From: a virus
IMG/VR virus record: IMGVR_UViG_3300023170_000043
Location: 1 to 50,425 of that record
Direction: 5' to 3' (one strand)
DNA: 50,425 nucleotides
Both the position numbers and the translations under genes were made by a program. The notes under the pieces are model-generated. The model ran no database searches. It was not told the DNA's origin and was given only the letters and a program-made list of their open reading frames with translations. Shown here piece by piece: positions 1 through 50,425 of the stretch; the stretch's first letter is position 1; every line of letters starts with the position of its first letter.

Positions 1-504
1 GCTTCATTCCTTGGAGCAATTGAAGGAATTGTTCAACCTACAAGACTTCCATATTCTGTGACTGCAACAAGAACTGATGCAATGAATTCCACAGGAAGTT
101 TGTATCATCTTCTTACAGTTAAAAATAGAGTCATTTATCAAGACAAAATTAATACTAGAGATTTAATTCCACAAAGACTTACTGGTTCTGTAAATACTGT
201 TGGGGACCCAGCAGTTATATACTTATATTATAATGCCCAGTTTACTAATGCATTAAGATGGACAAGTCAAACTAATTTTAACGCATCTTTATATTCTACA
301 CAGGATAGCACTGGACTATTCATTTTACCAGCACAAAGCAATCCACCGATTGCAGCATTTCATGTATCAAATGGTGATACAATTGATGTTAACTTAGTGG
401 ATATTGGTATTGATATTCCTCCAGGAGGTTATATAACTGCCGTTATTAGTTCATCAAGCAATATGACTCAAGCAAGTGCAACATTCATTTATGTAGAAGA
501 TTAA
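1..504 (+). CDS. Virion-type beta-rich protein, 5' truncated
   Basis: The frame is open from base 1, so the gene begins upstream and only the last 167 residues are visible; the GTG at 58 is internal rather than the start. The visible part is rich in Ser, Thr, Asn and hydrophobic residues without long charged stretches, as in beta-sandwich virion proteins. It ends 13 bases before gene 17. T4 has the small terminase gene (16) at this place, but nothing here resembles the helical gp16, so this is an extra gene or a divergent neighbour. I do not recognise the family. A structural role is inferred only from composition and position. Confidence 0.65.
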   Translation, partial: ASFLGAIEGIVQPTRLPYSVTATRTDAMNSTGSLYHLLTVKNRVIYQDKINTRDLIPQRLTGSVNTVGDPAVIYLYYNAQFTNALRWTSQTNFNASLYSTQDSTGLFILPAQSNPPIAAFHVSNGDTIDVNLVDIGIDIPPGGYITAVISSSSNMTQASATFIYVED

Positions 505-517
505 AAGGAGTTTCGTT

Positions 518-2167
518 ATGAGTGATCAGGTATATCTTGGCAATCCCAATTTAAAAAAAGCAAACGTACCAGTTCAATTTACACAGGAACAAGTACTTGA
601 GTTTATCAAGTGCAAACAGGACCCTGTGTATTTTGCACGTAACTATATCAAAATTGTTTCTCTTGATTATGGTGAAGTGCCTTTTGACATGTATGGATTC
701 CAAGAGAAATTGATTAGGAACTTCCACGAAAATAGATTCAACATTTGTAGAATGCCTCGTCAGACAGGTAAATCTACAACTTGTGTTTCCTACCTCTTGC
801 ATTATGCAGTGTTTAATGATAATGTAAATATTGCGATCCTTGCAAACAAAGCGTCCACGGCACAGGATCTTCTTGGAAGGTTACAGTTTGCATACGAGAA
901 ACTGCCAAAGTGGATGCAACAAGGTATTGTATCTTGGAACAAACGATCTTTAGAACTGGAAAATGGATCAAAGATTATCGCCGCGTCTACTTCTGCATCT
1001 GCTGTCCGTGGTGGCTCCTATAATGTCATCTTTCTGGACGAGTTCGCATTCATCCCGAATCACATTGCTGATGACTTCTTTGCCTCTGTTTATCCTACTA
1101 TCTCGTCAGGTAAGTCTACAAAAGTCCTGATCGTTTCTACTCCCAAGGGCATGAATCACTTCTACCGCATGTGGCATGATGCGGAGAGAGGAAAGAATGA
1201 ATATATTCCAACTGATGTTCACTGGTCTGAAGTCCCAGGTAGGGATGCGAAATGGAAAGAACAAACCATTGCTAACACTTCGGAACAACAGTTCAAGGTT
1301 GAGTTTGAGTGTGAATTTCTTGGATCTGTTGATACTCTGATTTCTGCACCAAAACTCAGAACCTTGGTATATGATGATCCAATTAAGAGAAATGCAGGAT
1401 TGGATATTTACAAAGAGCCTATCAAAGATCACAATTATGTGGTTACGGTAGACGTTGCTCGTGGTGTTGAAAAAGACTACTCTGCATTTGCAGTATTTGA
1501 CACTACACAATTCCCATATGAATTAGTAGCAAAATATAAAAACAACACCATAAAACCAATGTTGTTTCCAAACATCATAAAAGATGTTTCCGTATCATAT
1601 AACAGAGCATATGTTTTAGTGGAAGTTAATGATATTGGAGATCAAGTTGGACAAATTCTTCACATGGATTTGGAATATGAAAATCTATTGATGTGTTCGA
1701 TGAGAGGAAGAGCCGGACAGATCGTAGGTCAAGGATTCTCTGGAAAAAAATCTCAAATGGGTGTAAAGATGTCCAAAACTGTCAAAAAGACAGGATGTAT
1801 GAACCTCAAAACCTTGATTGAAGATGATAAATTATTAATTAAAGACTATGATATTATTAGTGAATTAACTACTTTTATATCAAAGAGTGGGTCATTTGAA
1901 GCAGAAGATGGATGTAATGATGACTTAGCAATGTGTCTGGTCATATTCTCTTGGTTAGTCATGCAAGAGTATTTTAAGGAAATGACTGATCAAGATGTTC
2001 GTAAAAGAATTTATGAAGATCAAAGAGATCAAATTGAAGCGGATATGGCTCCATTTGGATTCATATCGGATGGACTGGAAGGTAATGAAAGTTTTGTAGA
2101 TGCTGAAGGTGATAGATGGTTTACAGATGAATATGGCGATATGTCATATATGTGGGATTACAAATAA
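518..2167 (+). CDS. gp17: Terminase large subunit gp17 (packaging ATPase-nuclease)
   Basis: Motor that pumps DNA into the prohead and cuts the concatemer. Length 549 aa (T4 gp17 is 610). The N-terminal ATPase has a Walker A of the terminase type, RQTGKST, near residues 81-87, and Walker B FLDEF near 172-176 with the catalytic Glu. The C-terminal RNase H-like nuclease shows Asp in VDVARG (D312), Glu/Asp in EVNDIGD (about 369-375) and Asp pair GCNDD (468-469). A good ribosome site (AAGGAG) precedes ATG 518. It sits directly upstream of the sheath gene as in T4. Confidence 0.97.
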   Translation: MSDQVYLGNPNLKKANVPVQFTQEQVLEFIKCKQDPVYFARNYIKIVSLDYGEVPFDMYGFQEKLIRNFHENRFNICRMPRQTGKSTTCVSYLLHYAVFNDNVNIAILANKASTAQDLLGRLQFAYEKLPKWMQQGIVSWNKRSLELENGSKIIAASTSASAVRGGSYNVIFLDEFAFIPNHIADDFFASVYPTISSGKSTKVLIVSTPKGMNHFYRMWHDAERGKNEYIPTDVHWSEVPGRDAKWKEQTIANTSEQQFKVEFECEFLGSVDTLISAPKLRTLVYDDPIKRNAGLDIYKEPIKDHNYVVTVDVARGVEKDYSAFAVFDTTQFPYELVAKYKNNTIKPMLFPNIIKDVSVSYNRAYVLVEVNDIGDQVGQILHMDLEYENLLMCSMRGRAGQIVGQGFSGKKSQMGVKMSKTVKKTGCMNLKTLIEDDKLLIKDYDIISELTTFISKSGSFEAEDGCNDDLAMCLVIFSWLVMQEYFKEMTDQDVRKRIYEDQRDQIEADMAPFGFISDGLEGNESFVDAEGDRWFTDEYGDMSYMWDYK

Positions 2168-2397
2168 TGGATATTGATGACCAATTTGAATTAGAACACT
2201 TATTCTTAACGGAAAGAAAATGTAGAGTATGTGGAGAAGTCAAGGATCTTATAGATGGATTTTACTTAACACGTAAGGGAAGATCAGATATAGCATCAGC
2301 ATATTCATACGAGTGTAAACGTTGTACTATAAAAAGAATAACTGTCAGTAGAATGACAAATAAATTATTTGGAAGGTGGGAATATCCTGACTGGTAG
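2167..2397 (+). CDS. Small four-Cys zinc-finger protein, endonuclease VII-like N-terminus
   Basis: 76 aa. The ATG at 2167 overlaps the gp17 stop by one base (TAATG), pointing to translational coupling; an in-frame ATG at 2152 inside gene 17 is less likely. CRVCGE near the start and CKRC about 30 residues later form a CxxC-CxxC zinc ribbon. The spacing and the stretch between resemble the zinc-binding N-terminus of phage endonuclease VII-like HNH proteins. The catalytic HNH part is absent, so it is more likely a small nucleic-acid-binding protein or a remnant than an active nuclease. Confidence 0.75.
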   Translation: MDIDDQFELEHLFLTERKCRVCGEVKDLIDGFYLTRKGRSDIASAYSYECKRCTIKRITVSRMTNKLFGRWEYPDW

Positions 2398-2438
2398 GTT
2401 GTTCATGGGCGGTTTCCCCACTGAAAAGAGTCAAAATT

Positions 2439-2445
2439 CTAAATA
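2439..2445 (+). promoter_or_regulatory. Putative late promoter (CTAAATA) for gp18
   Basis: CTAAATA followed by T, a variant of the T4 late element TATAAATA, lies 38 bases before the gene 18 start. It is the only promoter-like element in the 85-base gap. The same CTAAATA form recurs before gp20 and the 52-aa late ORF. Confidence 0.5.
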
Positions 2446-2482
2446 TTAGCAGTCATATGAATCTTCTTTAGAGGGAAAGTAC

Positions 2483-4891
2483 ATGTCGCTAAATTTAGTA
2501 TCACCAGGCATAAAAGTTAGGGAGATTGATCTTACTGTAGGCAGAATTGATGCAGTTAATGATCAAATCGGAGCCCTTGGCGGACCTTTCCTGAAAGGTC
2601 CAGTTGACCTTCCAGTTCTCATTGAGACGGAAAAGGATTTATTAAACACATTCGGAAAACCACTATCCGATAATAATCAATACGAATATTGGTTGACAGC
2701 ATCATCATATCTCTCCTATGGTGGAGTTATGAGAGTCGTTAGAACCGACTCAACCAATTTAAAAAATGCTAACTATCCAGTATCTTCACCCGTAGCTCTT
2801 AAGATTAAGAATCAAGAAGATTATTATAATAACTATTCAACCGATACAACTTGGATTTGGAGTGCAAGAAATCCAGGATCCTGGGGTAACGGGATGAAGG
2901 TTTGCACAATTGACGCTGCTGCAGACCAAAGAATTGCAATTGGAACATTTGGAATTTTAGCAGGATATGCTGTCACATGTTCAATATCAACTTCTTATGC
3001 ATCTGCAACTGGAGAAGTTCTTTCTTTCCAGGGATTCATAAAGGGTATTGTTCATCAAGTTAATGAAGGAAGTATCGATGTTAAAGTCGTAAGTCTTCAT
3101 GACACCTTAGCTGGAACTTCTACTGAAATTTCTTACCAATCTGGTGGATTAAATTCATTCCCAACAGGTGCTGGTGGTAACTATTATCAGGTCTTCAATA
3201 ATGTTGGTGTTGCGGATTCATTAGAGAAATTCAGAACCATAGGTAGTGTATCTGCTGGAAGTACTGAAGTAACTGCAGAAGAATCCAGACTTGCGGACAT
3301 TGTTGATAATAATCGTATCGTAGCCGGAGATCTTCTCCAAACTCTTAATGGAGCTGTTCAAGCAAAAGTTGTTGGTGTAGCTACAGACAAAATTACCCTA
3401 GAATCTAATTCATCAGTTACGATTGGATCAACAACACTTGTAGTCAGATATACCAGAAACGCTGGTGAAGGAACTCTTAATAATGGTGAAGGACTTCTAC
3501 TAAGTTCTACAAATACAGGTGTAGATTGGTATGAACAACAAACTCTAGGACTTACAAATTCTACAGTTTTCTGGAAATCTATTGCACCAAAACCTGGAAC
3601 AACATCATTCGGTGCAGAGAGAGGAGCTCAAGATGATGAACTTCACGTTGTTGTAGTAGATGATAAGGGAACTATAAGTGGAGTTACCGGAAACATTCTG
3701 GAAAAATTCGTTGGACTGAGTAAAGCGTCAGATGGTAAAATCTCACCATCCGAAAACATTTATTATAAGAACTATCTTGCAGCTTCTTCAGAATATATCT
3801 TCTCTGGAAGTTCTGATGCTGTAAGTGGTACTAGATTTACAACAATTGATGGATATATCCAAGAAAGTGGTGGTGGAATTGCTTGGGGTCAAGAATCTAG
3901 TGGAGTAAGTTTTGGTGCAGTTGGAAACAAAAATTATACTTTGTCTGATGGATTTGATTACTCCAGTGCAAGTGGGGGAATGTCAGTTACTCTATCGGAT
4001 GTTCTAGCTTCATATGAAATCTTCAGAAATCCAGCAGAATATGATATAAACTTCTTGATCTCTGGCCCAGATGGCGGAAGTAGTATTTTCGAAGCACAAG
4101 CAAAGGCTAACAGATTGATTGATATCGCTGAAGCAAGAAAAGATTGTGTTGCTACGATTTCACCAACAAGAACTTCTGTTGTCAACGTTTCTAACACTGA
4201 TACTCAAACATCAAATGTTGTAACTTTCTTCGATCCTATCGTTTCATCTTCCTATGGAGTATTTGATACTGGTTACAAGTACATGTTTGATAGATTTAAC
4301 AATGAGTTTAGATATATTCCACTAAATGGAGATATTGCTGGATTGATGGCAAGAACATCAATTAATAACTATCCTTGGTTCTCTCCTGCTGGTGCTTCAA
4401 GAGGTACAATCAATAATGCAATCAAACTTGCATTTAATCCTTCCCAAGCTCAAAGAGACATTCTTTATCCTAAGAGAATTAACCCTGTTGTATTCTCGCC
4501 TGGTGCTGGAATTATTCTCTTTGGTGACAAAACAGCTTTATCAACTGCTTCTGCATTCGATAGAATCAACGTTCGTCGTCTATTCTTAACTGTAGAAGAC
4601 ACTGTATCCAGAGCTGCAAAATCACAACTCTTCGAGTTCAATGATGTTATAACAAGAACCAATTTTGTAAACATTATTGAACCATATCTCCGTGATGTAA
4701 AGGCAAAGAGAGGAATCACCGATTTCTTAGTAGTTTGCGATGAATCAAATAATACTCCAGATGTGATTGACTCAAATCAATTTAGGGCTGATATTTTCAT
4801 CAAACCAAACAGATCAATTAACTTCATTGGTCTAACCTTTGTTGCTAATAGAACTGGTATTAGCTTTGAAGAGGTTGTTGGAACCGTTTAA
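2483..4891 (+). CDS. gp18: Tail sheath protein gp18
   Basis: Contractile tail sheath subunit, 802 aa, longer than T4 gp18 (659) but in the cyanophage range. The N-terminus (SPGIKVREIDLT) is typical of phage sheath proteins, which begin with an extended arm. The C-terminal third carries conserved sheath-like text such as WFSPAGASRG and YPKRINPVVFSPGAG (about residues 633-675) and a final domain that would form the inner sheath contacts with the tube. The middle, about 150-480, is Gly/Ser-rich and probably an exposed insertion. Start ATG 2483 is preceded by GAGGGAAAG. Confidence 0.95.
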   Translation: MSLNLVSPGIKVREIDLTVGRIDAVNDQIGALGGPFLKGPVDLPVLIETEKDLLNTFGKPLSDNNQYEYWLTASSYLSYGGVMRVVRTDSTNLKNANYPVSSPVALKIKNQEDYYNNYSTDTTWIWSARNPGSWGNGMKVCTIDAAADQRIAIGTFGILAGYAVTCSISTSYASATGEVLSFQGFIKGIVHQVNEGSIDVKVVSLHDTLAGTSTEISYQSGGLNSFPTGAGGNYYQVFNNVGVADSLEKFRTIGSVSAGSTEVTAEESRLADIVDNNRIVAGDLLQTLNGAVQAKVVGVATDKITLESNSSVTIGSTTLVVRYTRNAGEGTLNNGEGLLLSSTNTGVDWYEQQTLGLTNSTVFWKSIAPKPGTTSFGAERGAQDDELHVVVVDDKGTISGVTGNILEKFVGLSKASDGKISPSENIYYKNYLAASSEYIFSGSSDAVSGTRFTTIDGYIQESGGGIAWGQESSGVSFGAVGNKNYTLSDGFDYSSASGGMSVTLSDVLASYEIFRNPAEYDINFLISGPDGGSSIFEAQAKANRLIDIAEARKDCVATISPTRTSVVNVSNTDTQTSNVVTFFDPIVSSSYGVFDTGYKYMFDRFNNEFRYIPLNGDIAGLMARTSINNYPWFSPAGASRGTINNAIKLAFNPSQAQRDILYPKRINPVVFSPGAGIILFGDKTALSTASAFDRINVRRLFLTVEDTVSRAAKSQLFEFNDVITRTNFVNIIEPYLRDVKAKRGITDFLVVCDESNNTPDVIDSNQFRADIFIKPNRSINFIGLTFVANRTGISFEEVVGTV

Positions 4892-4894
4892 TTT

Positions 4895-4902
4895 TATAAA
4901 AG
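4895..4902 (+). promoter_or_regulatory. Weak late-promoter-like element before gp19
   Basis: TATAAAAG matches TATAAATA at 6 of 8 positions and lies 30 bases before the gene 19 start, the same spacing as the better matches in this window. It may instead be chance in an AT-rich gap. Confidence 0.3.
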
Positions 4903-4931
4903 AACATCAATCCCTATCGAGGTAACTACAA

Positions 4932-5354
4932 ATGGCATTTAGAAACACACCAAGCTTCAGTTCTAGAACTTTAGAAGATTTTAAATCAAGACTAATTGGT
5001 GGGGCCGCAAGGCCTAACCTGTTTGAGGTTGAATTAGCGTTTCCATCATTCTCAACCGATGAGACCACAAACGCTGGAAATGATCAGTCAAGAACTGTCA
5101 GTGAACTATCAAGATTTATGATTAAGACTGCAAATCTACCAGCATCTACTGTTGGTGTTATTGAAGTTCCTTTCAGAGGAAGAACTCTAAAGATTGCAGG
5201 TGATAGAACTTTCGATGTCTGGACAATCACCGTCATTAACGATGTTGATTTCTCAATCAGAACTGCTTTTGAAAAATGGATGAATGCGATCAATAAGCAT
5301 GATGATAACTCAGGACTAATTAATCCTGCTCAGTATCAGACTGATGCTATTTAA
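4932..5354 (+). CDS. gp19: Tail tube protein gp19, N-terminal part (frame broken)
   Basis: Tail tube subunit lining the channel inside the sheath. This frame encodes 140 aa and stops at TAA 5352-5354. The following bases, read one frame back, continue as the expected C-terminal part of a cyanophage gp19 to 5623. Joined, the product would be about 230 aa. The break falls at ATTTAAAA: one more T would give GCT ATT TTA AAA CAA and a continuous frame. Tail tube is essential, so a sequencing or assembly indel in the T run is most likely; a recoding event or true mutation are alternatives. Confidence 0.9.
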   Translation: MAFRNTPSFSSRTLEDFKSRLIGGAARPNLFEVELAFPSFSTDETTNAGNDQSRTVSELSRFMIKTANLPASTVGVIEVPFRGRTLKIAGDRTFDVWTITVINDVDFSIRTAFEKWMNAINKHDDNSGLINPAQYQTDAI

Positions 5355-5623
5355 AACAATATGGAAGATCTTCATTAGCATCAGCTGCATCTGGTCCAGC
5401 AAATCCAGTTCTAACAGGCCCTGGTGACCAAATCCCAGTTCTTAAGGCATATAGATTCTACGGAGTATTCCCAACTTCCGTAAGTGCTATTGATCTATCA
5501 TACGATTCTACAGATACTATCGAAGAATTTACAGTAGATCTTCAGGTACAATGGTGGGATGCTCTTGATGCAAATGGCGCAACTCAGTTAAATACTGATG
5601 CTGAAGTTTTAAACCCTAACTAA
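5345..5623 (+). pseudogene. gp19: gp19 C-terminal part, in the -1 frame
   Basis: This segment lies in the -1 frame relative to the annotated gp19 start. It encodes a Gly/Pro linker followed by LKAYRFYGVFPTSVSAIDLS and IEEFTVDLQVQWW, the conserved C-terminal sheet of T4-like tube proteins. No ATG or convincing GTG with a ribosome site exists in this frame, so it cannot be an independent gene. Its stop TAA (5621-5623) overlaps a CTAAATA late-promoter-like element for gene 20. Confidence 0.88.
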
Positions 5624-5626
5624 ATA
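5620..5626 (+). promoter_or_regulatory. Putative late promoter (CTAAATA) for gp20
   Basis: CTAAATA 28 bases before the portal gene start. It overlaps the stop codon of the gp19 C-terminal frame (5621-5623), the arrangement seen at several other late genes here. Confidence 0.5.
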
Positions 5627-5653
5627 ATAGAGATAGAGTTTAAAATTTGAAGA

Positions 5654-7369
5654 ATGCCTAAATTATTTGGGTTTAAAATCCAAGATTCGGAGGACGATAG
5701 ATCAAAAAAATCTATCGTCTCTCCTGTTCCGGAGAATCAAGAAGATTCTTCGGACTTCTTTGTGTCTAGTGGATTTTACGGACAATATGTTGACATAGAA
5801 GGTGTATACAAATCAGAATATTCTTTAATAAAAAGATATCGTGAAATGGCTATCCATCCGGAAGTTGATGGAGCAATAGAAGATATTATTAATGAAGCAA
5901 TTGTTTCTGATCAAAACGATTCTCCTGTACAGATAGACTTGCAGAACGTTCCTGCGTCAGATAAACTTAAAAAAATTATCAGAGATGAATTTAAGTATAT
6001 TAAGGAAATCTTAGACTTTGATAAAAGATGTCATGAGATTATGAGGAATTGGTATGTAGATGGAAGAGTATTTTACCATAAAGTCATTGACTTAGAGAAA
6101 CCTCAAGAGGGAATTAAAGAAGTTAGATATATCGATCCAACCAAAATAAAACTTATAAGAAAACTAAAAAAAGATCCTAAACAAGTTTTAAATCCATCTT
6201 TCTCTATCAGTGGAGAAGGAAAGGGACTTGCATCACTAACTACTCCAGAAGTAGAAGAGTATTATGAGTATAATCCAAATTCTAAAGGATCTTCCACTAG
6301 TACTGTTCCTACATTTAAAACTGGAGTGAGTGGTACTGCAAGAATTGCTAAAGATGCCATTACATATGTTCATTCTGGGTTGGTAGATAGAAATAAACAG
6401 GTAGTTCTTTCATATCTACACAAAGCAATTAAAGCACTTAATCAGTTGAGAATGATTGAGGACTCTCTTGTTATCTACAGACTTTCAAGAGCTCCAGAAA
6501 GAAGAATTTTCTATATTGATGTTGGTAATCTACCAAAGATCAAAGCGGAACAATATCTCCGTGATGTCATGACTCGTTATCGTAACAAGTTAGTTTACGA
6601 TGCAAATACTGGTGAGATTCGTGACGATAAAAAAATGATGGCGATGTTGGAAGATTTCTGGCTTCCTCGCCGTGAAGGTGGTAGAGGAACAGAAATCTCA
6701 ACACTTCCTGGCGGACAAAATCTTGGTGAACTTGCCGATATTGAATACTTCCAAAAGAAACTTTATAGAGCACTTGGAGTTCCAGAATCAAGAATTGGTG
6801 CTGGTGATGGTTTCAATCTTGGTCGTTCTTCTGAAATTTTACGAGACGAAATTAAATTTACTAAATTTGTAGGAAGAATGAGAAAGAGATTTTCTCATCT
6901 CTTCATGGATATGTTGAAGACTCAACTTATTCTAAAGAATGTCGTAACTCCAGAAGATTGGAAAGTTCTTTCAGATCACATTCAGTTCGACTTTGTTTAT
7001 GATAATCACTTTGCAGAACTTAAAGAAGCAGAACTAATCCAGAATAGACTTGGTGTTCTTGCTGCTGCAGAACCTTATGTTGGAAAATATTATTCAGTTG
7101 AGTATATAAGAAGAAACATACTCAAACAAACTGATGCGGATATTATTGAAATTGATGAACAGATTGCAAATGAAATTGAAATGGGTATTATTCCGGATCC
7201 TAATGCTCCTGTAGATGAAGAAGGAAATCCCATTCCACCAGAAGGTGAAGAGAATGTTGATACTATGGGAGAAGTTCCAATGGAACCAGAACTTCCAGCT
7301 TCTGAAGTAGAACTTCCTCCAACAGAAGAAGCACCAAAACTCAAGATGCCAAAGGGTGGCAGAATATAA
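5654..7369 (+). CDS. gp20: Portal protein gp20
   Basis: Dodecameric head vertex portal through which DNA is packaged, 571 aa (T4 gp20 is 524). Recognisable portal text includes RYREMAIHPEVDGAIEDIINEA near residues 61-82 and the region around PERRIFYIDVGNLPKIKAEQYL (about 281-302), where the portal clip and stem lie in T4. The C-terminal 60 residues are acidic and proline-rich (PPEGEE, ELPASEVELPPTEE), likely disordered. It precedes the prohead core genes exactly as in T4. Confidence 0.96.
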   Translation: MPKLFGFKIQDSEDDRSKKSIVSPVPENQEDSSDFFVSSGFYGQYVDIEGVYKSEYSLIKRYREMAIHPEVDGAIEDIINEAIVSDQNDSPVQIDLQNVPASDKLKKIIRDEFKYIKEILDFDKRCHEIMRNWYVDGRVFYHKVIDLEKPQEGIKEVRYIDPTKIKLIRKLKKDPKQVLNPSFSISGEGKGLASLTTPEVEEYYEYNPNSKGSSTSTVPTFKTGVSGTARIAKDAITYVHSGLVDRNKQVVLSYLHKAIKALNQLRMIEDSLVIYRLSRAPERRIFYIDVGNLPKIKAEQYLRDVMTRYRNKLVYDANTGEIRDDKKMMAMLEDFWLPRREGGRGTEISTLPGGQNLGELADIEYFQKKLYRALGVPESRIGAGDGFNLGRSSEILRDEIKFTKFVGRMRKRFSHLFMDMLKTQLILKNVVTPEDWKVLSDHIQFDFVYDNHFAELKEAELIQNRLGVLAAAEPYVGKYYSVEYIRRNILKQTDADIIEIDEQIANEIEMGIIPDPNAPVDEEGNPIPPEGEENVDTMGEVPMEPELPASEVELPPTEEAPKLKMPKGGRI

Positions 7370-7375
7370 TAAATA
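7368..7375 (+). promoter_or_regulatory. Late promoter element (AATAAATA) for gp67-like gene
   Basis: AATAAATA 33 bases upstream of the next start, 7 of 8 matches to the T4 late consensus. It overlaps the gp20 stop codon (7367-7369). Confidence 0.7.
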
Positions 7376-7407
7376 ACTTTTAAGTAAACCCCTGAATTTT
7401 AAAAACA

Positions 7408-7632
7408 ATGGATGACCTTATTGATATGATGGTTTCTAACGAATCTCCATCAGATATTAGTGACAAAATTAAAGAACTTTTGATGCAAAAGTCTGCTGAA
7501 AATATTGAAACTGTTAGACCAGTTGTAGCATCTGCTATGTTTGGTGGAGCTGAATTTAGTGACGGAGAAGAGGAAACTGGAGAAGATTCTGCAGAGGAAG
7601 AATCCGAAACATCTGAAGAAGATGAAGAATAA
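7408..7632 (+). CDS. gp67: Prohead core protein, gp67-like
   Basis: 74 aa. The N-terminal half is a short helical segment (DDLIDMM...KIKELLMQKSAE), and the last 25 residues are almost all Glu, Asp, Ser and Gly. This two-part design, the size and the position between portal and protease match T4 gp67, a minor internal prohead-core protein. No catalytic residues are expected. The assignment rests on architecture and synteny more than on sequence identity. Confidence 0.75.
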   Translation: MDDLIDMMVSNESPSDISDKIKELLMQKSAENIETVRPVVASAMFGGAEFSDGEEETGEDSAEEESETSEEDEE

Positions 7633-7638
7633 TAAATA
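7631..7638 (+). promoter_or_regulatory. Late promoter element (AATAAATA)
   Basis: AATAAATA 26 bases before the start at 7664, overlapping the stop codon of the gp67-like gene (7630-7632). Confidence 0.7.
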
Positions 7639-7663
7639 ACTATTATAGAACTTTATTATAAAA

Positions 7664-7933
7664 ATGCAAAGAACAAAAGTAATAGCTGATGAAGTTGCAA
7701 TGCCAACTTTGGCGGGAGCAGCTTCAAGTATTAACGAAGCTACTTGCGTCAGATTAGTAAACAATTCTGGTGCTTCCGCAACTGTCAGTATTTCTACAGT
7801 TGTTGGTGCTGCTACCACTGACACATTTACTATGCCAGATGCAACTGTAGAGTTTCTTCAAAAACTTCCAACAGATGTTATTTTTGCATCTTCTGCATCT
7901 GTAAGAGCAACTAAAGTAGGACTAGTAGGGTAA
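7664..7933 (+). CDS. Small beta-rich protein of the head module
   Basis: 89 aa, no Trp, rich in Ala, Val, Thr and Ser with alternating hydrophobic pattern (TCVRLVNNSGASATVSIS), suggesting one small beta sandwich. It has its own late-promoter-like element and lies between the core protein and the protease. T4 has gene 68 here, but gp68 is basic and helical, so this is not its obvious homologue. A minor head or decoration role is a guess from location and fold type. It ends four bases before gene 21. Confidence 0.7.
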   Translation: MQRTKVIADEVAMPTLAGAASSINEATCVRLVNNSGASATVSISTVVGAATTDTFTMPDATVEFLQKLPTDVIFASSASVRATKVGLVG

Positions 7934-7937
7934 ACCA

Positions 7938-8588
7938 ATGAAACTCATCACAGAAGAAATTTCAAACGTACAGATTATCACCGAAGGTAAAGGTACTAAT
8001 AAGAAGCTATACATTGAAGGTGTATTTCTTCAAGGTGAAATCAAGAACCGTAATGGAAGAATGTATCCTATTTCAACTCTTGCAAGAGAAGTTGATCGCT
8101 ATTGCGAAAACTTCGTAAACAAGGGACGTGCTCTTGGTGAGCTTGGCCATCCTGATGGTCCTACTGTAAACCTTGACCGTGTTTCACACAAAATTACTTC
8201 ACTTGTTCAAGAAGGTAATAACTTCAAAGGTAAAGCACAAATTCTAAATACCCCAATGGGTAAGATTGCATCCTCTCTTCTTGATGAAGGTGTGATGCTT
8301 GGCGTTTCTTCTCGTGGTGTTGGTTCACTAGTAACTACCAACGAAGGCCATAAAGTTGTCGGTGAAGATTTCATGTTAGCAACTGCTGCTGATATTGTCG
8401 CTGACCCCTCTGCGCCAGACGCTTTTGTTTCTGGAATCATGGAAGGAAAAGAGTGGGTTTGGGAAGGAGGAATTCTTCGTGAACAACTTGCTGAAAAAAC
8501 TTACAAGAAAATTAATACACTTGTAGACCAGAGAAGACTTGATGAACATAAGTTGAATTTATTCAATGAGTTTTTATCAAATCTTTAA
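7938..8588 (+). CDS. gp21: Prohead core protease gp21
   Basis: Serine protease of the herpes-assemblin-like fold that matures the prohead by cutting core and capsid proteins after (L/I)xE. 216 aa (T4: 212). The His is in LGHPDGPTVN (H71) and the Ser in LGVSSRGVG (S124/S125), the arrangement of the family. Start ATG 7938 follows AGTAGGGTAAACC. Its substrates are likely the neighbours gp22 and gp23 (see LGE-A in gp23) and possibly proteins of the later cluster at 40-47 kb. Confidence 0.95.
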   Translation: MKLITEEISNVQIITEGKGTNKKLYIEGVFLQGEIKNRNGRMYPISTLAREVDRYCENFVNKGRALGELGHPDGPTVNLDRVSHKITSLVQEGNNFKGKAQILNTPMGKIASSLLDEGVMLGVSSRGVGSLVTTNEGHKVVGEDFMLATAADIVADPSAPDAFVSGIMEGKEWVWEGGILREQLAEKTYKKINTLVDQRRLDEHKLNLFNEFLSNL

Positions 8589-8590
8589 TT

Positions 8591-8598
8591 TATAAATA
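8591..8598 (+). promoter_or_regulatory. Late promoter (TATAAATA) for gp22/gp23
   Basis: Exact T4 late consensus TATAAATA 35 bases before gene 22. No clear element occurs just before gene 23, so this one may serve both. Confidence 0.8.
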
Positions 8599-8632
8599 AA
8601 TACAGATTATAAAAGGTAATCGGAGAGTACAA

Positions 8633-9811
8633 ATGTCCAGTGGTAACAATTTACAAGAGATGGGATCTGTGGCTACCCCCGGTCAGGGCGGTGGCGCAGG
8701 AAGCGGCACTACACAATCCAAAACTGCTGTAAACAAAGGTGCTTCTGCACCAGAAGCAGCAGGAAAAAGCGCAACTCCAGTATCGACCCCCGGTCAAACT
8801 GGTAGTTGGGAGGATTTGGGCGGCCCTACCCCAGAAAACAGCAAGCCAGACGACGGCAGCAACGCACTAAAAACCCCAGGTGCATCACTTAAGCAAGTTA
8901 AGGATGTAATCACTGCTAAGGCTCAAGCAGGACATGCAGAAGCTGAGAAATCAGCAACTCCTGTCGCTACCCCAGGCCAAAGCGGTAAAATGGAAGAAGT
9001 AGAAGTAGATGAAACTCAAGAAGTAGTTGCTGAAGAAGAAATGTCTGAAGAAGAAACTGTAGAAGAAACAGTGGAAGATATTGATGCTATGATTGGAGAA
9101 GATGTTGAGGCACTTCTTCAAGATGAAGAACTCTCCGAAGAATTCAAAGAAAAAGCTGCTCTAATTTTTGAATCTGCTCTTAGCGCTAAGACTAAGCAGA
9201 TTCAAAGTGTTCTAGAAGAGCAATATGCTGCTGCTCTTGAAGAAGAGATTGCAGAAATTAAATTAGGTCTAACCGAACGTGTTGATTCATACCTTGAGTA
9301 TGTTTCATCCGAGTGGTTAGAAGAAAATGCACTTGCTGTTGAAGCAGGTCTTAAGACTGAGATTACCGAATCCTTCATGGACGGTATGAAGAGTCTTTTT
9401 GAAGCACATTATGTAAATATGCCTGAAGAGAAATATGATGTACTAGAGTCTATGGTACAAAAACTTGATGAAATGGAGACGAAACTCAACGAGCAGATTG
9501 AGCGCAATGTTGTGCTTAATCAACAGCTCTCCGAGAATTCTGCTGAAAGAATTTTCGCTGAGGTAACCGAAGGTCTCGCAATGTCCCAAAAGGACAAACT
9601 TGCAACCCTCGCAGAAAGTGTTGAGTTTGAGAGTGACGAAAACTATCGTGAGAAACTAGTAACTTTAAGGAAGTCATACTTCCCAGAGCAAGCTAGTGCT
9701 CCAGCTGACGAAACGGAAAATCTACAAGAAGAAGCTAATTTCCAAGAAGTGACTCATTCACCTTCTATGGATGCTTATCTAAGAGCTCTTTCCAACGTTA
9801 CCAACAAGTGA
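8633..9811 (+). CDS. gp22: Prohead core scaffold gp22
   Basis: Main internal scaffold around which the capsid assembles, later degraded by gp21. 392 aa (T4: 269). Residues 1-125 are a low-complexity region with three TPGQ repeats (ATPGQGGG, STPGQTG, ATPGQSG) rich in Gly, Ala, Pro and Lys, an extension not present in T4. About 125-370 is strongly acidic and helical, with long heptad-like runs such as KLDEMETKLNEQIERNVVLN, as expected for a scaffold. It lies between the protease and the capsid gene. Many (L/I)xE motifs would allow full digestion. Confidence 0.9.
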   Translation: MSSGNNLQEMGSVATPGQGGGAGSGTTQSKTAVNKGASAPEAAGKSATPVSTPGQTGSWEDLGGPTPENSKPDDGSNALKTPGASLKQVKDVITAKAQAGHAEAEKSATPVATPGQSGKMEEVEVDETQEVVAEEEMSEEETVEETVEDIDAMIGEDVEALLQDEELSEEFKEKAALIFESALSAKTKQIQSVLEEQYAAALEEEIAEIKLGLTERVDSYLEYVSSEWLEENALAVEAGLKTEITESFMDGMKSLFEAHYVNMPEEKYDVLESMVQKLDEMETKLNEQIERNVVLNQQLSENSAERIFAEVTEGLAMSQKDKLATLAESVEFESDENYREKLVTLRKSYFPEQASAPADETENLQEEANFQEVTHSPSMDAYLRALSNVTNK

Positions 9812-9871
9812 TTTCTAGATAATAACTCAAACCGCAGTTAAACGACACTTTTAAAGAGGTATCAAAAAACA

Positions 9872-11281
9872 ATGGAATTTTCAAACTCACAACATTTAGT
9901 GGAGAAGTGGGCTCCAATCCTGGACCACGAAGGTTCAGGCTCCATCAAGGACGCTCATAGACGTGCAGTTACTGCACAACTCCTAGAGAACCAAGAGAAA
10001 GAACTTCGTGAGGCACAACAGTTCCTCGGCGAAGCTTCCCCAACCAACTCTGCTGGAACCGGTGGTTTCAGTGGTGGTTCTGATGCTGCTGGTCCAGTTG
10101 CAGGTTTCGACCCTGTTCTAATCAGCCTCATCAGACGTGCAATGCCTAACCTCATTGCATATGACATTTGCGGCGTTCAGCCAATGTCTGGTCCTACTGG
10201 ACTCATCTTTGCAATGCGTTCCCGCACCGGCGGTCAGGCTGGCGATGAGACCTTCTACAATGAAGTCGATTCTGCATTCTCTGGTCAGAACAACAGCCGT
10301 AACCTCGAAGGCGGATTCTCTGATGGAGCCGTTGGTTTCGGTACTACCGCTCAGAGTGGTGCCAATCCTAACGCACTAAACCCAGTCGGTACTGCAACCA
10401 CCAACCCTTCACCATATAACGTTGGTCAGGGTATGCAAACCGGAGACGCTGAAGCTCTCGGTGATGGTGCTGCAAACCTATTCAACGAGATGGCATTCTC
10501 AATCGAGAAAGTCACCGTTACCGCTAAGTCACGTGCTCTCAGAGCTGAGTACTCATTAGAGCTTGCTCAGGACCTCAAGGCAATCCACGGTCTAAACGCC
10601 GAGGCAGAACTTGCTAACCTTCTCTCAACTGAGATCCTCGCTGAAATCAACAGAGAAGTCATCAGAACCATCTATAAGGTTGCTGAGCAAGGTGCTGTAA
10701 GCAACACCGCAACTCCTGGTGTATTCGACCTCGACGTTGACTCCAACGGTCGTTGGTCAGTTGAGAAGTTCAAGGGTCTACTCTTCCAAATCGAAAGAGA
10801 TGCTAACGCAATCGCCCAAAGAACTCGTAGAGGAAAGGGCAACACCATCATCTGCTCCGCAGACGTTGCTTCCGCTCTAACCATGGCTGGTGTACTTGAT
10901 TACACCCCTGCACTCAACGCTAACCTCAACGTTGATGACACTGGTAACACCTTCGCTGGTGTTCTCCAAGGTAAGTATCGTGTATACATCGATCCTTATT
11001 CTGCAAACCTCAATGCTAACAACACTGGTGTTGACCAGTACTACGTTGTTGGATACAAGGGTTCCAGCGCTTATGACGCAGGTCTCTTCTATTGCCCATA
11101 TGTTCCTCTCCAGATGGTTCGTGCCGTCGGTCAGGACACCTTCCAACCAAAAATTGGCTTCAAGACCCGTTATGGTATTGTCGCCAACCCATTTGCAGAA
11201 GGAACCGAGCAAGGTCTTGGAAGACTCCTCCTCAACAGCAACCGTTACTACAGAAGAGTCAAGGTCGCAAACCTCATGTGA
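9872..11281 (+). CDS. gp23: Major capsid protein gp23
   Basis: HK97-fold capsid subunit, 469 aa (T4: 521). The N-terminal propeptide ends at a good gp21 site, FLGE-ASP, after residue 54. The conserved cyanophage text continues with FDPVLISLIRRAMPNLIAYD and GPTGLIFAMRSR. Codon use differs visibly from neighbours: C-ending codons (ACC, AAC, CTC, TTC) dominate, as expected for translational selection on the most abundant virion protein. Ribosome site AAAGAGGT at 9853-9860. A strong terminator follows. Confidence 0.98.
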   Translation: MEFSNSQHLVEKWAPILDHEGSGSIKDAHRRAVTAQLLENQEKELREAQQFLGEASPTNSAGTGGFSGGSDAAGPVAGFDPVLISLIRRAMPNLIAYDICGVQPMSGPTGLIFAMRSRTGGQAGDETFYNEVDSAFSGQNNSRNLEGGFSDGAVGFGTTAQSGANPNALNPVGTATTNPSPYNVGQGMQTGDAEALGDGAANLFNEMAFSIEKVTVTAKSRALRAEYSLELAQDLKAIHGLNAEAELANLLSTEILAEINREVIRTIYKVAEQGAVSNTATPGVFDLDVDSNGRWSVEKFKGLLFQIERDANAIAQRTRRGKGNTIICSADVASALTMAGVLDYTPALNANLNVDDTGNTFAGVLQGKYRVYIDPYSANLNANNTGVDQYYVVGYKGSSAYDAGLFYCPYVPLQMVRAVGQDTFQPKIGFKTRYGIVANPFAEGTEQGLGRLLLNSNRYYRRVKVANLM

Positions 11282-11307
11282 TTCATTTCACAACTCTTCA
11301 GAACATG

Positions 11308-11329
11308 GGGTCCGAAAGGACCCTTTTTT
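11308..11329 (+). terminator. Rho-independent terminator after gp23
   Basis: Perfect 6-bp stem GGGTCC / GGACCC with a GAAA tetraloop, followed directly by six T. It ends the capsid transcript. A CTAAATA late-type element begins only six bases after the T run. Confidence 0.92.
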
Positions 11330-11334
11330 ATTGT

Positions 11335-11341
11335 CTAAATA
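11335..11341 (+). promoter_or_regulatory. Putative late promoter (CTAAATA) for the 52-aa ORF and gp3
   Basis: CTAAATA 25 bases before the start at 11366, immediately after the gp23 terminator, so it would restart late transcription for the next genes. Confidence 0.5.
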
Positions 11342-11365
11342 AAATACAAGGTTGATTTAAAAGAA

Positions 11366-11524
11366 ATGAAACCAACTCCAAGAGAACTCAAAGAAGCAAA
11401 TAGAAACTATGAAATGGTTTCTGAATATCTAATCCGTGAAGGATATGCCACCGACAAAGATGGTGCAGATAGCATTATTCACGGTATGAGTGAAGAATGG
11501 TATAACATTATCGTTTCCGAATGA
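11366..11524 (+). CDS. 52-aa protein with the EYL-EG-MSE-W motif
   Basis: Small ORF starting ATG 11366, too short for usual gene callers. Its core, VSEYLIREGYA followed by AD-II and GMSEEWYNIIV, matches the N-terminus of the 20311 product position by position (EYL, EG, A, AD, II, MSE, W, I). Both genes have late-promoter-like elements. In marine T4-like phages this motif recurs at N-termini of late proteins, as I recall; function unknown, perhaps targeting to the virion. Its stop TGA (11522-11524) precedes the gp3 ATG by one base. Confidence 0.75.
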   Translation: MKPTPRELKEANRNYEMVSEYLIREGYATDKDGADSIIHGMSEEWYNIIVSE

Positions 11525-11525
11525 T

Positions 11526-12059
11526 ATGGATGCTTTTGGGAAACAAATAGCAAATAGAAATTTCCTAAGTGTCTCTGGATTCAAATTTAATTTAGCTAGA
11601 GCACCAAAAGTAGATTTCTTCTCACAATCAGCCAATGTGCCTGGAATAAATCTTGGTGCAGCTATACAACCAACATATCTTAAAGATATTCCAATTCCAG
11701 GAGATAAGTTGGTATTTGATGATTTTCAATTGACTTTTATTATTGATGAAAATTTAGAAAATTACAATATAATCCAAAATTGGATGAGAGGACTTGGGTA
11801 TCCAGATACTGTTTATGAGTATATGGAATGGATGTTAAGTGATCCAGCAAATCCAACCCAAGATCCAAATGTTTCAGATGGTTCTTTAATTGTTTATAAT
11901 AGTAATTTCCAACCATCAAGTGTTGTAACTTTTCAAGCAATGTGGCCATCTTCACTTTCTGAAATTGATTTTACTGCTGCTAGTGGTGATGTTGAATATG
12001 CAGTTGCGACTGTAACCTTTAAGTATGCTCTTTATAATTTAACCAACTATGAACCTTGA
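11526..12059 (+). CDS. gp3: Tail completion and sheath stabiliser gp3
   Basis: 177 aa from ATG 11526. A GTG at 11490 would add 12 residues but lies inside the previous ORF. The sequence has the pattern of cyanophage gp3: NRNFLSVSGFKFNLARAPKV, VPGINLG, PIPGDKLVFDDF, and DENLENYNIIQNWMRGLGYP. gp3 caps the tail tube in T4. The fold is tube-like, which agrees with its homology to tail-tube and terminator proteins. Its location after the capsid gene and before uvsY is the usual cyanomyovirus order. It overlaps uvsY by 11 bases. Confidence 0.85.
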   Translation: MDAFGKQIANRNFLSVSGFKFNLARAPKVDFFSQSANVPGINLGAAIQPTYLKDIPIPGDKLVFDDFQLTFIIDENLENYNIIQNWMRGLGYPDTVYEYMEWMLSDPANPTQDPNVSDGSLIVYNSNFQPSSVVTFQAMWPSSLSEIDFTAASGDVEYAVATVTFKYALYNLTNYEP

Positions 12060-12477
12060 TGAAATTCAAAACCTTTGGGAACAAGACTCAAAAATTGATG
12101 AAGACAATCTCCACACAGAGTCCACAAAAATTCCAAGTCTTCATGCAAAATACTATAAGTTATTCAACAATATCCTAACTCTGAAGAAAGCTCAGGAAAA
12201 CAAATATAAGATTTTAAAGAAAGAAAAATGGCAATATTACACAGGTAAAGCAGAACCTGATGTATACATTGAAAAACCATTTGATCATAAGGTGTTAAAG
12301 AATGATTTAGACAAATATCTAGATGCAGATGAAGACTTAATTAAATGTCAAACCAAAATTGAATATTATCAGATGATGTTGAATTACCTGGACAGCATCA
12401 TCAAAACTATATTAAATAGAACATACCAACTGAAAAATGCCATTGAGTGGCAGAAATTTATTAGAGGTTATGACTGA
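12049..12477 (+). CDS. uvsY: Recombination mediator UvsY
   Basis: Helps load UvsX recombinase onto gp32-covered single-stranded DNA. 142 aa (T4: 137), highly charged and helical, starting MNLDEIQNLWEQDSKID, with the typical KYYKLFNNILTLKKAQENKY segment and a C-terminal helical region ending EWQKFIRGYD. The start overlaps the end of gp3 and the end overlaps uvsW, so the three are translationally linked. The uvsY-uvsW pairing is as in T4. Confidence 0.93.
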   Translation: MNLDEIQNLWEQDSKIDEDNLHTESTKIPSLHAKYYKLFNNILTLKKAQENKYKILKKEKWQYYTGKAEPDVYIEKPFDHKVLKNDLDKYLDADEDLIKCQTKIEYYQMMLNYLDSIIKTILNRTYQLKNAIEWQKFIRGYD

Positions 12478-13933
12478 TATTGTAATTGCGAAAAAGAATG
12501 AAGTTTTCCTGAAAATTAAGGCAGAACCACACGTTTATCAGGAACTATCTGAACACTTTACTTTTGATGTACCAGGGGCTAAGTTTATGCCCCAGTACAG
12601 AAGTAAATATTGGGATGGAAAGATTCGTCTTTTCTCAACACATACTGGCGAGATCTACGTTGGTTTGTTAGATAAAGTTTGTGCATGGGCAAAGAGATAC
12701 GATTACAATATTGAATTTGAAAATAATAAGTTTTATGGAACTCCTTTAGAAGAGAATGAGATGATCTCCTATGAAGGAGTCAAGGATTACATGACTCGCA
12801 TCTCAAAACATAAACCAAGAGATTATCAAGTTGATGCAGTTTATGATGCACTCAGATATAATCGTAAACTTTTAATCTCACCGACTGCATCGGGCAAATC
12901 ATTGATGATTTATTCTGTTGTTAGATACTTTGCAGAAAGAGATAAAAAAATTCTTCTAGTAGTTCCTACAACATCTCTGGTGGAACAAATGTATAAAGAC
13001 TTTGTAGATTATGGATGGAACGCTGAAGACTTCTGTCATCGCATCTACAGTGGTCGTGAGAAGACGAACGAGTTTCCTGTAGTCATTACCACTTGGCAGT
13101 CCATTTATAAGTTACCTAGAAAGTTTTTTGATAGTTTTGATGTAGTCATTGGAGATGAGGCTCATCAATTTAAATCCAAATCATTAGTCAGTATAATGAC
13201 TAAAATGGATAATACAAAATATAGATTTGGATTTACTGGAACACTCGATGGAACTCAGACACATAAATGGGTATTAGAAGGATTGTTTGGTCCATCATAT
13301 AAAGTAACACAGACAAAAGAACTTATTGATAAAGGACATCTCTCTAAATTACAAATTAAAATTGTTATTCTCAAACACAATCCACAAGAGTTTGAAAATT
13401 TTGAAGATGAAGTTCAATTCATTATTGGTCATCAAAAACGAAACAACTTCATTAAAAACCTTGCATTAGATCTCAAAGGAAACACTCTTGTTTTATTTTC
13501 AAGAGTTGAATCTCACGGTCAACCATTATACGAATCAATAAATAATTCCGTAAAGGAAGGTCGTAGAGTATTTTATGTTCACGGTGGAGTTGGTGCCGAA
13601 GAAAGAGAATTAGTTAGAGAAATCGTTGACAAAGAAGATAATGCAATTATTGTTGCATCTTATGGAACGTTCTCAACTGGTATTAACATTAAAAATCTAC
13701 ACAATGTAATTTTTGCATCACCATCTAAATCTAGAATACGTAATTTACAATCCATCGGAAGAGTTCTAAGAAAAGGAAACAACAAAACTCAAGCAGTCTT
13801 ATATGATATTGCTGATGATTGTACCAAAAACTCAAGAAAAAATTATACATTAAATCATCTCATTGAAAGAGTAAAAATTTACAATGAAGAGAGTTTTAAT
13901 TATGAATTTGTACAAGTAAATTTAAAGGAATGA
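12470..13933 (+). CDS. uvsW: ATP-dependent helicase UvsW
   Basis: SF2 helicase that unwinds branched DNA and R-loops and turns origin replication to recombination replication. 487 aa from ATG 12470 (ribosome site AGAGGT); an upstream in-frame ATG at 12437 lies within uvsY. Walker A SPTASGKS is near 137-144, the DEAH box VIGDEAH near 226-232, motif III-like FGFTGT follows, and motif VI QSIGRVLRKG is near the C-terminus. The N-terminal domain holds the PGAKFMPQYRSKYWDGKIRLF segment found in T4 UvsW. Confidence 0.96.
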   Translation: MTDIVIAKKNEVFLKIKAEPHVYQELSEHFTFDVPGAKFMPQYRSKYWDGKIRLFSTHTGEIYVGLLDKVCAWAKRYDYNIEFENNKFYGTPLEENEMISYEGVKDYMTRISKHKPRDYQVDAVYDALRYNRKLLISPTASGKSLMIYSVVRYFAERDKKILLVVPTTSLVEQMYKDFVDYGWNAEDFCHRIYSGREKTNEFPVVITTWQSIYKLPRKFFDSFDVVIGDEAHQFKSKSLVSIMTKMDNTKYRFGFTGTLDGTQTHKWVLEGLFGPSYKVTQTKELIDKGHLSKLQIKIVILKHNPQEFENFEDEVQFIIGHQKRNNFIKNLALDLKGNTLVLFSRVESHGQPLYESINNSVKEGRRVFYVHGGVGAEERELVREIVDKEDNAIIVASYGTFSTGINIKNLHNVIFASPSKSRIRNLQSIGRVLRKGNNKTQAVLYDIADDCTKNSRKNYTLNHLIERVKIYNEESFNYEFVQVNLKE

Positions 13934-14343
13934 TGGAAGAAGATTTTTATGCAGTAATCAAATTAGTATCTGGAGAAGAAATATTTTCCATAGTTTGTCC
14001 TTCTGAAGAAGATGGTAGAACTATGTTAATTCTTAATAATCCAGTGACAATAGAAGTTATTGTAATGAAACAACTTGGAATGCAAGGATATAAAATAGAT
14101 CCTTGGTTAAAGTTTGCTGATGATGATACATTTTTATTGAATATGGATAAAGTTCTTACTATTAGTGAAGTAAGTGATGAAGAAACTATAGAAATGTATC
14201 ATAAGTTTTTAAGACAACAAAAAAATAAAGATTCTGATAACAGACTTACTTCTGAAATGGGATATATTTCTTCAGTAGCTGAAGCAAGAAAAAGACTTGA
14301 AAATCTTTATAAAGGTAAAAGCCAAGATACTAAAGAAAGCTAA
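13930..14343 (+). CDS. Sm-like small protein (paralogue 1 of 4)
   Basis: 137 aa. Overlaps the uvsW stop (ATGA). The first 90 residues show KLVSGEEIFSIV, LNNPVTIE, DPWLKFADDDTF and DKVLTISE: a five-strand, Sm/Hfq-like barrel pattern shared with the genes at 28372, 32034 and 32401. A charged tail of about 45 residues follows. Sm folds bind RNA, so a post-transcriptional role is possible, but no RNA-binding residues can be named with certainty. The gene is visibly more AT-rich than uvsW. Confidence 0.6.
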   Translation: MMEEDFYAVIKLVSGEEIFSIVCPSEEDGRTMLILNNPVTIEVIVMKQLGMQGYKIDPWLKFADDDTFLLNMDKVLTISEVSDEETIEMYHKFLRQQKNKDSDNRLTSEMGYISSVAEARKRLENLYKGKSQDTKES

Positions 14344-14387
14344 TCTTTGAAACTCCACAGAGTAATTGTACAAGTTATTAGGGGCTG

Positions 14388-14416
14388 TTGTCAATAGGTG
14401 TTCATAATGTTATAAT
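14388..14416 (+). promoter_or_regulatory. Sigma70-type promoter before gp55
   Basis: -35 TTGTCA (14388-14393, 5 of 6), 17-base spacer, -10 TATAAT (14411-14416, perfect). The best sigma70 promoter in the window and the only apparent one in the 108-base gap. It would drive gp55 and the coupled 47-DUF3110-46 genes from host polymerase early in infection. Confidence 0.85.
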
Positions 14417-14451
14417 TTAAACAACTTAAGATAAAAGGGACTTATGGACTT

Positions 14452-14931
14452 ATGCAAGCACCAAAAAGAAAAAGATCAGAACACTACGTTAACAATAAAG
14501 AATTTCTAGAAGCTATTGTTGAGTACAAAAGAAAGGTAAAAGTCGCACTGGACGCTGGTGAACCGAAACCTCGTATTACCAACTATCTTGGTGAGTGTTT
14601 CCTGAAGATTGCTACGCACCTGTCTTATAAACCAAACTTTGTTAATTATATGTTCCGTGAGGACATGATCTGTGATGGAATCGAAAATTGCGTTCAATAC
14701 ATTCATAATTTTAATCCTGAGAAATCCTCGAATCCTTTTGCTTACTTTACGCAGATCATTCATTATGCGTTTCTCCGTAGAATCCAGAAGGAGAAAAAAC
14801 AGATGGAGATCAGAAGTAAAATCATTGAGAGGTCTGGTTACGATGAAGTGTTCACGGTAGACGATGATTACGGTAACTCTTCCGACTATAATAGTATTAA
14901 AGATTCTATTCAAACAAAAATGTATCAATGA
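14452..14931 (+). CDS. gp55: Late sigma factor gp55
   Basis: Minimal phage sigma factor that directs host RNA polymerase to TATAAATA late promoters. 159 aa (T4: 185). A sigma region 2-like core is visible: YLGECFLKIATHLSYKPNFVNY, then MICDGIENCVQYIHNFNPEK and FAYFTQIIHYAFLRRIQKEKKQ, which corresponds to region 2.2-2.4. The C-terminus ends DSIQTKMYQ and shows no obvious hydrophobic clamp-binding tail as in T4 gp55. ATG 14452 was chosen because the ATG at 14444 opens a short wrong frame. The stop overlaps gene 47 (ATGA). Confidence 0.93.
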   Translation: MQAPKRKRSEHYVNNKEFLEAIVEYKRKVKVALDAGEPKPRITNYLGECFLKIATHLSYKPNFVNYMFREDMICDGIENCVQYIHNFNPEKSSNPFAYFTQIIHYAFLRRIQKEKKQMEIRSKIIERSGYDEVFTVDDDYGNSSDYNSIKDSIQTKMYQ

Positions 14932-15974
14932 CCTTAGTTGCATGTGTGACTGACACCCATTATGGTGCCAGAAAAGGTAGCAAAACCTTTCATGATTATT
15001 TTAAAAAGTTCTATGAAGATATCTTCTTTCCGGAACTAGAGAAGAGAAATATTAAACATTGCATTCACCTTGGTGATGCATTTGATAGTCGTAAGTCTAT
15101 TGATTTCTGGTGTCTGAACTGGGCAAAAGAAAATGTCTATGATAGATTTCGTGATCTTGGAATTACTGTTTATCAGATTGTAGGAAACCACGACGCATAT
15201 TATAAGAATACAAATGATGTCAACTCCATTGAGTCCCTTTTGAGGGAGTATGACAACATTGTTCCTATTTCTAGTCCTGGTGAATATAATGTTGCTGGAA
15301 TAAAAACTTTCATGATTCCCTGGATTTCTGCAGAGAATCAAGAAGAAACACTTACTAAACTTTCTAAGACTAAAGCAAAGGCTGCTTTTGGTCACTTAGA
15401 ACTACAAGGATTTTCAGTTTATCCTGGTAATGTTCAACAACATGGTATGGAAACCAATGTTCTTGATAAGTTTCAAATCGTTTGTTCTGGACACTATCAC
15501 ACTCGTTCTAACAACGGTAAGATTTTTTATCTTGGCAATCCTTACCAGTTGTTCTGGAATGATGTAAACGATAAACGTGGTTTTAGTTTCTTTGATACTG
15601 AAACTTTTGAACTTGAGTTTGTTCAGAATCCTTATACGATGTTTGAACGAATTTATTATGAAGATCAAAAACCACAACTATTCAACGCAGAACCTTATAA
15701 AGATAAGATTGTAAAAGTTATTGTTCGTAAAAAGTCCGATCAACTTCAGTTTGAAAAATTCGTTGACAAGATTTATAAGACTGGTGTAGTGGATATTAAA
15801 ATCGTTGAAAACTTTGAAGTAAACGATGATGATGTAGAGTTTGATTCTGAAAAGGTTGAAGACACTATCACCATTTTAAATAAATATGTTGAGGACTCTG
15901 ATTTTGATCTGGACAAAGAAAAGGTCAAAACCCTTTTAAGAGAAGTCTACCAGGAAGCTTGCGAGATGGAATGA
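14928..15974 (+). CDS. gp47: Recombination nuclease subunit gp47 (Mre11/SbcD type)
   Basis: Metallophosphoesterase nuclease that with gp46 resects DNA ends for recombination-dependent replication. 348 aa (T4: 339). All phosphoesterase motifs are present: TDTHYG (D9, H11), HLGDAFDSRK, GNHDAYY, AAFGHLELQG and SGHYHTR. Start overlaps the gp55 stop. The C-terminal third is charged and would contact gp46. Confidence 0.97.
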   Translation: MTLVACVTDTHYGARKGSKTFHDYFKKFYEDIFFPELEKRNIKHCIHLGDAFDSRKSIDFWCLNWAKENVYDRFRDLGITVYQIVGNHDAYYKNTNDVNSIESLLREYDNIVPISSPGEYNVAGIKTFMIPWISAENQEETLTKLSKTKAKAAFGHLELQGFSVYPGNVQQHGMETNVLDKFQIVCSGHYHTRSNNGKIFYLGNPYQLFWNDVNDKRGFSFFDTETFELEFVQNPYTMFERIYYEDQKPQLFNAEPYKDKIVKVIVRKKSDQLQFEKFVDKIYKTGVVDIKIVENFEVNDDDVEFDSEKVEDTITILNKYVEDSDFDLDKEKVKTLLREVYQEACEME

Positions 15975-16252
15975 CTATGTACATGATCACGCCATATGGG
16001 GAAGAGGATGGGGCATATGCCGTAACAGACTCGTATGGCGATAGAACATTGTATTTCTTTCAAGATGAAGATGATGCAGAGAGATTCGTTGGTCTCTTAG
16101 AAGCTGAAGACCACCCAGAAATGGAAGTGGTTGAAGTTGATCCCCAACTTGCAATAAGAACCTGTCACGAGTATAATTACAGATATGCAATCATATCTCC
16201 AGATGATTTTGTGATTCCACCCAGAAAATATGATTCTATTCAAAACGATTAA
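15971..16252 (+). CDS. DUF3110 protein (cyanobacterial family)
   Basis: 93 aa from ATG 15971, which overlaps the gp47 stop (ATGA); an upstream TTG at 15959 is less likely. Sequence MYMITPYGEEDGAYAV, then YFFQDEDDAERFVGLLEAED, VVEVD and CHEYNYRYAIISPDDFVIPP is the DUF3110 pattern known mainly from cyanobacteria and their phages. Function is unknown. It sits between the two nuclease genes, overlapping both, so it may act with or regulate gp46/47. It is one of the strongest host clues in the window. Confidence 0.9.
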   Translation: MTMYMITPYGEEDGAYAVTDSYGDRTLYFFQDEDDAERFVGLLEAEDHPEMEVVEVDPQLAIRTCHEYNYRYAIISPDDFVIPPRKYDSIQND

Positions 16253-17948
16253 ATGGCGAAACTTTCTTTCCACTGGGAATCAGTTTACTGAAATAAATTT
16301 TCAAGACGCTAATACCAATTTAATTATAGGAACCAATGGTTCGGGTAAGAGTACGATCCTAGACGCTCTTACCTTTTCTCTGTATAATAAACCATTTCGA
16401 AAGATTAATAAACCACAACTTATCAACTCAGTGAATGAAAAGGACTGTGTTGTTGAGATTGAGTTTTCTATTGGTAATCGTGAATATAAAGTAGTTCGTG
16501 GAATCAAACCGAACGTCTTTGAAATTTGGATTGATGGAAAACTCCAGGATCAGGATGCTGCAGCGGCAGATCAACAAAAGAAACTAGAGGAAAGTATTCT
16601 TAAACTCAATTACAAGTCTTTTACTCAGACTGTTATTTTGGGATCGGCAACATTTGTCCCATTCATGCAGTTGACATCTTCCAATCGTCGGGAGATCGTT
16701 GAAGATCTTTTGGATATTAAGATCTTCTCCACGATGAATAACATCCTGAAAGATAGGATGCGTAAAACTAATGAACTCATTCGTGAGTACTCAATCAAGA
16801 AAGATATGGTTGAGGAAAAGATTGAGATGCAAGAAAACTTTATCCGTGATCTGGATAAGAGTGGTAAAGAAAGAATTGGTAAGAAAGAAAATAGTATTCA
16901 AGAAATAGAAACCGAGATTGAAGAAGTCACTGATCAGAACGAGACTCTTTTATCCAAGATTGATACAGAACTCCAACCTGAGTTAGAGAAACTTAACAAT
17001 TCAAAGTCAACTCTTAAAAAACTCAACCAACTCAGAGCCAAACTGGAACAAAAGATACAAACTTTAGTGTCCGAACATAAGTTTTTCCAAGAAAATACGG
17101 TTTGCCCTACCTGTACTCAGAGCATTGAGAATGAATTTCGCTTAAATAAAATTGTAGATATTGAGGAGAAATCCAAAGAACTCAATGACGGATACCGAGA
17201 GTTGGAGGATGCAATCAATGTAGAACAAGAAAAAGACGAACAATTTTTATCTTATTCTACGGAGATTAACAGACTCAACAATGACATTTCAAAAAACAAT
17301 GTTAAGATTACTGGGCTTAACAAACAAATCAGAATACTTAGAAACGAAATTCAAGAAATTGCCTCACAAATTGAAAATAGAAATTCTGAAAGGGACGCCC
17401 TTGACAATTTAATAAAAGATCTAGACATAATAGAAAAACAAAGGTCTACAGAAAAAGAACAAGTCAATTATTATGAGTTCGCTCATTCATTGATGAAAGA
17501 TGGTGGAGTAAAGTCTAAGATCATCAAAAAGTATCTGCCTCTTATGAATCAGCAGATAAACAAGTATCTACAGATGATGGACTTCTACATCAACTTCACA
17601 TTGGATGAAGAATTTAAGGAGGTTATCAAGTCACCAGTTCATGAAGATTTTAGTTATGAATCGTTTAGTGAAGGTGAGAAGATGCGTATTGACCTATCTC
17701 TCTTGTTTACCTGGCGGGATATTGCCAAACTCAGAAACTCAGCCAGTACAAATCTTCTCATCCTAGATGAAATTTTTGACAGTTCACTCGATGATGCAGG
17801 GACAGATTTCTTCACCAAGATCATTCGTTATGCGATTCAAGATGCTCACGTATTTGTAATCTCACATAAGACCGATGACATCATGGACAAATTTGACAAG
17901 GTGATGAAATTTGATAAAGTAAAAGGATTCAGTAAACTAGTGTCATGA
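16230..17948 (+). CDS. gp46: Recombination nuclease subunit gp46 (Rad50/SbcC type)
   Basis: ABC-type ATPase partner of gp47. 572 aa (T4: 560). Walker A IGTNGSGKST near 33-42; two long coiled-coil arms flank a zinc hook CPTC near 292-295; signature SFSEGEKMRIDLSLLF and Walker B LLILDEIFDSSLDD are near the C-terminus, followed by the H-loop HVFVISHK. Start ATG 16230 overlaps the DUF3110 gene by 23 bases. Confidence 0.97.
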   Translation: MILFKTIKWRNFLSTGNQFTEINFQDANTNLIIGTNGSGKSTILDALTFSLYNKPFRKINKPQLINSVNEKDCVVEIEFSIGNREYKVVRGIKPNVFEIWIDGKLQDQDAAAADQQKKLEESILKLNYKSFTQTVILGSATFVPFMQLTSSNRREIVEDLLDIKIFSTMNNILKDRMRKTNELIREYSIKKDMVEEKIEMQENFIRDLDKSGKERIGKKENSIQEIETEIEEVTDQNETLLSKIDTELQPELEKLNNSKSTLKKLNQLRAKLEQKIQTLVSEHKFFQENTVCPTCTQSIENEFRLNKIVDIEEKSKELNDGYRELEDAINVEQEKDEQFLSYSTEINRLNNDISKNNVKITGLNKQIRILRNEIQEIASQIENRNSERDALDNLIKDLDIIEKQRSTEKEQVNYYEFAHSLMKDGGVKSKIIKKYLPLMNQQINKYLQMMDFYINFTLDEEFKEVIKSPVHEDFSYESFSEGEKMRIDLSLLFTWRDIAKLRNSASTNLLILDEIFDSSLDDAGTDFFTKIIRYAIQDAHVFVISHKTDDIMDKFDKVMKFDKVKGFSKLVS

Positions 17949-18124
17949 CCACTCCAAACTGGCAACACCACTCCAAGAAGGAACAGAAACGAAAACTTAA
18001 ACCGCAAGCACTGAGGGCGCGAAAAGAAGCCCTTAGACACTTTAAAAAGCGTCACATGAACCGCTCCAATGGGGCGGTTTCGTCGTATATTGGCTACATA
18101 CGAAACGAAGTCCATGTCTGTTAA
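17945..18124 (+). CDS. Small basic protein
   Basis: 59 aa, overlapping the gp46 stop (ATGA) and running 11 bases into the next gene. Rich in Lys, Arg, His and Gln (HHSKKEQKRKLKPQALRARK), so probably nucleic-acid or protein binding. The 3' third spans a 9-bp hairpin, which raises the chance that the end is partly regulatory sequence. No family recognised; overlap and codon pattern favour a real gene. Confidence 0.55.
   Translation: MTTPNWQHHSKKEQKRKLKPQALRARKEALRHFKKRHMNRSNGAVSSYIGYIRNEVHVC
18059..18080 (+). terminator. Hairpin with short T run before the VWA gene
   Basis: AACCGCTCC, loop AAT, GGGGCGGTT: nine base pairs including one T-G wobble, then TTT in total. It could be a weak terminator or attenuator for the gp55-gp46 transcript. 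Lying inside the overlap of a small ORF and 34 bases from the next start, it could also affect translation. Confidence 0.5.
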
Positions 18125-20282
18125 CCACGAAGTCAAGGGTAACCTCGCCCGTCTCCTCGCAACTGAAGATCTGGTTGTGGAACACAAGAACGTCTCCACT
18201 GCATCGTTCAATGTGGATACTCGTGTTCTTATCCTTCCGATGTGGGAGAAGGCTTCTAGTGTGGTCTATGACATGTTGGTTGGTCATGAGGTGGGTCATG
18301 CACTTTATACTCCTAACGAGGATCTCCCCAAACACATTCCCCATCAGTTCGTGAATGTGGTTGAGGATGCTCGTATTGAGAAACTGATGAAGCGTCGGTA
18401 TGCTGGACTGAACAAGTGTTTCTATGGTGGTTATCAGGAACTTCATGATGAGGACTTCTTCCAGATCGAAGGTGAGGATATTTCTACTTTCAATCTGGCT
18501 GATCGTGCAAACCTTTTCTTCAAGGTTGGTAACTATCTGAACATTTCCTTTACCGAAAAGGAAAACGAGATTGTCAAGATGATTGCTTCTTGTGAGACTT
18601 TTGCTGATGTGATCATTGCAGCAGAAGAACTATACAAATACTGCAAGGGTGAAGAACAGGAACAGACTAAGGTTGGTTCCATGGATAATCACGAGAGTAA
18701 CGCTGGTGGTTCTGATCCTGGTGATTCTGCAGATCAATCCCTTCAAGAGGATTCTCCTCAAGAGTCTGGAGAGGGTGGCCAGGCGTCCTCTGAGGGTCAG
18801 TCTGATCAACAATCGGATCAACCCTCCAAGACTGGTTCAAACCAGGGTGGCGAGTCGTATGATCCTGAAGTTCGTACCGCAGATAATCTTGAAGAAGCTA
18901 TCAAGGATCTTGTTTCCAACTCCGCTTTCGATGAGAACATCTATGTTGAACTTCCCAAAGTAAATCTTGATACTGTTATTGCTTCCAACTCTGAAGTTCA
19001 TGCAGAGATTGATCGTTGGTGGAAACTGACAGAAGAAAAGATGCCTGATGAATTATCTCCATTTTGGGGAGTTGATAAGGAGTTTGTTCAGTTCAAACGT
19101 TCTGCACAGAAAGAAGTCAACTATCTCGTGAAAGAGTTTGAGTGTAAGAAATCTGCAGACTCCTACGCTCGTGCAACAACTGCTCGTACTGGAGTTCTGG
19201 ACTGCACTAAACTTCATTCCTATAAGTACAATGAAGATCTTTTCAAGAAAGTTACCACTCTCGCAGATGGTAAAAACCATGGTCTAGTCTTTGTTCTGGA
19301 CTGGTCTGGTTCTATGTCTCGTGTGATGTTGGATACCATCAAACAACTTTATAATCTGGTTTGGTTCTGCAAGAAAGTCGCAATTCCTTTTGAGGTTTAT
19401 GCATTCACTCATGAATGGCGTCGAAATCAATATGATGAAAATGGTAAGTGGATCCAGATGGAACCTCACTACACCAAGAAACACGGTCTTGCTCAAGTTG
19501 ATGAAAGTTTCTGTCTGATGAATCTTTTCACCAGTAAGACTAACAATCGTGTTCTTGAAGAACAAATGATCAACATCTGGCGGATTTCTTATGAATTCTC
19601 TGCACATTACAGTAATGTTCCTATCTACCAACACCCCAATCGTTTGTCTCTTTCTGGTACTCCTCTGAACGAAGCTCTGATTTCTCTTCATCAGATTCTT
19701 CCTAAGTTCCAGAAGGAGAACAAACTCCAGAAGGTTCAGTGTGTTGTTCTGACCGATGGTGAAGCTCCTCCTCTGAAGTATCACAAAGAGTTTAAAGATC
19801 GTTTCCCTCAACTTAAAGAAAGTGGTGAAGTTTACATCGGTCTGAATCGCATCGATGGTTACAGTTCTTTCCTTCGGGATCGTAAGACTGGTAATACCTA
19901 TAAGTTCGGTCACGAATATCATGAGTTCACTGATGTTCTTCTTCGCAATCTTCGTGATAGGTTCCCTGAAGTGAACTTTATCGGTATGCGAGTCCTGGAG
20001 TCTCGTGATGCAAACAGTTTCATTCGTCGTTACTACGGTTACTCTGGAAATGAACTGGATAAAGTTACTTCTGACTGGAGGAAAACCAAGTCCTTCTCTA
20101 TCAAGAAGTCTGGTTATCATACTTACTTTGGACTTTCTTCCACGGCTCTTTCTCAGGATACTGAGTTTGAAGTGAAGGAAGATGCTACTAAGACTCAAAT
20201 CAAGTCTGCATTTGTAAAGTCTCTGAAGGGTAAGAAGATGAATAAGAAGATTCTTGGGGAGTTTATTGAACTTGTTGCCTAA
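18114..20282 (+). CDS. HExxH metalloprotease-VWA protein, CobT-like
   Basis: 722 aa from ATG 18114; a longer start at 18069 runs through a hairpin and is unlikely. N-terminal domain: HEVGH (58-62) is a zinc protease HExxH, with a possible third ligand in NVVEDARIEKL (about 81-91). Residues 190-260 are an acidic, Ser/Gln-rich linker like that of CobT. A VWA domain follows with a MIDAS DWSGSMS at 396-402. In cobaltochelatase and MoxR systems such a VWA protein works with an AAA+ ATPase; the CobS-like gene at 23824 is the obvious partner. Cyanophages usually call it a peptidase. The actual substrate is unknown. Confidence 0.85.
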   Translation: MSVNHEVKGNLARLLATEDLVVEHKNVSTASFNVDTRVLILPMWEKASSVVYDMLVGHEVGHALYTPNEDLPKHIPHQFVNVVEDARIEKLMKRRYAGLNKCFYGGYQELHDEDFFQIEGEDISTFNLADRANLFFKVGNYLNISFTEKENEIVKMIASCETFADVIIAAEELYKYCKGEEQEQTKVGSMDNHESNAGGSDPGDSADQSLQEDSPQESGEGGQASSEGQSDQQSDQPSKTGSNQGGESYDPEVRTADNLEEAIKDLVSNSAFDENIYVELPKVNLDTVIASNSEVHAEIDRWWKLTEEKMPDELSPFWGVDKEFVQFKRSAQKEVNYLVKEFECKKSADSYARATTARTGVLDCTKLHSYKYNEDLFKKVTTLADGKNHGLVFVLDWSGSMSRVMLDTIKQLYNLVWFCKKVAIPFEVYAFTHEWRRNQYDENGKWIQMEPHYTKKHGLAQVDESFCLMNLFTSKTNNRVLEEQMINIWRISYEFSAHYSNVPIYQHPNRLSLSGTPLNEALISLHQILPKFQKENKLQKVQCVVLTDGEAPPLKYHKEFKDRFPQLKESGEVYIGLNRIDGYSSFLRDRKTGNTYKFGHEYHEFTDVLLRNLRDRFPEVNFIGMRVLESRDANSFIRRYYGYSGNELDKVTSDWRKTKSFSIKKSGYHTYFGLSSTALSQDTEFEVKEDATKTQIKSAFVKSLKGKKMNKKILGEFIELVA

Positions 20283-20288
20283 TAAATA
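20281..20288 (+). promoter_or_regulatory. Late promoter element (AATAAATA)
   Basis: AATAAATA 23 bases before ATG 20311, overlapping the stop codon of the VWA gene (20280-20282). Confidence 0.65.
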
Positions 20289-20310
20289 ATTAAAAAGTCA
20301 CCGTTTGCAA

Positions 20311-20718
20311 ATGAATCATACCAATTCCGATCTTGATACTTACAACCTAGTTCTTGAGTATCTTCTTGACGAAGGTTTTGCATCAACCGAACAATCTGCA
20401 GATAAGATCATCCTCAACATGAGTGAAGCTTGGTTTGCAGATATTATGGAAAAAAGAAATCCTGAAGTAGAAGAGAGGGGTAAGAAGGTTGGTGAGTATG
20501 AGAGAGCTGGTAAGTACCAAGGTATAACCAGTAAGTTCCGTAAAGAACATCCTGGTTCTCGTGAAGAGAAAAAGGAAAGAGGTCGCAAACCAACTGAAGG
20601 TGAAGTGGAACAGGAACGTATTAAAACACGCAATGCTCGTGTTGCTAAACATGGATTCACTTCTAAAGAGAAGAGAGAATCCAAAGCAAGAGAGAAGTAT
20701 GATTCCCCAAGAGACTGA
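20311..20718 (+). CDS. Basic late protein with the EYL-EG-MSE-W motif
   Basis: 135 aa from ATG 20311 (a TTG at 20305 is possible). Residues about 10-45 (LVLEYLLDEGFAS, ADKII, NMSEAWFADIM) match the 52-aa protein at 11366. The remaining 90 residues are very rich in Lys, Arg and Glu (GRKPTEGEVEQERIKTRN), likely disordered and DNA-binding. A small domain joined to a basic tail behind a late-type promoter suggests a virion or internal head protein; this is inference. It breaks the VWA-CobS gene pair. Confidence 0.65.
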   Translation: MNHTNSDLDTYNLVLEYLLDEGFASTEQSADKIILNMSEAWFADIMEKRNPEVEERGKKVGEYERAGKYQGITSKFRKEHPGSREEKKERGRKPTEGEVEQERIKTRNARVAKHGFTSKEKRESKAREKYDSPRD

Positions 20719-20749
20719 ATAAATTATTATATGATCTGAGGTTTACTTT

Positions 20750-21730
20750 ATGGATTTTTTTGAAGGTAATAAGGGAGTAAGATATACTTTTGAACTTGAA
20801 AATGGAGAACCCCTTCGATTAACTTATTCCCTGCAACCAAATAGTTTAAGAGAAAAGTGGATAAATGAAGTTGTAACATATAGGAGAAATAGGGAGACAT
20901 ATTTAAATTTAAAAATATCAAATAAAAATATTTCTCATTTGAAAGAATTGACTGATAAGTTAAATTCTATAATTTCTGATATTAACTTAATATACAAAAA
21001 AGTCAAAAAAGATGTTAGTCTACCTATTCTAAATGGAACTAAGGATGTAGGTAGAGAATCTCTTAATTATTTGCACGAAAAATTTGAAGAATATGGAGCA
21101 AATCCTTTATTGTATGCAGGTGAATATGCTCATACTCGTTGGTTGGATTTAAACGAATGGATCCATATAACTGAAACTGCTATGGAAACTACAGGAGAGG
21201 TGTTTCCACAATATAGTGCCTTAGTTACTGTTTATCCACCTTATCCTGGCAGAAAATTAGAAGAAAAAGACAAACTATTTTTATCAACAGAGTTTACTTG
21301 GGGTCAACTTTATCTCGGGTACAACACTTTAGGTAAAGATTATTTGAGTGCAAGTCAGGATAATGATGTTAGAGTAGTTACCAATAATCAAGTTAAAGTT
21401 CAGGAAATGTATAGTTCTGAAGTTTGGCTTTGTTTTCAATCTAGTTCATATATTCAAAAAGTAGTTGAGTTAGAATTTTACAAATGGTATGAAACTGTAG
21501 ATCAAGCAGCTCAAGAAAGGATTCCTATAGAAAATTTAAATACTCTGGGATTGGGTAGATATTACCTTGGAAGTATTTTAATTGATAAAACTTTTTTAGA
21601 TTTTCATCCTGTTCGTGATGATTGGTATTTTGATATGAGATTGCAAAAAAGGTGGAATGAAGAAGTCTTTTCTAAAGTTAAAAGTGTAACTAGTATGGAA
21701 TTACTCGATGATTTTTGGATGGGTTTATGA
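20750..21730 (+). CDS. Hypothetical protein of AT-rich insert, first gene
   Basis: 326 aa, family not recognised. Tyr- and Trp-rich globular sequence, no membrane segment or signal peptide. Features include a helical region near 60-90 (ISHLKELTDKLNSIISDIN) and EEYGANPLLYAGEYAHTRWLDLNEWIH. The gene is visibly more AT-rich, with A/T-ending codons, than the flanking VWA and cobS genes. Its stop overlaps the next gene (ATGA), so the two are coupled and probably act together. Acquisition by transfer is likely. A role linked to the hydroxylase downstream, for instance as substrate or partner, is speculation. Confidence 0.6.
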   Translation: MDFFEGNKGVRYTFELENGEPLRLTYSLQPNSLREKWINEVVTYRRNRETYLNLKISNKNISHLKELTDKLNSIISDINLIYKKVKKDVSLPILNGTKDVGRESLNYLHEKFEEYGANPLLYAGEYAHTRWLDLNEWIHITETAMETTGEVFPQYSALVTVYPPYPGRKLEEKDKLFLSTEFTWGQLYLGYNTLGKDYLSASQDNDVRVVTNNQVKVQEMYSSEVWLCFQSSSYIQKVVELEFYKWYETVDQAAQERIPIENLNTLGLGRYYLGSILIDKTFLDFHPVRDDWYFDMRLQKRWNEEVFSKVKSVTSMELLDDFWMGL

Positions 21731-23736
21731 ATAAAATAATTGACAAATTTATAGAAAAATCATTGGATAATCAATGGTATCCTTCTAGAAAAGAAAGAAC
21801 TTTTAATGTATTTGATTCTGATTGGCCTTTTCTTCAAATAGATTTTCAGGATGATTTTAGAGAAATGCATAAAGAATGCATAGAAAATGATCATCTTTTT
21901 GTTGGACACAGACAACAAGATAAACATTCAAGTTACTCTCATGAAGGTTGGTCTGCCTTAACTTTACATGGAATTCGATCTGATGCTACTGAACATTATG
22001 ATCAATATGGATTAACTGAACCAGATTATAAATGGACTGATGTTTGCGAACAGTTTCCGACTTGTGTGAAGTTTTTGAAAAAACTTGGATATCATAGTTA
22101 TGATAGAGTTCGTATAATGAAACTATCTCCTGGTGGGTATATAATGCCACATTCTGATGGAGAAGGTAGAATCTTTGGTCCACTAAACATCGCAATAAAC
22201 AATCCCACTGGTTGTGATTTTTATTTTGAAAAATGGGGAAGAGTGCCTTTTAAACAAGGTACTGGATTTTTTCTAGACATTGGTAATGTCCATGCAGTAT
22301 ATAATAACAGTACGCAACCAAGATATCATTTTATTGTTCATGGAGATATTAATGAAAGGTTGATCTATGGAGCATTAAAACAACTGAAAATGAGAGAAAA
22401 AAAAGTTTGTTACGGTGTCTACAATCAAATAAAGAAGATTAATAACTTTTCGATGTATTTGAGATTTAAAGGAGCAACTTTGTTTTATCTCAATAGAGCT
22501 AGAAATAACGCAGAAATAATTTGTGGAGATGAAATACACGAAATATTAAAAGAGTCTCTGATTAAGGGATATGAATATTGCGTCATTCAGTCAGCGGGAT
22601 GTACATTAAAAAGTTTTGATTATGATAGAGAGATAAAAGATTTTATAAACAAAAATCATTTTGGAATAGCTGGACATATCTTATCTTGGCCTGGAAATTG
22701 GTTGGAATTGCACCCTCAATTTTTTATAGTAAACGTTTTTGCATGGAAAGAAGTTGGATGTCCAGAATTTGGAGAATGGTTTCCATCAAAACAAATGTTG
22801 CCAGTAATTGAAAGGAGCGTTGAAAATTTTCATGATGACTATACTCCACTTTGGGTCAAGTATTCCGGTGAACAAAAACTCCAATCAAATTCTGGCCAGG
22901 GATGGAAACTTTTAACATCAATGTTTTTGGGTGATTGGCCTGTAATAACTTTGAGTGAAAAAATCAGACATAATAAGTTTTATTGTTACCCAGAACATGA
23001 AACTGAAAGATTTGAACATAGTATAAAAACATTGACTACATATGAAGGTCAAAATTGGAATCAAAATAAAATTTTAACAGATGTATTATCGATCAAAGAT
23101 CAAATTTGGTTGTTTAATAGTGAAACAATGTCAATAAGTAATAAAGGGAAGTTCGATCTTGTTGCAAATACTGGAAGTGGGTTTAAACTACTTGACATTT
23201 TTAAGAACGAAAAATTAAATGCAGGTGGAAAAATACTGGTATATGATTTTAATGTAAAAAGTTTACAGTGGTATAAACATTTACATGAATGGCCTAGTGA
23301 CAATATTGTTGAATGTATTCGAAAATTTTCTGGGAAAGATAACTTTGTTTGGTTGGGTAAAACTAGTCACGGATACGTTGAAGATGAATCTTTCACCAGT
23401 TCATTAACGGAGTTGATGAAACATTTTGGTGGAGTTGAAAATTTTTGCAAATATTGGCGTTTATTCAAAAAAACGCCAACTAAGTTTGTTGTTGCTGATT
23501 TATATAAAGATTCAGAAAAATTTGCTAATATTTTTGTTGGAAAAGGTAGAAAGTTTATCAATCTATCAAATATATTTTCAACAGATGCAACTACATTTTT
23601 ATATGGTCATGTCGAAGTACAAACTTTACAACAAAGATGTCTGTCTTCTTTATATGTTGTAGATCCTGAAATAGAAATTTCAATTTATGATTTTTGGAAT
23701 AGGCATTTGGTTGGCAAATTGAAAGATATTTTATGA
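21727..23736 (+). CDS. 2OG-Fe(II) oxygenase (Asp/Asn hydroxylase type) with large C-terminal region
   Basis: 669 aa from ATG 21727 (ATGA overlap). Residues about 30-210 form a double-stranded beta-helix oxygenase: HSD (H142, D144), GNVHAVYNN (H189) and RYHFIVHG (R199) give the iron triad and the 2-oxoglutarate Arg, as in aspartyl/asparaginyl beta-hydroxylases. The other 450 residues are not recognised; WPGNWLELHPQFFIVNVFAWK (about 320-340) and a stretch near 480-510 with GGKILVYDFNVKSLQWY suggest two more globular domains, perhaps transferase-like. AT-rich like its partner. Likely modifies a protein or a small molecule; substrate unknown. Confidence 0.75.
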   Translation: MNKIIDKFIEKSLDNQWYPSRKERTFNVFDSDWPFLQIDFQDDFREMHKECIENDHLFVGHRQQDKHSSYSHEGWSALTLHGIRSDATEHYDQYGLTEPDYKWTDVCEQFPTCVKFLKKLGYHSYDRVRIMKLSPGGYIMPHSDGEGRIFGPLNIAINNPTGCDFYFEKWGRVPFKQGTGFFLDIGNVHAVYNNSTQPRYHFIVHGDINERLIYGALKQLKMREKKVCYGVYNQIKKINNFSMYLRFKGATLFYLNRARNNAEIICGDEIHEILKESLIKGYEYCVIQSAGCTLKSFDYDREIKDFINKNHFGIAGHILSWPGNWLELHPQFFIVNVFAWKEVGCPEFGEWFPSKQMLPVIERSVENFHDDYTPLWVKYSGEQKLQSNSGQGWKLLTSMFLGDWPVITLSEKIRHNKFYCYPEHETERFEHSIKTLTTYEGQNWNQNKILTDVLSIKDQIWLFNSETMSISNKGKFDLVANTGSGFKLLDIFKNEKLNAGGKILVYDFNVKSLQWYKHLHEWPSDNIVECIRKFSGKDNFVWLGKTSHGYVEDESFTSSLTELMKHFGGVENFCKYWRLFKKTPTKFVVADLYKDSEKFANIFVGKGRKFINLSNIFSTDATTFLYGHVEVQTLQQRCLSSLYVVDPEIEISIYDFWNRHLVGKLKDIL

Positions 23737-23823
23737 GTGGCCACTTCAACAACCTGCACAAAGGGGCTTCCAACATCACTCCATTTATCGTATTATAGCT
23801 TCAGTTGAGAAACACACAACCTA
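23736..23823 (+). promoter_or_regulatory. Gap before cobS: palindrome and weak promoter
   Basis: Starts with a perfect 10-bp palindrome AGTGGCCACT (23736-23745). A -10-like TATTAT at 23791-23796 has a poor -35 (TTCCAA, 23768-23773) with a 17-base spacer. The base content here resembles cobS, not the AT-rich genes upstream, so this seems to be the native cobS upstream region. No terminator is evident. Confidence 0.4.
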
Positions 23824-24933
23824 ATGCCTCGTTCCAAGATGACTGATGATCAAATCCTTGAGGGTCTCAAAGCTTCTTATGGGTCTGAAATTACTTCTGG
23901 AGATGTCAAAGCCTACTGTGCAATGAACAGTCTCTCCTATCCTACGGTCACTCGTCGTCTGGATTCCTATAAGGTTTCCCGTGGTCGTTGGAATCTGGAA
24001 GTAACGAAAGAAACTATTCAAGATTTGGAAGTATCCTATAATTCTCCTGCAGTTATTGCTGCAGTTCAACAAAATCTCATTCCTGAAAAAGATGATACCT
24101 TTGTCCAGTTTGGTAATTTTAAGGATATTAAAAAAATTATCTCCAGTCGTCTTTTTTACCCTACCTTTATCACTGGTCTTAGTGGTAACGGGAAAACTTT
24201 TGGTGTGGAACAGTCTTGTGCTCAGTTGGGTCGTGAACTGATCCGTGTAAACATTACTATTGAAACTGATGAAGATGATCTCATTGGTGGATTCCGTCTC
24301 GTTAACGGTGAAACCGCTTGGCACAATGGTCCGGTCGTCGAAGCCCTGGAGCGCGGTGCGATTCTACTGCTTGACGAGATTGACCTGGCTTCCAACAAGA
24401 TTCTTTGCCTTCAATCGATCCTCGAAGGAAAGGGTGTCTTTCTGAAGAAGATTGGTCGTTTCGTCAAACCTGCTCCTGGTTTCAACGTGATTGCTACTGC
24501 AAACACCAAGGGTAAGGGTTCTGACGATGGACGTTTCATCGGGACTAATGTTCTGAACGAAGCATTCCTTGAACGCTTCCCTGTGACTTTTGAACAGGAA
24601 TATCCTTCTGTTGCAAATGAAGTCAAGATTCTTGACAAGGTTGCACAGACTCTTGGTGTCACTGATGGTGAGTTCTGTAAGCGTCTTGCTGACTGGGCTG
24701 ACATCATCCGTAAGACCTTCTATGATGGTGGTATTGAAGAGATCATCAGCACCCGTCGTCTGGTTCACATCATTCGTGCTTACAGTATCTTTGGTGACAA
24801 AGCCAAAGCGATTCAAGTCTGTGTGAATCGTTTTGATGACGAAACCAAACAGTCTTTCCTAGAACTGTATGACAAAGTGGATGCAGACTTCCAGCTTCCT
24901 TCTGAACAAGTTGACGGAGTGACTGTATTCTGA
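23824..24933 (+). CDS. cobS: CobS-like AAA+ ATPase (MoxR family)
   Basis: 369 aa. N-terminal 90 residues are a small helical domain. The AAA+ core has Walker A GLSGNGKT (118-125), Walker B ILLLDEIDLAS (180-190, E185) and sensor-1 Asn in VIATANT (222-228). Cyanophages name this cobS because it resembles the cobaltochelatase ATPase subunit, but no cobalamin gene is present here and the true role is open. With the HExxH-VWA protein at 18114 it forms a MoxR-VWA type pair, usually involved in metal insertion or protein remodelling. In this genome three foreign-looking genes sit between them. Confidence 0.88.
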   Translation: MPRSKMTDDQILEGLKASYGSEITSGDVKAYCAMNSLSYPTVTRRLDSYKVSRGRWNLEVTKETIQDLEVSYNSPAVIAAVQQNLIPEKDDTFVQFGNFKDIKKIISSRLFYPTFITGLSGNGKTFGVEQSCAQLGRELIRVNITIETDEDDLIGGFRLVNGETAWHNGPVVEALERGAILLLDEIDLASNKILCLQSILEGKGVFLKKIGRFVKPAPGFNVIATANTKGKGSDDGRFIGTNVLNEAFLERFPVTFEQEYPSVANEVKILDKVAQTLGVTDGEFCKRLADWADIIRKTFYDGGIEEIISTRRLVHIIRAYSIFGDKAKAIQVCVNRFDDETKQSFLELYDKVDADFQLPSEQVDGVTVF

Positions 24934-24940
24934 TAAAATT

Positions 24941-24970
24941 TGGGAAGGTAAAAACTGCCTTCCCATTGTT
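24941..24970 (+). terminator. Hairpin between cobS and DUF3310 gene
   Basis: TGGGAAGG / CCTTCCCA, 8 bp perfect, 9-base loop, followed by the weak T-run TTGTT. The 3' arm ends five bases before the next ATG. May be a partial terminator or a translation-control hairpin. Confidence 0.5.
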
Positions 24971-25378
24971 ATGCAAAATGACACTATTGAACTAAAAGAT
25001 GGCCTGACCCCTTGGGGTCATAGTGACTACGAATTCTTAATTCAGAACAACATGAGTGAAAACATTATTATTCCCAATTCTCCAGCAAACCCCTGGAAGT
25101 ACAATGAAGAAGACATTGTAAGAGAACTTCTTGAGTATATCCGTGGTACTTATAATCAACATTACTCTGCTGGTGATGATCAAATTCAAACACTTGACTT
25201 AATCGAAGCTTGTGGTGATGGTGAGGCATTCTGTCGCAGTAATATTCTCAAATATGCTTCACGATATGATAAGAAAGGTACTGCCCGTCGTGATATTATG
25301 AAGATCATGCACTATGCAGTTCTCCTTATGAACTTTAACGACAAAAACGCCCAACGAGAAACCTACCCCCACCGATGA
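24971..25378 (+). CDS. DUF3310 protein
   Basis: 135 aa. The C-terminal 80 residues (YNQHYSAGDDQIQTLDLIEACG, FCRSNILKYASRYDKKG, DIMKIMHYAVLL) are the DUF3310 pattern, common in phages and sometimes labelled a nucleotide-kinase-related protein without firm evidence. The N-terminal 55 residues are unrelated. It ends inside the first codons of the upstream-most clamp start (ATGA), linking it to the replisome operon. Precise function unknown. Confidence 0.75.
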   Translation: MQNDTIELKDGLTPWGHSDYEFLIQNNMSENIIIPNSPANPWKYNEEDIVRELLEYIRGTYNQHYSAGDDQIQTLDLIEACGDGEAFCRSNILKYASRYDKKGTARRDIMKIMHYAVLLMNFNDKNAQRETYPHR

Positions 25379-25395
25379 AACTCCAAGAAAAAAAC

Positions 25396-26064
25396 ATGCA
25401 ACTCTCTCAAAAGACTCTTTCTCTTCTTAAGAACTTCTCTGGCATCAACCAGTCTATTCTCTTCAAGGAAGGTAACAAACTCCGCACCATCAGTGTGATG
25501 AAGAACATCCTTGCAGAAGTGCAGGTTGATGAGGAGTTTGAACGTGATTTTGGTATCTACGATCTGAATCAGTTCCTGAACGCAATGTCCTTGTATCAGG
25601 ATCCTCAATTGGATTTCAAGAACGATAGTTATGTGACTATCCGCGAAGGTAAGTCTCGCTCTAAGTACTTCTTTGCAGATCCTGCAGTGATCGTGACTCC
25701 TCCCGATAAGTCTATCACTCTTCCCTCTGAGGATGTTTGTTTTGAACTGAATACTCAACAGTTGGATAAACTTCTCAAGGCTGCTGCAGTTTATGGTGTT
25801 CCTGACCTTTCTGTGGTTGGTGAAGCTGGTGTGGTGAAACTGGTTGTCCGCGACAAGAAGAATGAAACTTCTAACGAGTATTCTCTGGTTGTCGGTGAGA
25901 CCACTGGAACTTTCACCCTTAACTTCAAGGTGGAGAATATCAAGATCCTCCCTGGTTCTTATGAAGTGGTGATCTCTCGTAAACTTTTGTCTCGTTTCCA
26001 ATCCGAAGACAAGAATCTGACCTATTATATTGCTCTGGAGCCTGATTCTACTTACGAAGAGTAA
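25396..26064 (+). CDS. gp45: Sliding clamp gp45
   Basis: Trimeric DNA polymerase clamp and, in T4, the mobile activator of late transcription through gp55 and gp33. 222 aa from ATG 25396 (T4: 228). The N-terminus MQLSQKTLSLLKNFSGIN aligns with the T4 start MKLSKDTTALLKNFATIN, so I prefer this start. An in-frame ATG at 25375 that overlaps the previous stop would add seven residues. The segment ISVMKNILAEVQVDEEF and IYDLNQFLNAMSLY follow as in the family. Next gene begins five bases later. Confidence 0.95.
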   Translation: MQLSQKTLSLLKNFSGINQSILFKEGNKLRTISVMKNILAEVQVDEEFERDFGIYDLNQFLNAMSLYQDPQLDFKNDSYVTIREGKSRSKYFFADPAVIVTPPDKSITLPSEDVCFELNTQQLDKLLKAAAVYGVPDLSVVGEAGVVKLVVRDKKNETSNEYSLVVGETTGTFTLNFKVENIKILPGSYEVVISRKLLSRFQSEDKNLTYYIALEPDSTYEE

Positions 26065-26068
26065 TTTT

Positions 26069-26287
26069 ATGAATGCAAACCAATTGCGAGTTTTGGGAAG
26101 TCTTTGCTTAATTGTGGGGTACTTCCTTATTTTATATGTTTCTGTTTATTGGGGATGTTGGATTCGTTTAATTGGTAATCTTGCAATGCTTCCATTTGCA
26201 ATCAAGATTCGAACTTGGGACATTGTTGGACTTGAAACATTCTTCTCTGCAATAGATGCATCTAAAATTATTCAACTTTCATTATGA
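26069..26287 (+). CDS. Small two-helix membrane protein
   Basis: 72 aa from ATG 26069 with GAAGAG upstream. Two hydrophobic segments, about 8-27 (LGSLCLIVGYFLILYVSVYW) and 32-45 (LIGNLAMLPFAIKI), joined by a short turn. No family recognised with certainty. It is tightly placed in the clamp operon and overlaps the next gene (ATGA). A membrane-located role early in infection can be inferred, but nothing more. Confidence 0.75.
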   Translation: MNANQLRVLGSLCLIVGYFLILYVSVYWGCWIRLIGNLAMLPFAIKIRTWDIVGLETFFSAIDASKIIQLSL

Positions 26288-26739
26288 GAAACTGGAAAGA
26301 AACGTTTGAAAATCTGACCGAAGAAGATAAGGAAAAACTTTCCGTTCTTCGAGTTATGGAATGCACTAATGGTGTTATTCAATATGCTTTTAGGGATAAT
26401 GCAAGTTATGCTCTTTCAGTTGATGATACTCGAAGAGCAATGCAATTTAGTATGGGTTGCATTAAAAGAATGGAAATTCCACTGGGAGAAGAAATTATCA
26501 CTTTCGATGATCATCTAAAAGAAATTTTTGGTGAGATTCGTGATCTTTATGTGAGTGGTGCAAAAAATGGTGTTGAAGAAGATTTTCAAGAATTTATGAG
26601 AATCTCGATCATTATGTATAACGTTCTTGGAAAAGAAAGAATTGTTAATGCACAAAAACTTTTGTCTCAACACATTGAAGAGATCGCTCCAGATAAGTTA
26701 CAATGGGGTGTAGACTACATTCTTCAGTTTATTAGATGA
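26284..26739 (+). CDS. Hypothetical helical protein in the clamp operon
   Basis: 151 aa, mostly helical and acidic (MRNWKETFENLTEEDKEKLS, HLKEIFGEIRDLYVSGAKNG), no motifs recognised. Overlaps both neighbours by ATGA, so expressed with gp45 and the 26736 gene. It has no resemblance to gp62, which is found at 30494. Likely a conserved cyanophage hypothetical. Confidence 0.75.
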   Translation: MRNWKETFENLTEEDKEKLSVLRVMECTNGVIQYAFRDNASYALSVDDTRRAMQFSMGCIKRMEIPLGEEIITFDDHLKEIFGEIRDLYVSGAKNGVEEDFQEFMRISIIMYNVLGKERIVNAQKLLSQHIEEIAPDKLQWGVDYILQFIR

Positions 26740-27245
26740 ACATCTTTGTCACTGATCCGTTCCCTGCTGAAAGTGCAATCTGTCTTCCTGACAAACACAT
26801 TGTCAAGATGCCGCTTGAGTGTTGCCAAATGCTCAGCATTGTTGCTTCTCCTTGGTATCACAATTACGGCATTCTTCCCAAACAAGACGGCACTGCCTAC
26901 AAGACAGAGAGGGGAGCATTCCGCAACCATCCATGTACGAAGTGGGCGGCTGAGACGGTGGATAATGCCTATTGGCTCATCAAGTGGGGATTGAACTTGT
27001 GTTCTGAATACTCTCTGCGGTATAATAAAACTCACTCCTGTGAGGGGACATTGACTCATGCATACTACCTTTTTCCCAAAGGTAAGATCACCAATGTAAC
27101 TCCCTTCGCTCGTGCAATGTATGATGAGTTTAAGTATGATGATTCTATCGATACTTTTACTGCATACAAGAGGTACATTGCCTCAAAACCTTGGGTAAAA
27201 GATAATTACCTTCGAATGCCAAACCGAAAACCTGACTGGGTTTAA
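26736..27245 (+). CDS. Pyr_excise-type protein (pyrimidine-dimer glycosylase-like)
   Basis: 169 aa. Begins MNIFVTDPFPAESAICLPDKHIVKMPLECCQ..., with later HPCTKWAAETVDNAYWLIKWG and LCSEYSLRYNKTHSCEG. This is the pattern of a phage family commonly labelled pyrimidine dimer DNA glycosylase, named by remote similarity to T4 DenV, though the two conserved regions (DKHxxKM, HPCxxW) are not those of DenV. A DNA-repair role suits a sunlight-exposed marine phage but is not proven. ATGA overlap upstream; six bases from gene 44. Confidence 0.65.
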   Translation: MNIFVTDPFPAESAICLPDKHIVKMPLECCQMLSIVASPWYHNYGILPKQDGTAYKTERGAFRNHPCTKWAAETVDNAYWLIKWGLNLCSEYSLRYNKTHSCEGTLTHAYYLFPKGKITNVTPFARAMYDEFKYDDSIDTFTAYKRYIASKPWVKDNYLRMPNRKPDWV

Positions 27246-27251
27246 TTTATT

Positions 27252-28202
27252 ATGAACAACACTGATTTTCTTTGGGTTGAAAAGTATCGACCCAAGACTA
27301 TTGAAGAATGCGTTCTTCCAGACTCCGCAAAACAAATGTTTCGGGAGTTTCTAAATAAAAAAGAAATTCCAAACCTTCTTCTTTCTGGTCCTCCTGGTAT
27401 TGGTAAGACCACAGTTGCTAAGGCTCTTTGTAATCAACTTGGAGTAGATTATTATGTCATCAATGGATCCGATGAGGGTCGATTCCTGGACACGGTACGG
27501 AATCAAGCCAAAAACTTTGCTTCGACCGTCTCACTATCTGCAACTGACGCGAAGCACAAAGTCATCATTATTGACGAGGCTGATAACACGACCCACGACG
27601 TACAACTCCTCTTACGGGCGAATATTGAGGCGTTTTATAACAACTGTCGATTCATCTTCACTTGTAACTACAAAAATAAAATCATCGAACCACTTCACAG
27701 TCGATGTGCCGTTGTTGACTTCTCTATTAACGGAAAACAAAAACCAGCAATCGCTGCAAAGTTCTTCGGTCGTCTCCAAGAAATCTTGGGTACAGAAGGT
27801 ATTGAATTTGATAACAAGGTCCTGGTAGAACTTATTAATAAACACTTCCCAGATTGGCGTCGTGTTCTGAATGAGTGTCAACGATACTCTGCAGGCGGTA
27901 AGATTGATTCTGCAATTCTAGCTGAATTTTCTGATGTTAATGTCAATGCATTGGTTAAAAACCTTAAGGAAAAGAACTTCCCTGAAGTACGCAAGTGGGT
28001 CGTTAATAATTTGGATAATGATTCTGGTGTACTTTTGCGTCGCGTTTATGACGCTTGTTACGAATCCCTTGTCGCTAGTTCTATTCCTGCCGCTGTTCTT
28101 ATTATTGCTAAGTATCAGTATCAGATTGCCTTCGTTGCCGATCAAGAAATTAATCTTTTGGCGGCGTTAACCGAAATTATGGTGGAGTGTGATTTTAAAT
28201 GA
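27252..28202 (+). CDS. gp44: Clamp loader large subunit gp44
   Basis: AAA+ ATPase that with gp62 opens gp45 and loads it at primer ends. 316 aa (T4: 319). VEKYRPKTIEECVLP is the typical start; Walker A GPPGIGKT (46-53), Walker B VIIIDEAD (104-111), sensor-1 FIFTCNYKNKI, and SRC arginine finger in LHSRCAVVDF. The stop overlaps a 56-aa ORF. In T4 gene 62 follows directly; here it is displaced by five ORFs. Confidence 0.97.
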   Translation: MNNTDFLWVEKYRPKTIEECVLPDSAKQMFREFLNKKEIPNLLLSGPPGIGKTTVAKALCNQLGVDYYVINGSDEGRFLDTVRNQAKNFASTVSLSATDAKHKVIIIDEADNTTHDVQLLLRANIEAFYNNCRFIFTCNYKNKIIEPLHSRCAVVDFSINGKQKPAIAAKFFGRLQEILGTEGIEFDNKVLVELINKHFPDWRRVLNECQRYSAGGKIDSAILAEFSDVNVNALVKNLKEKNFPEVRKWVVNNLDNDSGVLLRRVYDACYESLVASSIPAAVLIIAKYQYQIAFVADQEINLLAALTEIMVECDFK

Positions 28203-28369
28203 ATAAGACCGAATACTTTGCTCTGGATCTTGAGAAGTTCAAGGAAAATCCAGAAGAAAACATTCTTAAAATTCTCGAAGCATTGCAACTATCTTTTTCT
28301 GAAAATGCAGTCAACTTCGGTAAACTCCAACCTATGTTGGACATGTCAACCCCTTTAACTTTTGATTAA
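28199..28369 (+). CDS. 56-aa acidic helical protein after gp44
   Basis: ATG 28199 overlaps the gp44 stop (ATGA). Sequence starts MNKTEYFALDLEKFKENPE and ends MLDMSTPLTFD; one or two helices. No family recognised. It occupies the T4 position of gene 62, but true gp62 lies at 30494. Its stop is two bases before the next ATG. Confidence 0.65.
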   Translation: MNKTEYFALDLEKFKENPEENILKILEALQLSFSENAVNFGKLQPMLDMSTPLTFD

Positions 28370-28371
28370 TA

Positions 28372-28671
28372 ATGATTGAAGTAAAACTATTTCGTATTGC
28401 AACGGGCGAAGAAGTCATTGCAGAACTTATTTCTGAAGATGATAACTTCGTTACTCTGAAGAATGGACTGGTAGTTCTTCCAAGTCCTGATGGTAGGGTT
28501 GGATTTGCTCCATGGGCTTCAGTGATTGATAGGTCAATTCCAGAGTTGTGTATCGCTAAAACTCATATCATCTATGTTGCAGAAGTTGATCCTGCAGTTA
28601 AAACCAAATACAATGAAGTTTATGGTGGAAGTACAATTGTTACTCCAGAAGCAAAGAAACTGATTCTTTAA
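28372..28671 (+). CDS. Sm-like small protein (paralogue 2 of 4)
   Basis: 99 aa. Shows ATGEEVIAELISED, LKNGLVVLPS, GFAPWASVIDR, IAKTHIIYVAEVDPAVKTKYNE, the same order of motifs (SGE-VI, L-NP, PW, V-DP-Y) as the other three Sm-like genes. Predicted all-beta barrel of about 75 residues with a short tail. In the clamp-loader operon, two bases after the previous stop. RNA binding is inferred from fold type only. Confidence 0.6.
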   Translation: MIEVKLFRIATGEEVIAELISEDDNFVTLKNGLVVLPSPDGRVGFAPWASVIDRSIPELCIAKTHIIYVAEVDPAVKTKYNEVYGGSTIVTPEAKKLIL

Positions 28672-28672
28672 A

Positions 28673-29197
28673 ATGACGGACATCATTACCAAAACTGATA
28701 TTAGAAACTTTGGATCCTACTCCGATAGGGGGGATTCCTTTGACGATGGGAAAGAAATATCTATTATTTCTGAGTTCCTTAAGTCTCATTCCGAAACTTC
28801 TGATCGAATTATAGAAAAACCATATGGAAAGTATGGGGTCGATCTTGGTGTTTTTGATGAGATGGTAAAATTGAAATATGCTGTAGATGTTGAAAGGTGG
28901 TCTCAATGGAACACTGATTGGCCTAGTAACTACAGATATATTTCTTTCTTGCAGAGAAAAGAGAAGTTTTTAAAACATAATCAGTTTGTAATGATATTTT
29001 TTAATTATAGTCTTACTAAATTCATTCGAATTAGGAAAGATGATATTTTGAAGTACCCTCCTGTTGATAGATATACTAAAGGTAAAATTGATTCTGTTAG
29101 GAAAATTCCATTTGAATGTGGTAAACTGTATGGTACTGGATTTACTGAGAGGGAAAAATCCATTTTTGAATATGAAGTTTGTGATCTTAAGATATGA
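28673..29197 (+). CDS. Predicted nuclease-like protein of replication cluster
   Basis: 174 aa. The segment YGKYGVDLGVFDEMVKLKYAVDVERWSQWN (about residues 50-79) has the D...(D/E)xE-like spacing of phage PD-(D/E)xK enzymes: Asp in GVDLG, Asp-Val-Glu about 16 residues on, followed by basic residues (RKEKFLKHN). The remainder, FVMIFFNYSLTKFIRIRKDD, looks like core strands of the same fold. A restriction- or Holliday-resolving-type nuclease is possible. The call is tentative. Overlaps the next gene by ATGA. Confidence 0.5.
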   Translation: MTDIITKTDIRNFGSYSDRGDSFDDGKEISIISEFLKSHSETSDRIIEKPYGKYGVDLGVFDEMVKLKYAVDVERWSQWNTDWPSNYRYISFLQRKEKFLKHNQFVMIFFNYSLTKFIRIRKDDILKYPPVDRYTKGKIDSVRKIPFECGKLYGTGFTEREKSIFEYEVCDLKI

Positions 29198-30315
29198 ATT
29201 TAAGTGAAATTGATGCAGTATATGCAGCAGACAAATTCATTGATTACTTCTCTAATATGGGACGTATCGATGAATACTTGCGTAATGTTAAACTTGACCG
29301 AATGAGTCAGATGCAAACGTCTCTTCTGGGTATGGGCCCTGAAGATGACATGTTTGATGCATTCGACATGCACCCTGAAGATATGGACATCAAAGTGTAT
29401 ACCGCTGGTGTCAAGGGTGGATTTAGTAACGAATACTTTAGTGAGAGACTGCAGATTACTACGTCTCACGCTATTGAAGACTCCATTCCTGGGAAGTCCT
29501 TGAAGTGGATTGTCAAAGAAATGAACACGAACAAAATCCTTGGATTCTGTCGTTTCGGTTCTCCTACGATTAACTCTAAACCTCGTAATGATTGGTTGGG
29601 TCGGACTCCAGAATTGAGTCGGTTCAATCGTCATGCGATCATGGGATTCATTATTGTTCCCACTCAACCGTTCGGGTTTAACTGTCTTGGTGGTAAACTC
29701 CTGTCTCTTCTTTGTTGTTCACATACTGCTCGTGAGACATTAAATAGTAAGTATGATGCAGACATCTGTCTCTTTGAGACTACATCTCTGTACGGGTCTA
29801 CAAAGTCATCCTCTCAGTATGATGGACTCAAACCCTACATGAGGTATCGGGGACTCACTCAAAGTGATTTTACTCCTCTTCTGCATGACGATATCTTCCA
29901 GGAGTTGAACAAATGGTTTATAGCACGCAACGGGAACAAGAGTCTGGTGAAGGAGGACGCATCGAGTCGCAAACTCAAGACTCAACAAAAGATGATCTCT
30001 CTGATCAAGAAAAACTTACCTTCTCAAAAGGCTGTGGAGTTCCAGACTGCGATTGTAAGTGCAAAAAATCTGACTGAACAGAAACGTTTCTATATGTCTG
30101 ATTATGGTTTCGAGAATGCACGGGAAGTGATTCTTGGTGAACAGGATGTTCTTCGCACTGGTCAAAACTATGACAAGTTCCATATGGAGAATCTGATCCA
30201 GTGGTGGAAAAAGAAAGCTTCTAACCGATATGAAAAACTGAAGTCTGAAGGTAGACTTCGCACCAAGGTTGAGACTTGGAATTCAAACCCAGATGAAATT
30301 GATATTATTCGATAA
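29194..30315 (+). CDS. DUF4338-like protein
   Basis: 373 aa. After an N-terminal helical region of about 60 residues comes a conserved core: SLKWIVKEMNTNKILGFCRFG, NDWLGRTPELSRFNRHAIMGF, IIVPTQPFGFNCLGGKLLSLL and FETTSLYGSTKSSSQYDGLK. The order (strand with own-domain marker, NRH, VPxQ, GGKLL, ETxxLYG) resembles DUF4338, the domain of DruA in the Druantia defence system. Function in phages is unknown. It is embedded in the replisome operon, with a basic C-terminal helix (WWKKKASNRYEKLKSEGRLR). The family link comes from memory of motif layout and needs a profile search. Confidence 0.5.
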   Translation: MNLSEIDAVYAADKFIDYFSNMGRIDEYLRNVKLDRMSQMQTSLLGMGPEDDMFDAFDMHPEDMDIKVYTAGVKGGFSNEYFSERLQITTSHAIEDSIPGKSLKWIVKEMNTNKILGFCRFGSPTINSKPRNDWLGRTPELSRFNRHAIMGFIIVPTQPFGFNCLGGKLLSLLCCSHTARETLNSKYDADICLFETTSLYGSTKSSSQYDGLKPYMRYRGLTQSDFTPLLHDDIFQELNKWFIARNGNKSLVKEDASSRKLKTQQKMISLIKKNLPSQKAVEFQTAIVSAKNLTEQKRFYMSDYGFENAREVILGEQDVLRTGQNYDKFHMENLIQWWKKKASNRYEKLKSEGRLRTKVETWNSNPDEIDIIR

Positions 30316-30503
30316 TGGGTCCAAAATTAATTAAATTCAATAAACAGAAAATCGGTAAGAAAACAATTGATATTGCCGTATGGAGACACCCAAAGGGTTG
30401 GACTCAAGAAGAAGTTGATGTGTGTACCAAATATTATCAACTCCAGGCAAAAAAATTTGGTATGAGTATTGAACATTACATGAGAGAATTTCAATGGAAT
30501 TGA
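30315..30503 (+). CDS. 62-aa hypothetical protein
   Basis: ATG 30315 shares one base with the previous stop (TAATG), and the end overlaps gene 62. Basic N-terminus (LIKFNKQKIGKKTIDIAVWR) then a helical part ending IEHYMREFQWN. No family recognised. Confidence 0.65.
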   Translation: MGPKLIKFNKQKIGKKTIDIAVWRHPKGWTQEEVDVCTKYYQLQAKKFGMSIEHYMREFQWN

Positions 30504-30874
30504 AGGACTGGTTAAACTCGATCAATCAGACGAAAAAGAATTTGATTGATGAAGATCATTCACTTGAGAAGGGATATCCCCCTTTTATTATTAATAAGTG
30601 TCTCTCTGGTTTTGTTGATACAATTATGTTTGCAAATGAGATGAACCTCAATCATCAGTTGCCATCAAAACTACAATATGATTTTTTACTAAATACCATC
30701 AGGAAACGGAAAAGATTTTCTCCGTGGCTTAAAAAAGAGAAAATTCAAGATCTTGATGCAGTAAAATCGTACTATGGTTATAGTAATGAAAAGGCTCAAC
30801 AAGCGATGAAGATTCTAACTAAAGATCAAATTAATCATATCAAATCGAAACTTGATGTTGGAGGCAAAAGATGA
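30494..30874 (+). CDS. gp62: Clamp loader small subunit gp62
   Basis: 126 aa (T4: 187), short as in cyanophages. The recognised pattern is YPPFIINKCLSGFVDTIMFANEMN, LPSKLQYDFLLNTIRKRKRFS and YYGYSNEKAQQAMKIL. It completes the gp44/gp62 clamp loader. The end overlaps regA by ATGA, so the 62-regA order is as in T4. Confidence 0.9.
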   Translation: MELKDWLNSINQTKKNLIDEDHSLEKGYPPFIINKCLSGFVDTIMFANEMNLNHQLPSKLQYDFLLNTIRKRKRFSPWLKKEKIQDLDAVKSYYGYSNEKAQQAMKILTKDQINHIKSKLDVGGKR

Positions 30875-31305
30875 GTACCTTCGTTGAACCTGAAGTCAGT
30901 TGGTCACAAGATCAAATGGTTGAAGTAGTTCTGAATGAACCCGATGATTTTTTAAAAGTTCGTGAAACTTTGACTCGTATTGGTGTTGCTTCTAGGAAAG
31001 AGAAGAAAATATATCAGTCTTGTCATATTCTTCATAAACAAGGACGTTATTACATTGTCCACTTTAAAGAGTTGTTTGCTCTTGACGGTAAACACGCAAA
31101 TCTTACAGTGAATGATGTTCAAAGACGCAATAGAATTATTAACCTAATTTCCGATTGGGGTTTGGTTTCGGTAGTCAAACCAGAATCTATTACTGATGTT
31201 GCTCCTCTGAATCAAATTAAAGTTCTTTCTTATAAGGATAAGGGCGATTGGGTTCTTGAGAGTAAGTATAACATTGGTAAGAAGAAGAAACCAGAAGCAC
31301 AATAA
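30871..31305 (+). CDS. regA: Translational repressor RegA
   Basis: RNA-binding repressor that blocks ribosome sites of early mRNAs. 144 aa (T4: 122). Clear core DFLKVRETLTRIGVASRKEKKIYQSCHILHKQG (about residues 28-60), then YYIVHFKELFALDG and NRIINLISDWGLV. A 20-residue basic tail (NIGKKKKPEAQ) is extra. Its stop overlaps a late-type AATAAATA element. Confidence 0.96.
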   Translation: MSTFVEPEVSWSQDQMVEVVLNEPDDFLKVRETLTRIGVASRKEKKIYQSCHILHKQGRYYIVHFKELFALDGKHANLTVNDVQRRNRIINLISDWGLVSVVKPESITDVAPLNQIKVLSYKDKGDWVLESKYNIGKKKKPEAQ

Positions 31306-31308
31306 ATA
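31301..31308 (+). promoter_or_regulatory. Late-type element (AATAAATA) after regA
   Basis: AATAAATA overlapping the regA stop (31303-31305). The next ORF starts 157 bases downstream, beyond a terminator, so its use is uncertain. Confidence 0.35.
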
Positions 31309-31355
31309 GTACTGAGACCTTTCGTGCGGTCTCTACAAAAGTCGGAACACCCTAA

Positions 31356-31389
31356 AGAGAGGTACGGTTGTCACCCTACCTCTCTTTTT
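31356..31389 (+). terminator. Terminator between regA and hsp20, overlapping a promoter-like -35
   Basis: AGAGAGGTA / TACCTCTCT, 9 bp, 12-base loop, then a T run (TTTT). A smaller hairpin GAGACC / GGTCTC (31314-31333) precedes it. The loop and 3' arm contain TTGTCA (31368-31373), and TTTTAT lies 18 bases later, so the structure may both stop the regA transcript and start one for hsp20. A second -10-like TAGTAT lies at 31405-31410. The rest of this 159-base gap is leader. Confidence 0.75.
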
Positions 31390-31464
31390 CGTTTTATGGT
31401 TAAATAGTATTGTACGCCGAAAGGGTACACAAAACACAAACTCGCTTTTAAAGGAGCTACAATA

Positions 31465-31899
31465 ATGACTAACCTCACGAGGTATACTGCTGCCGATTTG
31501 TCCACACTTATGGACAGGATCACTAAGAACAGTATCGGTATGGACGAATACTTTGATCGTCTGTTTAATCTTCACGAAACTTCAACAAACTATCCTCCGT
31601 ATAATCTTGTTCAGGTAAATAATGTAGAATCGCACCTGGAAATCGCATTAGCAGGATTTAAGAAGGAGGAAGTTCATGCGTACACGGAGTATGGAAAACT
31701 TTTTGTCGAGGGACAAAAATCTGATACAGAATCGGACAGGACGTTTATCCACAAGGGCGTGGCTAGCAGAAGTTTTAAAAGAGCGTGGACTTTATCCGAC
31801 GACACCGAAGTACGAGACGTTACCTTCGAAGACGGACTCCTCAGAATCGTCCTCGGAAAAATAGTTCCAGAACATCACGCTCGTAAAGATTATCTTTAA
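31465..31899 (+). CDS. hsp20: Small heat shock protein Hsp20
   Basis: ATP-independent holdase chaperone, 144 aa, a common accessory gene of cyanomyoviruses. Alpha-crystallin domain about residues 45-135: PPYNLVQVNNVESHLEIALAGF, VEGQKS, and RSFKRAWTLSDDTEVRDVTFEDGLLRIVL. The usual C-terminal I-x-I is replaced by IVLGKIVPEH. Ribosome site AAAGGAGCT at 31449-31457. It has its own promoter region after a terminator, so it may be expressed independently of the replisome operon. Confidence 0.95.
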   Translation: MTNLTRYTAADLSTLMDRITKNSIGMDEYFDRLFNLHETSTNYPPYNLVQVNNVESHLEIALAGFKKEEVHAYTEYGKLFVEGQKSDTESDRTFIHKGVASRSFKRAWTLSDDTEVRDVTFEDGLLRIVLGKIVPEHHARKDYL

Positions 31900-31921
31900 A
31901 GCGAAACAGTTGAGTATAGAT

Positions 31922-31929
31922 TATAAATA
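31922..31929 (+). promoter_or_regulatory. Late-type element (TATAAATA) after hsp20
   Basis: Exact TATAAATA just after the hsp20 stop. A terminator follows within 32 bases, so a transcript from here would be very short unless the hairpin is read through. Confidence 0.4.
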
Positions 31930-31960
31930 AAACTGAATATCGTCGGCGCTACGCTGTACG

Positions 31961-32001
31961 GGGAGGTAACTGGCAAAATCCAGTTGACACCTCCCTTTTT
32001 T
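31961..32001 (+). terminator. Terminator after hsp20
   Basis: GGGAGGT and ACTGG on the 5' arm pair with CCAGT and ACCTCCC on the 3' arm (small internal bulge), loop of about six bases, then six T (31996-32001). The 3' arm contains the -35 hexamer of the next promoter. Confidence 0.85.
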
Positions 32002-32012
32002 CATGGTATCTT
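31984..32012 (+). promoter_or_regulatory. Sigma70-type promoter inside the hsp20 terminator
   Basis: -35 TTGACA (31984-31989, perfect), 17-base spacer, -10 TATCTT (32007-32012, 4 of 6). The -35 and spacer lie in the 3' arm and T run of the hsp20 terminator. It would drive the two Sm-like genes and gp43. A strong ribosome site AGGAGGTAAGGAG follows. Confidence 0.75.
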
Positions 32013-32033
32013 ATTAGGAGGTAAGGAGTAATT

Positions 32034-32408
32034 ATGGCTGTTCAGTTGGCACTTTTGAAGTCTGGAGAACAAGTAATCGCAGACATCATGGAACTTGTAG
32101 ATGAAAATAATAATCGCAAAGCTTATGTTTTTTCCAATCCATACATAGCTCGTCTTTTGACTTCTGAATTGTTAGTTGAAGGTAGTATTGATCAATTTAA
32201 TGAAGATGGGGAAGTGGAACATAAAGTTGCATTTAGTCCATGGATTATTCTATCTCATGATAAAAGAGTTGCTGTAGATCCAAGTTGGGTAGTTACTGTT
32301 GTTAATCCACACCCATGGATTAAATCATCATATGAAAATAAAATGAATGATTCTCTAGAAGAACAAAATATTAATTCTCAAATTTTAGTGGAGGAGTCGA
32401 ATGGATGA
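32034..32408 (+). CDS. Sm-like small protein (paralogue 3 of 4)
   Basis: 124 aa. LLKSGEQVIADIMELVD, FSNPYIARLL, FSPWIILSHDKRVAV and TVVNPHPWIKSSYENKM carry the family motifs in the usual order. An insertion about residues 48-68 (EGSIDQFNEDGEVEHK) lengthens a loop. The C-terminus is acidic. Lies just behind the TTGACA promoter with a strong ribosome site, and overlaps paralogue 4 by eight bases. Confidence 0.65.
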   Translation: MAVQLALLKSGEQVIADIMELVDENNNRKAYVFSNPYIARLLTSELLVEGSIDQFNEDGEVEHKVAFSPWIILSHDKRVAVDPSWVVTVVNPHPWIKSSYENKMNDSLEEQNINSQILVEESNG

Positions 32409-32655
32409 TGTTCAAGTTATTGTCCTAGTAAACGGACAAACAATTATTTCCAAGATTGCTGCAGTGGTATCGGAACTTGGAGAGCCTGATTGTAAGTTGA
32501 TCAATCCCTATCAGATTGTTGACGGCAAACTTACTTCTTGGTTGAGTGAGTTGACTGCCAACACTGATGCGATTATGATCTCTTCAGACAAGATTTTGAC
32601 TTTGGTTGATCCCAAAGAAACTCTACTTAATGATTATTTGACTCTCACTAAATGA
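32401..32655 (+). CDS. Sm-like small protein (paralogue 4 of 4)
   Basis: 84 aa, the shortest member: VLVNGQTIISKIAAVV, LINPYQIVDG, TSWLSEL, DKILTLVDPKETLLNDYLTL. Tandem with paralogue 3, overlapping both it and gp43 (ATGA), so all three are cotranslated. Mixed oligomers with paralogue 3 are conceivable. No function is known. Confidence 0.65.
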   Translation: MDDVQVIVLVNGQTIISKIAAVVSELGEPDCKLINPYQIVDGKLTSWLSELTANTDAIMISSDKILTLVDPKETLLNDYLTLTK

Positions 32656-35150
32656 AGTTTTACACAAGTGTATTTCAACTAGGTAATGATATCCTCGTCC
32701 GTGGATACGAAAACGGCAAACATTTTACAAAAAGAGAAGAGTTTTATCCAAGGTTTTTTGTTCCTTCTAAGAAGGAAAGTAAGTTCAAGACCTTGGATGG
32801 ACAGCATGTTGAACCCATTCAACCTGGAACTATCCGAGACTGTAAAGAATTCTTGGACAAGTATCAGGATGTGAATGGGTTCAGGGTTTATGGGAATGAC
32901 CGATATGTTTATCAGTACATTGCTCAGAACTATCCAGAAGAAGAGATTAAGTTTGATAGTAGTAAGATCAAGGTTATCACCATTGACATTGAGGTTGCAG
33001 CTGAGAGTGGATTCCCCGATGTCTTCAACTGTGCTGAAGAACTTCTTTTGATCACGGTTCAGGATTACAATACCAAACAGATTATTACTTTTGGTTCACG
33101 TCCTGCAAACATTACGCAGAAGAACGTCAGGTTCATCCAGTGTGCGGACGAGTATGACCTTATCGGTAGGTTTATGGACTGGTGGACGGCAAACCCACCA
33201 GAGGTCGTTACAGGGTGGAATAACGAGTTGTATGACATGCCCTACCTAGTGGGTCGCATGACCCGTCTGATGGGTGAGAAGTTCGCCAAACGTCTCTCTC
33301 CGTGGAACATCGTTCGTGTTGATGAGGTTACAATCTCTGGTCGTAAACAACTTAGTTGCCGCATTGCGGGTGTGTCTATTCTGGACTACCTCGATCTCTA
33401 TAAGAAGTCTCCTGCGACTCCGAATCAAGAAAGCTACCGACTAGATCACATCGCCTTCATGGAGTTGGGTCAGAACAAGTTGGATCACTCTGAATTTGAT
33501 ACTTTCCGTGACTTTTATACTAACAACTGGCAGAAGTTCGTAGAGTACAACATCGTTGACGTGGAGTTGGTTGACCGTCTTGAGGATAAACTGAAACTGA
33601 TTGACTTGTGTTTCACTCGTGCGTTTGACGCTAAGGTAAACTTCAACGATATCGCATATCAGGTGAGAACCTGGGACGCAATCATTTATAACTATCTTTT
33701 GAAGAAGAACATTGTAATTCCTCAGAAGGAACGTAACAGTAAGAGTGAAAAATATGCGGGTGCGTTTGTAAAAGAACCTATCCCTGGTGCATATGAGTGG
33801 GTTGTCAACTTTGACCTTAACTCACTATATCCCCACTTGATCATGCAGTACAACATCTCTCCAGAAACTCTGATTGAACAACGTCATCCCAACGTGACAG
33901 TCAGTAAGATTCTGAATAAAGAACTGACTTTTGAGATGTATAAAGACAATGCAGTTTGTGCCAACGGTGCGATGTACCGTAAAGATGTGCGTGGATTCCT
34001 TCCTGAACTGATGGAAAAAATGTACAACGAACGTGTCATCTTTAAGAAGAAGATGATTGAGGCAAAGAAAGCTTATGAGAAGACTCCAACCAAAGAACTT
34101 GAGAAAGAGATTTCTCGATGTGATAACATCCAAATGGCTAAAAAGATCGCTCTTAATAGCGCTTATGGTGCCATCGGTAATGAGTATTTTCGATATTACA
34201 AACTTGCAAATGCAGAAGCGATTACACTCTCTGGTCAAGTCTCTATCCAATGGATAGAAGAGAAGATGAACAAATATCTAAACAATGTTCTTAAATCTGA
34301 TGGAGTAGACTATGTTATTGCTATTGATACCGATTCTATCTACCTTAATATGGGTCCTTTTGTTGACGCAGTATTCAAGGGTAGAGAGGCGTCTACTGAG
34401 GAGATTGTTAATTTCCTTGATAAGGTCAGTCACATGGAACTTGAAAAGTATATTGAGAGTTCTTACGAAGAATTGGCCACTTACCTCAACGCCTACGAAA
34501 ACAAAATGATCATGAAACGCGAGAACATCGCGGAACGTGGTATTTGGACTGGTAAGAAACGTTATATTCTCCGTGTCTGGGATAGTGAGGGTGTCCGATA
34601 TGAGAAACCCAAACTGAAGATGATGGGTATTGAAGCGATCAAAACTTCTACTCCTGCACCATGTCGTAAGTATATTAAGGATGCATTGGATATCATCATG
34701 ACTAAAGGTGAGGATGATGTGATTGACTTCATCGAAAATGCTCGTAAGGAATTCAAGAAACTGAAACCAGAAGAGATTGCGTTTCCCCGCAGTGTTTCTG
34801 AGATCAATAAGTGGATGTCTCGCACTGACATGTACAACAAAGGTTGTCCCATTCATGTTCGTGGTGCGATCTTGTATAACCACTACACCAAGAAAGTTGG
34901 ACTTGATAAGAAGTATGCAGCAATTCAAAGCGGAGAGAAGATTAAGTTCTTATACTTGAAAGTTCCAAATCCTATTCAAGAGAATGTCTTCTCTTTCATT
35001 CAGGACTTCCCCAGGGAACTTGGATATGAACAATACGTTGATTATGATGCACAGTTTGACAAATCTTTTGTTGAACCGATGAAGATTATTCTCAATGCTA
35101 TTGGTTGGTCTGTTGAAAAGAAAATCAGTTTGGAGTCTTTCTTCGGATGA
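32652..35150 (+). CDS. gp43: DNA polymerase gp43 (family B)
   Basis: Replicative polymerase with proofreading, 832 aa (T4: 898). Exonuclease motif I ITIDIEVAA (D112, E114), motif II VVTGWNNELYDMPYL, motif III in YNIVDVELVDRL. Polymerase motif A NFDLNSLYPHLIMQYN, motif B with KKIALNSAYGAIGNEYFRYY, motif C AIDTDSIYLN. The C-terminus ends KKISLESFFG, a plausible clamp-binding tail. It overlaps both neighbours by ATGA. Confidence 0.98.
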   Translation: MKFYTSVFQLGNDILVRGYENGKHFTKREEFYPRFFVPSKKESKFKTLDGQHVEPIQPGTIRDCKEFLDKYQDVNGFRVYGNDRYVYQYIAQNYPEEEIKFDSSKIKVITIDIEVAAESGFPDVFNCAEELLLITVQDYNTKQIITFGSRPANITQKNVRFIQCADEYDLIGRFMDWWTANPPEVVTGWNNELYDMPYLVGRMTRLMGEKFAKRLSPWNIVRVDEVTISGRKQLSCRIAGVSILDYLDLYKKSPATPNQESYRLDHIAFMELGQNKLDHSEFDTFRDFYTNNWQKFVEYNIVDVELVDRLEDKLKLIDLCFTRAFDAKVNFNDIAYQVRTWDAIIYNYLLKKNIVIPQKERNSKSEKYAGAFVKEPIPGAYEWVVNFDLNSLYPHLIMQYNISPETLIEQRHPNVTVSKILNKELTFEMYKDNAVCANGAMYRKDVRGFLPELMEKMYNERVIFKKKMIEAKKAYEKTPTKELEKEISRCDNIQMAKKIALNSAYGAIGNEYFRYYKLANAEAITLSGQVSIQWIEEKMNKYLNNVLKSDGVDYVIAIDTDSIYLNMGPFVDAVFKGREASTEEIVNFLDKVSHMELEKYIESSYEELATYLNAYENKMIMKRENIAERGIWTGKKRYILRVWDSEGVRYEKPKLKMMGIEAIKTSTPAPCRKYIKDALDIIMTKGEDDVIDFIENARKEFKKLKPEEIAFPRSVSEINKWMSRTDMYNKGCPIHVRGAILYNHYTKKVGLDKKYAAIQSGEKIKFLYLKVPNPIQENVFSFIQDFPRELGYEQYVDYDAQFDKSFVEPMKIILNAIGWSVEKKISLESFFG

Positions 35151-35308
35151 GTAAATACACTGTCTGTTGGGCTGAACCTGGAGATATTTCTCCTTATCAG
35201 CACCATAGAGAATTTAATGATGAAATCACTGCAAAGTGGTTTGCAAAAGAGATGAAAACCCAGTATAATTGGGTTATCTGCACAGAGTCTAAAAATCTAG
35301 AGGAGTAG
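35147..35308 (+). CDS. 53-aa hypothetical protein
   Basis: ATG 35147 overlaps the gp43 stop (ATGA). Starts MSKYTVCWAEPGDIS and contains EITAKWFAKEMKTQYNWVICTE, a compact alpha/beta pattern. No family recognised. The stop is one base before the next ATG. Confidence 0.65.
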   Translation: MSKYTVCWAEPGDISPYQHHREFNDEITAKWFAKEMKTQYNWVICTESKNLEE

Positions 35309-35309
35309 T

Positions 35310-35480
35310 ATGGATCTGCCTATTAACGATAAAGAACTTGACACTATTGTGAGTGCTCTTCGCCTTGGTGGAGATACCTCTCTTTATCAGAAACTAAAAA
35401 TTGTAAAAGAAATTCGTGAGGAAAATCCTGGTGGACCTTACAAACAAATTCTCCGAGAACAATTTGGATTTGTTGCCTAA
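35310..35480 (+). CDS. 56-aa hypothetical protein
   Basis: Ribosome site GAGGAG precedes ATG 35310. Helical: KELDTIVSALRLGGDTSLYQ and KLKIVKEIREENPGGPYKQI. Its end overlaps the start of the 2OG oxygenase gene in another frame. No family recognised. Confidence 0.65.
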   Translation: MDLPINDKELDTIVSALRLGGDTSLYQKLKIVKEIREENPGGPYKQILREQFGFVA

Positions 35481-36081
35481 AGTTTATGAACACCCTTTTG
35501 GAGTAAAGGAGTATTTTTATCCAAATAGGTTTACATATACTGATATTAAAAATGTTATAGATTATCTAAATAAAAAATTTTATAACGTTAATAATATTAA
35601 ACATGAATCTCCAGGACTTCAGACTCCAGGAGATTTTAATTTATTTTTGGAAGAACCCTTTCAGAAGTTAAAAGAAACATATTTGGAAAGTGTTGAAAAT
35701 TATGTAAACCAAAAAAAGTTGATTGACAACCTAAATTTGGGTAAGTATAATATTTTTACTTGGTGTTATATGAATTGGAAATCATCTGGTCGTCAAGATG
35801 ATACTCCAGTGTGGCATATACATAATCCAACACATCCGGATTCTATAACAGGGGTTTTTTATCTTAAACTACCAAAAACAAATAAAGGAGAAACTAAATT
35901 TCATATAGGCGGAAACGAATTTGAATTACCTTCTAGAGAATTGAGTTGGTTTCTTTTTCCATCAACTTATCTGCACGCTCCTGGAGAAATAATTTCAAAT
36001 CAAAAAAGATATGTTCTTAGTGTTGATATTTGGTTTGATGAAACTTATGATAAAATTAAAGTAATTAGTGGAGATTTTTAA
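35431..36081 (+). CDS. 2OG-Fe(II) oxygenase-like protein
   Basis: 216 aa from GTG 35431, which has GAGGA nine bases upstream; GTG 35416 in the same frame is possible. The core shows WHIHNPTHPDSITGVFYLKLP (about 128-148), WFLFPSTYLHAPG (173-185, H182) and KRYVLSVDIWF (R193), the pattern of phage oxygenases with H-x-H instead of H-x-D. Visibly more AT-rich than the neighbours and inserted, overlapping the previous ORF, before uvsX. Substrate unknown. Confidence 0.75.
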   Translation: MDLTNKFSENNLDLLPKVYEHPFGVKEYFYPNRFTYTDIKNVIDYLNKKFYNVNNIKHESPGLQTPGDFNLFLEEPFQKLKETYLESVENYVNQKKLIDNLNLGKYNIFTWCYMNWKSSGRQDDTPVWHIHNPTHPDSITGVFYLKLPKTNKGETKFHIGGNEFELPSRELSWFLFPSTYLHAPGEIISNQKRYVLSVDIWFDETYDKIKVISGDF

Positions 36082-36082
36082 A

Positions 36083-37084
36083 TTGGATTTTCTTAAAGAC
36101 ATTGTAAAAGAAATTGGCGGTGAGTATACACAACTTGCTTCCGAAATTGATGAAACAGAAACTTATGTTGACACAGGTTCGTACATTTTTAATGCACTGG
36201 TTTCAGGTAGTATATTTGGCGGTGTATCTGGGAATAAGATTACTGCTATTGCTGGAGAGTCTTCTACTGGAAAGACTTTCTTTTCTCTCGCTGTGGTTAA
36301 GAATTTTCTTGATTCTAACCCCGATGGTTATTGTCTCTACTTTGATACTGAGGCCGCTATCAATAAATCCTTACTTGAGTCTAGGGGCATTGACCTCAGC
36401 AGGTTAGTTGTCGTCAACGTAGTTACGATTGAAGACTTCCGTGGTAAGGCTCTGAAGGCGGTAGATCTGTATCTTAAGAAACCATTAGAGGAACGCAAAC
36501 CCTGTATGTTTGTGTTAGACTCCTTAGGTATGCTTTCCACTGAGAAGGAAATCACCGACGCACTCAACGACAAACAAGTTCGTGACATGACCAAATCTCA
36601 GTTGGTCAAAGGTGCATTCCGTATGATCACCCTCAAGTTGGGTCAAGCTAACATTCCCATGATTGTTACTAACCACACTTACGATGTTATTGGCTCTTAC
36701 GTTCCTACTAAAGAGATGGGTGGTGGTTCTGGTCTTAAGTATGCTGCCTCTACGATCATTCATCTCTCAAAGAAAAAAGAAAAGGATGGAACAGAAATTG
36801 TTGGAAACCTTATCAAGGCAAAGACTGCTAAGTCGCGTTTAAGCAAGGAGAACAAAGATGTGGAAGTACGTCTGTATTACGATGAGCGTGGTCTTGATCG
36901 TTATTATGGTCTTCTTGAACTCGGTGAGATTGGCGGTCTCTGGAAAAACGTCGCAGGACGTTACGAGATGGATGGCAAAAAAGTCTATGCTAAAGCTATA
37001 CTCAAAGACCCCGAAATATATTTCACTCCAGAAGTAATGGAGAAACTAGATGAAATTGCAAAGGAAGAGTTTCGTTATGGGTGA
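36083..37084 (+). CDS. uvsX: Recombinase UvsX (RecA-like)
   Basis: Strand exchange ATPase, 333 aa from TTG 36083 (T4: 391). The start is chosen because MDFLKDIVKEIGGEY is the usual cyanophage N-terminus and GGAG lies nine bases upstream; a GTG at 36068 would add five residues. Walker A GESSTGKT (58-65), Walker B PCMFVLDSLGMLS, L2-like loop GSYVPTKEMGGGSGLKYAAS. A TTG start is unusual in this genome and may limit its expression after insertion of the oxygenase gene. Confidence 0.95.
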   Translation: MDFLKDIVKEIGGEYTQLASEIDETETYVDTGSYIFNALVSGSIFGGVSGNKITAIAGESSTGKTFFSLAVVKNFLDSNPDGYCLYFDTEAAINKSLLESRGIDLSRLVVVNVVTIEDFRGKALKAVDLYLKKPLEERKPCMFVLDSLGMLSTEKEITDALNDKQVRDMTKSQLVKGAFRMITLKLGQANIPMIVTNHTYDVIGSYVPTKEMGGGSGLKYAASTIIHLSKKKEKDGTEIVGNLIKAKTAKSRLSKENKDVEVRLYYDERGLDRYYGLLELGEIGGLWKNVAGRYEMDGKKVYAKAILKDPEIYFTPEVMEKLDEIAKEEFRYG

Positions 37085-37616
37085 TTTCATCAAGGTTTAT
37101 GAAGATGTCCTTGATGAAAAACTGTGCGAAACTTTAATTCATATGTTTGATTTGAGTGGATACAAGGAGATTGTTAAAAACGGCGGTACTCCCAATTTCA
37201 CTCAATTAAATATTAATCAAAAACATCCAGAGAGTATTAAACAACTTTCACTGAATACCAAGAAAGTTCTGGATCTTTACAAAAAACAGTTCTCAGATTA
37301 CACTAGATGGTATCCCCAGAGACTCTTTTTGGAAGAGTTTCGTATCAAGAAATATCATTCCAGAAGTCATGATCGTTTTGACATCCACGTTGATGTAGAT
37401 AATCATGCATCTGCAAGAAGGTATCTAGCTTTCTTGTATTATCTGAATGATGATTTCACTGGTGGAGAGACTGAGTTTCCTCATCACAATAAAAAGATTG
37501 TCCCTAAGAGAGGGTCAGTTATGGTGTTTCCTCCAACTTGGCAGTATCCTCATGCAGGATTACGAGTCAATAAAGGAATAAAGTATATTATGTCCACTTA
37601 TTGTCACTATTACTAA
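37077..37616 (+). CDS. 2OG-Fe(II) oxygenase, prolyl 4-hydroxylase type
   Basis: 179 aa from ATG 37077, overlapping the uvsX stop, with AAGGAAGAG upstream. Iron site H104-V-D106 in FDIHVDVDNHASARRYLAFLYY, second His H159 in YPHAGLRV, and Lys K169 in NKGIKYIMSTY as 2-oxoglutarate anchor: HxD...H...K is the P4H signature. Cyanophages carry several such enzymes. The target may be a host or phage protein; none can be named. Confidence 0.88.
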   Translation: MGDFIKVYEDVLDEKLCETLIHMFDLSGYKEIVKNGGTPNFTQLNINQKHPESIKQLSLNTKKVLDLYKKQFSDYTRWYPQRLFLEEFRIKKYHSRSHDRFDIHVDVDNHASARRYLAFLYYLNDDFTGGETEFPHHNKKIVPKRGSVMVFPPTWQYPHAGLRVNKGIKYIMSTYCHYY

Positions 37617-38998
37617 TGGAAAGGGTTGAAACTACTATTCTTAGGAGTCTCGCATTTAATGAAGAATATTCCCGAAAGGTTATGCCTTTCATCAGAACTG
37701 AATATTTCACTGACTATACTGAGAAGGTAGTTTTTGAGGAGATTGGTAAGTTTATTTTTAACTACAATAAACTTCCTAACCAAGAGATCCTTCGTGTTGA
37801 AGTTGATAATCGTACTGATCTAAATGAGAATACTTATAAAGAAGTAACTGAGTACGTAAGTAAACTAGATGACTCTGCTTTGGATACTCAGTGGTTGATT
37901 GATACTACTGAGAAGTGGTGTCGTGACAAAGCTATCTACCTTGCATTGATGGAGTCCATCTCCATTGTAGATGGTAATGATCAGAAGAAAACCAAGGATG
38001 CGATTCCTTCCATTCTTTCAGATGCACTTGCAGTCAGTTTCGACTCTAACGTAGGACATGACTACCTCCAAGATTATGAAGGTCGTTATGATTTTTATCA
38101 TCAAACAGAAGAAAAGATTCCTTTTGATCTGGAATTCTTCAACAAGATTACAAAGGGTGGACTCTGCAATAAATCTCTCAATATTGCTCTTGCTGGAACG
38201 GGTGTCGGCAAGTCTCTATTCATGTGTCACATGGCTAGTTCCGTTCTGTTGCAAGGTAAAAATGTTTTGTACATTACGATGGAGATGGCTGAAGAAAGAA
38301 TTGCGGAACGTATTGACGCAAACCTTTTAAATGTCAACATCCAAGAGATCGCAAATCTTCCACGTAAGATGTTTGAAACCAAAATTACTAATCTCTCTAA
38401 GAAGACTCAGGGATCTCTTATAATTAAAGAGTACCCTACAGCGAGTGCTCACAGTGGACACTTTAAGTCACTTCTTAATGAACTTGCACTTAAGAAGTCA
38501 TTTAAACCTGATATTATTTTCATTGATTACCTTAATATATGTGCTTCCTCACGATATCGCGGTAATCTTTCTGTCAATTCATATTCGTATATTAAAGCTA
38601 TTGCAGAGGAGCTTCGAGGGTTGGCTGTTGAGGCAAACGTCCCTATCGTATCTGCCACGCAGACCACTCGCTCTGGTTATGGCAGCAGTGATGTTGACCT
38701 TACTGACACTAGTGAATCCTTTGGCCTCCCTGCTACTGCTGATCTTATGTTTGCCCTTATTAGTACCGAGGAACTAGAACAACTTGGACAGATTATGGTG
38801 AAACAACTTAAGAATCGTTATAATGATTTGTCGGTCAATAAGAGATTTGTTCTTGGTATTGATCGTGCAAAGATGCGACTGTATGATTGTGAACAGTCTG
38901 CACAAGGAGATATACTTGACTCGGGACAGGAAGAGGAGTATACTTATGAAGAAAAGAAAACTGGTCCCAAAAAATCGTTCGAAGGATTTAAATTCTGA
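37616..38998 (+). CDS. gp41: Replicative helicase gp41 (DnaB-like)
   Basis: Hexameric 5'-3' helicase of the replisome, partner of primase gp61. 460 aa from ATG 37616, sharing one base with the previous stop (T4: 475). N-terminal helical domain, then RecA-like core with Walker A ALAGTGVGKS (191-200), Walker B DIIFIDYLNICASS, and a DnaB-type VSATQTTRSGYGSS. The C-terminus is acidic (EEEYTYEEKKTG). Confidence 0.96.
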   Translation: MERVETTILRSLAFNEEYSRKVMPFIRTEYFTDYTEKVVFEEIGKFIFNYNKLPNQEILRVEVDNRTDLNENTYKEVTEYVSKLDDSALDTQWLIDTTEKWCRDKAIYLALMESISIVDGNDQKKTKDAIPSILSDALAVSFDSNVGHDYLQDYEGRYDFYHQTEEKIPFDLEFFNKITKGGLCNKSLNIALAGTGVGKSLFMCHMASSVLLQGKNVLYITMEMAEERIAERIDANLLNVNIQEIANLPRKMFETKITNLSKKTQGSLIIKEYPTASAHSGHFKSLLNELALKKSFKPDIIFIDYLNICASSRYRGNLSVNSYSYIKAIAEELRGLAVEANVPIVSATQTTRSGYGSSDVDLTDTSESFGLPATADLMFALISTEELEQLGQIMVKQLKNRYNDLSVNKRFVLGIDRAKMRLYDCEQSAQGDILDSGQEEEYTYEEKKTGPKKSFEGFKF

Positions 38999-39420
38999 TG
39001 TCTAAAACTATGTCTAAAACCGTTGATTTCCAGAAGTACTCTGAGTTTGTAAATGCAGTTACTTCTGATGCATCTACCGATTTCCTTGCCCTTAGTGATC
39101 GTCTTGTTACACTTGACGAGAAAGGTGCAAATATTGAACGTCTCCTAACCGCAGGTGTTGGTATCAATGCAGAGGGTGGTGAGTTTCTTGAGATTATCAA
39201 GAAGATGATCTTCCAAGGTAAACCTTTTAATGCAGACAACAAAGAACACATGATCATTGAACTCGGTGATCTGATGTGGTACGTTGCTCAAGCATGTATG
39301 GCACTTGAAGTTTCCCTTGATGACGTAGTTGCACGTAATGTGAAGAAACTGGAGAAGCGTTATCCTGGTGGTTCTTTTGATGTTTACTATTCCGAAAATC
39401 GTGCGGAGGGAGATCTGTGA
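38998..39420 (+). CDS. mazG: MazG-like nucleotide pyrophosphohydrolase
   Basis: 140 aa; cyanophage MazG is an accessory enzyme whose preferred substrate is debated. MazG helices: EGGEFLEIIKKMIFQGK with E-xxE metal ligands, then HMIIELGDLMWYVAQACMALE with ExxD, and VVARNVKKLEKRYPGGSFD. Start ATG 38998 overlaps gp41. A second in-frame ATG is only four codons later (MSKTMSKT). Confidence 0.92.
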   Translation: MSKTMSKTVDFQKYSEFVNAVTSDASTDFLALSDRLVTLDEKGANIERLLTAGVGINAEGGEFLEIIKKMIFQGKPFNADNKEHMIIELGDLMWYVAQACMALEVSLDDVVARNVKKLEKRYPGGSFDVYYSENRAEGDL

Positions 39421-39710
39421 ATAAAATTTATCTCTTTTCTAAAGATTCTTGTGGCCCGTGTAGACTTGTAGAAAAATATCTTGAAGCTCTTTCTGATGAT
39501 AGGACTAAGTTAATTGAAAAAGTGGACCTTGAAGATGTTAGTGATTTTCCTATCCCTCAAGAAAATTTGGACCTTGCAAAACAATATGGAGTAACTGCTA
39601 CTCCAGTTTTGGTTATCACTTCAACAGATGGAACTTTGTTAGAATCTTATACTGGTGGAGTAGACATTACAAAAAACATTTCAAAAGTTTTTGAACAATA
39701 TACCGCATAA
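39417..39710 (+). CDS. Thioredoxin
   Basis: 97 aa from GTG 39417 (GTGA overlap with mazG). Active site CGPC at 12-15 in KDSCGPCRLVEKYL; cis-Pro in TATPVLVI. Likely electron donor to the ribonucleotide reductase whose gene starts at 48730. In T4, NrdC has this job. Confidence 0.93.
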   Translation: MNKIYLFSKDSCGPCRLVEKYLEALSDDRTKLIEKVDLEDVSDFPIPQENLDLAKQYGVTATPVLVITSTDGTLLESYTGGVDITKNISKVFEQYTA

Positions 39711-39716
39711 TAATCA

Positions 39717-39750
39717 AACCCTTGTCATAAATATTTGACAGGGGTTTTTT
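39717..39750 (+). terminator. Terminator with late promoter in its loop
   Basis: AACCCTTGTCA pairs with TGACAGGGGTT over 11 bp with one T-G wobble; the loop is TAAATATT; six T follow. It ends the replication operon after thioredoxin. The loop carries CATAAATA (see next feature). Confidence 0.9.
39726..39733 (+). promoter_or_regulatory. Late promoter (CATAAATA) inside the terminator loop
   Basis: CATAAATA lies at the apex of the 39717-39746 hairpin, 26 bases before ATG 39759, the typical spacing for late genes here. Confidence 0.7.
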
Positions 39751-39758
39751 CTTTTCAC

Positions 39759-40841
39759 ATGGCAAAATTAAATGAAGGGGATGTGATGGAGGGCGTATTT
39801 GCCATCTGTCTCGCAGAATTATTTGCTCACAACGATATCAACAAGTCTAGAGTAAACGGGTGGAGAAGACAAATAGACCCAGGTATATTCAGAAATGGTA
39901 GGGCAGAGGTAACAGTAAGAGAATTTAAAGATGGTAGACCAAAGGATAATATCAAGGTCACTCTTATTCTTAGACTAAAATATGAATCAACAAATATGGC
40001 TTTTGGAGATAACTTTGCTCCTTTATATGAAAGTAGTAAAGATATAGGTAATATCAGTAGAAAGATTGATAATTTAATAACTTTTACCAAAACTCATTAC
40101 AGATCTTTGATTAAACAAACTAAAGATAGTTATTTAAGAAATAAACAATCTGATAATGTTGAAATTATTATCAATGCAGATGGTATTGCTGGAGAGTCTT
40201 CTGGTGGATCTATAAAAGGTGATTTGGAAGTTGATGTTAATATGAATGGTGCTATTGTAATGGACAGAAGACTTAGTTTTTCATTGAAGTCTGGTAGTAA
40301 AACTCTTGCCAATTTAAGTCCTTTCAATGGTATGATGGATATCTTGGGGAGATTTGGAGTGTCTTTGGAAAAGGAAGTAGAATATAGAACTATTTTGGGT
40401 GAACAGTTGGCAACTGCAAGAACTCCAGCTGAAAAAAGATTAAAGGTTAATACTATTAATAACCTATACAATGACACTTTATCTGGTTTATCTGATAAAT
40501 CATCCTCTGCATCATTTAAAGGTGCTGCTTTTCAACTTTTTAGAGATGTCACTTTTGGTTCAGATCTAGCAAACGTAGTTGATATTGATAAAACTAAAAT
40601 CAAAGAGATCACTGTAGAACATATAAATGAATTGGAACAGAACACAACATTAATACGTGTTGATGAGTCTGGTAGAGGTTCTAATAAAACGTTAAAGTTT
40701 GTATTACAACCTTTAAATAAGGAATTATTCCAACTAAGATTTAAAAAAAGAACTGCTGGTTCTGGAGAAAACTTTCAAATTAAGGAATTGAAATTCTATG
40801 TAGAAGCGGGTAAAGCCGCATATGCACCGCAACTTAAATGA
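39759..40841 (+). CDS. Unknown late protein
   Basis: 360 aa from ATG 39759 (an earlier in-frame start at 39735 lies in the terminator). Begins AKLNEGDVMEGVFAICLAELFA, contains GIFRNGRAEVTVREF, a beta-rich middle (GDLEVDVNMNGAIVMDRRLSFSL) and ends with strands (FQLRFKKRTAGSG, FQIKELKFYVEAGKAAY). Family not recognised; a nuclease-like or virion function cannot be separated from sequence alone. First gene of the second late cluster. Confidence 0.7.
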   Translation: MAKLNEGDVMEGVFAICLAELFAHNDINKSRVNGWRRQIDPGIFRNGRAEVTVREFKDGRPKDNIKVTLILRLKYESTNMAFGDNFAPLYESSKDIGNISRKIDNLITFTKTHYRSLIKQTKDSYLRNKQSDNVEIIINADGIAGESSGGSIKGDLEVDVNMNGAIVMDRRLSFSLKSGSKTLANLSPFNGMMDILGRFGVSLEKEVEYRTILGEQLATARTPAEKRLKVNTINNLYNDTLSGLSDKSSSASFKGAAFQLFRDVTFGSDLANVVDIDKTKIKEITVEHINELEQNTTLIRVDESGRGSNKTLKFVLQPLNKELFQLRFKKRTAGSGENFQIKELKFYVEAGKAAYAPQLK

Positions 40842-40847
40842 TAAATA
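40840..40847 (+). promoter_or_regulatory. Late promoter element (GATAAATA)
   Basis: GATAAATA 34 bases before ATG 40881, overlapping the preceding stop TGA (40839-40841). Confidence 0.7.
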
Positions 40848-40880
40848 AACATAGGTAAAGGAATACTAACTATTATTAGA

Positions 40881-42143
40881 ATGAAAAAGTTTACGGATTT
40901 CTTAACTGAAGCTAGAGAAACATCTGCGTCTACCGAAGCGAAAAGACTCGGTTTGACGGGAGATGGTCATGGCGGTTGGTATGACAAAAATGGTGAATTT
41001 GTAGCAAAGACTGTTAATGGAGAATTAAAGTTTTTTGGTAAGAATGATGTTCCTGGAGGAAAAGATTCTCCTTCATTGGAAACTCCAACAGGAAAAGCAC
41101 AAGCAGCTGCTGAGGTTCCACAAGTAAACACTCAAGCTAATAAACAACAAACACAAACAAAACAAGAACTTCCACCAGAAGAACAACCGGCCGAAGAAGA
41201 GGTTCCTGTGGAGAGACCAGTTCCAGAAGCACCTGGAGTTGTTGTAGTATTCGGTAGATTTAATCCACCAACAATTGGTCACCAAAAACTTCTAGATCGT
41301 GCAGCAAAAGAAGCCGATAAGAGAGGTTATGAACTTAGAGTTTATCCTTCACGTTCACAAGACAAGAAGAAAAATCCTCTGACTCCTGATATGAAGATAT
41401 CATATATGCGTCAGATGTTTCCAGACTATGCAGATAATATTATTGATGACAAGGGTTCAAAGACTATCTTCAATGTTATGACTGGGGCTTATGGTGAGGG
41501 TCATGATAATCTAATAATTATGGTTGGTGCAGACAGACTTGGGGAGTTTCAAGGTCTTGCACACAAATATAATGGAGAACTTTATGATTTCAAGGAGTTG
41601 GAAGTAGTCTCTGCCGGAGATAGAGATCCAGATTCTGATGATGTAACTGGAATGTCAGCATCAAAACTGAGACTTGCAGCTGCAGAAGGTGACTTTATTA
41701 AGTTCGCTAAGGGTGTTCCAGATACACTCGGTAACATGGAGAAACTCGAACTCTTCAATGTTCTTCGTAGATCTATGGAAATTAGTGAAGAAACTGAAAT
41801 TTGGGAAGTAGCACCTAAACTCGATGAAGAAGGAATGCGTGATGCATACCTAGTCGATGGTGTTTATAAAGTTGGTGACATTGTTGAAAATGTCAACACT
41901 GGATTTGTTGGAGAGGTAATTAGAAGAGGTACAAATTATGTAATCTCTGTCACAGAAGATAATATAATGTTTAAGTCTTGGTTGAGAGATCTTGTAGAAA
42001 ATCATCCGCATGAAGTAGGTACTGATGAATATAGAGAATATGTTCAGAAATTAACTCCCGGAGAAAAAGTAAGAAGTTTTACAGGAGTTGGAGTTCCTTC
42101 AATTTATGATAGATTTAAACGGGGTATTAAAAAGAATAAATAA
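40881..42143 (+). CDS. Nucleotidyltransferase with capsid-targeting-like N-terminus
   Basis: 420 aa. Residues 1-12, MKKFTDFLTEAR, resemble the T4 internal-protein targeting sequence MKTYQEFIAEA, and LTE-A is a gp21-type site. A Gln/Pro/Glu-rich linker runs to about 118. The HxGH-type nucleotidyltransferase domain is at about 119-300: VVFGRFNPPTIGH (122-134), MVGADRLGEF, and SASKLR (259-264) as the second signature, as in NMN adenylyltransferase and cytidylyltransferases. A KOW-like strand region follows (VGDIVENVNTGFVGEVIRR). The substrate cannot be told from sequence. Confidence 0.85.
   Translation: MKKFTDFLTEARETSASTEAKRLGLTGDGHGGWYDKNGEFVAKTVNGELKFFGKNDVPGGKDSPSLETPTGKAQAAAEVPQVNTQANKQQTQTKQELPPEEQPAEEEVPVERPVPEAPGVVVVFGRFNPPTIGHQKLLDRAAKEADKRGYELRVYPSRSQDKKKNPLTPDMKISYMRQMFPDYADNIIDDKGSKTIFNVMTGAYGEGHDNLIIMVGADRLGEFQGLAHKYNGELYDFKELEVVSAGDRDPDSDDVTGMSASKLRLAAAEGDFIKFAKGVPDTLGNMEKLELFNVLRRSMEISEETEIWEVAPKLDEEGMRDAYLVDGVYKVGDIVENVNTGFVGEVIRRGTNYVISVTEDNIMFKSWLRDLVENHPHEVGTDEYREYVQKLTPGEKVRSFTGVGVPSIYDRFKRGIKKNK
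42135..42142 (+). promoter_or_regulatory. Late promoter element (AATAAATA)
   Basis: AATAAATA 26 bases before ATG 42168, overlapping the stop codon of the nucleotidyltransferase gene (42141-42143). Confidence 0.7.
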
Positions 42144-42167
42144 AACTAGCAGTGTTTTAATAGTTAA

Positions 42168-44948
42168 ATGGCTAGTTGGGAAGAATTTTCGTACCGTATT
42201 TTAGAATCTAAAAAATTAGACCCTGTTGGTAAGGAAGACGGGGACGTGAACAATGATGGAAAAAAAGACGAATCCGACAACTATTTGATGAAGAAGAGAG
42301 CTGCTGTGGGTGCAGCTATAGAATCAGATAAAAAGAAAAAATCAATGCGTCCTGGAAGTCCTATTGCTCAGGCATTAAAGGCTGATAAAATCCTTATGGA
42401 TCTTCATAAAGAAGGTTTGGATCCAGTAGGTAAAGAAGACGAAGATATTGATAACGACGGAGATTCGGATAAAACCGATTCATATCTTCTAAATCGCAGA
42501 AAAGTAAGATCTAAGATTATTGCTCCTAAAGAGAGACTTAAGACTGATAGAGATATGTTTAATATCCCTAAGTCTGAACAGGAGTCTGCGAAAGAAAGAC
42601 TCCTTGCCAAAGCAAAGGCAAAGAGAATGAAGGAAGAAGTTGAAGTTATTGATGAAGACTCACGTCGTATGAGCAATAAGCAACGTACTCAACGTGTAAG
42701 AGACAACATTAAGACATTTAAGAATAGTAAAATAGAATACACTCCTCCTAATAACTGGGATCCCGATGCTAATCGTGGTCAAGGAGAAGTTCTTACTCGT
42801 AAGCAGATTGAGAAGAAGCGTCGTAAGTCACTTCGCCAAGAAGAAGTTGAAGTTGTTGATGAGTCTGGATATTTTCCAACTCCAGAATCACAAAGAAAAG
42901 ATTATGAAAAACATAAACCCAACTTGAGTACAGGTGAACTTCCTGGTAGACACAAACCCGTGAAGCGTAAACCTGATGGTTCTTTACAGAAAAACTCTTT
43001 TGAACCAGAAGGTGAACAACTTGATGAAAGATCCGTTCGTATGTCTCGCATGGTAGACAGATATCTTGGTAGAGACAAGAGAAAGGCTAAAGAACGTAAG
43101 GATAACGTTCAATCAATTAGAAAAGGTAGAGAAGAAATCGCTAGCAGTATCGCTAGACTTGCACATTCTGGAGATCTTCCCGCAAGTGTAGTAAGACAAG
43201 CTGAAAAAGTGGGTGTTAGACCAGATCACTTCAGGGGTGCTGCTAAGACTGCACTTAAGAAAGAAGAAGTTGAACTACTTGATGAAATGCCTTATCAAGT
43301 AATGGGTTATGATAAGGAAGGTAAGAAGGAGAAGAAGGTCGGCAAACCAGTAAAGAGTAAAAAGTATGCTGACGCAAGAGCGGCAGAACTAGAAGATACT
43401 CACAAGAAAACTGGTGGTAAGTACCGTTCTCAGTATGTTGAAGAGGTTGAAAACATTGAAGAAAAGTCTCTAAGTAGAGCACAACAGAGATTCATGGGTA
43501 TGGTTTATGCTGCTAAGAAGGGAGAGACTCCTGCATCTCCTGAGGTTGCAAAGGCTGCATCTGGTATGTCTAAGAAGGACGCGAAGGATTTTGCAAAGAC
43601 TAAACATGAAGGTCTTCCAGAGAAGAAAGAAACCAAAGAAGAAGTTTCATTGGTAGATAAGATTCTTGCCGAAGCTTCTGACGCAAGACTGATGGCGCAA
43701 AAAGCTAGAAGGGAAGGAAAGAATAAGATTCAAGCTTCTAGGATGAGGACAGCAAAAGTATCTGTTGCTGCTAATCAGATGATGAGAGATGAGGATGATA
43801 GGAAAGAAAAGGCAAAAGAGGATATAAAGAGAGGTAAGTCTGCAAAAACTGGTGCAGAAAGAGCAGAAGCTATTAGAGGTGCTACAAGAGTTAAGGCTGC
43901 TAAAATTATTCAACAAACTGAAAGAGAAAAGAGAGAAGAAAAGGTAAGAGCCCGTAAAGAAAGAAAAATTGAAAAACAAGACGCACAAAAACAAAAGGAA
44001 AAAGCACAGGCACAAAAAAGAGCTCAAAAGGAACAAGAAAGTGTAGAGAAATCAAAAGCAAAAGAGATTGAGAGACAGAAAAAGGAAAAACAACAAAGAA
44101 GAAAGGAGTTGGTTGGTGACATCAAACAAGCTTGGTCATCTAAAACAAATGTAGGTAGTGGTAGAAAGGATACTGAAGATGTTAGCGCTGCCGTGAGTAA
44201 CGTCGGTAACATTGCAAGAGGAATTGGTGGAACTGCAAAAGCAGGTATCAAATATGCTTGGAAAAAGAGACAAGCAAGAAAGGAAGCAGATGAAAGAAAT
44301 AAAGAGGTAAAGGATACTAAAAAGGAGAATTATGAGTTCTCTAATTGGAGAGAAGAGTTTCTTTATGAGATCGATCAGCCACAAGCAAAAGAAAAAATTA
44401 TTGATGTAACTAAAAAGAAAAATAAGGTTGAAGTCAATCCAAACATGGGTGAAGAAAAAGTTAATGAAGCAGCACCATTAGCTGCTGCAATTCCTTTGAT
44501 TGCAAGAGCTGTTGGAGGCGCTGCAGCAAGAGGAATTGCTGCAAGAGGTGCTGGTATGGCTGCAAAGGGTGCATTAAGAAAGAAAGCAGTTGACTTTGCC
44601 GCAAAGAAAGGTGGTGAGATGACTACTGATATGGTTCAGAAGAAACTATCTAAGAAGTTTAGAAACGAGAAGGATGGTGATGAACAGGAATATTATGATG
44701 AGGGTGCTGCTTGGACAAAGAAATCGGGAAAGTCTGAGAGCGGTGGCCTAAACGAGAAAGGTCGCCGCTCATACGAAAGAGAAAACCCTGGTTCTGATCT
44801 CAAAGCACCTTCTAAAAAAGTTGGTAACCCTCGTCGTGCATCATTCTGTGCCAGAATGTCTGGTATGAAAGCTAAACTAACTAGTAAGAAGACCGCAAAC
44901 GATCCTGACTCACGCATTAATAAATCACTTAGAGCTTGGAATTGTTAA
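42168..44948 (+). CDS. 926-aa charged late protein with EF-hand-like loops; probable internal head protein precursor
   Basis: Very rich in Lys, Glu and Arg. N-terminus WEEFSYRILE resembles a targeting peptide with an (I/L)xE site. Two EF-hand/dockerin-like loops, DVNNDGKKDESD (26-37) and DIDNDGDSDKTD (93-104), each after DPVGKED. Repeated EEVE spacers end at (L/I)xE: E163, E373, E432, and also E287 and E502. A coiled, basic segment covers about 500-710; Ala-rich hydrophobic stretch about 765-800. The C-terminal 70 residues (GGLNEKGRRSYERENPGSDL, RRASFCARMSGMK, SLRAWNC) match DUF6321 as I remember it. A packaged, processed protein is inferred, not shown. Confidence 0.7.
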   Translation: MASWEEFSYRILESKKLDPVGKEDGDVNNDGKKDESDNYLMKKRAAVGAAIESDKKKKSMRPGSPIAQALKADKILMDLHKEGLDPVGKEDEDIDNDGDSDKTDSYLLNRRKVRSKIIAPKERLKTDRDMFNIPKSEQESAKERLLAKAKAKRMKEEVEVIDEDSRRMSNKQRTQRVRDNIKTFKNSKIEYTPPNNWDPDANRGQGEVLTRKQIEKKRRKSLRQEEVEVVDESGYFPTPESQRKDYEKHKPNLSTGELPGRHKPVKRKPDGSLQKNSFEPEGEQLDERSVRMSRMVDRYLGRDKRKAKERKDNVQSIRKGREEIASSIARLAHSGDLPASVVRQAEKVGVRPDHFRGAAKTALKKEEVELLDEMPYQVMGYDKEGKKEKKVGKPVKSKKYADARAAELEDTHKKTGGKYRSQYVEEVENIEEKSLSRAQQRFMGMVYAAKKGETPASPEVAKAASGMSKKDAKDFAKTKHEGLPEKKETKEEVSLVDKILAEASDARLMAQKARREGKNKIQASRMRTAKVSVAANQMMRDEDDRKEKAKEDIKRGKSAKTGAERAEAIRGATRVKAAKIIQQTEREKREEKVRARKERKIEKQDAQKQKEKAQAQKRAQKEQESVEKSKAKEIERQKKEKQQRRKELVGDIKQAWSSKTNVGSGRKDTEDVSAAVSNVGNIARGIGGTAKAGIKYAWKKRQARKEADERNKEVKDTKKENYEFSNWREEFLYEIDQPQAKEKIIDVTKKKNKVEVNPNMGEEKVNEAAPLAAAIPLIARAVGGAAARGIAARGAGMAAKGALRKKAVDFAAKKGGEMTTDMVQKKLSKKFRNEKDGDEQEYYDEGAAWTKKSGKSESGGLNEKGRRSYERENPGSDLKAPSKKVGNPRRASFCARMSGMKAKLTSKKTANDPDSRINKSLRAWNC

Positions 44949-44951
44949 TCT

Positions 44952-45155
44952 ATGAATCTTGTTCTTATGCCAGTGAATGATGTAAATAACCCAGTATGGT
45001 CCGTAATCATCCTTCTTGGTTGCGGACTTATTTTTACGTTATATTGTGTTATATATATTTTACGCCTATCATTTAAGGAACTAGAAGAAAATGGGAGCGA
45101 TGACACCACCAAGTCGGAAGAGTTGTTACAACTTCCGAGTGATCAACATAGATAG
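44952..45155 (+). CDS. Small single-span membrane protein
   Basis: 67 aa, three bases after the previous stop. One membrane segment about 16-38 (WSVIILLGCGLIFTLYCVIY), then a short acidic tail. The last 65 bases overlap the nuclease gene. Size and topology fit a holin or spanin part, but nothing specific supports that. Confidence 0.6.
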   Translation: MNLVLMPVNDVNNPVWSVIILLGCGLIFTLYCVIYILRLSFKELEENGSDDTTKSEELLQLPSDQHR

Positions 45156-45552
45156 AGTAGTTGACGGAGACACAATCGATGTCACGATTGATCTCGGTTT
45201 TGATCTTTATAAAAAAGAAAGAGTTAGAGTTGCTGGTGTTGACACCCCGGAAAAAAGAACAAGAGACCTTGAAGAAAAAGCACTTGGTTATGACGCAACA
45301 CATTGGTTGGAAACAAGACTTGCGGAGGTACTTGATGGGTCTGACGATCTCGTTATCCGCACTGAGCTTGTTGGCGGGGTTGGCAAGTATGGGCGTCTTC
45401 TCGGTTGGCTCTACGTCGGAGACTCCGAGTTGTCCCTCAACGAAAGAATGATCGAAGAGGGATACGCCTGGGCGTATGATGGGGGAACCAAACAAAAGAA
45501 TTTTGAAGAACTTCGTGAAATAAGAAGAGCACACGGAACCCTGGTGGAGTGA
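45091..45552 (+). CDS. Staphylococcal-nuclease-like thermonuclease
   Basis: 153 aa SNase domain: VVDGDTIDVTIDLGFDLYKK, RVRVAGVDTPEKR (catalytic Arg, Asp and Glu), GGVGKYGRLLGWLYV with the second Arg, then SLNERMIEEGYAWAYDGG. No signal peptide, so it acts in the cell or virion. Could degrade host DNA for nucleotide supply. An ATG 14 codons downstream is absent, so the long start is kept despite the 65-base overlap. Confidence 0.9.
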   Translation: MGAMTPPSRKSCYNFRVINIDRVVDGDTIDVTIDLGFDLYKKERVRVAGVDTPEKRTRDLEEKALGYDATHWLETRLAEVLDGSDDLVIRTELVGGVGKYGRLLGWLYVGDSELSLNERMIEEGYAWAYDGGTKQKNFEELREIRRAHGTLVE

Positions 45553-45553
45553 T

Positions 45554-45715
45554 ATGGACCAAAGACAATGGCAAGAAGTTTTTACGATTGTGAGAAAGTA
45601 CCAAAGAAATATGCTTGGTAATACATATGATCGTTCTGAATATGAAAGATTAACTAAAATATTGAATGAATTAGAACCCTATGCATACGGAGAATATAAT
45701 TCATCCCGAACATAA
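45554..45715 (+). CDS. 53-aa hypothetical protein
   Basis: ATG 45554, one base after the nuclease stop. MDQRQWQEVFTIVRKYQRN then RSEYERLTKILNELEPYAYG: two helices. Its stop (45713-45715) is part of a CATAAATA late element. No family recognised. Confidence 0.65.
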   Translation: MDQRQWQEVFTIVRKYQRNMLGNTYDRSEYERLTKILNELEPYAYGEYNSSRT

Positions 45716-45718
45716 ATA
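45711..45718 (+). promoter_or_regulatory. Late promoter element (CATAAATA)
   Basis: CATAAATA 31 bases before ATG 45749, overlapping the preceding stop codon. Confidence 0.7.
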
Positions 45719-45748
45719 TGATTGTCTATAAATTTTTTGAGGTTCATC

Positions 45749-45949
45749 ATGCTTTCATTTTTACTCCCACTCGCAACAAAGGTAATTCAAGATGCAGTTG
45801 CCAAAATTCCAGAAAACGAAGAACTCGGTGAAAAGTTGGTTGAGATCTGTCTTGTTATCTTGGGTAAAGCGGTTAAGCTGACCAAGACTGACATGGACGA
45901 TCAACTACTTGAAGTTGTCACAAAAGCGATCAAAGCCAGAGAAGAGTGA
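45749..45949 (+). CDS. 66-aa late hypothetical protein
   Basis: From ATG 45749 with TTGAGG upstream; the ORF could extend to a TTG at 45722. MLSFLLPLATKVIQDAVAKIP, a hydrophobic amphipathic start, then ELGEKLVEICLVILGKAVKLT and a charged end. Ends shortly before a strong terminator, so it is a single-gene late unit. Possibly membrane-associated; no family recognised. Confidence 0.7.
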   Translation: MLSFLLPLATKVIQDAVAKIPENEELGEKLVEICLVILGKAVKLTKTDMDDQLLEVVTKAIKAREE

Positions 45950-45959
45950 TCTTTAGTAA

Positions 45960-45989
45960 GGAGACCTTATTTACAGGTCTCCTTTTTTT
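45960..45989 (+). terminator. Rho-independent terminator followed by late promoter
   Basis: GGAGACCT / AGGTCTCC, 8 bp perfect, 7-base loop, then seven T. The last T is also the first base of TATAAATA (45989-45996). Confidence 0.92.
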
Positions 45990-45996
45990 ATAAATA
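45989..45996 (+). promoter_or_regulatory. Late promoter (TATAAATA)
   Basis: Exact T4 late consensus, 34 bases before ATG 46030, joined to the end of the terminator T run. Confidence 0.85.
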
Positions 45997-46029
45997 TCAA
46001 TATACATAAGAATTTAACGGGGAATTAAC

Positions 46030-46527
46030 ATGTCTCTCTGGGGTAACAACGATAGTGTATACGCAACTGGTAACGTCACAACCATTACAGCTGAAGGTGT
46101 AGTTACTGGATCTGGCACAACATTTACTGATTCTGGTCTTGTTGCTGCTGGTCAAGTCATCACCATGGGTACTTATGGTAGTGGAGTCATCAAGTCTGTT
46201 GATTCCAATACTCAACTCACTCTTGTAAGCGCTTCTGGACTTAGTGGAGTACCCACTAGTGGAATCACTCAGGCATTCAACATTAACGAAGCTCCTAAGT
46301 TTACCACCCACGATTCAAACTGGGCAGGTAACGAGGTTTATGGTTCTGATGAAGATGAGGTTGGTGTCGCAAGAACTACCATCTATTCACATGACCATGC
46401 TGGTTGGGTTGGAATTACAACTTATGTCGATGGTATGAACAATACCAGAACCAAGACTGAAGTTCTAGTTGCAATGAGCTCCATCACTGGAGACGCTGCG
46501 GATGATTCCGTACTTAGAGACTCATAA
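46030..46527 (+). CDS. Virion structural protein, SLWGN family
   Basis: 165 aa. Starts MSLWGNNDSVYATGNV, a common beginning of cyanophage virion proteins; contains a repeated-strand N-terminal domain (TTITAEGVVTGSGTTFTDSGL) and a C-terminal part with HDHAGWVGITTYVDG and TEVLVAMSSITGDAADD, also typical. All-beta, with a late promoter and terminator on either side. Head or tail location not determined. Confidence 0.8.
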   Translation: MSLWGNNDSVYATGNVTTITAEGVVTGSGTTFTDSGLVAAGQVITMGTYGSGVIKSVDSNTQLTLVSASGLSGVPTSGITQAFNINEAPKFTTHDSNWAGNEVYGSDEDEVGVARTTIYSHDHAGWVGITTYVDGMNNTRTKTEVLVAMSSITGDAADDSVLRDS

Positions 46528-46530
46528 ATA
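46523..46530 (+). promoter_or_regulatory. Late promoter element (CATAAATA)
   Basis: CATAAATA 26 bases before ATG 46556, overlapping the stop codon of the SLWGN gene (46525-46527). Confidence 0.7.
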
Positions 46531-46555
46531 ATTTGCAAATCTATTAATTAAGAAC

Positions 46556-46717
46556 ATGGGAAGACTAAGAGATTTACTAGGTGGTGGTTCAGCTCCTGCT
46601 CCCGCTCCTACTCCAGTAGCAAAACCAGTAGCAAAACCAGTAGCAAAAGCACCAAAGAAACCTGCAGCACCCGCTCCCGCACCTGCAGTGGTTGAGGAAT
46701 CAACTGAAGAGGAGTGA
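46556..46717 (+). CDS. 53-aa Pro/Ala-rich late peptide
   Basis: MGRLRDLLGGGS, then a Pro/Ala/Lys linker with three PVAK units, then an acidic end (VVEESTEEE). The middle is low complexity with no fold. Its own late-type promoter and consistent frame favour a real gene. A flexible linker or internal head peptide is possible. Confidence 0.65.
   Translation: MGRLRDLLGGGSAPAPAPTPVAKPVAKPVAKAPKKPAAPAPAPAVVEESTEEE
46613..46648 (+). repeat. Three tandem 12-bp repeats
   Basis: Unit CCAGTAGCAAAA, three exact copies, encoding PVAK. Lies within the 53-aa ORF; exactness suggests recent slippage expansion. Confidence 0.9.
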
Positions 46718-46738
46718 GTTTTTTATTGAAAATGTAGT

Positions 46739-47110
46739 ATGAAGTTTGATGAATTGAACGAAGATAATTATATAATGTTTGCAATAAAACATTATGAGAA
46801 TCCCCATGCAGTAACGCAAGAGGATTTTCATGAAGATCTTAAAAGATTTAAGTGGATTAAAAGACTTTTAAAAAGATACCAGACCACTGGTATTTTAAAA
46901 TCACATCTACTTATAAATCATTTTATTATTCTATATAATGTATTTGGAGAAGCCGCAACTCCTTTACTGTTTTTTAGAATTGATAAAGAGTTGTGGCCTG
47001 TGGTTAAGACGTTTGTTGTTTACTTAGGGAGATTACCCGAGTTTCCCAAGTCTGCATTACATGATATTCCGATGGATGAAAATTGTTTACAAGACTTAAG
47101 TAAACTATGA
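46739..47110 (+). CDS. Conserved T4-like marine phage protein
   Basis: 123 aa, MKFDELNEDNYIMFAIKHYE, RFKWIKRLLKRYQTTG, LLINHFIILYNVFGEAATPL. Helical with an acidic end. The pattern recurs in cyanophages and other T4-like marine phages as a conserved hypothetical protein; function unknown. The stop overlaps the next start (ATGA). Confidence 0.75.
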   Translation: MKFDELNEDNYIMFAIKHYENPHAVTQEDFHEDLKRFKWIKRLLKRYQTTGILKSHLLINHFIILYNVFGEAATPLLFFRIDKELWPVVKTFVVYLGRLPEFPKSALHDIPMDENCLQDLSKL

Positions 47111-47298
47111 AAGACCCCGTATTTGAAAACTCTATAAAAATAATAAGAAGTTTAATGGAAGATGCCCCTACCATGTCAATGGGAGGTGGTGCTATTGCTG
47201 GTTCTGCAGAAGCAGGTGATGATCCCCCAGTAAGAAAAAGGAAGAAATATATTTATCAAAAAGGTTTAAGAAAATGGTGGAAACAACTCACTAATTAA
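47107..47298 (+). CDS. 63-aa protein with possible gp21 site
   Basis: N-terminal helix FENSIKIIRSLMEDAPTMS with LME-D as a prohead-protease-type (L/I)xE site at residues 16-18, a Gly-rich stretch (GGGAIAGSAEAGDD), and a basic tail (RKRKKYIYQKGLRKWWKQL). This is the layout of a small internal head protein: targeting helix, cleavage, DNA-binding part. Inferred only. ATGA overlap upstream. Confidence 0.6.
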   Translation: MKDPVFENSIKIIRSLMEDAPTMSMGGGAIAGSAEAGDDPPVRKRKKYIYQKGLRKWWKQLTN

Positions 47299-47303
47299 GG
47301 AAA

Positions 47304-47732
47304 ATGGCATTCGGTCTTCAAAAGTTAGCGGTCCTTGAATCTAAACTCGATATTTATGAAGACCTAAGTAAAGAGATGCTCGACAAACTTGAACGAGCGG
47401 TTGCGACTATTAGTGAAAATAGTAACCGAGTTGCGATCATCTTGGAACGTCATGAGAGTCGTCTTGCTGAAAGTGAAAGAGCAGACCAACTCATCATCAA
47501 AATGATTGAAGAATTGAAAGAAGAGATTGCGGATATTGATAAAGGTGTGAAACTAAAGTTTCATGATCAGAATAAGAAGATCGAAGAGAATCAAAAGTGG
47601 ATTTGGATGGCGGGTGCAGTTCTAACTACCGCAGTAACAATCTTACAAATTCTTCCAAATATTGGAATGTCATTGACACCTGTGACTAAGACGAGTATGA
47701 TGAAGGGAACGCATATTCATCGCCTGGCATGA
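47304..47732 (+). CDS. Coiled-coil membrane protein
   Basis: 142 aa. Long coiled coil about 8-92 (SKLDIYEDLSKEMLDKLERA, HESRLAESERADQLIIKMIE), then one membrane segment near 98-118 (WIWMAGAVLTTAVTILQILP). The N-terminus would be in the cytoplasm. Spanin-like topology is reversed, so that role is doubtful. Overlaps primase by four bases. Confidence 0.75.
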   Translation: MAFGLQKLAVLESKLDIYEDLSKEMLDKLERAVATISENSNRVAIILERHESRLAESERADQLIIKMIEELKEEIADIDKGVKLKFHDQNKKIEENQKWIWMAGAVLTTAVTILQILPNIGMSLTPVTKTSMMKGTHIHRLA

Positions 47733-48733
47733 GCCTGATTGATTCCAAGTACATTGGACTTGTTTCTGTAAAACTTCAAAAATTCGCAAAGAAGAAGGAC
47801 GGACTCTACAACTTTCGTTGTCCTTATTGTGGAGACTCACAGCGGCATAAAAACAAGGCTAGGGGATACCTGTATCGTCTGAAGAACGATCATAATTTCA
47901 AATGTCACAACTGTGGCGTCTCCAGAACCTTCACAAACTTCCTTAAGGACACCGATCCCTCTTTACACGATCAGTACGTCTTTGAGAGGTATAAGGCTGG
48001 TGCCACAGGCCGTGCATCTAATACTCCAGAACCTAAAGAATTTAAATTTGATAAACCAAAATTTTCAAAAAAAGACTTCGACCTTGAAAAAATCTCAGAA
48101 CTAAATACATCACACCCCGCAAGGAAATTTTTAGACAATCGAAGAATCCCGAGTAAGTATCTGGGCGAACTTTACTTCGCCGAAAGGTTCAAAGAATGGA
48201 CCAATACACAGAAATATACGTTTGAAAACGTAGAAAACGATGAACCAAGGATTATTATTCCCTTAAAAAATCACGGAAAGATTTTTGGGTTTCAGGGGAG
48301 ATCGCTCAATCCAAAATCAAAACTTAAGTACATCACAATCATTTTGGATGACAACCACCCCAAGATCTATGGTTTAGATAAAGTTAACTGGGATGAGACA
48401 GTATATATCGTCGAAGGCCCTTTCGATAGTATGTTTATTGAAAATTCTATTGCAATGGTTGGTGCAGATATAGACAAAATGTTTTTCGTTACAAACTTTG
48501 AAACAGAATTTGTGATGGTTTATGATAACGAGAAACGTAACAAACAAATCGTTGATAGGATGGAAAAGGCAATTAACATGCGGTTTCCTATAGTAATCTG
48601 GCCTGATACGATACAACAAAAAGACATTAATGACATGTTTTTAACTGGACTTAACGTTCAGGATGTGATACAATCTAATGTCTATAGTGGATTACACGCA
48701 AAAACAAAACTTACTAGTTGGAAGAAAACATGA
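47729..48733 (+). CDS. gp61: DNA primase gp61
   Basis: Makes RNA primers with helicase gp41. 334 aa (T4: 342). Zinc site CPYC (31-34) and CHNC (59-62), then the TOPRIM-like core: FGFQGRSL, VYIVEGPFDSMFIEN (Glu), FVMVYDNEKRNK (Asp), VIWPDTIQQKDINDMFL. Overlaps both neighbours by ATGA. Confidence 0.96.
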   Translation: MSLIDSKYIGLVSVKLQKFAKKKDGLYNFRCPYCGDSQRHKNKARGYLYRLKNDHNFKCHNCGVSRTFTNFLKDTDPSLHDQYVFERYKAGATGRASNTPEPKEFKFDKPKFSKKDFDLEKISELNTSHPARKFLDNRRIPSKYLGELYFAERFKEWTNTQKYTFENVENDEPRIIIPLKNHGKIFGFQGRSLNPKSKLKYITIILDDNHPKIYGLDKVNWDETVYIVEGPFDSMFIENSIAMVGADIDKMFFVTNFETEFVMVYDNEKRNKQIVDRMEKAINMRFPIVIWPDTIQQKDINDMFLTGLNVQDVIQSNVYSGLHAKTKLTSWKKT

Positions 48734-50425
48734 GTAACGGGACCAAAGTTGTAAAGAGAAATGGTAATACTGAATATCTTAACCTAGACAAGATCCATAA
48801 AATGGTTGAGAGTGCCTGTGAAGGACTCGCAGGTGTTTCTGCATCCCAAGTTGAGATGCAGTCTGGTATTCAATTCTATGATGGTATTACTACTCCTGAG
48901 ATTCAGGAGATTCTAATACGTTCTGCTTCCGATCTTATTGATCTTGAAGCCCCTAATTATCAATTTGTAGCAGCAAGACTTCTTCTTTTTGGTTTGTATA
49001 AACAAGTGTTTGGTCCTTCTTGGAATCAAGGATTTCCAAATATATTGCAACACTTAATTAAAGGTTCTGAGAAGAATATATATGATAAAGGACTCTCATT
49101 TAAGTATTCTGTTGAAGAGTGGAACAAGATTGATAGTTGGATTGATCATGATCGTGACATGTTATTCACTTATGCGGGTTTACGTCAGGTCGTTGATAAG
49201 TACCTCGTGCAAGATAGAAGCAGTGGTGAACTATATGAGACTCCACAATACATGTACATGTTAATCTCTGCAACGGTTTTTGCAGAGTATCCAAAAGAGA
49301 CTAGACTAGACTACGTTCGTAGATACTACAATGCAATCTCCAAACACAAAATCAACATTCCCACACCTATCATGGCGGGAGTGCGAACTCCACTTCGACA
49401 ATTTGCTAGCTGTGTTCTTGTTGATGTTGATGACTCCCTCGATTCTATCTTTAGCTCTGATATGGCTATTGGCAGATACGTTGCACAAAGGGCGGGAATC
49501 GGTATCAACGCAGGCAGAATCCGTGGGATCAACAGTAAGATCCGAGGTGGAGAAGTTCAGCACACAGGCGTTATCCCATTTCTCAAAAAGTTTGAAGCAA
49601 CTGTCAAATGCTGCACACAAAATGGCATCAGAGGTGGATCAGCAACTGTCCACTTCCCAATCTGGCACCAAGAGATCCAAGACATCCTAGTTTTAAAAAA
49701 TAATAAAGGAACGCAGGATAATCGCGTTCGTGGACTAGATTACTCAATTCAAATTAGTAAACTCTTCTATGAACGATTCATCTCCAACGGAGATATCTCC
49801 CTCTTCAGTCCTCACGATGTTCCAGATCTTTATGATGCTTTTGGTACTGATCGATTTGACTGGTTATATCTGGGTTATGAACAAGATACACGAATCCCAA
49901 GAAAAACTGTTGGTGCTCAAGAACTTATTCTGGACCTCTTGAAAGAGAGAGCAGAGACGGGTCGTGTTTATATCATGAACATCGACCACTGTAACTCTCA
50001 CTCTTCCTTCAAAGACAAGGTGAACATGAGTAACCTGTGTCAGGAGATCACCCTTCCTACAGATCCTATTCGTCATATTGATGATGCCGATGGTGAGATT
50101 GCTCTTTGCATTCTTTCTGCCATCAACGTCGGTAAGATTAACAAACTGGATGAGATGGAAGAACTTTGTGATCTTTCTGTTCGTGCTTTGGATGAGTTGA
50201 TCGACTATCAGGAGTACCCTGTGGCAGCAGCAGAACGTGCTACAAGGGCACGTAGATCCCTTGGAGTAGGTTTTATTGGTCTTGCCCACTATTTGGCACG
50301 TCATGGGGAGCATTATGATGATCCTCGTGCATTGACCCTGGTCCATAAGTTGACTGAAGCATTCCAGTACTACCTGTTAAAATCATCTAATCAACTTGCA
50401 AAAGAGAAAGGTGCATGTGATGCAT
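48730..50425 (+). CDS. nrdA: Ribonucleotide reductase alpha subunit NrdA, 3' truncated by window
   Basis: First 565 residues of the large subunit of class I reductase, starting ATG 48730 and open to the window edge. An ATP-cone (TKVVKRNGNTEYLNLDKIHKM, about 5-25, through residue 90) indicates allosteric control. Conserved sites: FASCVLVDVDDSLDSIF with the redox Cys, RAGIGINAGRIRG for substrate loop, VNMSNLCQEITLPT with the active-site Cys and Glu, and EIALCILSAINVGK with the partner Cys. It supplies deoxynucleotides for phage DNA synthesis, together with the thioredoxin at 39417. Confidence 0.97.
   Translation, partial: MSNGTKVVKRNGNTEYLNLDKIHKMVESACEGLAGVSASQVEMQSGIQFYDGITTPEIQEILIRSASDLIDLEAPNYQFVAARLLLFGLYKQVFGPSWNQGFPNILQHLIKGSEKNIYDKGLSFKYSVEEWNKIDSWIDHDRDMLFTYAGLRQVVDKYLVQDRSSGELYETPQYMYMLISATVFAEYPKETRLDYVRRYYNAISKHKINIPTPIMAGVRTPLRQFASCVLVDVDDSLDSIFSSDMAIGRYVAQRAGIGINAGRIRGINSKIRGGEVQHTGVIPFLKKFEATVKCCTQNGIRGGSATVHFPIWHQEIQDILVLKNNKGTQDNRVRGLDYSIQISKLFYERFISNGDISLFSPHDVPDLYDAFGTDRFDWLYLGYEQDTRIPRKTVGAQELILDLLKERAETGRVYIMNIDHCNSHSSFKDKVNMSNLCQEITLPTDPIRHIDDADGEIALCILSAINVGKINKLDEMEELCDLSVRALDELIDYQEYPVAAAERATRARRSLGVGFIGLAHYLARHGEHYDDPRALTLVHKLTEAFQYYLLKSSNQLAKEKGACDA

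Follow-up and report, generated by a model that had tools for sequence, protein, structure and literature searches.

A cassette-built cyanophage protein as a candidate prohead-protease-cut precursor of packaged peptides

In phage T4, the prohead protease gp21 cuts gp22 and gp67 into several fragments at L/I-x-E motifs (PMC9026906). The T4 proteins IPI-IPIII and Alt carry a short N-terminal leader that ends in L/I-x-E and is cut by gp21; they are mostly basic, are not conserved between phages, and are injected (PMC9026906, PMC7411985). The ejection proteins gp53 and gp54 of SPN3US/phiKZ-like phages have long propeptides and several prohead-protease sites (PMC10052503). In addition, the polyvalent proteins of phages and plasmids, including P1 DdrB and DarA, are multidomain, virion-packaged, and sometimes proteolysed, and an analogy to polyproteins has been drawn (PMC5512222). 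Here, we analyze a gene of a marine cyanophage in IMG/VR virus record IMGVR_UViG_3300023170_000043, of which the whole stretch of 50,425 nucleotides is referred to as the window. The gene is read as encoding a gp21-cut, virion-packaged cassette polyprotein precursor, to which we assign a probability of about two in three.

Organization of the cassette ORF

The ORF (42168-44948, plus strand) starts with ATG and encodes a product of 926 aa that is rich in K and E. Its segments and the adjacent upstream features are as follows.

40881..42143, plus strand: adjacent NMNAT/cytidylyltransferase gene, whose product starts MKKFTDFLTE/AR (T4 CTS-like); orthologue virion-labelled in S-SCSM1
42136..42142, plus strand: ATAAATA, late-promoter-like, 32 nt upstream of the cassette ORF
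42168..42206, plus strand: leader MASWEEFSYRILE, residues 1-13, capsid-targeting-like, ends in IxE (E13)
42207..42656, plus strand: cassette A, residues 14-163, with two EF-hand-like DxNxDGxxD repeats and a KERLKTDRD segment; ends KEEVEVIDE (E163); 133 relatives, weak Dockerin_1
42657..42863, plus strand: cassette B, residues 164-232 (DSRRMSNKQ...), ends QEEVEVVDE (E232); recurs in other proteins
42864..43028, plus strand: cassette C, residues 233-287, ends FEPEGEQLDE (E287)
43029..43286, plus strand: cassette C2, residues 288-373 (RSVRMSRM...), ends KEEVELLDE (E373)
43287..43463, plus strand: cassette D, residues 374-432 (MPYQV...), ends VEEVENIEE (E432); predicted beta-beta-alpha-beta fold
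43464..43673, plus strand: DUF3008 cassette (Pfam PF11450), residues 433-502, with sites LPE485 and LAE502
43674..44369, plus strand: K/R/E-rich coil, residues 503-734, ends in CTS-like FSNWREEFLYE (E734)
44370..44468, plus strand: IDVTKKKNKVEVNPNMGE segment, residues 735-767, ends VNE (E767)
44469..44702, plus strand: Ala/Gly-rich hydrophobic, then basic segment, residues 768-845
44703..44945, plus strand: DUF6321 cassette (Pfam PF19846), residues 846-926, LNE site at E863

Motifs of the (L/I)xE type end at E13, E163, E287, E373, E432, E485, E502, E734, and E863. The preliminary description correctly placed five of these sites and an RILE at residues 10-13, and overlooked E485, E734, and E863. 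Its EEVE spacers before most blocks correspond to four EEVE-type linkers (EEVExhDE; residues 155-163, 224-232, 365-373, and 424-432), among which it passed over the one at 224-232, EEVEVVDE, where the site is a VxE (E232). The linker before E287 (residues 279-287) is of another type, EPEGEQLDE. The block architecture, previously confined to the first half, spans the whole protein (E734, E863, DUF6321). When V is allowed at the first position, the [LIV]xE junction sites are E13, E163, E232 (V), E287, E373, E432, and E502.

The number of (L/I)xE motifs does not exceed chance, either in the whole 926-aa product (9 versus 8.0 ± 2.6; p 0.40) or in residues 1-510 (7 versus 5.1; p 0.25), when compared to shuffles preserving the composition of the Glu-rich product. 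Motif counting was therefore dropped as evidence for a polyprotein. Far above chance is the placement of the motif where cassettes meet, which becomes visible via relatives alone.

The leader MASWEEFSYRILE is CTS-like and is conserved in colinear relatives, which read MASWEEFSRIVAE/A. Across 204 cassette ORFs, hxE falls within residues 6-20 in 55 (28 expected) and is not universal. Pfam assigns DUF3008 to residues 436-487 (24.4 bits; gathering threshold, 24) and DUF6321 to residues 854-924 (78.2 bits; gathering threshold, 28.5), together with sub-threshold dockerin-like repeats (weak Dockerin_1 matches). These are the sole Pfam matches in the product, among which there is no enzymatic or peptidase domain, and an enzymatic polyvalent protein was rejected on the lack of a Pfam catalytic domain.

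AF2 models were made from alignments that excluded rows from annotated records. Cassette D is predicted to adopt a compact beta-beta-alpha-beta fold (mean pLDDT, 82.6), and DUF3008 is modelled as helical with lower confidence (pLDDT, 68.4), which would be consistent with small domains on exposed linkers. A PDB fold search with both models returned nothing significant, with best E values of 0.5 (PaaB) and 3.2, respectively. The likeness of cassette D to the phage antitoxin Dmd (E value, 1.0; TM, 0.5) was too weak to serve as evidence.

The T4-type late-promoter-like sequence ATAAATA is located at window positions 39727-39733, 40841-40847, 42136-42142, and 45990-45996, 8-40 nt upstream of four plus-strand ORFs that include NMNAT and the cassette ORF. 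However, across the window as a whole it is no more frequent than expected by chance, and late promoters were not retained as support.

Cassette exchange and the motif at junctions

Relatives in IMG/VR carry single blocks of the ORF product arranged in other orders. PHROG and phage-genome matches to the product are likewise piecewise, and no phage record in the phage-genome search matches 80% of the 926-aa query. Blocks B (about residues 155-232) and D (about residues 363-433) are found at 70-87% identity in otherwise unrelated proteins, and the similarity ends at the linkers; for residues 433-502 (DUF3008), the best relatives are 86-89% identical. Three colinear relatives (L128, L132, and L134) retain the leader, cassettes A and D, a DUF3008 cassette, the coil, and DUF6321, and swap the remaining cassettes between the same sites. 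Linkers are exchanged as well: cassette D is preceded by KEEVELLDE in the window protein versus FEPEGEQLQE in L125, in which cassette C2 has EEVEQIDE before it and this swapped linker after it. Loss of the repeated sites in close homologues, which would have spoken against a precursor, is not observed, as the sites persist. We propose that cassettes are gained, lost, and swapped among phages as units bounded by linker sites.

Junctions of six recurrent cassettes were analyzed using every fused copy in a set of about 300 loci, keeping one copy per distinct upstream context (<35% identity). For five of these cassettes, [LIV]xE precedes the cassette in 102 of 115 non-homologous contexts, compared to about 4 expected from shuffled upstream residues. 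The motif is positioned exactly before cassette D in 39/39 distinct contexts, before B in 6/7, before R (RTRYAK) in 22/24, and before K (KFATQ) in 12/19; at the DUF3008 junction it sits one residue earlier in 23/26. The N-border of DUF6321 is the exception, with a P1 Glu in 15/31 contexts. Because hxE precedes it in only 6/31, E863 is the likelier site.

Inside the cassettes, the motif is depleted in D (0 versus 10.4 expected), R (0 versus 9.5), and DUF3008 (4 versus 13.2), with a smaller and weaker depletion in B and K. DUF6321, unlike the depleted cassettes, retains one internal LNE. Many ORFs have DUF3008 at their N-terminus, mostly starting MPAVSKAQQ, without hxE, indicating that hxE is not part of the domain itself. 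An all-against-all comparison places homology breakpoints near [LIV]xE at a frequency of 0.367, compared to 0.265 at random (about 11 sd). Decoy motifs are mostly flat in this test, and [KR]xE, which is also present in linkers, is raised less.

Since cassettes are clearly shuffled at linker positions, the linkers might be DNA-level recombination joints, providing short homologies for swapping and having no role in the protein. However, linker codons are nearly as variable as those elsewhere in the proteins (synonymous codon identity, 0.571 versus 0.535 expected), identical linker peptides are encoded by different DNA, and unrelated linkers also end in hxE. The codon variability argues for selection on the peptide and rules out conservation at the nucleotide level, leaving recombination joints scarcely credible as an explanation.

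An uncut virion protein deserves more weight, although we consider it unlikely. Here, small domains would be strung on conserved acidic linkers, the whole protein would serve in the core or in DNA condensation, and hxE would have a structural role in the linker or mediate docking, for instance to the scaffold. The conservation of the linker core EEVE beyond P3-P1 fits this arrangement, as do the junctions that lack hxE, such as VTNE and VQME in the Syn9 and S-P4 relatives. These junctions and the DUF6321 N-border also exclude a polyprotein in the strict sense, in which each border would have hxE. In addition, internal junctions have M, K, R, or D in the P1' position instead of the Ala usual at CTS and MCP sites, and their P2 is often acidic. 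An uncut protein, however, does not readily account for the non-homologous linkers ENQQLDE, HPDVISE, FGQFLAE, EPEGEQLDE, AAMVNE, and EETFLTE, which have hxE alone in common, or for the depletion of the motif within most cassettes. Two further observations at odds with it, namely that the same cassettes exist as free proteins and that the DUF6321-site Glu gives way to Ala where the protease is absent, are detailed below.

Free cassettes, the S77 protease, and virion labels

DUF6321 is a free protein of 83-94 aa in six podo- and pelagiphages. Peptidase_S77 is present in 13/14 large records with fused cassettes versus 0/6 of these stand-alone-DUF6321 phages. The P1 residue of the DUF6321 GGLNx motif is Glu in 51/52 scorable fused copies and Ala in 52/59 stand-alone copies, a contrast with respect to the protease that may reflect few evolutionary events and whose strength is limited by fragments and few lineages. 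Two stand-alone copies have Glu, one of which belongs to S-WAM1, a protease carrier. Among 15 further records, mainly with stand-alone DUF6321, the protease occurs solely in the one with a fused GGLNE. The exception is L382, which has LNE (Glu) and no S77 on a fragment of 29 kb. The window is a 50-kb fragment that lacks head genes and shows no gp21 of its own.

Genes for the free form of DUF6321 in cyanopodo- and pelagiphages (L299:1459-1713, L300:980-1264, and L301:953-1204) lie beside or near capsid or capsid-assembly genes. This suggests a head role for DUF6321 even without a T4-type protease. Among the open-access papers searched, none names DUF3008 or DUF6321.

The sequence evidence for the sites would equally suit a precursor that is packaged whole and has its linkers cut after injection by a host protease or another phage protease. 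However, such sites are characteristic of the T4-type prohead protease, whose presence coincides with that of the fused form, and no other candidate protease is indicated, making cutting after injection very improbable. Also in favour of processing by gp21 are the major capsid proteins of cyanophages, which show FLAE/APTN and LLTE/APTQ at the position of the T4 gp21 site; the local gp21 thus probably follows the T4 L/I-x-E rule.

The virion proteome of S-SCSM1 was measured by mass spectrometry and comprises 45 proteins (PMC9602691), from which we infer that its virion label denotes mass-spectrometry detection. The S-SCSM1 gene order NMNAT, gp280, gp279 parallels NMNAT and the cassette ORF in the window. 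The NMNAT proteins are 46% identical, gp280, the positional counterpart of the cassette ORF, has cassette A segments in common with it, and the adjacent gp279, 69 aa long, is DUF3008 in its free form. A homology scan of S-SCSM1 identified four cassette ORFs (gp029, gp089, gp280, and gp279), all four labelled virion protein; a fifth match, the small terminase, was set aside as single-subject. NMNAT-like proteins with CTS-like starts (MKSFLQFLKE/A and MKNFSSFLTE/A) are likewise virion proteins. In S-CREM2, the cassette proteins gp137, gp155, and gp160 are listed in a published mass-spectrometry table (PMC10665884). The virion labels are also compatible with the uncut protein described above, as processing of these relatives is unreported.

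Several side observations concern these proteins. S-CREM2 gp160 carries GATGFTGAAAPEGPVAGYDP, a near copy of the MCP segment directly following the presumed gp21 site (L060:28343-29236 and L060:18482-19852). Five DUF3008 ORFs (L059:42627-42836, L155:2995-3198, L203:2995-3210, L246:2324-2653, and L157:1982-2308) terminate in sequences similar to the N-terminal CTS of T4, for example KKTYKEFIEYIR and KKRTFKEFLEYIE. C-terminal tails of this kind are found on 10 cassette ORFs versus 29/4428 others, and are a possible C-terminal targeting signal judging by this resemblance. Upstream of NMNAT, a 368-aa ORF (window 39735-40841) has no PHROG match, and the S-SCSM2R protein at this position does not match it; S-SCSM1 gp282, in the same position, is virion-labelled.

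Proposed route and comparison with known systems

The mosaicism, the peptide-level conservation of the junction motif, its depletion within most cassettes, the co-occurrence with S77, and the virion labels of relatives are observed here, and their most economical reading is entry via the leader, cutting by gp21, and retention of the peptides. The capsid-targeting-like N-terminal leader would bring the precursor into the prohead core, where gp21 (Peptidase_S77) would cut after the Glu of [LIV]xE in acidic linkers of the EEVExxDE or EPEGExxDE type during head maturation. This would release several small, mostly basic peptides of about 55-85 aa and two longer pieces, which would remain associated with the DNA and probably pass into the host along with it. 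By analogy with the T4 internal proteins, the peptides may target the host during infection, in host takeover or counter-defence. That the protein is cut, that its peptides are retained and injected, and what they do are all inferred. The head precursor with spacer-borne gp21 sites between unlike blocks, as originally suggested, agrees with most sequence tests (junctions, internal depletion, protease co-occurrence, and virion-labelled relatives) and draws no evidence from the number of motifs.

A broader idea, which we hold tentatively and at slightly less than even odds, is that of a combinatorial peptide library. Cassettes would be carried in head-targeted cyanophage polyproteins, with the prohead protease setting their borders and releasing them, and swapping would yield new mixtures of injected effectors, amounting to a polyprotein system of double-stranded DNA phages in which a protease marks out the units. 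If the precursor reading is true, a single gene equips the phage head with many distinct peptides, whose borders are readable from sequence. It would also give tentative boundaries and a location, in the head and probably injected, to uncharacterized phage domains, among them DUF3008, DUF6321, and unlabelled PHROG families of abundant ocean viruses, and the question of what T4-like cyanophages inject could be put to a direct test by mapping peptides in available virion samples.

No account of cyanophage cassette polyproteins of this type turned up in literature searches. The preliminary description took a multi-peptide head precursor to be undescribed in cyanophages, but cutting at multiple sites by gp21 is already known for T4 gp22 and gp67 (PMC9026906). 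Similar to these two proteins, the cassette protein has multiple L/I-x-E motifs as putative sites for gp21. It differs in that gp22 and gp67 belong to the scaffold or core, most of their fragments exit the head, and they have no shuffled cassettes existing as free genes. It resembles IPI-IPIII and Alt in its CTS-like leader ending in IxE and in the mostly basic pieces that it would release; however, where these follow a scheme of one gene and one product, the cassette protein combines many cassettes and internal sites in one precursor. In the SPN3US/phiKZ-like proteins, 13/14 sites serve to remove N-terminal propeptides and one mature protein results, in contrast to the several pieces expected from the cassette protein. 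Polyvalent proteins carry enzymatic and peptidase domains, whereas Pfam finds none in the cassette protein, whose sites suit an external prohead protease. Compared to these systems, the new element is not multi-piece cutting by gp21 but the presence of interchangeable cassettes at putative protease sites.
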